Positions 1-31,638 of a stretch of DNA of 31,638 bases are shown here, piece by piece. Positions within the stretch are counted from its first letter, which is position 1; every line of letters begins with the position of its first letter. The stretch is from Xanthobacteraceae bacterium (GTDB taxonomy: Bacteria > Pseudomonadota > Alphaproteobacteria > Rhizobiales > Xanthobacteraceae), in the NCBI GenBank assembly GCA_030037185.1, contig JASHRR010001421.1, positions 1 through 31,638 on the forward strand. The letters run 5' to 3'. The notes under the pieces were generated by a model. That model saw only the letters and a list, made by a program, of their open reading frames with translations, did no database searches and had not been told where the DNA came from. The position numbers and the translations under genes are program-made.

Positions 1-554
1 TGAGCCGTGGACGTCGGCGTCGCCCGGGCTGCCGCGATGCGCTTGCGCGCCGCCTCATTGTAGAAAGGCACCTGGCCGTCGGGCGGATCGACGACGATGG
101 ATGTTCGAATCTGCCCACCGACTTCGGTGTAGGTCGAGCCCTGGTTGAGCCAGAAACGGTTATAGAAGCCGACAGCGCCGCCCCCCCGCTTCTCCACAAC
201 TTCAAAGAACGATTTCGGTTCGCTGGTGTCGCCACCCACCGGCGGCGGCGGGCGATCGGGCGACAAGGGCTCGTCGCCTCCGGCGCTTTTGGCCCTGCGC
301 TGTGCCTCGGCTCGCTGGAGGGTTTCAGCTCTTTCTTTGGTTAGGAACGGCGGATCCCCTGGCCACCGCTCCAGCGGCGTCATCGTGGCCAGATCGTAGG
401 TGCCCTGGAGGTCCGGATGTCCATCCGGCGTGCGCGGCAGGTCAGACTTTGTCGGGTCGTTCGTCGCTTGTCCCGCAATGGGAAGAGTTGTCAGAGTGAG
501 CAACCCGAGCGCCATTCCCACAACGCTCGTCCCAGAAATAAGTCGGTTCGCCAT
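1..554 (-). CDS. Exported PDLxGxW-family protein, 3' part cut by window edge
   Basis: The frame is open from an ATG at 554 down to the left edge (184 codons), so the C-terminus lies outside the window. Residues 1-29 form a signal peptide (basic start, hydrophobic core, then a likely cleavage near PIAGQA). The mature part begins with the hallmark PRTPDGHPDLQGTYDLATM followed by TPLERW. This matches the start of a large, poorly characterised family of exported proteins with a PDLxGxW-like motif; a related PDLEGIW...LTPLERP stretch occurs in the protein at 18007-19932. A proline-rich stretch (around residues 100-107) precedes a second conserved block containing NRFWLNQG. A purine-rich GAGGGAG sits about 9 nt before the ATG. 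Function is unknown; periplasmic or secreted location is inferred from the signal peptide. Confidence 0.8.
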   Translation of the reverse strand, partial: MANRLISGTSVVGMALGLLTLTTLPIAGQATNDPTKSDLPRTPDGHPDLQGTYDLATMTPLERWPGDPPFLTKERAETLQRAEAQRRAKSAGGDEPLSPDRPPPPVGGDTSEPKSFFEVVEKRGGGAVGFYNRFWLNQGSTYTEVGGQIRTSIVVDPPDGQVPFYNEAARKRIAAARATPTSTA

Positions 555-879
555 ATCCCATAGCTCCCTCGATCAATCGTTAGAATAAGCAGATGTTTTC
601 AGTGTCTGTATAATGAACTCGCCAAGCGCAAGCGCTCTGGGTGAAGTTTCTTGGCCTCGCAGCCAAGGGCCGGTCCCCGGCCAAATGGGTGGCATTCGCT
701 CGCGAGACGCTCTGTCTCCGGGGGGGGCTACCGTTTTTCGCTCTCCGACCGGCAAATTCCGCTTTGCCGGAGGCACTATCCAAAGGAACGGCGCCCTGCT
801 TATGCGAGGCGCCGCTCTGGCTGTCAAGCTGAGGCGCCCCTCCACCACCAGCGCAACTTCGTTCTGGCCGGAGCACCGT

Positions 880-1016
880 GGCGCTGGCTCTTTAACAAAC
901 TCGATACACTTGAAATCGAGCAGTTGGGCATCCGTCTCGCGGGGCTACCGCGGCATGCTGATCTTCCGGGGGTGGGTGGAGGCGATCAGATCTTCAATAG
1001 TTGCTTCATCACCCGC
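880..1016 (-). pseudogene. Possible C-terminal relic of a PDLxGxW-family protein
   Basis: Read on the minus strand, a short stretch gives IEDLIASTHPRKISMPR, then an in-frame TAG (945-947 on the plus strand), then PRETDAQLLDFKCIEFVKE. This resembles the C-terminal part I recall for exported PDLxGxW proteins (a KISMPL...L-x-C/K-x-x-EF pattern), but the frame is closed on both sides and no start exists. It lies just upstream, in the direction of transcription, of the intact family member that starts at 554, which would fit an old tandem copy. The identification rests on pattern memory of a variable family and is weak. The remaining sequence between 555 and 1160 shows no convincing gene. Confidence 0.3.
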
Positions 1017-1160
1017 GCGTCACGCCTCCCGGCGTCCCATGTACTGGCCCATCCACGAATCGACCGGAGCAGGCCGAGGGGTTGAGCGCGCCGGCCATGC
1101 TCGGGCGGAGCTACCGCGCCGCACGTGGAACTTGCCGGCGGTTGCCATTGGCCCTTGCGG

Positions 1161-1640
1161 TCACGCACTGTCGCGACGCGCCTCCGCGTCAAGAGAGGCG
1201 AGCAGCACGCGCCAGTGTTCAGCCAGTCGCCGCTGAAACAGCATGAGCTCGAAGCCATGACGGGCGACATGATCCCGTGGGATCTCGTCCCAGCCGCGAT
1301 GCTCGACCGTCACACGCGTCTGGTCGCCCACCGCTTCGAAGCGCACGTCAAGCTGCGTCGACTGGCCGGGCGCGAATGTCGCCTCACGCCATGTGAGTGC
1401 GAGCCTTTCGCCGGGCTTCCACACGGTGATGCGGCCGACCTCAAACTCTTTTCCGTTCGCCAGCGCCGCGACGAGCCGCCCGCCTTCCCCTGGCTCGAAG
1501 CTAAGGTGGCCGTCGCCCTGCGGCGTCAGCGTGAACAAAGGGTTGGGCTGCCACCATTCGCCGATCTCTTCGGTGAAGATTACAAATGCCCGCAAAGGCG
1601 TCGCGTCGACCCGGATCGAAACGATGACCGCTGCGGTCAT
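1161..1640 (-). CDS. SRPBCC / AHSA1-like domain protein
   Basis: A 159-residue protein of the START/Bet v1-like SRPBCC superfamily, AHSA1 (activator of Hsp90 ATPase homologue 1-like) branch. The N-terminus MTAAVIVSIRVDATPLRAF leads into the typical FTEEIGEWW block, then a GEGGRL turn, ITVWKPGERLALTW, and the family signature VTVEHRGWDEIP around residues 115-126. The C-terminal helix carries LAEHWRVLLASL. The chosen ATG overlaps the stop of the preceding ArsR gene by four bases (ATGA), so translation is probably coupled; a longer reading that starts at 1691 would run into that gene. Proteins of this kind are cytoplasmic, bind hydrophobic ligands and are regularly encoded directly after an ArsR repressor. 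The actual ligand is unknown. Confidence 0.9.
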   Translation of the reverse strand: MTAAVIVSIRVDATPLRAFVIFTEEIGEWWQPNPLFTLTPQGDGHLSFEPGEGGRLVAALANGKEFEVGRITVWKPGERLALTWREATFAPGQSTQLDVRFEAVGDQTRVTVEHRGWDEIPRDHVARHGFELMLFQRRLAEHWRVLLASLDAEARRDSA

Positions 1641-1966
1641 TTTCGCTTCTTCTCGACATGCGCCTTGAGGCCCGAAAGCTGCGCCGCCCACATCGCTTCG
1701 GTGGAGGCGAGCCAGCGTTTCAATTCCGCCATGGCACCGTCTTTAAGCGCATAAATGCGAACGCGCGCGTCGAACTCGGGATGGGTCTCTTCAACGAGTC
1801 CGCTCTGCTTCAATTGGCGCAAATGCCGGCTCATTGCCGGCGCGGGCAGGCCAAGCGCGTCCGCAAGCTCGCCTGCCCGGCGTGGTCGCTGGCCAAGCAG
1901 TTCCACCGCGTGCCGGCGATGGGGGTCAGCGAGTGCCGCCAAGGTCTTGTCGATGCGGGAGTTCAA
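1637..1966 (-). CDS. ArsR-family winged-helix transcriptional repressor (TTG start proposed)
   Basis: A 109-residue DNA-binding protein with the standard ArsR layout: helix 1 with RIDKTLAALADPHRRHAVEL, the recognition region RAGELADALGLPAPAMSRHL followed by RQLKQSGLVEE, and a beta-wing containing ARVRIYALKDG. No metal-binding ELCVCDL motif is present, so this is not an arsenic sensor of the classical kind. I place the start at TTG (1966-1964), because family members begin right at this N-R-x-I-D segment and the TTG overlaps the TGA of the upstream VOC gene. An ATG at 2008 in the same frame would add 14 residues of overlap and is the alternative. The SD before TTG is weak, which fits translational coupling. 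It probably represses its own operon. Confidence 0.88.
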   Translation of the reverse strand: MNSRIDKTLAALADPHRRHAVELLGQRPRRAGELADALGLPAPAMSRHLRQLKQSGLVEETHPEFDARVRIYALKDGAMAELKRWLASTEAMWAAQLSGLKAHVEKKRK

Positions 1967-2433
1967 TCGAGCCGCTTCTTCGTGGTGAGGCCGCTCGCCT
2001 TGTCCCACTCCTCCGCCGTCATCCTTTTCTCGGTGACCCCGAACGTCCAGATATGGCCTTCCGGGTCGCGCGCGCGATAGGTGCGGTCGCCGTAGAACTG
2101 AATCTCAGGCTCCTGCAGGATCTCGGCGCCCGCTTGGCGAGCGCGTTCGCAATGAGCGTCGATGTCCTCGCCCTCCGCGAGCTGCACGTGGACGGTCTGC
2201 GTGTTCTTGCGGCCAATGGATCTCGGGCTTTTGTGATCGGCGCTCCACTCGTTGCCGACCATGACGACGGAATCCCCGAACGTCATCTCCGAATGACCGA
2301 GATTGCCGTCGGCGTCGAGAATGACGAAGAGCGGCTCGAACCCAAACGCCTCTTCGAGCCAGCGATAAGCGGCCTTTGCATCTTGATAGCAGACGGCACT
2401 CGACAGCCCTTTGGGCCGATAGAGGTCAGGCAT
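1963..2433 (-). CDS. VOC (glyoxalase/bleomycin-resistance/dioxygenase superfamily) protein, PhnB-like
   Basis: A 156-residue protein of the vicinal-oxygen-chelate fold with two beta-alpha-beta-beta-beta modules. Visible landmarks are LSSAVCYQDAKAAYRWLEEAFGF-type opening (residues 10-32), GHSEMTFGDSVVMVGNEW in the first module, VHVQLAEGEDIDAHCERA in the second, and the closing GDRTYRARDPEGHIWTFG, which is the common VOC C-terminal signature. It is the first gene of a three-gene operon with an ArsR regulator and an AHSA1-like protein; spacings are overlapping. A strong SD (GGAGGAAG) sits 6-7 bases before the ATG. Such operons are frequent in Rhizobiales. Substrate unknown; no evidence allows choosing between a metal-dependent lyase and a binding protein. 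Confidence 0.9.
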   Translation of the reverse strand: MPDLYRPKGLSSAVCYQDAKAAYRWLEEAFGFEPLFVILDADGNLGHSEMTFGDSVVMVGNEWSADHKSPRSIGRKNTQTVHVQLAEGEDIDAHCERARQAGAEILQEPEIQFYGDRTYRARDPEGHIWTFGVTEKRMTAEEWDKASGLTTKKRLD

Positions 2434-2459
2434 GGCGGCTTCCTCCAGCAGGAGACTGT

Positions 2460-2494
2460 TATTTATATTACTGAAAAATATTTGTCAATTATTG
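2460..2494 (-). promoter_or_regulatory. Probable promoter of the VOC-ArsR-AHSA1 operon
   Basis: In a GC-rich surrounding, this is a sharply AT-rich block just upstream of the VOC gene. On the minus strand it holds a perfect TTGACA (2488-2483) and, 15-17 bases on, TATAAA/TAAATA (2467-2460). A partially symmetric CAATAATTG overlaps the -35 box and could be the binding site of the ArsR protein encoded in the operon; that last point is inference. Confidence 0.55.
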
Positions 2495-2499
2495 AAACT

Positions 2500-3040
2500 A
2501 CACCCCGGTCCACACCGCCTTGCCGCCGGGGGATCGTCGCAGCTCCGGGGCAGGGAAGCGCTGAACTGCAAGCGGGCGATAGGCCCGCTGTCAAAAGGGC
2601 AACGGGACCACCACTCGATCTCGGGGCAACCACGGTAATGCAAGATCGTGGGGGGCCACCGCAGCCTTCCCCCCCCCCGGACCAGCCTTCATATCGAACA
2701 AGCCGGCTCGGCGATTTGTCTTTCCCGGGCTTGCTATTGTTTTGAGCGCTCTTGTGCTCTGCCCTAGCCAAACGGTCTGCGCGGCCACATGGACTGGCCT
2801 TGCAGCGGGTCTTGGTGCCAACGCCTTCTCCCGGCGCCAATCCAGTCACCCGAGAAATGCCCGTGTGAAACTCGCCTGCGACGAGAAGCCCGCCTTAAAG
2901 AGGGAGCAAGGCCGCCTTCGACAGCACCCGTGAAGCTGAGGTCATTCCGGGCCCCAACGCCACCCGACAGGATCTCATCGACCTTGGCGCGGACTGCCTC
3001 GGCCAGTTTCGGCCAGGCAGTGGGAACCGCGAGGATCGGT
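2500..3040. other. Gene-poor stretch without recognisable content
   Basis: About 540 bases between the VOC operon promoter and the sox relic. All open frames here are short, begin or end at arbitrary points and show no family motif. It may hold the fully eroded 5' part of the soxC-like gene that becomes recognisable at about 3045, but nothing can be aligned by eye. Confidence 0.4.
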
Positions 3041-3044
3041 GCCC

Positions 3045-3420
3045 GGCCCCAATGGACAGACACTGCAGCAACCGGGTCTCTACGAGATTTCGGGCATCGC
3101 CCATTCCGGCAAAGGGCTGATCTCCAAGTACTGGTGTCAGCCGACGGAGGGGGGAGTTGGGCTGAGGCTGTGCTCCCGCAGCCGGTGTTGAGCGTGCCCT
3201 TTACACGATTTCGGGTGCCGTGGCCGCTGGAGCGGCGCCCCGGCTGTCTTGCAAAGACGGGCCTGGGACGAGGATAAAAACGCGCAGCCTACCCGCGCGC
3301 AGTCCGTCGCGGCGAGCTACCCTCAGTGCCGCCTGTCATTGGTTTTGCTAACCACCACTTCAACGCCGTCGCGAGCTGGGCTATCAACAACAAAGGAAAG
3401 ATCAGCCATGTGCATACTGC
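3045..3420 (+). pseudogene. soxC: soxC/sorA-like sulfite (sulfur) dehydrogenase, C-terminal relic
   Basis: The C-terminal dimerisation domain of a molybdenum sulfite-oxidase-type protein can be read only by changing frames. First frame: PNGQTLQQPGLYEISGIAH and SGKGLISK (3048-3128). Second frame: VLVSADGGGSWAEA, then FTRFRVPW (3131-about 3240), closed by a TAA at 3275-3277. Third frame: RAWDEDKNAQPTRAQ. Back in the second frame: PPVIGF and FANHHFNAVASWAINNKGK, ending at HVHT (about 3325-3415). The order and spacing match the end of SoxC/SorA proteins, which conserve GLYEISGIA, VSADGG, QPTRA and a final NAxxSW...HVYA. The molybdopterin domain upstream is gone or unreadable. No functional protein is possible. 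The original enzyme is periplasmic and oxidises sulfite or Sox-bound sulfane sulfur. Confidence 0.75.
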
Positions 3421-3975
3421 CTTTGTTTTGGCCGCATTGTCTAGCTTCGTCCTCGGGACGCAAGCGTCGCGTGGCGACGGCCCTAATCTCGGCAAACCGA
3501 TCAAAGCTTCCGATATTGCGGCGTGGGCTATTGATATCGCGCCCGGCGGCGCTGGCTTGCCTGCAGGGCGCGGAACGGCTGACCAGGGTGCGGCGATCTT
3601 TGCGGACAACGGTGTTCTTTGTCATGGCGAGGGCGGGAGAGGCGGGAGTTTCGATGGGCAACAGCGGCGCTCCGGCTTCACCGGCGGTGGTGGACGACAG
3701 AAAAATCACCGGCATCGATGAGACGATGACATCATCGCCAACTACGGGCCCTATGCCACGACGTTGTTCGACTACATCCTGTCGAGCCATGCCTTGGACG
3801 GCGCCGCGATCCCTGACCGACGATCAGGTCTACGCCCTCATCGCCTATATCCTGGCGCAAAACAAGCTACGATGCTAAGGACGTCATCAACGCTCAAACG
3901 CCGCCCACAGTGCAAATGCCCAACAGCAGGGGCTTCATTCCGTTATTTCCCGAGACTGAGCGGATGCCAAAATAA
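3408..3975 (+). pseudogene. soxD: soxD-like c-type cytochrome relic with destroyed heme motif
   Basis: Directly after the soxC relic, and fused to its frame, comes a signal-peptide-like FVLAALSSFVLG and then GDGPNLGKPIKASDIAAW, a typical SoxD/SorB-type start. The expected CxxCH heme site reads NGVLCHGEGG: the first cysteine is replaced by glycine. Downstream the reading frame must change: YGPYATTLFDYI, then after a frameshift RAMPWTAPRSLTDDQVYAL and AYILAQNKL, and after another shift DAKDVINAQTPPTVQMPN and GFIPLFPE, ending at TAA 3973-3975. These blocks are in the correct order for the cytochrome subunit of sulfite/sulfur dehydrogenase. At least two frameshifts and the lost heme ligand mean the gene is dead. 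Confidence 0.78.
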
Positions 3976-4081
3976 TCGGCCAAACATGAAATGATTGGCC
4001 TTGTGCCTTACTCGCGTGCAACATTTTGCGAACTCGGGGTCGATCGCTTCGACCGTTCGCACAAGCTTTCCGGAGGGTCAC

Positions 4082-5326
4082 GTGGCTCGCAGACTTGGCG
4101 CTCTTTGTTTCCCGCTGATGTTCGCGCTTCACCTGTTTTCGGGGGGCGTAGCGGCACAGACCCGACCAGGCGGTCCCCCCGCGGTCGGCGTGGTCCGTGC
4201 GGAGCGCCAGCAAATTACCCAAAGCGATGAGTTCATTGGCCGGATCCAGGCGGTGAGCCGGGTTGTGCTGGTCGCCCGGGTCACTGGCTTTCTCGAAAAG
4301 CGGCTGTTTGTCGAGGGGACCGAGGTCAACAAGGGCGATCTGCTTTATCAGCTGGAGAAGCCCCCCTTTCAGGCCCTGGTCGATGCCAGCAAGGCGGCCG
4401 TCGACCAACTGGAGGCTCAGCACGTCAATGCCGAGGAGACGCTGGAGCGCGCCAGGGATCTGCTTGGGAGGTCGGCCGGGCCGCAGTCGAGTGTCGATTC
4501 TGCGCTCGCCGCCGAGCGCGCCCTGGCGGCGCAAATTGCCGGAGCAAAAGCGCAGCTGCAAACGGCAGAAATCAATCTCGGTTACACCGAAATTCGCGCC
4601 CTTATTGACGGAAAGATCAGCGCAACCGCAGTCACCGAGGGCAATGTGGTGTCGCCGACCAGCGGGCCTCTGGCTACGCTTGTAAGTCAGGACCCGATGT
4701 ACGTTAACTTTGCGGTTGCCGGGCGCGCCGCGCTCGATCTGCGCAACCGCTATGCCGCCAAAGGCGGGTTCAGCGCCGTCGTCATCAAATTGCGTCTGCC
4801 CGACGGCCGGATTTATGAACAGAGCGGCCGGCTTGAATACGTGTCTCCAACAATTGCCGAAAATACCGACACGCTCATGTTCCGCGGAGTTATTGCCAAT
4901 CCGGTATTCCCGGGCATGACGGGAGCCCAGCCGGGCTCGCGCGAGTTGACGGATGGCGAATTCGTGACCGTACTGCTCGAGGGCGTGCAGCCGATCTCGG
5001 TTCTGGCGATTCCGCGTGCTGGCGTGCTCTCCGACCAGCAGGGCGATTACGTCTATGTGGTGGACGCACAGGGAAAGGCGCAGATTCGTCGCCTACAGCT
5101 TGGTCAGTCAACGCCATCGACGGCAGTCGTTACAAGCGGGCTCAGCGAAGGCGAACTCGTGATCAGCGAGGGGCTGCAACGCGTTCGGGCGGGCGAAGCA
5201 GTATTGGCCGGCCCAGCGAGTCCGTCGCCAGCGCCGATGACGCCTGTTGCGGCAAATGGCGAGGGCGGCCCCAAATCGACGCCCGGCCCGGCCCAGCCGC
5301 CGGCCGGGCCGGGAGAACAAAAATGA
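4082..5326 (+). CDS. RND efflux periplasmic adaptor (membrane fusion protein, AcrA/MexA type)
   Basis: A 414-residue adaptor that links an inner-membrane RND pump to an outer-membrane channel. I choose the GTG at 4082 because GGAGGG lies 4-5 bases upstream and the signal peptide ([17 protein letters not shown], cleavage near GVAA) follows at once; an in-frame ATG at 3995 would add 29 unconvincing residues. No lipobox is present, so it is probably a soluble or peripheral periplasmic protein. Landmarks in order: beta-barrel/lipoyl entry [19 protein letters not shown] and [12 protein letters not shown], the alpha-hairpin with [20 protein letters not shown], the second lipoyl half with [14 protein letters not shown], then DPMYVNFAV, and [14 protein letters not shown] Pro/Gly-rich tail of about 35 residues is unusual. 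It overlaps the pump gene by ATGA. Substrates cannot be predicted. Confidence 0.95.
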
Positions 5327-8300
5327 TCTCGGCGATTTTCGTCGATCGGCCGAGGCTCGCGGTCGTTATCGCCGTGGTTATCACGATTGCGGGCCTGCTC
5401 GCTCTGCTGCGGATTCCCGTTGCGCAGTTTCCGGAGATCGTCCCACCGCAGGTCCAGGTTTCTGCCGTTTATCCCGGCGCCTCTGCTGCTGTGGTCGAAT
5501 CGAGCGTCGCACAACCGATCGAGGCGCAAGTCGTTGGCGTCGACAAGATGATCTACATGAAATCGACAAGCGGCGACGACGGCAGCTACACCTTGACGGT
5601 CAGTTTTGTGCTCGGCAGCGATCCCGATATCGATACGGTCAATGTCAATAATCGCGTGCAAACCGCGCTTGCAAAACTTCCTCCCGAGGTCCAGCTGGAG
5701 GGACTGACCGTTCAGAAAAGGTCGTCGGCGATACTGCAATTCATCGTACTTTATAGCGAGGACGGCAAACAGGATCCGCTGTTTATTACCAATTATGCGG
5801 TGATCAACGTGCTGGACGTATTGTCCCGCATCCCCGGCGTCGGCTCGGCCGCGCTGTTTGGCACGCTCAATTATTCGATGCGTATTTGGTTTGACACCAA
5901 GCGTCTCGACAATTTGAGCCTGACGCCGTCCGACGTGATCGCCGCGATACAGGCACAGAATGTTCAGGCACCGGTTGGCCGCATCGGTGCGAGGCCGATC
6001 AGCAACGATCAGCAATTCCAGATGAACGTGCAGACACAGGGCCGGCTGACGACCCCTGAGCAGTTCGGGAATATCGTGTTGCGCGCGAACCCTGATGGTT
6101 CCTTGCTGCGCATTCGCGACGTCGCCCGTGTCGAGCTCGGCGCGCAAAACCAGGACGTGGAAGCCCGCATCAATGGTCAGCCGGCAGTGGGGATTCGCAT
6201 CAACCTCTCTCCTGGCGCCAACGCGATAGAGACCGCCGCACAGGTCAGAGCGAACCTGGCAAGCTTGAGCCAGCACTTTCCGGCAGGCCTGAAATATTTG
6301 GTCAGTTACGACACGACCACCTTCGTTCAAGACACCATCCGTGACGTCTTGACTACATTGGTCATTGCCTTCGTGCTCGTCGTCTTGGTGGTGTTCCTAT
6401 TCCTGGGCAGCCTGCGCGCGACCTTGATTCCTTCGGTGGCAGTGCCGGTCAGCGTGATCGGGAGCTTCGCGGTGTTGCTGGTGATGGGCTATACCGCAAA
6501 TACCGTTTCGCTACTCGCAATGGTGCTGGCAATCGGAATTCTCGTCGACGACGCGATTGTCGTCGTCGAGAACGTCGAACGCGTCCTCGAGGAGGAACCC
6601 CACCTCAGCCCTGCCGAGGCGACAAAAAGGGCCATGGCCGAAATCACGGCGCCCATCATTGCCATTACCTTGGTGCTTCTCTCGGTGTTCGTGCCGGTGG
6701 CGTTTCTGCCGGGCGTTTCGGGAACGCTGTTCCGGCAATTCGCCGTCACCATCAGCGTCGCGATGCTGATTTCAGCGGTCAATGCCCTAAGCCTGTCGCC
6801 GGCGCTGTGCGCAGTGTTTCTAAGACGTCAGGGGCGCAGGCGCGGACCGGTAGGATGGGTGCTGCGTCGGATCGAAAATGTCCGAGACGGTTATGCAGGT
6901 ATGGTGCGCCGTTTGGTGCGGGTGTCGATTTTCGGCACGGGCGTGGTGCTGGCCTGTGCGGCCGGTATCTATTTCATTTCGCTGCGCACACCAACGGGGT
7001 TTTTGCCCGAAGAGGATCAGGGGGCGTTCTTCATTTCCGTGCAACTCCCGGATGGCGCATCGGTTACCCGCACCGGGGACGCGGTCCAGCGCATCGAGGC
7101 GGTGCTCAAATCCATGCCGCAGGTGGACAACGTGTTCGCCGTGATCGGCTTTTCGATTCTCGACAACGTCAGCGAACCGAACGCAGCCTTGATCGTTCCG
7201 ACCTTGAAGCCGTTCGCGGACCGCGCCGGCGCAGCGAACTCGGCCCAGGCGTTGATTGCGCGGCTGTTCGGCGAAGCCCAGCAAATACGAACCGCAACCG
7301 TCATCCCGTTCAACTTGCCTCCAATCATCGGGCTGTCGACCACCGGAGGGTTCGAATACGAGCTTGAAGGGCTCGAAGGGCAGGAGCCCGCGGCAATGAA
7401 CAGCGTGATGCAGGGTTTCATAGCCAATGCCAACCGAGATCCCCGGCTCAGCCGCGTCTTTTCGACCTACACCGCCAACAATCCGTCAATCTATCTCGAC
7501 ATCGACCGCGAGAAGGCGCAGGCGCTCGGGCTCGGCATGAACGACGTGTTCGGCGCACTGCAGGCGACCCTGGGGGGCATCTATATCAACAACTTCAACC
7601 TGTTCGGCCGGATATGGCAGGTCAATATCCAGGGGGAGGCGGCTGACCGCAATGACCTCTCGTCGCTTTGGCAAATCTACGTTCGCAACAAATATGGCTC
7701 CGACGTGCCATTGCGCTCGGTCGCCAACGCGCGTGTGATCGTCGGACCGCAAGTGATCACGCGCTACAACAACTACCGTGCCATTCCGATCCAAGGCGGT
7801 CCGTCGCCCGGCACGTCCTCCGGCACGGCGCTGGAGGCCGTCGGACAGGTCTCCAAACAGACATTGCCCGCCGGATACAGCTACGAGTGGACCGGGACCG
7901 CCTATCAGGAGGTGTCGGCGGCGGGGCAGACCGGAGCAATCCTTGGCCTTGCGGTGCTGTTCGCCTTTCTGTTTCTGGTCGGCCTCTACGAGAGCTGGAT
8001 GATACCGGTCCCGGTGCTGTTGTCGGTGCCCATTGGGGTGTTGGGCGCCTTCCTCGGCATCCTGATCGGGCATCTGTCGCTCGACCTTTATGCCCAGATC
8101 GGGCTTGTGGTGCTGGTGGCGATGTCCGCCAAAAATGGCATTCTCATCGTCGAATTCGCCAAGGACCAGCGCGAACAGGGCAAGGATATCCGCGAAGCAG
8201 CCGTGCTCGGCGCGCAGATGCGTTTTCGGGCCGTGATGATGACCTCGTTCGCCTTCATCCTCGGCGTCTACCCGCTGGTGGTCGCTCAGGGCGCCGCCGA

Positions 8301-8544
8301 GATCAGTCGACACGATGTAGGGACGCCCGTGTTCGCCGGAATGATCGCTGCGAGCGCCGTCGGGCTGTTCGTCATTCCCATGCTCTATGTCACGTGCCAA
8401 ACTGTGCGCGAGCGCGCTGGCGGGTATTTCGGACGCAACGAGACCCGCGGCAACAAACCGATGCCTAAGGCGGTCACTCCGAATCGAGATGGTTTCACCC
8501 CGGGTCCTGCTGAAAGGATTTCCGATGGGAGGCAGTCTGTATGA
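5323..8544 (+). CDS. RND multidrug efflux pump, HAE-1 family (AcrB/MexB type)
   Basis: A 1073-residue inner-membrane proton/drug antiporter, slightly longer than the usual 1030-1050. It starts [19 protein letters not shown] (TM1) and continues with the family block [20 protein letters not shown]. The proton-relay residues are intact: the adjacent aspartates 409-410 in [13 protein letters not shown] (TM4) and lysine 937 in [14 protein letters not shown] (TM10). Two large periplasmic loops lie between TM1-TM2 and TM7-TM8, as expected for 12 membrane segments, and the docking-domain region with [19 protein letters not shown] is present. The ATG overlaps the adaptor stop. No outer-membrane factor gene follows, so the complex probably uses a channel encoded elsewhere, which is common in Alphaproteobacteria. 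The last roughly 25 residues are not conserved in look. Confidence 0.96.
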
Positions 8545-9139
8545 AGTCGCGGTTTGCGCCGGCAGTTTCGGCGGGGCACAATTGCCAAGATTGCTCGATG
8601 CCGAGCGCGCCACCAGCGAACCACCAAAACCACCATCAAATCACCGGGACACAGCAACATCGGGCTTTCGCGGCGGAAAGCGTTGTCATGGTGCGCCGGG
8701 AGGATTCGGTATCAGCTTTGAGGCCGTGCAGGAGGCATACGAGTCCCTGGTACCCGGATTATGCCTCGCAGGCCCCTTGCAGAAACGGCGTGGTGATGCT
8801 TGCGATGTGTCCACTCGGCCGAACGGTAGAGCCTCAGTCTCTTTGCCTTGTGTGTCGCCCCGGTGATGGCTGATCTGCGCCGGTCAGCGACGGATACAAC
8901 GATGGCTCCAACCACTCGGATCCACTCGGCAGGCAATAGTCGTCGGGAATTGTTGGGTGAAGTCGAAGCGCGGGAAGATCACGTCAGAAGCGACGCAGGC
9001 TTGAACACTCGACGTCGAGATCGCGCCGATGACCACCCGCGATCGGTTCTGGGATACGATGCAAGATCGTATCAAGCGCAACATCTAAACAGCGGCACCC
9101 GCCGCGATGGTGGGCAGCGGGGCAGGGTTTGCTAACTGG
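8545..9139. other. Gene-free stretch downstream of the RND operon
   Basis: About 600 bases with only short overlapping frames. One plus-strand frame begins with an ATG overlapping the RND stop (8541), but its translation is rich in Cys/His/Pro and resembles no protein, and the expected third gene (an outer-membrane factor) is not there. No terminator with a clear T-run was seen. Confidence 0.4.
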
Positions 9140-9179
9140 CTCTGGCGAGTTTCAGAAAAACGCCAGCGCTCACCCGACA

Positions 9180-9200
9180 CGGCTTCATGCGCCGAAGCCG
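9180..9200 (-). terminator. Hairpin directly at the stop codon of a small exported protein gene
   Basis: A perfect 7-bp stem (CGGCTTC / GAAGCCG, 7-base loop) begins at the base after the TAA of the gene at 9201-9431, read on the minus strand. A second hairpin (CTGGCG / CGCCAG, loop containing five T on the minus strand) follows at about 9141-9166. There is no T-run immediately after the first stem, so it may be an mRNA-stabilising hairpin instead of a terminator. Confidence 0.4.
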
Positions 9201-9431
9201 TTAACTTGTTTTGTGTATTTGTTTGTGAGTCTTGTGGCGTTTATAGAACCGCCCTTGCAGCTGGCGATCGGTCCCAAACCTCTGATCCGAGGGCAGCACC
9301 TGGGATTGGGTGGCGGAAGTCTCCTCGTGGTGTTTCTTCGTCTTTGCGAGCGCTGTATCGGCTATGCTGAAAGTCATCATCCCGGCGATCGCAAGTGCCA
9401 TTCCGGTGGACACTGGTCTCACAACGCGCAT
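9201..9431 (-). CDS. Small exported basic protein, function unknown
   Basis: A 76-residue protein. The ATG at 9431 is preceded by a good SD (GGAGG) seven bases upstream; a longer in-frame start at 9464 is less likely. Residues 1-29 form a clear signal peptide (MRVVRPVSTGMALAIAGMM, cleavage near DTALA). The mature chain of about 47 residues is hydrophilic and strongly basic at the end, with lysine/histidine-rich KTKKHHEE near the start and YKRHKTHKQIHKTS at the C-terminus. Its short length, signal peptide and a GRFYKR segment resemble the second small protein at 9961-10200, so the two may be distant paralogues. No known domain recognised. Histidine richness could point to metal or nucleic-acid/polyanion binding, but that is speculation. 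Confidence 0.65.
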   Translation of the reverse strand: MRVVRPVSTGMALAIAGMMTFSIADTALAKTKKHHEETSATQSQVLPSDQRFGTDRQLQGRFYKRHKTHKQIHKTS

Positions 9432-9482
9432 CTCGTTCCTCCAATCTTTATTAACTGAACCCATATAATGCGCCGGAAACCG

Positions 9483-9587
9483 TCAAGTAAGAGGTAACTG
9501 GTAAATTGTCAGGCATTGATTGCCGGCTGATATTGGTATGACAACTATTAATACGACTATCAATACTAGGTAGCGCTTCCACTTCAT
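9483..9587 (-). CDS. Possible 34-residue membrane peptide
   Basis: An ATG at 9587 opens a 34-codon frame: a charged MKWKRY start, then a purely aliphatic LVLIVVLIVVIPISAG segment, and a short polar tail with one cysteine. The shape is that of a single-span membrane peptide or signal peptide, and the DNA here is AT-rich, with two near-identical 9-mers (ATTGATAGT / ATTAATAGT) encoding the repeated LIVV. There is no visible SD and no neighbour that supports it, so it may be chance. Confidence 0.2.
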   Translation of the reverse strand: MKWKRYLVLIVVLIVVIPISAGNQCLTIYQLPLT

Positions 9588-9960
9588 TTGGCTGTCTTGG
9601 ACAGCCGCGCTGTCGCGATCGAGGCCTGCGGTTTCTCCGCCTGTCGCCCGACATCGTCCTGCCGCGACCATTCCGCTGGTGCGCCTCCTCGCTGCTTAAT
9701 TGCGCCAGCATCGATGGCCCCGCCAATGGCGGAAGCCATGAAGCAGCTGCGTGACGGGAGCGCGGGTGCGATTTCTTCCGAGCGCTGCGGCCTTTTCGTG
9801 GGACGCCGGACAAGGAAAACTCCAGCAGTTTGAAAGGGTCGGCAACGCGCCAACGGTTTCGGCGCGGGCAAGAGATTGCGCCAACGATGTTAATGACCGA
9901 GTCGGCAGTCGGCCTCTCGCCAGAGATGCGCGAGCTTGTCCGAATTTCGCTAAAGCGCCT

Positions 9961-10200
9961 TCATCGCGTTGCCCGAGGGTGTTTCTTAGCTTTTCGAGAA
10001 TTGCCGCGGTAAAAGTGCCCCCCGGAGCTGACCCCGCGGTCTAAATTCTCAATGATGATATCTTCGCATTCACCAGTCTGATTGACCTGATGCTGCTGAG
10101 TTCTGCAGCCCTTCCGCACCTTTGCGACTGCCGGCTCGCTGGCGCCGAGGCCTACCATGCTGAGGGCAACGGCTATACCGATAACTGCAATACTGCGCAA
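9961..10200 (-). CDS. Small exported basic protein, function unknown (TTG start)
   Basis: A 79-residue protein if translation begins at TTG 10200-10198, which is preceded by GGGAGA at 5-6 bases and immediately followed by a signal peptide (RSIAVIGIAVALSMVGLG, cleavage near EPAVA). The in-frame ATG at 10338 would place the signal sequence in the middle of the protein and is therefore rejected. The mature part, KVRKGCRTQQHQVNQTGECED, holds two cysteines ten residues apart or so that could form a disulfide, then SSGGHFYRGNSRKAKKHP, a basic C-terminus. The GHFYR element recalls GRFYKR in the protein encoded at 9201-9431. Function unknown; likely periplasmic. Confidence 0.55.
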   Translation of the reverse strand: MRSIAVIGIAVALSMVGLGASEPAVAKVRKGCRTQQHQVNQTGECEDIIIENLDRGVSSGGHFYRGNSRKAKKHPRATR

Positions 10201-10676
10201 AGTCTTCTCCCTAGGTTCGCGGGCCAAGTGTACGATCACATAGGAACGCTTTCGCGCCCTTGCCAGAGGGGAGCTGCCCCTGAGCTCCAATTTGCAATGA
10301 GAGAGGGGTAGGGTTCCCTCAGGCAGGGGTCGCGCCAATCGCGATTAGCCTGGCTGGTGATTGATTTGTCACCGAGCGGCGGGCGGCTCCGAGGGGATCG
10401 CTCGAGCGGACCCGATGACCAAATTTGCCGAACTTGACGCACACAACTTGAAGCACCGAGCGACTTCAGGAACCCACGCTCTCTCCCGCGTGCTCAGAAA
10501 TTCAGCGGGGCGCAATACGAACGTTGCCGGAAAACGACGGCCGTTCAGCGGCAACTCTCCCGCACCGGTGGGACCTGACCGCTTTCGACATCGACCATGA
10601 GACCGGATGAGCGATATGCTCTGCACGGCGCGAATGCCAGGTTTGACGCCACATTGAGCAAAGTGACCTTTGGTCG
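10201..10676. other. Gene-free stretch
   Basis: Roughly 480 bases between the small exported protein gene and the end of the patatin gene. Open frames on both strands lack start signals and give compositionally unnatural products. It probably holds the promoter of the small gene at 9961-10200, but no clear -35/-10 pair was seen. Confidence 0.35.
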
Positions 10677-11795
10677 CTAGGCGTCCGGATCGGATGCGTA
10701 AACGGCGACGCCGACCATCGGATCGACTGGATTTTCCCACGGCCGCCGCGCGATCATGCCCCGCGCATCCGCGTATCCGGCCTGCCAGCGGGTGCGGATC
10801 GCTGTCTTCGAGAAGTCGAAGTCACGCATGTTGCTGTCACCGTCGATCGGCCGTGCATTAATCTCCAGCAGGTGCATGACAGTGGCGCAGCCGTAAGCGG
10901 CGAGTGCTTTGGCCTCGGCGGTGTTTCGGCGTTCCTCGGGCAGCATTTTGTACAGTTCGCGCACGACATGCCGCATCTGATGAAGCTGAGCGTGCCGTGC
11001 GATGTGGCTGCGGGAGCGACTGCCGAACAGAATATCTTTCTGGCGCATGAACACCTCGGCAATGGAGTCTGGTTCGGCGCTCCGGGTATGCCAGATCTGC
11101 ACTGCAAAGACGACGGAGCTGCGTCGCGGGTTGTCGTCGAACACCACCTCAACTGGCGTATTCGAGTAGATGCCGCCATCCCAATAGGCTTCCCCGTCAA
11201 GCCGGACGGCCGGAAACGAGGGTGGGATAGCGCTCGATCCGAGCACGTGATCTGGCCCGATCGCCTGCTCCCGGCTATCGAAGTATCGCATCTGGCCGCT
11301 TCGCACATTGACGAGCCCCAGTGTCAATCGCGGCTTTCTGGAGTTGATAAGGTCGAAATCGATCAGTCCCGGCAACAACTTCTTGAGCGGATCGATGGAA
11401 TATAAGGCAGCTCGTTCGATGCCGACTTTCGTCTCGACACCCCATGCAACAGCCGGGTTGGGTGAAAAGAAGCCAGGCACGCCGGCCAGCAGGGTTGTGA
11501 AAGCGCCCCATGGGCCCGCGAACCAGCCTTCGAGGCTCGACCAGAACTCGCGCAATCGCGCAAGCCGATCGACCACTTTGTTGCCGGCGATGATGGCACC
11601 GTTGATGGCGCCGATCGACGTGCCGACCACCCAGTCAGGCTCGATGCCGGCTTCGTGCATCGCCTGGTAGACACCCGCCTGGTAGCACCCCGGGGCGCCG
11701 CCGCCCTGCATGACCAGCACAACTTGGCCCGGAAGCGATCGATGCCCTGAAGGGGCCGCTTTCCCAACAGAATGAGCACCTTCGCTTGAGGTCAT
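10677..11795 (-). CDS. Patatin-like phospholipase
   Basis: A 372-residue lipid acyl hydrolase of the patatin fold. The oxyanion-hole motif GGGAPG is at residues 31-36, the nucleophile elbow GTSIG has serine 60, and the second member of the catalytic dyad, DGG, has aspartate 206 in EAYWDGGIYSNTP. All catalytic elements are therefore present. No signal peptide is seen; the short polar N-terminal stretch before the core suggests a cytoplasmic or peripheral enzyme. The C-terminal domain beyond about residue 240 (with FMRQKDILFGSRS and HQMRHVVRELY) is the extension seen in the longer rhizobial members. The gene follows the DUF4344 metallopeptidase gene by 27 bases on the same strand, so the two probably share a transcript. 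The SD is weak. It would release fatty acids from membrane lipids or storage-granule surfaces; substrate unknown. Confidence 0.92.
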   Translation of the reverse strand: MTSSEGAHSVGKAAPSGHRSLPGQVVLVMQGGGAPGCYQAGVYQAMHEAGIEPDWVVGTSIGAINGAIIAGNKVVDRLARLREFWSSLEGWFAGPWGAFTTLLAGVPGFFSPNPAVAWGVETKVGIERAALYSIDPLKKLLPGLIDFDLINSRKPRLTLGLVNVRSGQMRYFDSREQAIGPDHVLGSSAIPPSFPAVRLDGEAYWDGGIYSNTPVEVVFDDNPRRSSVVFAVQIWHTRSAEPDSIAEVFMRQKDILFGSRSRSHIARHAQLHQMRHVVRELYKMLPEERRNTAEAKALAAYGCATVMHLLEINARPIDGDSNMRDFDFSKTAIRTRWQAGYADARGMIARRPWENPVDPMVGVAVYASDPDA

Positions 11796-11822
11796 AACGT
11801 GGTGTTCATCGCCAATTGAAAA

Positions 11823-12794
11823 TCACCTTGACTTGTGCGCTCGGCTTTCCCGCCGCGGTATGCCGTAATCCCGATAAAGCTCGGCGAAGTCCTCCGCGAG
11901 TTCATAACACAACGTGAGCTTGCGGGTCGACTGGTCCCACTTAGCATTGATGAACCCGCAAGTTTGCATTTCCAGGGAAAACGGAGCTGGCCACGCGACG
12001 AGTTCGCTTGACTGTGCGGCAACACCGTCCAATAATCGAATGGAGCGTGCGATCTGAGCTGCTATTTCAAGCTTGCCCTTGGCCTCCCCATAAACCACGT
12101 CGATTTTTGTCTTTGGCTGATCGGCAGCGCGGACATGGGGTTGGAGCACTACGCCCCAAGATTTAGCCGCTTTCCGATAATCTTCGCTGCAGCTTTCCCG
12201 GCGGTCCTTCGGCAGTTTTGTCTCTTCTGCAAGGTCCTTAAATCTAACCGGATCGGCGCCGACCATGTAGCAGACGATCTGGTAGGCGCGCTGCTGATTA
12301 AGGCCGTGGTCATCGTAGTAGACGACGGGCTCGCCCTCTTTCTTGTCGCGCCGCTCGGCCATGAACCACCCCTTTGCCGCCTCCGCCAGTACGTGCTCGG
12401 AAAACTCCGATTTTATATGGATGAGTGTCAGACTGGCAAAAGAGTCCGCAGCATCTTCCTCTCTTCCAAGCACCGGCAAATCCAGTTCCCCAATGGTTGT
12501 ATGGCCCAATTCGTGCAGGAGCACGAACAACATATTCCCAGATACGAATTCTGCGAGTTGCTCTCGGCGATCGGCTGGAATGCCCTTCAGTCGCGACTGG
12601 TTGCCGACCGCCCGGACCGCCTCATCGATCCTAGCTTTAAATCTCTCGAACTCGGCAGGCGTCGGTTGCGCCAAGGCCTCGCTAAGGCCGATCAAGCCAA
12701 GCGGGAGCAGAAGCAACAGGTGCCGCACGGACGACCATTTCGTCACCGATGGATCACCATCGCAAGCCGCCCGTCGCAATCGGAAATAACGCAT
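11823..12794 (-). CDS. Exported DUF4344-type putative zinc metallopeptidase
   Basis: A 323-residue protein with a zincin HExxH motif: HELGH at residues 94-98 inside NMLFVLLHELGHTTIGELDL, followed by GREEDAADSFASL, whose acidic residues may include the third metal ligand. This pairing is the signature of DUF4344 (putative metallopeptidase). The ATG at 12794 has GAGG six bases upstream, and the N-terminal part holds a hydrophobic segment (HLLLLLPLGLIGLSEALAQ, residues 25-43) that looks like a signal peptide with cleavage after ALA; starts further upstream (the frame is open to 13139) would bury it. GTG codons just before this segment are alternative starts. Four later cysteines may form disulfides. 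The gene is directly upstream of the patatin gene. Substrate unknown. Confidence 0.82.
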   Translation of the reverse strand: MRYFRLRRAACDGDPSVTKWSSVRHLLLLLPLGLIGLSEALAQPTPAEFERFKARIDEAVRAVGNQSRLKGIPADRREQLAEFVSGNMLFVLLHELGHTTIGELDLPVLGREEDAADSFASLTLIHIKSEFSEHVLAEAAKGWFMAERRDKKEGEPVVYYDDHGLNQQRAYQIVCYMVGADPVRFKDLAEETKLPKDRRESCSEDYRKAAKSWGVVLQPHVRAADQPKTKIDVVYGEAKGKLEIAAQIARSIRLLDGVAAQSSELVAWPAPFSLEMQTCGFINAKWDQSTRKLTLCYELAEDFAELYRDYGIPRRESRAHKSR

Positions 12795-13403
12795 CAGGAC
12801 CCTCATGGCTGAGAAATGGCCCATGCTAGCAAACCAGGTGACCTTCGTCATTGCGAAACCATGGTCGAAGCAGCTTGACTTGAGAGCTCCTGCCGAACAG
12901 TCCCATCGGCGCCATTGTGGTACCGACCCGGCTGCGGCAGAGCGGCAGTCGCGCCTGGTCGCCGGCGACGATCGTTTTGCGAGGCGAGAAAGCACGTTCG
13001 GGATCACGCCGAGCAAGCCTCGTGCCCGGGGAGGTCTTGAAGATAGCATGGCGCGCGCTTCACAAACTTCAGCATGCCAATGGCTGATAAGCATTCGGCG
13101 CGGCTGATCACACGATGACTGATCCAACGAGGATCGCAACGGCGCCCGAAGTTACGACTGATTAGGCTGCGCAATGCGGGACCATCGCAATTCCGGCAGT
13201 CCCTTCGCAATTCGGCTGCAAGTCCATCGGCGAATCTGGGCGCGACTCGGATGCGGCGATCTGCGTTTGCCATGACCAGCATGGTCGAGGAACTGAGCGC
13301 GCTGCTATGACAAGCGGCCTGATCTAACTCATCGCGTCGCCAATGCTGGGCACTCTTTGGCTGTTGGGCATCTCCTCAAGGAGTGCCTATTCTTCCCTGT
13401 CGG
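12795..13403. other. Gene-free stretch
   Basis: About 600 bases without a credible gene. A CGTCATTGCGA segment near 12847 followed by GGTCGAAGCAGC is similar to the start of an interspersed repeat that I recall from Bradyrhizobium chromosomes, but only about 30 bases match loosely, so it is noted and not called as a repeat. Confidence 0.3.
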
Positions 13404-13853
13404 TCAAGTCGAATAGCATGATCGACCTCCGGCCACCCGCGGATCCTCAAGCATCGGCTGCGGCGGGACCTCTTCTGCCAGCGCTGTGCGTCCTGTAAAT
13501 GAGCTCAAGTCAGCCCGGTCATCGCAGAAAGCGCGTACGAGTAAAACGCCACAAAAACAGCGTAAACGTCGCCTGCGATCCAACTTGAATTTCGGCCCGA
13601 GCCGTGCCCCGGCCAAGGCAAAGTTGGGACACCCTGCTCCTGTCCAAGGCCGCTCCATCTGGTCTGGCTGATCAATCACATGCCAGTCACCGGCGAACGT
13701 CCAAGCCACGGCGGGAAACGGCGACGCAGGGTAGAAATTGAACTTTTGGGTCTGGTCGAGCGCGCACCCGCGTGTGTCCCGAACGACCAGACCGCTGAGG
13801 CGGTCCGCGAACGCTGGTCGCGGCCAGACGAACTCGGAAATCGTCGAAGTCAT
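13404..13853 (-). pseudogene. AraC-type regulator relic (N-terminal sensor part only)
   Basis: From an ATG at 13853 with a good SD (GGAAGAG), the frame reads RPAFADRLSGLVVRDTRG and FNFYPASPFPAVAWTFAG, typical for the N-terminal half of a group of AraC-type regulators. After LGPKF the family sequence continues in another frame (SSWIAGDVYAVFVAFYSY and ALSAMTG) and then returns to the first frame (ADLSSFTGRTALAEEV, PQPMLE). So two compensating frameshifts lie near 13590 and 13510. After PQPMLE the similarity stops and a stop codon follows; the two helix-turn-helix motifs that bind DNA are absent. The uninterrupted reading frame in the track of one strand is therefore misleading. No functional regulator is expected. 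Confidence 0.65.
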
Positions 13854-13886
13854 CAGTACTCTTCCTGCACGCCACGCAGGGATGCT

Positions 13887-13920
13887 GATGTCAGATTCGT
13901 TCAATAAAATGACATCTGAC
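13887..13920. promoter_or_regulatory. Inverted repeat upstream of the AraC relic
   Basis: GATGTCA (13887-13893) and TGACATC (13910-13916) form a perfect 7-bp inverted repeat with a 16-base spacer, and GTCAGAT / ATCTGAC give an interlocked second pairing (13890-13920). It lies 34 bases upstream of the AraC relic and at the edge of an AT-rich block. Operator function is inference. Confidence 0.35.
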
Positions 13921-14090
13921 TTCTTTTTTTCTTGTTACCAACATCCCAGCCTCGCTTTTTTGTTCATTGAGGCCTTTTTGCTTGCCAGTGTTGAGGAATT
14001 GGATGCCACGAGTCGCAAAAAAAATTTTTTAGCCAGTATCCAACTTCGCTGTCCTCGCTCGCATACGGGGAGGGCAGGAGGTTAGAGGGA
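13921..14090 (+). promoter_or_regulatory. AT-rich upstream region of the sigma-factor genes
   Basis: In a high-GC neighbourhood this stretch contains repeated homopolymer runs (T7 near 13924, T6 near 13957, T5 near 13976) and an A8T6 junction at about 14019-14032. Such A-tracts bend DNA and act as UP elements or nucleoid-protein sites. No clear EcfG-type (GGAAC...GTT) or housekeeping promoter could be pinned down. Confidence 0.35.
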
Positions 14091-14096
14091 GGGATC

Positions 14097-14660
14097 GTGC
14101 CCAAAGGTAATCTAGACACGCTCTCGCCAGAGGATTTCAGGGCCGCCTGGGATGCCCTCCCCAAGGCCGATAAGGCACGTGTCGGCTTGATTGCAAGAGA
14201 GTGGACGTCGGGCACATCGTTTGAGTGGCAAGAGTTGTTGAACGAAGCCATCGTGCGCGCCTTAGCCGGAACCAGAAAGTGCCCGAGAGAGATTTCACCC
14301 GTGCTGTTTCTGGCCCAGACAATGCGCAGCATCCGAAGCGAATGGAGGAACAAATGGCTTCGGGAGCATGATCGAACTTCAGACAATCCAGGCGCCGACG
14401 GTATAGACCGTCTGTCGGAGGAAAACGAACGCGACGTCGAAAATGCCGTCGCCAGAGCGCTGGCATACCTGTCTGGCGATGATGATGCACTTAAATATTT
14501 GACGGGCTTACTGGATGGCTGGACTCGCCGCGAGTGCATCGAACGATTTCAATGGACCAAAACTCGCTTCGAAACGGTGCGCAGGCGATTTAATCACAAG
14601 ATGGCAAGATTAGGAGAACAGCTTCGGACCCCACCCCCAGCGGAGGAAGCCGCCGAATGA
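14097..14660 (+). CDS. Sigma-70-like helix-turn-helix protein
   Basis: A 187-residue protein starting at GTG, directly after a purine-rich GAGGGAGGG. The middle part, WQELLNEAIVRALAGTRKC and PVLFLAQTMRSIRSEWRNKW, has the look of a sigma region 2 helix pair, and the C-terminal GWTRRECIERFQWTKTRFETV followed by RRRFNHKMARL looks like a region 4 helix-turn-helix. The similarity to true ECF factors is remote, and the protein is best described as a sigma-like regulator. The end overlaps the next gene by ATGA, so both proteins are probably made in fixed ratio. As I recall, similar proteins in Proteobacteria sit next to a small protein that starts like the N-terminal domain of the following gene. 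Target genes unknown. Confidence 0.7.
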   Translation: MPKGNLDTLSPEDFRAAWDALPKADKARVGLIAREWTSGTSFEWQELLNEAIVRALAGTRKCPREISPVLFLAQTMRSIRSEWRNKWLREHDRTSDNPGADGIDRLSEENERDVENAVARALAYLSGDDDALKYLTGLLDGWTRRECIERFQWTKTRFETVRRRFNHKMARLGEQLRTPPPAEEAAE

Positions 14661-15496
14661 GCGTCAAAAATAAAGCAGATCTGGACGCGCTCGAGCGCAT
14701 GATGGACGGAGTAGTCGATGGCATCTTGAGTGCGTCAGACAGCGAAATTATCGCGGAAGTGCGCGAGCGGTACGGAGACGTGGCGACATTTGTCGCTGAC
14801 GTCGACGATGTATTCCACAAAGCCATATACCAACGACACCTAACGGGTGGCGGGGTTGCGAAGGCCGAGGCTACCGCCCATAGACTTTCGGAGGGTGCGA
14901 CGCTTAGCGGGAGCCGTGCACAGGAAGCGAGACTGGCTTCAGCCTCCGGCTCGCGGACAAATGTACGGGAAGCGCTGCTGGAAGCAGTTCCCAGCCTGCG
15001 CGCATTCGCAATCTCCTTGTGCGGCAATGTCGACCGCGCCGATGACCTGGTGCAGGAGGCGCTGCTGCGGGCCTGGGCCAACATGGGCTCCTTCCAGCCC
15101 GGCACGAACATGTCGGCGTGGCTGTTTACGATCCTGCGCAATCTCTTCCGCTCGGAGTACCGCAAGCGGCGGCGCGAGGTCGAGGACGTCGACGGCTCCT
15201 GTGCGGAATCACTGACGTCGCTGCCGGAGCAGAATAGCCGGCTTGAGATGGTCGAGTTCAAGAATGCCCTCAAGCTCCTGCCCTCCGAGCAGCGCGAATC
15301 ATTGATCCTCGTCGCCGCTTCGGGGTTTTCATATGAAGAGGCCGCGCAAATCTGCGGCTGCGCCGTCGGCACCATCAAGAGCCGGGTCAACCGTGCCCGC
15401 AGCAGGCTGGCCGAGATTCGCGCAATCGACAGCGCCAGCGATTTGTCCCGAAGAGAAGGGTCGTACCGCAATCAAACCCTCGCTAAACGGCAGTAG
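14657..15496 (+). CDS. EcfG-like (ECF15-type) sigma factor fused to an N-terminal partner domain
   Basis: A 279-residue protein with two parts. Residues 1 to about 65 (LDALERMMDGVVDGILSASD, EIIAEVRERYGD, ADVDDVFHKAI) resemble a small stand-alone protein usually encoded beside a sigma-like gene. Residues from about 105 are a complete ECF sigma factor: region 2 with VPSLRAFAISLCGN, DRADDLVQEALLRAW and FQPGTNMSAWLFTILRNLF, a REVEDVDG linker, and region 4 with LLPSEQRESLILVAASGFSY and YEEAAQICGCAVGTIKSRV. This is the EcfG pattern of the alphaproteobacterial general stress response. Between the parts lies a Ser/Ala-rich linker without an in-frame ATG, GTG or TTG near the junction, so the sigma domain has no obvious own start. 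No NepR or PhyR gene is nearby. Confidence 0.85.
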   Translation: MSVKNKADLDALERMMDGVVDGILSASDSEIIAEVRERYGDVATFVADVDDVFHKAIYQRHLTGGGVAKAEATAHRLSEGATLSGSRAQEARLASASGSRTNVREALLEAVPSLRAFAISLCGNVDRADDLVQEALLRAWANMGSFQPGTNMSAWLFTILRNLFRSEYRKRRREVEDVDGSCAESLTSLPEQNSRLEMVEFKNALKLLPSEQRESLILVAASGFSYEEAAQICGCAVGTIKSRVNRARSRLAEIRAIDSASDLSRREGSYRNQTLAKRQ

Positions 15497-15598
15497 AGAG
15501 ATTTTCTTAAATCGTAAGTAAGGGGAGAATCCGCCCATGGGCCTTCGAATCTCTCAAGCGATCGAGTATCGGCCGCAGGTCGTAGCGGACAGTTGGTG

Positions 15599-16310
15599 AT
15601 GCGAGTCAATTGGCGCCGAGTGGCCTTTGCGGGGCTGCTGGCGGCGACAGTCACGATATTGGTGACAATACGGGTGACCCTCAGATTTCAAGCCACTGGC
15701 GAGCGCACCCTACAGGTGGTCTCGGGTGGCCCGTCGACCCCGTAACTCGTCGCAGAGCCTGTGCCTCAGGGGACTCGCTCACCGCTGGTAGCGCTGGGCA
15801 TTTTTGTCCGCGGGCCGAGCGAACTCGCGTCAGCCGCCACGGTAGAGATCATCGGTCTTCCGAGCGGGTCGGTACGATCAGCGGGCCGGCCGCTCGGCAA
15901 CCGTTGGCCTATTTCCGCCGCCCAGCTTTCCGGTGCGGCGATTCTTCGACCGCGCCATTTTGCCGGTGCGGTCGATCTTGAGGCGGAACTGCGGCTGGCG
16001 GACGACACGCTGGCGGAGCGCCGATCGGTGCACCGGGCGATGACCGACCCGCAGCTTGCCGCTCAGGAGACCATACTTCTCCTCAGCAAGGCCGGGGGTT
16101 TTTCGGCTGCGCGTCTAGCGCTACGGCGGGCCGCGAACGCTGGCAACGCCCGCGCTGCGCTGTTACTTGGCGGGACATACGGACGCCGACCCTACCACAG
16201 CGCGAACTTGGTATGAGAAGGCCGCGAAGTTTGGTTCAGAGGCAGCGCGCCAACGGCTCGATCGACTTGCCAGCGAGGAGCCCGGGCGCGATCTGCCAAG
16301 TCGTCGATGA
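15599..16310 (+). pseudogene. Membrane-anchored Sel1-type repeat protein, broken
   Basis: An ATG at 15599 (possibly GTG at 15596) opens a frame with a membrane segment, RVAFAGLLAATVTILVTIRV, and stops at TAA 15743-15745 after 48 codons. The same frame then continues without a start: PLVALGIFVRGPSELASA, VEIIGLPSG, GRPLGNRWPISAAQL, DLEAELRLADDTLAERRS, and ALRRAANAGNARAALLLGG. Near 16178 one base shifts the frame, after which DADPTTARTWYEKAAKFGS and EAARQRLDRLAS follow, a Sel1-like repeat, ending at TGA 16308-16310. The parts align into one exported or membrane-anchored protein with C-terminal Sel1-type helices as known in Bradyrhizobium. An in-frame stop plus a frameshift argue for a pseudogene; it follows the sigma gene on the same strand. 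Confidence 0.7.
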
Positions 16311-16342
16311 TGGTGCGTTGAGGTGCAACTGGAGGCAGCCAG

Positions 16343-16940
16343 ATGACCGAGTCAGAAGTGGTGTCGGTGACCGGTGGGGCGAGTGGCATTGGAGCGGCGG
16401 TTGCCAAGCGGTTCGCGGCCGCCGGCACCCGAGTGGTGATCGCGGACATCGACACCCCTCGCGGCGCGGCGCCGGCCGAGCGGATCGGCGCGCGGTTTGT
16501 GCGCACTGACGTCCGCATCGAAGCAGACAACGACAACATGGTGGACGCCGCGGTCAGCGAGTTCGGCCGGCTGGACATCGTCCACCTCAACGCCGGGGTG
16601 GGCTATGGCGGGAACGTCGAAATTCGACCTCGAGCGCTACCGCCGGGTGATGGCAGTGAACCTGGACGGCACCACGTTCGGCATCCGCGCTGCTTGGCGG
16701 GTGATGTCGAAGGTCGGCAGAAGCGCCATCGTGGTGACCTCCAGCCCTGGCGGGGGATCGCCCCAAGCCAATTTGACCCGTTCTACTCGGCCACCAAGCA
16801 CGCGATCATCGGCCTGGTGCGGTCGCTGGCCCGCGGTTGGGAGGCGGGTGGCTCCAAGGTCACGCTCAACGCGGTGTGCCCGGGTTTCGTGCGCACACCG
16901 ATCCTGCCGGACGAAACGTGGTGGCGGATCGCCGCGATGG
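16343..16940 (+). pseudogene. Short-chain dehydrogenase/reductase (SDR), frameshifted and truncated
   Basis: The gene still has an SD (GGAGG, seven bases before ATG 16343) and starts with the NAD(P)-binding glycine motif TGGASGIG at residues 10-17, then VVIADIDTPRG and LDIVHLNAGVGYGGN. At about 16622 the frame must shift to read FDLERYRRVMAVNLDGTTFG and SAIVVTSSPGG, and at about 16760 it shifts back for FYSATKHAIIGLVRSLARG, which has the catalytic YxxxK, and VTLNAVCPGFVRTPILPDE. The C-terminal end of the SDR fold is missing and replaced by an unrelated serine-hydrolase-like tail. Two single-base shifts that cancel could also be sequencing errors, but the truncation supports real decay. Confidence 0.72.
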
Positions 16941-16949
16941 ATACCGTCC

Positions 16950-17135
16950 GCGCTGATCAGCGAACGGCACGCGCCGCTCGTCTACAACACTATGCCGGGC
17001 CACGCAGAGTTTGGCGAACCACACGGCCTGGGCTTCCAGCCCGGCAGTTATCGCGGTGAGCGGATCGTTTGGCACGGCGGCGGTTGGCCTGGCTGGGGCA
17101 CGTTGATGACACGCGTGCCAGACTTTGGCACGGCG
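16950..17135 (+). pseudogene. C-terminal fragment of a beta-lactamase-like serine hydrolase
   Basis: In the frame of 16497, the stretch LVYNTMPGHAEFGEPHGLGF, then GSYRGERIVWHGGGWPGWG and TLMTRVPDFG is typical of the end of class-C-beta-lactamase-related serine hydrolases, which conserve YGLGF...G...HGGGxPGF...M...P. The catalytic SxxK and YxN motifs are not in the window, so only a tail is left. It is joined directly to the SDR relic on its left, and about 35 bases on its right begins an ABC ATPase relic on the other strand. Confidence 0.6.
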
Positions 17136-17169
17136 TTGCCGTCTTCGCGAATCGCAGTTTCGGGTACAA

Positions 17170-17688
17170 AGCGGTTTGACCGGCCCGACGAGATTGCTCG
17201 CGGATAAAATCACGGATTGCGGCCTTCGCCGTAATATCGAGACCGATGGTCGGTTCATCGAGAAGGCAATTTCGGTTCGTGGAGCAAGCTCGCTGTGATT
17301 TCACAGCGGATCCGTTGGCCGAGGCAAAGTTGTCGAACCGGCTGGTCTATGCGTCCCGCCGGGAGTTCAGCCCAAAGCTGGGGAGCGCTGGCCGAACACG
17401 ACACCTATGCCGTAGGCAAGGGCGCGGCGTTGTCGCCATGGCGTCAGGCCGAGAACCTCCGCGCTGCCGGAGGTGGGCTGCAAGACGCCGGATAGCATTT
17501 TCAAGGTTGTGGACTTGCCTGCGCGGTTCGGCCCGATAATGGCGACGCGTTCGCCTTCAGACACCGTGAAGGACACGCCGCAAACGGCATCTTGCATTTG
17601 GGAGAGAAAAGGCCCCAAATGGACCGCGCCGGCGTTTAATGCGGCGATAGGCCTTGCGCAACTCCCGAACGGCGATGACTGGGGACAT
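17170..17688 (-). pseudogene. ABC transporter ATPase relic (DrrA/NatA-like), internal deletion
   Basis: Read on the minus strand from ATG 17688: SPVIAVRELRKAYRRIKRRR, then after a frame change CGVSFTVSEGERVAIIGPNR and AGKSTTLKMLSGVLQPTSG. The Walker A reads GPNRAGKST with Arg where Gly is usual. After RQRRALAYGIGVVFGQRS the sequence jumps to QPVRQLCLGQRIRCEITAS and LLHEP (signature region), then after another shift LLDEPTIGLDITAKAAIRDF (Walker B/D-loop). About 40-45 residues between the Q-loop and the signature motif are missing. Family members export drugs or viologens with a separate permease, which is not found here. The gene cannot make a working ATPase. Confidence 0.72.
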
Positions 17689-17699
17689 AATGAAGCTCG

Positions 17700-18006
17700 A
17701 ATGAAGCGGTGACGTGAGTGGCGAACTCGGATGACGCGGCGGTTAACCTATATCCCGCCCCTTTAAGGGATGGATTGCGGTCTACACACATCGTCCGAAT
17801 TTGCGTGGTCATCGCTTTCGAGCTCGGCCCAGAAAGAATTGGTACGCAAATTGGCAGGGCAGCAATAACTGCGCCACGTGCCGAACGCCGGGCTAAGCCG
17901 AGACCCGAGCCTCGGCTGCTTTCGCGACGCGTTATCGGCAGAGAACATTTTGATGCAAAAACCCGAGGGAGGAGTCCCAGGCTCAATTTTGCAATCCCAC
18001 CGGCCG
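17700..18006. other. Gene-free stretch
   Basis: About 300 bases between the ABC relic and the end of the FGE-fusion gene. No start, motif, terminator or repeat that I can support. Confidence 0.35.
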
Positions 18007-19932
18007 TTAACGTTTCTCGCGCACCACCCGGAACCCGACATCGTCAAATTTGTAAGCCTCCGGAAACATGGTCCGAAGCGAAACGCGCGTTAACCAGGGG
18101 TAAACGTGAAAGGAGCCGCCGCGCACCACATGCCCTTCGCCGGTAGGGGGCCCCTTGGGGTCGGCAGCGGGACTAATCGAGTAATAGTCAGGGTCATAAA
18201 AATCCTGCACCCATTCCGCTACGTTTCCTCGCATGTCATAAATGCCCCACATATTTGGCCTCTTGGTCGCAACAGCATGGGTCTTGGCCGCTGCCAAGCC
18301 GGTCGGGGAGTCTTCGTCTCGACGCCCGCCGGTGCTGACGGCAGCGCCACGGCTATCGTTATACCAAGCCATGTCACGTAGGGACCCCGCATATTCATCC
18401 ATGGTGCCGGCGCGGGCCGCATATTCCCATTCGGCTTCGGTTGGCAGCCGGTAGAGGAATCCATCGCTGCGTGCATTCAGTTTGCTAAGGAATTCCTGTA
18501 CCTGCCCGAAAGTGACTTGCTCCACTGGAAGGTCTTCGCCCCTGAATGTGCTGGGGTCCGATCCCATCACGACTTGCCATTGCTTCCCCGTTACTTCTGT
18601 CTTTCCGATTTCGAAAGCTTTCGTGATTTGCACTGAGTGTCGTGGCCTTTCATCCTTACTGCATTCGTTCGGTTTCGCACCTTCCGAACACCCCATTTGA
18701 AATTCACCGCTAGGAACGATAACGAATTCCATGCCGAGGTCATTCGTGCTGTAAGCAACGGCTGAAGGTTCTGGGGAGGACCGGGGCGCGGAGTTCGAAA
18801 TCGTTTCCCGCGATGCTCTGGTCACCACAGCCAGTCGATCGCTCTCTTCAGCTTGTTGCTTCCTTTCTTCAGCCCGCGCTCCGGACAATGTGAACTCCAG
18901 ACCGACATTGCCTTCGTGGCAGGCATACTCTACGAGTTGCTCCTGATCCGTTAGCCGCCACATCACGACTTCTATGCTCCACGGCCTCATCCAAGTACCG
19001 GAATCCTCAATGGTGAAGCCGTAAAGAAGATGGTTCTCATCCAGACGCTTCCAGCGCTCGATGAGGTGCACTTTCTCGGTGTTGCCATAGTTGAAAGTTC
19101 CACCCATTGCCCAAATATTGAAATTTGTGGAATCAACGACGAGCGTATCGTCCTCCCAGTGCCCGCGTCCGGCCCCCTTGTACAGACGAACGTTCTCAGG
19201 AGGACGTGCGCGCCCGTCCAGGTAAATCATCTGCGATTCGTGCGCTTCGGGGCGAACGACCACGACATCACGGCTCTGAACAATCTGGAAGGTGCTCTCT
19301 TGACTTCCCGGACCCGTACCAGTGAACGGCGGACCGACCCTCACGGGCCTGACGCACCGGCTCGAGAGCGGCCGGTCCTCCGGACCTATAGGCGGACGAT
19401 TGACCCTTTTGAGGGTGTCCTGCTGTCGTTGTATGGCGGCGGGAGTGAGTGGGGGGACTCGCCCGTCTGCTGGATCGGCGACCTGAGACGTGCGCAGGGT
19501 TGTCATCGGCACCTTGTACCAATAGCCATCTCTCCAGAACGAGTTGTAGGCGTCCGTCGTTTTCTCTCCCGGGGGAGTAGCCGTGGGCTCTACGCGAAGG
19601 TCGATCGCTGCTTGCCGCGCGAACTCTTCGGCGTCCTTCGCTTCCGCTAAACTAAATTCCGTTTTGTTTTGAGCGGCGGCCGGCCGCTCCAGTGGCGTGA
19701 GGACACTGTGGCTCCAGATACCTTCCAGATCCGGCCTGTCATCACCTGTCCGGGGCACTTTCCCTACCGGGTATTTCGCGAAGCTAGCCTTCCAGTCGTA
19801 AGGCTTCTCTACGGCTTGCGGCGGACTCTGAGCGCCTGCTTGCGACGTCTGCGCACGAACATTGATGGGAACTAGTCCGCTCAAGGCGATAGCCGCTGAT
19901 GCAACCATAAACACCACATCGCTCTGGCGCAT
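18007..19932 (-). CDS. Exported fusion: PDLxGxW-family domain plus FGE/SUMF1-like domain
   Basis: A 641-residue protein with SD GGAGA six bases before ATG 19932. Residues 1-28 are a signal peptide (cleavage near NVRA). Residues about 60-365 are a PDLxGxW-type domain: DRPDLEGIWSHSVLTPLERP, YNSFWRDGYWYKVP, SRCVRPVRVGPPFTG, GHWEDDTLVVDSTNFN, and the closing VEYACHEGNVGLEFTLSGAR. After a polar linker, residues about 393-640 form an FGE-sulfatase (SUMF1/formylglycine-generating-enzyme-like) fold: GMEFVIVPSGEFQMGC, IGKTEVTGKQW, YRLPTEAEWEYAARAG, GIYDMRGNVAEWVQDFY, RGGSFHVYPWLTRVSLRTM, and DVGFRVVR. The paired cysteines that true sulfatase-activating FGEs have after RGGS are absent, so a different or non-catalytic role is likely. 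Function unknown. Confidence 0.85.
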   Translation of the reverse strand: MRQSDVVFMVASAAIALSGLVPINVRAQTSQAGAQSPPQAVEKPYDWKASFAKYPVGKVPRTGDDRPDLEGIWSHSVLTPLERPAAAQNKTEFSLAEAKDAEEFARQAAIDLRVEPTATPPGEKTTDAYNSFWRDGYWYKVPMTTLRTSQVADPADGRVPPLTPAAIQRQQDTLKRVNRPPIGPEDRPLSSRCVRPVRVGPPFTGTGPGSQESTFQIVQSRDVVVVRPEAHESQMIYLDGRARPPENVRLYKGAGRGHWEDDTLVVDSTNFNIWAMGGTFNYGNTEKVHLIERWKRLDENHLLYGFTIEDSGTWMRPWSIEVVMWRLTDQEQLVEYACHEGNVGLEFTLSGARAEERKQQAEESDRLAVVTRASRETISNSAPRSSPEPSAVAYSTNDLGMEFVIVPSGEFQMGCSEGAKPNECSKDERPRHSVQITKAFEIGKTEVTGKQWQVVMGSDPSTFRGEDLPVEQVTFGQVQEFLSKLNARSDGFLYRLPTEAEWEYAARAGTMDEYAGSLRDMAWYNDSRGAAVSTGGRRDEDSPTGLAAAKTHAVATKRPNMWGIYDMRGNVAEWVQDFYDPDYYSISPAADPKGPPTGEGHVVRGGSFHVYPWLTRVSLRTMFPEAYKFDDVGFRVVREKR

Positions 19933-19993
19933 CGTACATCTCCATTTGCGTTGATTGCTGTCCTTCTGGCAATATTGAAGCGCATTCGGATGA

Positions 19994-20023
19994 AGTTAAA
20001 CGCCTCGACAGCGCGGCGGTCAA
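19994..20023 (-). promoter_or_regulatory. Possible promoter of the FGE-fusion gene
   Basis: On the minus strand TTGACC (20023-20018) is followed after 18 bases by TTAACT (19999-19994), about 60 bases upstream of the start codon. Spacing is acceptable but both boxes deviate from consensus. Confidence 0.25.
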
Positions 20024-20059
20024 TACGGCCCACAACCAAAAGCGTTATCATGATCCCGG

Positions 20060-21600
20060 GAGTCGGCAATGTCGGCTGCAGGCGATTTTACCGTTGCTGA
20101 AACAAGGATTACTATCCGCAATGGGTGTGAGCCGTCAGCTCGTTTCAACAGGGGGACCGACACTCAGCGCGAGGCATTTCTGGCCTGTTGCTTTTCAGGT
20201 CACAACGATTGTCTGCGTGCATTGCGGCACGTGGTGCAGACAGCTCCCGATAATGGATGTGCTCGATATCAAAAAATCTTTCCCGGCGATTAATCCCAAT
20301 CGGCGGTTAAAAAACCATCATATGCCAGGATGATACGGCATGGGTTGGTCGAGCATGAGCTGGATTGCCCGGATCAGGGCGCCCAGAATGCCGGGGAGTC
20401 GAGGCGTGCATGCCGGACCGGCGTGCTCACGCGATCAAGGATGCGCCGGGGAGAAGATGTGAGCTGAAGGCGCTGGCTTTTGCGTCGCGAGACGTGCGGG
20501 GCGGTGGTCTGAATACCTTGGCTGAGAACAGCGCCCGCTATTTCGGCCTGTCAGCGTCGCAGGCAGGCCTGCGATGTCCCACGCCTCCAGCCCGCCGCGG
20601 CACCAGGAGTATTCGGGTACCCGAGAGCGACAAGCTCAGTCGCAAGATTACGGGCATCCCACAAGACTGCGTGCCAGGAATAAGTTCTTACGCGTCGTCT
20701 CCGATCGCCTTGCAGCAACCGATCGACCAGGACTTTGAGGGGTTGACGTTGCCAACACTCCGTTTCCATGCGCGCCTGGAACAAGCTGGTGCCCGGAATC
20801 GTGACGCGCGGGCAGTTGCTGCCAACTACAGCAGGAATGGGCAGTCGCCACTCGCGCCGCCTTCTCTGTCACCGATCAGTGCACGAAGCTCGCCGATCGG
20901 CGTCAGGCCGATCAGGATGCCCGACTGCACGCCTTGGGTTATCCGCAATCCCGTCAGGCAGGAGGGCCATGAAAGGGTCCATTTCACGTCCTCGGTGAAG
21001 CTACGTCGTGACGCAGATATGTGCCCGTGGTTAGCCCACCCGTCCGCTTTTTGATCTCGAGAAGTCCGCACCCGTACTGAGGGGCGCCGCGTCCAGCGCA
21101 ATGCGGCGCGCAGCATGTCGACCAGCCCCAATGTTACTCAAAAGCTACAATTGCTTTTTTCTCACCAGTGCGCGGGTCCCTGTCCAGGGCCCACCTCATG
21201 TCCAATCTTCCGAGCGGCGCGCCTCGGAGCTTCAAAGGATCGGCTACACTTCAACCAACCGGCGCAGCAACGCGTTCGACGAAGACCGCGTTGGTGTCTT
21301 TTACCAATGCTGGTGGTATCGGAAAGCCGATTGGGTTGCGCGAGCGGCGGCCGTTGCCAAACGAGCAGCTGCGTGAGCTTGTTGTGTCTGGCCGAAGGGC
21401 TGAAGAAAGGGCGTGCTCCGTTAACGCGGCAATAGGGAACATCGGACGTTAACGGTGAGTATCGAGCATTTCTAATGCTCCCAGTTTACCATCGTATATT
21501 GTTTACGCTGACGATGGGAAAGTTTTTATTGGCCCATCCCGCGCCGTGAAGGCCCGGCCGATTGTCCCATCGGTTTGCGTTCCGGGCACCGCGACGTTCG
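20060..21600. other. Long gene-poor region, possibly holding decayed genes
   Basis: About 1.5 kb without an intact recognisable gene. On the minus strand 20551-20784 reads SLFQARMETECWQRQPLKVL and WHAVLWDARNLATELVALGY, and 20826-21010 reads WTLSWPSCLTGLRITQGVQS and GILIGLTPIGELRALIGDRE. Both look more protein-like than the surrounding frames, yet have no start signal and are interrupted, so they may be relics of one or two genes I cannot name. Small hairpins occur at 21463-21479 (GAGCAT/ATGCTC). Confidence 0.35.
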
Positions 21601-21604
21601 CCCG

Positions 21605-21670
21605 TGGAAGGGTGTTCGGCAGCATAGGTTTGATGGCAATCCGCTCCCAATCGGTTAGTTCGTACCGCAC
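21605..21670 (-). mobile_element. Possible scrap of an IS5-type transposase N-terminus
   Basis: From a GTG at 21670 the minus strand reads RYELTDWERIAIKPMLPNTL, which resembles the beginning of IS5-family transposases of rhizobia (RYELTDxEWxAIKPMLPNKPRG). After about 22 residues the similarity ends. No inverted repeats or target duplication were seen. This is a weak call based on a short match. Confidence 0.35.
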
Positions 21671-21984
21671 GATTCGGGCGCTTGAACTTGGCCGAGCGCC
21701 TCACAGTGAGTTTCGGAGGAAAACCGGACGTTGCGTGGAGGCGAATAAGGGTTTTCAGACGGCGGCCGGCGTCGCGCCGAAATTCGCCGAGGGCGGACCT
21801 TCGGGCCAACTCCAATGACCGAAAATCCTCCATCTGAAACAACCGTGCGGATTCTCCTTCCCTCGGGGGCAAGCCAGGCGTATCCTGCGACAAGATAACC
21901 AATAAGCTGGGGCAGTCGATCCGCCCGCACGGGCTAAGGCGACGGACCTCGGAGACCCTATGAACCGCGATAAGGGGGTTCCTC

Positions 21985-23832
21985 ATGACATCACGAGCAC
22001 AGTTATTAGCGAGCGCTTTCGCGGCATCGGCGGCATTGGCGCCGGCGACGGCCTCGGCCGATCAACTCTTGGCCGGCACGATCACTTCGCCGACCGGCCA
22101 GAAGATGGAGGGCGTGCTGGTCACCGCCCAGAAGGTCGGATCGACCATTCAGACCAGCGTCTACACCGACCAGAACGGCGAGTATTACTTCCCCGCTATG
22201 GAAGACGGGAATTACGCCGTTTGGGCGCAAACGCTGGGCTACGAGACCGCCAAGGGCAACGTTGCCCTGACCGCGACCCAGCACCAGGACTTCAAGCTTG
22301 CCGCCATCACCGATCCGGAACAGCGCATCCGCCAGATGCCGCCGGAAATGCTCGCTGCGGCTTTGCCGGAAGAAACCGAAGCTGACGCCAACATCAAGCG
22401 CATTTTCCACAACCAGTGCACCGGCTGCCACACGCCCGGCTACCCCTTGCAGTTCAGGTTCGACGAAGCAGGCTGGTACAAAGTCATCAACTTTATGAAA
22501 ACAATTCCGGACCTTCCCGGACCGAACGCCAGGACGAACCAGATCATCAACTACAATCAAAAGGAACTTGCGGCCTACCTCTCACGCGCGCGTGGCCCCG
22601 GCGAGACCACGATGAAGTTCAAGGATCGTCCGCGGCCGACCGGCGAGGCGGCGCGGGTGATGTGGAAGACCTATGACGTTCCGCTCAACCCGGATTCCGG
22701 CATTGCGACCTTCGGGGTCAAGTACAACACCAATGACGGCTCCGATTGGAGCCTGGGTGTCACCTCGCGTATCGGCCAATTACCCCATGACGGCAACATG
22801 GGTCTCGACGGCACGCTCTATTATACCGTCAATGCGCCCAACAGGTTCGTGACCATCGGCAAGGTCAGCCCGACAACAGGCGAAGTGAGGTATCTGAAGT
22901 ACGATAGGGTTGACGGCAGGGGCGCCGCCACCGCTCACGGCCTTGCCCGCGACGCCAACGGCGACCTCTGGTTCGATGTCAATCCCGGCCGCCGCAGTCT
23001 CGGCAAGCTTGAAGCCAAGACCGACACCTTCAAGGTCTACGAGACTCCGCCTCCGATGTCGCCGCTTGGCGGTGCCGTGACCATGGACGTGGACGGCAAG
23101 GGCAAAATCTGGGCGTCGGCGCCTGATGGCGTCGTGATGTTCGACCCGGTGAGCGAGAAGTTCACCGACTTCAAGTCGAAGACGCCGTACCAGAACACCA
23201 AAGGCACCAACATGACCTACGGCGCCGCGGGCGACCGCGACGGCAACGGCTGGTGGGCGCAGATGGCCTTCGACACCATCGGCAAGGCCGACGTGGCGAC
23301 GCATTCGACCTCGGAAGTCGTGCTACCCTCCCTCAAGGACGAAATAGCGCGCATTCCGGCGCCGGCCAAGGCGTTCTACGACAGCTTCAACCAGCTGACC
23401 GTCAACAACCCGCTGCCATGGTCGGAAGGCCCGCGTCGCATGGGCACGGACAAGAACGCGGACGTTCTGTGGGTCGGCAACTCGTGGGGCTCTTCGCTCG
23501 CCCGCATCGATACCAAGACGCTGCAGACGACGATTGTGCCGTTCCCGGATCCGGCCTATCAGCCGTACCACATCGCGGTCGACAAGAACCACAACGTGTG
23601 GGCCAACATGTGGACGACGGATCGCATCGCCCGCTACAATCCAACTACTGCGGAGTGGACGTTCTTCGATACGCCGGTTCGCGGGACCGAAATCCGCCAC
23701 GTCTCGCTGCTTGAGCTGCCCGACCAGGATACCAAGGTGACCGTGCCGCTCTACCGTAACAGCAAGATGGGTGCGATGACTCTGCGCACCGAGGCCGAAA
23801 TCGCGGCTCTCAAGGCGCAGGCATCGAAGTAG
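21985..23832 (+). CDS. Exported CnaB-like / cytochrome c / Vgb-like beta-propeller protein
   Basis: A 615-residue protein. ATG 21985 has a purine-rich AAGGGGG about eight bases upstream. Residues 1-25 are a signal peptide (cleavage near ATASA). Residues about 28-110 form a carboxypeptidase-regulatory-like (CnaB-type) beta-sandwich with VLVTAQKVGSTIQTSVYTD, QNGEYYFPAMEDGNYAVWAQ. A single c-type heme site CTGCH sits at 145-149 in NQCTGCHTPGYPLQF. From about residue 240 to 590 repeated DxxGxLWF / GKIWASAPDGVVMFDP / NVWANMWTTDRIARYNP segments indicate a virginiamycin-B-lyase-like or SMP-30-like propeller. The gene ends before a strong terminator. A periplasmic redox or ligand-binding role is inferred from heme plus propeller; reaction unknown. 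Confidence 0.88.
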   Translation: MTSRAQLLASAFAASAALAPATASADQLLAGTITSPTGQKMEGVLVTAQKVGSTIQTSVYTDQNGEYYFPAMEDGNYAVWAQTLGYETAKGNVALTATQHQDFKLAAITDPEQRIRQMPPEMLAAALPEETEADANIKRIFHNQCTGCHTPGYPLQFRFDEAGWYKVINFMKTIPDLPGPNARTNQIINYNQKELAAYLSRARGPGETTMKFKDRPRPTGEAARVMWKTYDVPLNPDSGIATFGVKYNTNDGSDWSLGVTSRIGQLPHDGNMGLDGTLYYTVNAPNRFVTIGKVSPTTGEVRYLKYDRVDGRGAATAHGLARDANGDLWFDVNPGRRSLGKLEAKTDTFKVYETPPPMSPLGGAVTMDVDGKGKIWASAPDGVVMFDPVSEKFTDFKSKTPYQNTKGTNMTYGAAGDRDGNGWWAQMAFDTIGKADVATHSTSEVVLPSLKDEIARIPAPAKAFYDSFNQLTVNNPLPWSEGPRRMGTDKNADVLWVGNSWGSSLARIDTKTLQTTIVPFPDPAYQPYHIAVDKNHNVWANMWTTDRIARYNPTTAEWTFFDTPVRGTEIRHVSLLELPDQDTKVTVPLYRNSKMGAMTLRTEAEIAALKAQASK

Positions 23833-23877
23833 CGCGAGGCGCTGCTGGCGGCATTGCCCAGCCGGCACAAAATAATT

Positions 23878-23912
23878 GCCGAGCCCTGGCGACGACGGGG
23901 CTCGGCTTTTTT
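23878..23912 (+). terminator. Rho-independent terminator
   Basis: A perfect 9-bp stem GCCGAGCCC / GGGCTCGGC with an 11-base loop is followed directly by six T (23907-23912). It lies 46 bases after the stop of the CnaB/cytochrome/propeller gene and ends that transcript. Confidence 0.9.
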
Positions 23913-24314
23913 GATGTCTGCCGAGCCCTGGGCCCGGCCGGCCACGATCTCGGAACACGCGAGCAGCCCGTCCTTCCGCGAACACCTTGGCAAAGCCGGA
24001 CGCGTTGCGGAGCTTGCGCACGCCTGGAGCGTCGCCGGCCGCTCGGGTTCTCGCTAGGGCCGGAGCCTTTGCCGCGAACGTCCTCCGGATCGCGGCTTCG
24101 ACCATCCACAAGGACCCGAACGACAGGCTCAGCAAGCTCCTCTCCGCCGCTTCGGATCGCCCGCACCGGTGCAAGGCCCAGCCGGAAGCAACCGGAGCAG
24201 CGGTGGAGGAACCCTCGAAAAGGATAAAAAGCGCCGCGGCGCCGCGCGCCTCGCCCGCGGTATCCAAGCTCGCCGGCCCCTGCGCCGCAAAGGCCGAATC
24301 AAACATCAGGTCTG
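23913..24314. other. Gene-free stretch between convergent genes
   Basis: About 400 GC-rich bases between the terminator and the end of the GlcG/HbpS-like gene. The long minus-strand frame across it is a shadow without a start signal or a family motif. No second terminator for the minus-strand gene was found. Confidence 0.4.
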
Positions 24315-24833
24315 CTACTTCACCCTGGCCTTGATCTTGTCGAGTCCGGCCTTGGCGCATGCTTCATCCTTGGCGCCGCCGCCCTGGGCGCCGTTTGCGC
24401 CACCGAAGCCGATCGCACCAATGACATCGTTGCCGGCCATGATCGGTACTGCACCCGGCCTCGGGAAGATGTTCTTGTCCGCCTCGAGCCTGGCCTTCAG
24501 GGCCGGGTCTTTGTCCATCTCGGACGCGATCTCGGAGGTCGGCTTCTTCATATCATTGGCAAGGACGGCCTTCTTGGGGCTCAGCTCGGCGGAATTCTTC
24601 GAGGAGCCATTAGCCGACACCAGCACGCGCAGGATGCCGGCAGAGTCGACCACCGCCGCGCTTCCTTTCACGCCTGCCTCAAGGCAGGTGTTGACCGCGG
24701 TCTGCGCGGCCTCAACGGCGAGCGCCGAATCCAGCCCCCGCGCGGGCTGCTGCTGCCCGCCTTGCTGGGCGAAGACCGTGCTTGTCATGGCGGCAAGCGC
24801 AAGCGTGCCCAATGTCGTCAGTGGTCGGATCAT
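24315..24833 (-). CDS. Exported GlcG/HbpS-like (DUF336) heme-binding-type protein
   Basis: A 172-residue protein with GAGGA seven bases before the ATG. Residues 1-22 form a signal peptide (LTTLGTLALAAMTSTVFA), followed by a glutamine-rich linker. The rest matches the GlcG/HbpS fold: LAVEAAQTAVNTCLEAGVKG, SAAVVDSAGILRVLVSANGS, SPKKAVLANDMKKPTSEI, PRPGAVPIMAGNDVIGAIGF and the glycine-rich GGANGAQGGGAKDEACAKAG. HbpS binds heme outside the cell in actinobacteria; other members bind cobalamin derivatives or occur beside oxidoreductases. The gene converges with the heme-carrying propeller gene, which makes a heme- or cofactor-related role plausible but unproven. The glycine-rich loop and the final DEACAKAGL are usual for the family. 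Confidence 0.88.
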   Translation of the reverse strand: MIRPLTTLGTLALAAMTSTVFAQQGGQQQPARGLDSALAVEAAQTAVNTCLEAGVKGSAAVVDSAGILRVLVSANGSSKNSAELSPKKAVLANDMKKPTSEIASEMDKDPALKARLEADKNIFPRPGAVPIMAGNDVIGAIGFGGANGAQGGGAKDEACAKAGLDKIKARVK

Positions 24834-24899
24834 GAGGGAGTCCTCTATGTTTGTTTGAGTGCAGGTCCTTGTTGAAGTCCGAGAGCCTAACTGTTTGCG

Positions 24900-25640
24900 G
24901 AAAAAGCGACAAGCTAACGGACGCTTTAAAACGGGCGCAGGGGTGGGAGGGCAACGCGGCAGTGTCTTGAGGTACTAACGCGCGACGCCCTCCTGCGCCA
25001 CAACTGCCTCGACAATTGGTGATTTTCAGCCGCGTTAAGGGGCCTGCCGACGGATTTGACTTCTCGCTCCCCTTCCAATTCGATCACAGTTGGTGCTGTT
25101 TTCCGGGCGCAATCGCGACGCAATCCAAAGCGCAAGAAGCCCGATCGCTCTAGAACAACGGCTAGCTCGATTTGGCACTGCCTCGGCACAGTCCGACTAC
25201 CCGTCACGTACCACAACGTCGTCGCAGTGGTACCGCCGACGACAATGTTGTTACGATGGATGATCGCGCCTGCATGAAACCGGCGCCTGTCAGAATGACG
25301 AGCGGCAATCGCATAAGATCGTTCGTCACGAAGGAGTCTGGCGAACGATCAGCTGTCGGCAGCAGAAAGGTTCACGGGATCATCGCAAAGGAGGCGGCGA
25401 GACAAACCAACGTCGTCCTAGGCCTGACTCGTCGTGCTCGGTGCAACTGCACCGATCAGCTGTCCCACGATGACGGTGGTCTTGTCTTTAACAGACTTTC
25501 GCGGTCCGATCAGCCAAGTCTTTGAATAGGTTTTGGAGGAGGGAAAAAGGGTGCCAGGTAGGCTTTCACTGGATTAAAGTGGACCGAGACTGGCGCGCAC
25601 CGTTTTCCGGTGGCGTCTGTCCCACGACGGCGCAGGAGGG
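24900..25640. other. Intergenic region with one strong inverted repeat
   Basis: About 740 bases between divergently oriented genes. No credible gene. It contains a perfect 9-bp inverted repeat (see 25317-25350) and must hold the promoters of both flanking genes, but no clear boxes were seen. Confidence 0.35.
25317..25350. repeat. 9-bp perfect inverted repeat
   Basis: GATCGTTCG (25317-25325) and CGAACGATC (25342-25350) are exact reverse complements with a 16-base spacer. The position, about 295 bases before the alpha/beta-hydrolase gene, would suit an operator or a weak transcript hairpin; no T-run follows. Confidence 0.5.
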
Positions 25641-25644
25641 AAGC

Positions 25645-26526
25645 ATGGCGGTCACCGGTTCTCGTCGCGATGTGCTGCATTTCGGCTATGGTGCGGCGGC
25701 CGCGCTCGGCATTTCAGCCCTGGCCCCGGCCGGCGCGCTCGGTCCGGTGCGGGCGCTCGCGCAGGAAGCGCCGGCGGATTTCTTCTACCGCGAGGACTGG
25801 TTCGGCGAGCCTTGGCGCAAGCCCGAAACCGCCGTCCTGATCCACGGCAACGCTGAATCGAGCATCGTGTGGTACGCATGGATGCCGCGCACGGCGCAGC
25901 AATTCCGCGTCGTGCGCCCCGACCTGCCCGGGTTCGGTCGGTCGAAGATTCCCGCGGGTTTCGAGTGGTCGCTGCCCAGTCTTGCCGCCTTCGTGGCGCG
26001 CGTCCTTGATAAGGCGGGCGCTGACTCCGCTCACATCATCGGCGCCAAGGCCGGCGGCGCGATTGCGATGCAGTTTGCTGCTGATTACCCGGCTCGCACC
26101 CGCACGCTTTCGGTCGTTCACGTGCCGGCGGCGGTGACGAGCGACAGGGTTGCCGCTTCCGGAACCTCCTTTGCCTCGCAGCGCGCCCGGCTTGGCTCGG
26201 CCGCTTCGAAAGAGATGATCGATTATTGGGAGAACATGTTTGCGACGGCGCCGGAAATCCCGACAAAAGGTCTGCTCAACGCGGTTGCTAACTCGGATCT
26301 GGCAAGAGACGCCGTCCTGCAGCGCATCAAAGCGCCGACTCTGCTGATGACGGCCGACCGCGGCCAGTTGCAGTCGGTCGAGAAGGCGAGGCAGTATCAG
26401 ACGCTCATTGCCAATTCGCAGCTCGTCGTTCTGCGCAGCGACGGCTACCACATTGCCGCCTCGAATGCCGACGAGTGCGTCACCAACGTCCTCGCCTTCA
26501 TCAAGGAGGTAAAACACAGGGCTTAG
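25645..26526 (+). CDS. Tat-exported alpha/beta-hydrolase-fold protein with Lys at the nucleophile position
   Basis: A 293-residue protein. AGGAGG lies seven bases before ATG 25645; an in-frame ATG at 25522 would put the export signal inside the protein. The N-terminus SRRDVLHFGYGAAAALGISA carries a twin-arginine signal. The fold is clear: oxyanion strand AVLIHGNAESSIVWYAW (HGN at 67-69), FRVVRPDLPGFGRS, the elbow AHIIGAKAGGAIAMQFAADY, and the late segments APTLLMTADRG and LRSDGYHIAASNADECV with the His that usually completes the triad. The expected GxSxG reads GAKAG, so serine is replaced by lysine 135. It therefore either is a pseudo-enzyme or uses another mechanism. It heads a plus-strand group with CapA-like and PDLxGxW genes. 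Confidence 0.88.
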   Translation: MAVTGSRRDVLHFGYGAAAALGISALAPAGALGPVRALAQEAPADFFYREDWFGEPWRKPETAVLIHGNAESSIVWYAWMPRTAQQFRVVRPDLPGFGRSKIPAGFEWSLPSLAAFVARVLDKAGADSAHIIGAKAGGAIAMQFAADYPARTRTLSVVHVPAAVTSDRVAASGTSFASQRARLGSAASKEMIDYWENMFATAPEIPTKGLLNAVANSDLARDAVLQRIKAPTLLMTADRGQLQSVEKARQYQTLIANSQLVVLRSDGYHIAASNADECVTNVLAFIKEVKHRA

Positions 26527-26681
26527 CCGCTCGCTGCCATCAGGAACGCAGGGAATTAAGAGACTCCAAAAGCGTCCCCGGGAGCTGGGCGTTGCCTCAT
26601 CCCGGTTTAGGCCGCTCGCGCTTCTCCGGCGCCCGCGCCGGAGCGAAGTCGATATTGGAAATCCCGGTCAAGGAGCTTCCC

Positions 26682-28142
26682 ATGAGGAAAATCATATCTC
26701 GAAGCGATCTCACGAATCAGAAGCTCGCCGCCACAGCGTTAGTCGTGGCTGCTCTGGCACTGACATCTGCCCTCGCCAGAGGGCAGGGTGCGGCGCAAGG
26801 AGATGTTGCGCTGCCACTGACGCGGCGCGACGCGGCCAAGGAGCTGGCGATGAAAATCACAGAGCCCTTCACCTTCGCTGCGGTCGGGGACATCATCATC
26901 CGCCGCCCAGTGGGTCAGTTGGACGATGCGGGCTTTCAGGCGTTGACCACAGTGATGCGCGCGGCAGACTCGACTTACGCCAACATGGAAGGTCCGATTA
27001 TCGACGAGTCGGATCCGAACTACCACGGCCCGCCGGCGGGCGGCCCCAAGACGATCATTGAGGATCTGAAGGCGATGGGAATCCGAGTCATGACCACCGC
27101 GAACAACCACACCATGGATGGTGGTAGCGAGGGGATGTTCATGACCAACCGGCTGCTCGATGAGGCGAAAATCACGCATGCGGGCTCCGGGAGAGACCTG
27201 ACAGAGGCGCGACGGGCCCGGGTCGGGATTACTCCCAAAGGGACGGTCGGCGTGGTCGGCATGTACTCCATTGACCCAAGCTCCAACCCTGGGTGGACGC
27301 GCTACACCGACGCGCGGGACAAATGGCCCGGCCTCAATCCTCTTCACGTGATCCCCTACAACATCGTCACGGCCGAGCAAATGGCGTCTCTGCGCAAGAT
27401 CCGCGACGCCTCTTACGCTCATCGTTCCGAAGTGACTGTTCCCGTCGCCCCCTTGCCCGCCAAGGAGTCGCCGAACGAGCTGTCCCTATTCGGCAGCCGA
27501 TATAAGGTGGGCGAAAAGGTAGGAAGCCTGAGCTACGCGATCGACCGGAGAGATCTCGACGGGATCCTGCGGAGCATCCGCGTTGGCAAGCAGAACTCGG
27601 ACTTCATGGTGGTGGCGATCCACGCCCACCAGAATTCCTTCAGCTACCAGGCGTACAGCCACGACAACAGCACGCCGGACTTCCTGATCGAGCTCGCACA
27701 CAAGGCGATTGATAACGGCGCCGACATATTCGTCGGCCATGGCGTCCACACCTTGCGGGGGGTGGAAATCTACAAGGACAAACCGATCTTCTATGGCGTC
27801 GCGAGCTTCATCCAGCATGAAGGTCCGGCAATCGAGGTGACCGACCCCTCCCGCCAGCCCGAAGCGCAGCAGTCGCGCGAGCCGGACAACAAGGCAGTGC
27901 TGCTCACGACCAGCCGGTATGAGGGCGGCAAGCTCGTCGAGGTCCGTCTGTACCCTGTCGATTGCGGCATCAGTGGAACACGTCCCGTGTCGAAAGCGGG
28001 CGTCCCGATGACGCCGTCGCCGGAAGAGGCCCAGCGCATCCTCAAGCTCGTCCAGGATCTGTCCAAGCCATTCGGCACGACGATCTCCATCGAGGACAAT
28101 GTGGGTGTGATCCGCGTGGCGCAAACCGGAACGACGCAATGA
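26682..28142 (+). CDS. CapA-family exported metallophosphatase-fold protein
   Basis: A 486-residue protein. AAGGAG is seven bases before ATG 26682, and a signal peptide follows (KLAATALVVAALALTSALA, residues 14-32); the frame is open further upstream but overlaps the preceding gene. The CapA/calcineurin-like metal-site motifs are present: AVGDIII (D70), NMEGP (E103), TTANNHTMDGG (N141-H143, D146), AIHAHQNS, and IFVGHGVHTLRGVEIYKDKP (H353, H356). CapA (PgsA) proteins take part in poly-gamma-glutamate capsule formation, but single exported CapA-like proteins of soil bacteria are mostly uncharacterised, and no capB/C genes are here. An insertion-rich middle region (about residues 185-290) makes it longer than typical CapA domains. 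It follows the hydrolase-fold gene by 155 bases. Confidence 0.9.
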   Translation: MRKIISRSDLTNQKLAATALVVAALALTSALARGQGAAQGDVALPLTRRDAAKELAMKITEPFTFAAVGDIIIRRPVGQLDDAGFQALTTVMRAADSTYANMEGPIIDESDPNYHGPPAGGPKTIIEDLKAMGIRVMTTANNHTMDGGSEGMFMTNRLLDEAKITHAGSGRDLTEARRARVGITPKGTVGVVGMYSIDPSSNPGWTRYTDARDKWPGLNPLHVIPYNIVTAEQMASLRKIRDASYAHRSEVTVPVAPLPAKESPNELSLFGSRYKVGEKVGSLSYAIDRRDLDGILRSIRVGKQNSDFMVVAIHAHQNSFSYQAYSHDNSTPDFLIELAHKAIDNGADIFVGHGVHTLRGVEIYKDKPIFYGVASFIQHEGPAIEVTDPSRQPEAQQSREPDNKAVLLTTSRYEGGKLVEVRLYPVDCGISGTRPVSKAGVPMTPSPEEAQRILKLVQDLSKPFGTTISIEDNVGVIRVAQTGTTQ

Positions 28143-28154
28143 ACTACTTCATCT

Positions 28155-28170
28155 AGCCGCTTTCGCGGCT
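28155..28170 (+). other. Small GC-rich hairpin after the CapA-like gene
   Basis: AGCCGC and GCGGCT form a 6-bp stem with a TTTC loop, 12 bases after the stop codon. No T-run follows, so it is at best a weak terminator or RNA-stabilising element. Confidence 0.35.
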
Positions 28171-28437
28171 GTGGATGGAGTTTCGGGCCTCATGGCCCAG
28201 GCCGGTTCCCGCAAGAGAGCTCGTCCATCGGCCACTATCGAAAGGGCTGCGGCTTTATCTCGCGCCGCTGCGCACCTGCGGCCGTGTCGTTGGCCGTGAT
28301 ACTTTGAAGTCGGGAAGCTGATGCCAGCGATACGGGCGGTGACAAGGGAGAGCGATTTCGCAATCAGCTGGCTCCGCCGCAGCGTGAGCAGACGGCGCGT
28401 GCCTGCACAGGCGCCGAGACGCGCGAGGGTACTCGTC

Positions 28438-28467
28438 CTTATGGTTCCGAGCTTGCCATAAGCAAGC
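28438..28467 (+). repeat. Two overlapping, mutually exclusive hairpins
   Basis: CTTATGG (28438-28444) pairs with CCATAAG (28456-28462), while GCTTGC (28451-28456) pairs with GCAAGC (28462-28467) around a CATAA loop. Both cannot form together. It lies about 300 bases upstream of the PDLKGQW gene in an otherwise gene-free 600-base gap. Whether it is transcribed is unknown. Confidence 0.35.
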
Positions 28468-28763
28468 GAAAAAGGTGTAGCTTTGAATTGGAGGCTAAAA
28501 AGGGGGTGTGCCGAAGTCCTATCGCGTGGCGATCTCCCTGGGAAGAACATCGAGAGGGAGGCGAGCAAATCGTCTGCAGCAACCCAATGACAGGACGAAA
28601 TGTTGCGACGCCGCGGCTCTCAGCCTTGGGCAAGTGCGGACAGCCCGGCCCTTCCGGGGACACGGGTAGATCGTGTAGCTTCAATCGAGGAGTCGCCGAC
28701 AGGCCGAGGTTTTATTCGCCTTCCAAAAGCAGCAAGTCGCGCGGTGCGCAAAAGGAGAACCCC

Positions 28764-29639
28764 ATGCGTTTTCTCAACTCGATCGGTGCAACCGCGCTTG
28801 CGGCGGCGCTCATGATATCAATTGGCGCGGCCGCCGCTTTCGACGATTCGAAATATCCCGATCTGAAAGGCCAGTGGCGACGATTCGGTGCGGTACCGAA
28901 CACGTTCCGCTTCGGCCTCGCCTTCGATCCCCGCAAGCCTTTCCGCGCAGAGGAACCACCGCTGACGCCGGAATACCAGGCCATCTACGACGCGAACATT
29001 GACGATATGGAAAAAGGTGGCCAGGGCATCGACCCGACTTATAACTGCCTTTCTCCCGGCATGCCGCGCGTTATGGCTGGCTATTCGATCATGGAATTCG
29101 TGGTCACGCCGGAAACCACTTATATTCCGATGACACGCGACCATGACTTCATGCGCCATATTTACACGGACGGACGCGACTTTCCCGCCAATATGACGGT
29201 AGAACCGCGATTTCTGGGTTATTCCATCGGCAAATGGATCGATACGGACGGCGACGGCCGCTACGACACCCTTGAAGTCGAGACCCGCGGCATGAAAGGT
29301 CCCCGCGTCTTTGACGCCTCCGGTATCCCGTTGCATGAGGACAATGAGACCGTTGTTCAAGAGCGCATCTACCTGGACAACGCCGACAAGAACCTGCTTC
29401 ACGACGACATCACCACCATCGACCATGCATTGACCCGCCCATGGAGGGTCACAGAGACTTTCCGTCGCATCGTAAGCGATAAGCCGCTCTGGTTTGGCCA
29501 CGAGGTTTGCGGCGAAGGCAATGCTCATGTCGGCATCGGCAAGGAGATTTATTATCTTTCCGGTGACGGCCTGTTGATGCCCGCCATGAAAGACCAGCCA
29601 CCCCCCGATCTGCGATATTTCAAGAAGTACGACCGGTAA
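28764..29639 (+). CDS. Exported PDLxGxW-family protein
   Basis: A 291-residue protein. AAAGGAGAA precedes ATG 28764 by about six bases; the open frame continues upstream to 28488 without a start signal. Residues 1-25 are a signal peptide (FLNSIGATALAAALMISIGA). The mature chain opens with YPDLKGQWRRFG (31-42), continues with YNCLSPGMPRVMAGYSIMEF, PEPTTYIP-like VTPETTYIPMTRDHDFMRHI, FLGYSIGKWIDTDGDGRYDT, the block LTRPWRVTETFRRI, and the closing WFGHEVCGEGNAHVG. The pattern PDLxGxW ... W-D-G-D-x-L/Y-V-E-T ... LTRPW ... C-x-E-G-N is shared, at lower similarity, with the N-terminal domain of the FGE-fusion protein (18007-19932). Family function is unknown; periplasmic or secreted location is inferred. 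Confidence 0.85.
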   Translation: MRFLNSIGATALAAALMISIGAAAAFDDSKYPDLKGQWRRFGAVPNTFRFGLAFDPRKPFRAEEPPLTPEYQAIYDANIDDMEKGGQGIDPTYNCLSPGMPRVMAGYSIMEFVVTPETTYIPMTRDHDFMRHIYTDGRDFPANMTVEPRFLGYSIGKWIDTDGDGRYDTLEVETRGMKGPRVFDASGIPLHEDNETVVQERIYLDNADKNLLHDDITTIDHALTRPWRVTETFRRIVSDKPLWFGHEVCGEGNAHVGIGKEIYYLSGDGLLMPAMKDQPPPDLRYFKKYDR

Positions 29640-29659
29640 GGTATCGTCAGACAAAAGGC

Positions 29660-29682
29660 CACACGCATGCTTGTTGCGTGTG
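29660..29682 (+). terminator. Hairpin after the PDLKGQW gene
   Basis: A perfect 8-bp stem CACACGCA / TGCGTGTG with a 7-base loop lies 20 bases downstream of the stop codon. There is no T-run after it, so termination would be inefficient or factor-dependent. Confidence 0.45.
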
Positions 29683-29930
29683 AGCACGCGCTTTGCGCAT
29701 CGGGTCGCGGGCTGCCTTCCCGACTGCGTTGGCGCCGCGACCGGTGTACTCATATAGCAGACGCGTTGCTGCGACGCGCAGGTCTGCGGCCTTGGGCGAT
29801 AGATCGGGATAGGGGGGAGCCTCGCGGCCCCACCCCTCCCACAGCTTACGGCGCCGTATACGGCGGTTCGAGAAGCGGTGGGCATCCGAGTGACCAATGC
29901 TGATTCGAATTCTCTAGCCGCCGAAGGGGC

Positions 29931-30239
29931 TTATCCTCGGCTTGAACGCCCGACAAGCTTCGCCAGCAATCGACCGAGTCGCGGTGCTGATTTCAGCGCC
30001 TTGCGCAAGTTTGCGATGTCCTTCTCGTCGATGATAAGTGGCGAGCGTTGGAAACGGCCGTGATGGTCGTAATAGCAAAAGCGGATTTCGCGCCTGCCTG
30101 CCGCAGATCCTTCGGTGAACTTCAGGAGCTGAATCGCGGGCTGGTGATAGGTCGAGCCAACGCGAACTTCTTCTTCAATGATACCGCCGCCCCAATGAAG
30201 AGAGAAACTCCGGGCCGGTCTCGGTGTCTGCTTGGCCAT
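29931..30239 (-). CDS. Small conserved-looking cytoplasmic protein, function unknown
   Basis: A 102-residue protein from ATG 30239, with a purine-rich AAGAGCGAGG just upstream; the frame is open to 30344 but the added part has no protein-like character. The sequence has a beta-rich first half (FSLHWGGGIIEEEVRVGSTY, HQPAIQLLKFTEGS, REIRFCYYDHHGRFQRSPLI) and ends in a basic helical part (EKDIANLRKALKSAPRLGRL, LAKLVG). The alternating hydrophobic strands and the composition are natural, and similar small proteins are found in Bradyrhizobium, but I know no function. No signal peptide or membrane segment. No co-directional neighbours within the window. Confidence 0.65.
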   Translation of the reverse strand: MAKQTPRPARSFSLHWGGGIIEEEVRVGSTYHQPAIQLLKFTEGSAAGRREIRFCYYDHHGRFQRSPLIIDEKDIANLRKALKSAPRLGRLLAKLVGRSSRG

Positions 30240-31010
30240 GCCTCGCTCTTTTGCTGATAAGCAACGGGGCCTTGCCGCGTACGAGGGCCGTACCGCACAA
30301 TCGCCATAGAACGTATATAGCATACGCGCTTCGAATGGCGCCATAAATCTGAGCCCGACTCACCGTGTCTTGTGCACCGCTGGTGGCTCGGCATTTCCCA
30401 GCAGGTGCGGCCCAACCCCCCGCCCTCTGTAAAGCTCGTGGTCGCCACAAATCAGGACCAGCGTTATGGTCAGCTCGCTGCCGAAATATTTAATGAGGAT
30501 GACTTCGGCGAAGCCGAACGCGAACGTCGATAGATCATCGGCGATAGGCGCAATATTCCCAAGAGTTTGCGGTGCGCCTCATTCACGTCGGTTTCGCCCA
30601 TCGCGTTCGCAATCCCATGAGCGAGCAAGAAATCGGAAACAAGGAAGAACGCGTTGAGGCAACGCCTGCAGCGCCGGCGCCGAAGCGCGAGGTCGACCAG
30701 TTCGAAACACGACCCCACTATCCGTGGCCCGTGAAGCACCGCAGTCCGCACAGCCAGCGCCGCAACCTGGGAGTCAGTCAGTGTTTTGCATGCGTCGTCA
30801 CCGAGCCGGCATGCAGCAATACCCCACAGCGGCCGAAAAACTGCCGTTCTAACGGCTATCAAACAGCTTGAGCGCTGGCCATTCAACGCGCTGCCGTGCG
30901 CGGAGCGGCTCCCGACCTCCCCGCGTCATTGCGGCAAACGGCGTGTCCTGACCGACTTACCTGTTGCCGCTGATTGGCACTGGACGATAAAATCGCAACG
31001 GTAATTAAGG
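30240..31010. other. Gene-poor stretch
   Basis: About 770 bases with only short frames. Two pieces look slightly protein-like (plus strand 30440-30533 ending LAAEIFNEDDFGEAERERR, and 30617-30871 starting MSEQEIGNKEERVEATPAAP) but neither has an SD or a recognisable family. They may be relics. Confidence 0.35.
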
Positions 31011-31020
31011 GAGGTAACGA

Positions 31021-31638
31021 ATGAACAGAAAAGTCGTTGTTTGCGCCGTCGCAGTCGCGCTTCTGGGGTCGGCCGCCTTGTTCGCACAGGCCCAGCAAGG
31101 CCCGGTGCCCCTGCCCACCTGTGAATCGTGTGGCGTCAGCTTCTTTGTTGCCGACAATCCGACAGGTTCGGGCAATATTGGCGGCCTCGCCGGCGCTGAC
31201 CAGATTTGCCAGAACGCCGCGCAGGCTCTGGGCGGGCGGGATGCGGGTCGCACATGGCGCGCGTATCTGAGCCAGGAGCAGAAAGGCGCCACACCGCGCG
31301 TCAATGCCCGCGATCGCATCGGCCCCGGGCCCTGGTACAACGTCAAGCACCAGCTGATGGCGAGCAACCTTGCCGATCTGCAGGGCGACCAGCAGCGGGA
31401 CCGCAACAACATCCGGCGCGAGACCGTGCTGGACATCAAGGGCGAGGTTATTCCTGGCAACCAGCACGACATTCACCGGTTCGGACCCCGACGGCCGGGC
31501 GTTCATCGACGGCTACGATCACACCTGCAACAACTGGACGTCGGACGCCATGACTTATCCGCAGGCAAACCCGAATGTGCCGGCGGACCGCGCCCGCGCG
31601 ATGCTCGGCCACTCGGACCGCGGCGGTCAGAATACGTC
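31021..31638 (+). pseudogene. Exported lectin-like/endostatin-fold-like protein, frameshifted and cut by window edge
   Basis: A strong SD (GGGAGGT, 5-6 bases before ATG 31021) precedes a signal peptide (KVVVCAVAVALLGSAALFA). The mature part reads CESCGVSFFVADNPTGSG, NIGGLAGADQICQNAAQALG, TWRAYLSQEQKG, VNARDRIGPGPWYN and ending KGEVIPGNQHDI in the first frame. At about 31471 the family sequence continues one frame on: TGSDPDGRAFIDGYDHTCNN, WTSDAMTYPQANPNVPADRA and AMLGHSDRGGQN, up to the right edge. The whole matches exported proteins often labelled lectin in soil Proteobacteria (conserved GLAGADxxCQ, VNARDRIG, NQHDILTGSDxxG, CNNWTS). A two-base loss or one-base gain disrupts the gene, unless it is an error in the sequence. 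Function of the family is unclear. Confidence 0.7.

Follow-up and report, generated by a model that had tools for sequence, protein, structure and literature searches.

A putative chimera of a displaced ecfG copy and a CapH-like small-protein gene in a Xanthobacteraceae bacterium

About half of the complete alphaproteobacterial genomes carry several copies of EcfG and, according to the sections of that survey drawn on here, copies away from phyR-nepR are common, an adjoining nepR or phyR not being a feature of secondary copies (PMC3892343). In Methylobacteriaceae, EcfG bears a NepR-like N-terminal extension of about 55 residues, for which the authors suggest an old gene fusion; in the portions of their paper used here, two-hybrid assays gave NepR interactions with truncated EcfG1 and EcfG5, and both natural EcfG1 isoforms were able to interact with NepR in pull-downs (PMC4814048). 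A third described system, the DNA-damage-responsive pair CapH-CapP, consists, as presented in excerpts of two reports, of a protease activated by ssDNA and the DNA-binding repressor of immune operons that it cleaves (PMC13373217, PMC10904395). Here we describe a fused gene, found in a stretch of 31,638 nucleotides (the window), that appears to bring an EcfG sigma factor together with part of a CapH-like protein.

The gene pair and its reading frame

The window carries the following features around the fused gene.

14097..14660, forward strand: 187-aa sigma-like protein, distant kin of ECF sigma factors; GTG start; first gene of the putative ancestral operon
14657..15496, forward strand: fused gene, open for 279 codons (279 aa)
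14657..14929, forward strand: N-part of the fusion, residues 1-91; front half of a CapH-like small protein
14930..14956, forward strand: junction, residues 92-100, without the canonical EcfG start codon
14987..15175, forward strand: EcfG sigma region 2, residues 111-173 (Pfam)
15254..15409, forward strand: EcfG sigma region 4, residues 200-251 (Pfam)
15440..15496, forward strand: C-terminal tail, in a frame that differs from the tails of the related entries P0010-P0012 (DNA compared with proteins, by eye)
15586..17747, strand unassigned: gene debris 3' of the fusion, a short-chain dehydrogenase over two frames and an ABC-transporter ATPase fragment

Within the debris, the short-chain dehydrogenase pseudogene lies beside the fusion at 16322-17204 (forward strand), and the ATPase fragment, which is N-terminal and apparently a gene remnant, at 17370-17618 (reverse strand). 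About 1 kb upstream of the pair is a putative metallopeptidase with a HELGH motif (11826-13139, reverse strand), which Pfam assigns to DUF4344 and not to M78.

The preliminary description had claimed one continuous frame joining an extra N-terminal part to an EcfG sigma factor, and the frame is indeed open throughout, with Pfam matches to both Sigma70_r2 (E 4.4e-16) and Sigma70_r4_2 (E 3.6e-14). Its claim that the sigma domain has no separate start near the junction also stands: there is no in-frame ATG, GTG or TTG from codon 43 to codon 120 of the fused ORF, and the first start-type codon past codon 120 is a TTG at codon 121, within region 2. In the closest genomic ecfG found (L001), the start ATG overlaps the nepR stop, and the aligned window codon, codon 97, is TCC; the sigma domain thus appears to lack a start of its own here. 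The overlap claimed with the upstream gene was seen as ATGA at 14657-14660, the sigma likeness of that gene's product being remote.

The 187-aa product aligns with the EcfG profile at an hhalign probability of 73.5 (E 3e-5), colinear over both sigma regions. It has no Pfam sigma match, its only NCBIfam match is to TIGR02983 (E 0.0023, far below the model cut-off), and its profile found no meaningful match among the sequences of solved structures; we regard the protein as remotely sigma-like. No close relative was confirmed among the genome contigs. The wider family was found at E<=1e-4 in 49 of the 265 genomes of the genus of L060 (a Bradyrhizobium MAG), in one of 12 mixed kin genomes, and at E<=1e-6 in 7 of 297 genomes of the order, the genus and order searches together giving 61 distinct places.

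Origins of the two halves

Residues 1-100 of the fusion gave no Pfam or NCBIfam match better than E 0.028 and nothing convincing in PHROGs or PADLOC. When the N-part was searched in the family of the L001 genome, 17 of 391 genomes matched at E<=0.01. The four best matches (L111-L114, E 1.2e-9, 1.5e-8, 4.5e-7 and 1.5e-5) are all stand-alone small proteins, each followed by an M78 gene; the remaining matches among the 17 genomes have E 7.6e-4 and weaker. Gene order in L111-L113 is sigma-like gene, small protein of about 150 aa and M78 gene, the last being PF06114 in all three. In a further locus, L134, the small protein is 34% identical to window residues 1-91 (tblastn, E 2.4e-10). By multiple alignment the window N-part corresponds to the front half of these proteins, without the back half that holds a conserved AARK...LSD stretch.

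The same arrangement emerged with the sigma-like gene as bait. Among 36 loci (L081-L110 and L131-L136, mostly the better-scoring of the 61 places), a small-protein match lies downstream on the same strand in 24, and in 14 it is joined by an M78 gene; these matches were taken at E<=0.01, with many near that limit, from a model whose seeds were the L111-L113 small proteins and the N-part of the window. One bait locus, L135, is the same place as the seed L111, and L102, L103 and L106 have identical protein products. Stand-alone homologues of the N-part beside homologues of the 187-aa protein, which the preliminary description had proposed to look for, are thus found as the second genes of a sigma-like, small protein and M78 operon. 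The N-part and the sigma-like partner are linked by descent, both going back to the same ancestral operon. We conclude with good confidence that this separate operon probably supplied the N-part, as the front half of its small second gene product.

Each of the 16 M78 proteins scanned has a PADLOC capP match (best 3e-63), and their best solved chain is CapP itself (7t5t, E 6.6e-14). PADLOC capH is matched at E<=1, mostly weakly, by 14 of 18 small proteins (best 1.9e-8), the 18 being the window N-part and 17 genome proteins (19 matches below 1e-6 minus the duplicates L110 and L135). The capH match involves only the back half in L114, where the protein is cut in two, runs via the back half in L131 and covers most of the length in L097. 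By itself the window N-part has no capH match, and it is through its longer homologues that the CapH link is made; against the sequences of solved structures the small protein gave no meaningful match. Taken together, the capP and capH matches indicate an ancestral operon with the gene order sigma-like / CapH-like / CapP-like. No description of this arrangement was found in the literature searched, which is weak evidence of its being undescribed. The operon recurs at L082, L087, L094, L097-L099, L105, L109-L114, L131, L132 and L134-L136 (L110 and L114 are one place, as are L111 and L135), and it could act as a protease-controlled sigma switch.

Two further arrangements accompany the sigma-like family. 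A shorter version occurs in Bradyrhizobium kin (L081, L083-L086, L088-L091, L093, L096 and L107), in which the sigma-like gene overlaps a small gene of 85-100 aa; its product begins approximately with MTRWHP..., and M78 is not matched elsewhere in these loci. In L111 (2346-2780, forward strand) and L112 (488-913, reverse strand), the strand opposite the ancestral operon holds an adjoining ORF in which a MIYAINYDLKRPGQNY stretch is conserved.

Within the window, a CapP-type M78 peptidase has no match anywhere, and neither the back half of the small protein nor a CapP remnant was convincingly found (tblastn gave weak matches, none below E 0.03). An insertion of EcfG into the small-protein gene with the back half surviving downstream was rejected, there being no convincing remnant of it in the window. 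As to a viral origin, scans of IMG/VR confirmed no relative of the N-part or of the 187-aa protein. In a plasmid collection 112 records match, and among the 20 matches listed it is the sigma part only that does so.

The sigma half passes the NCBIfam model PRK12547.1 over residues 100-264 (233.4 bits against a cut-off of 219), and residues 101-258 are up to 95% identical to stand-alone EcfG proteins. By sequence, the nearest solved chain is 5uxx_A (E 1.3e-53), listed as a Bartonella quintana RpoE-NepR complex. In a tree of 81 EcfG-type genes, chosen by similarity to the window and including no outside family, the window sigma half is sister to the L001 ecfG with support of 100/93. Nucleotide similarity to L001 starts at window base 14953, at about the canonical start. 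This position, together with the sister relationship, points to a displaced copy of the lineage's ecfG joined to the small-protein gene, and we hold with good confidence that the sigma half is probably such a copy. The two halves would accordingly come from two loci, the second gene of the sigma-like / CapH-like / CapP-like operon and the lineage ecfG.

The L001 gene lies in a phyR-nepR-ecfG locus, with one EcfG-type promoter directly before nepR. The absence of NepR and PhyR noted in the preliminary description is borne out within the 31.6-kb window, by tblastn with the L001 proteins and a six-frame NepR HMM, yet it has no bearing on the host genome, and the closest EcfG does sit beside both genes. 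The EcfG-type promoter GGAAC-N15-19-CGTT occurs 0 times in the window, with 1.5 expected by chance, and a scan for Sigma70-type promoters and terminators found none.

Retention, decay and regulation of the fusion

The fused frame is found beyond the window. Among JGI proteins (the best 120 of 8000 scored candidates), the same join is present in P0009, a near-identical protein, and also occurs in P0010, P0011 and P0012, which are 84-89% identical to the window fusion, and in the partial P0014. A contig of 19129 bases is listed both for P0011 and for P0001, a homologue of the 187-aa protein, which suggests, short of proof, that the gene pair is the same there. In every pair of fusions compared, the sigma part is more conserved than the linker. 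Two other entries differ in their N-terminal region. P0013 has the linker and sigma domain of the window with a different N-terminus, and represents either another kind of join or a contig that is itself chimeric. P0008 is a 62-aa copy of the N-part whose frame ends in the linker, its last residues being another frame of the window linker.

We think it more likely than not that the fused gene, a chimera, is a secondary EcfG with an N-terminal appendage kept under weaker constraint than the canonical ecfG. The state of the sigma half bears directly on this reading. Regions 2 and 4 are complete. At 109 positions highly conserved in EcfG, the window protein and P0009 depart at 5, P0010 at 4, P0011 at 9, and P0012 and P0013 at 8 each, the partial P0014 being left out of this count. 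At the same positions, the stand-alone EcfG proteins depart at a median of 1, a ninetieth percentile of 2 and a maximum of 8, numbers that are lowered by the selection of this set for similarity to the window; it comprises 113 proteins among the matches listed, with the internally duplicated P0017 left out. P0010-P0012 each lack two residues between the sigma regions. The terminal branch of the window measures 0.18 against 0.066 for L001, and the ratio of nonsynonymous to synonymous changes (N:S) is 15:33 on the window branch against 1:29 for L001 (Fisher p 0.003), or 11 against 0 once path artefacts and double counts are removed (p 0.002). The window-branch ratio is about 0.18 of the neutral expectation, so the sigma half still seems constrained. 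Among 14 control EcfG genes in seven pairs, two exceed the window in N:S (L056, 19:25; L012, 17:29), and the excess is therefore not unique to fusions. The constraint on the sigma half appears relaxed, not absent.

The departures at conserved positions, the two-residue losses, the shifted tail and the downstream debris also fit a decaying gene. The absence of an EcfG-type promoter from the window, the P0008 copy, the low-confidence structure model and the missing capH match of the N-part likewise weigh against the secondary-EcfG reading. Decay is the main rival, in which rearrangement in a region rich in debris would have thrown up the fusion, its frame being open by inheritance and no longer useful. 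The longer branch and the N:S excess over L001 favour it, as do the broken adjoining genes and the P0008 copy that ends in the linker. We nevertheless judge it unlikely: N:S remains at about 0.18 of neutral, two of the 14 control genes reach higher values, and five further entries with 84-100% identity also carry the open fused frame, although protein databases show open frames only. A degenerate sigma domain, which the preliminary description had considered, agrees with what was found as regards relaxed constraint and the shifted tail, but not as regards the complete regions 2 and 4. It had likewise considered separate genes in relatives; relatives of the N-part do stand alone, but in a different operon.

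Quite unlikely, in our assessment, is self-contained regulation, in which the N-part would fold onto the sigma regions or bind the sigma-like protein as a cis anti-sigma factor, with NepR unneeded. The sigma part without a separate start, the overlap with the sigma-like gene and the precedent of the NepR-like extension in Methylobacterium EcfG (PMC4814048, in the portions used here) are in its favour. The N-part, however, shows no NepR similarity, with hhalign probabilities of 0.3-0.7 and nothing by the NepR HMM, whereas the M. radiotolerans EcfG extension, used as a positive control, was recognized by both (HMM E 7.7e-9, hhalign 93.8%). The sigma half is, moreover, closely like NepR-regulated EcfG, to judge from its nearest solved chain. 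AlphaFold2 modelled the fusion with low confidence (mean pLDDT 56, and 35-49 in the N-part), too poorly in the N-part to discuss contacts. The earlier proposal that the N-terminal domain replaces anti-sigma control is left unsupported by this comparison. A NepR origin of the N-part or the linker was rejected separately, as tblastn gave nothing near the gene, the six-frame HMM found none, and hhalign was negative with a working control.

That assembly or annotation united two separate genes is extremely improbable: P0013 could be a chimeric contig, but the other entries hold the same joined frame at 11-16% protein divergence, which speaks against both chance and assembly error, the latter having been foreseen in the preliminary description. 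The fusion is thus a real chimera common to several relatives.

Comparison with known systems

In the reading we prefer, that of a retained secondary EcfG, the front half of the small-protein gene would continue in frame into an ecfG copy, while its back half and the peptidase gene are missing; the sequences support this step. The product would be an EcfG sigma factor of the secondary kind, which the ATGA overlap couples to the sigma-like protein, and its regions 2 and 4 would still bind core polymerase and promoters of the EcfG type. The fusion is probably still sensitive to NepR and PhyR encoded elsewhere, and perhaps NepR-responsive in trans, while the N-part appendage may modulate the sigma domain or maintain a contact with the sigma-like protein. 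Control by CapP-type proteolysis has probably been lost, and the gene would be retained under its weaker constraint. We speculate further, and consider it very unlikely, that in the ancestral operon an ssDNA-activated CapP cleaves a CapH-like protein holding the sigma-like factor, and that the EcfG fusion, tethered to its sigma-like partner, connects the general stress response with this switch of the DNA-damage type, NepR playing no part.

If functional, the fusion would connect a sigma factor of the general stress response with a module that combines a sigma-like gene and a protease of the DNA-damage type. The sigma-like / CapH-like / CapP-like module recurs in Bradyrhizobium kin and in other genomes of the order, and this recurrence, with no description found in the literature searched, makes it a testable target in its own right.

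Relative to EcfG (ECF15), the window gene has both sigma regions, a PRK12547 score above the cut-off and a canonical sister gene; it differs in its foreign N-part of 91 aa, the loss of its own start codon and an altered tail, and in standing in a window without phyR, nepR or an EcfG promoter. As in the CapH-CapP pair, CapP is matched in the operon relatives of the window locus, and so, mostly weakly, is CapH; the source operon, however, adds a sigma-like first gene, and of the small protein the window keeps the front half alone, without CapP. With the Methylobacteriaceae proteins the window gene shares an N-terminal extension on EcfG, but the window extension is kin to a CapH-like small protein and is not NepR-like. 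EcfG with an N-terminal extension is already known, and what appears new here is the CapH-like origin of the extension, which, if the gene is functional, would represent a second route by which EcfG has acquired one.
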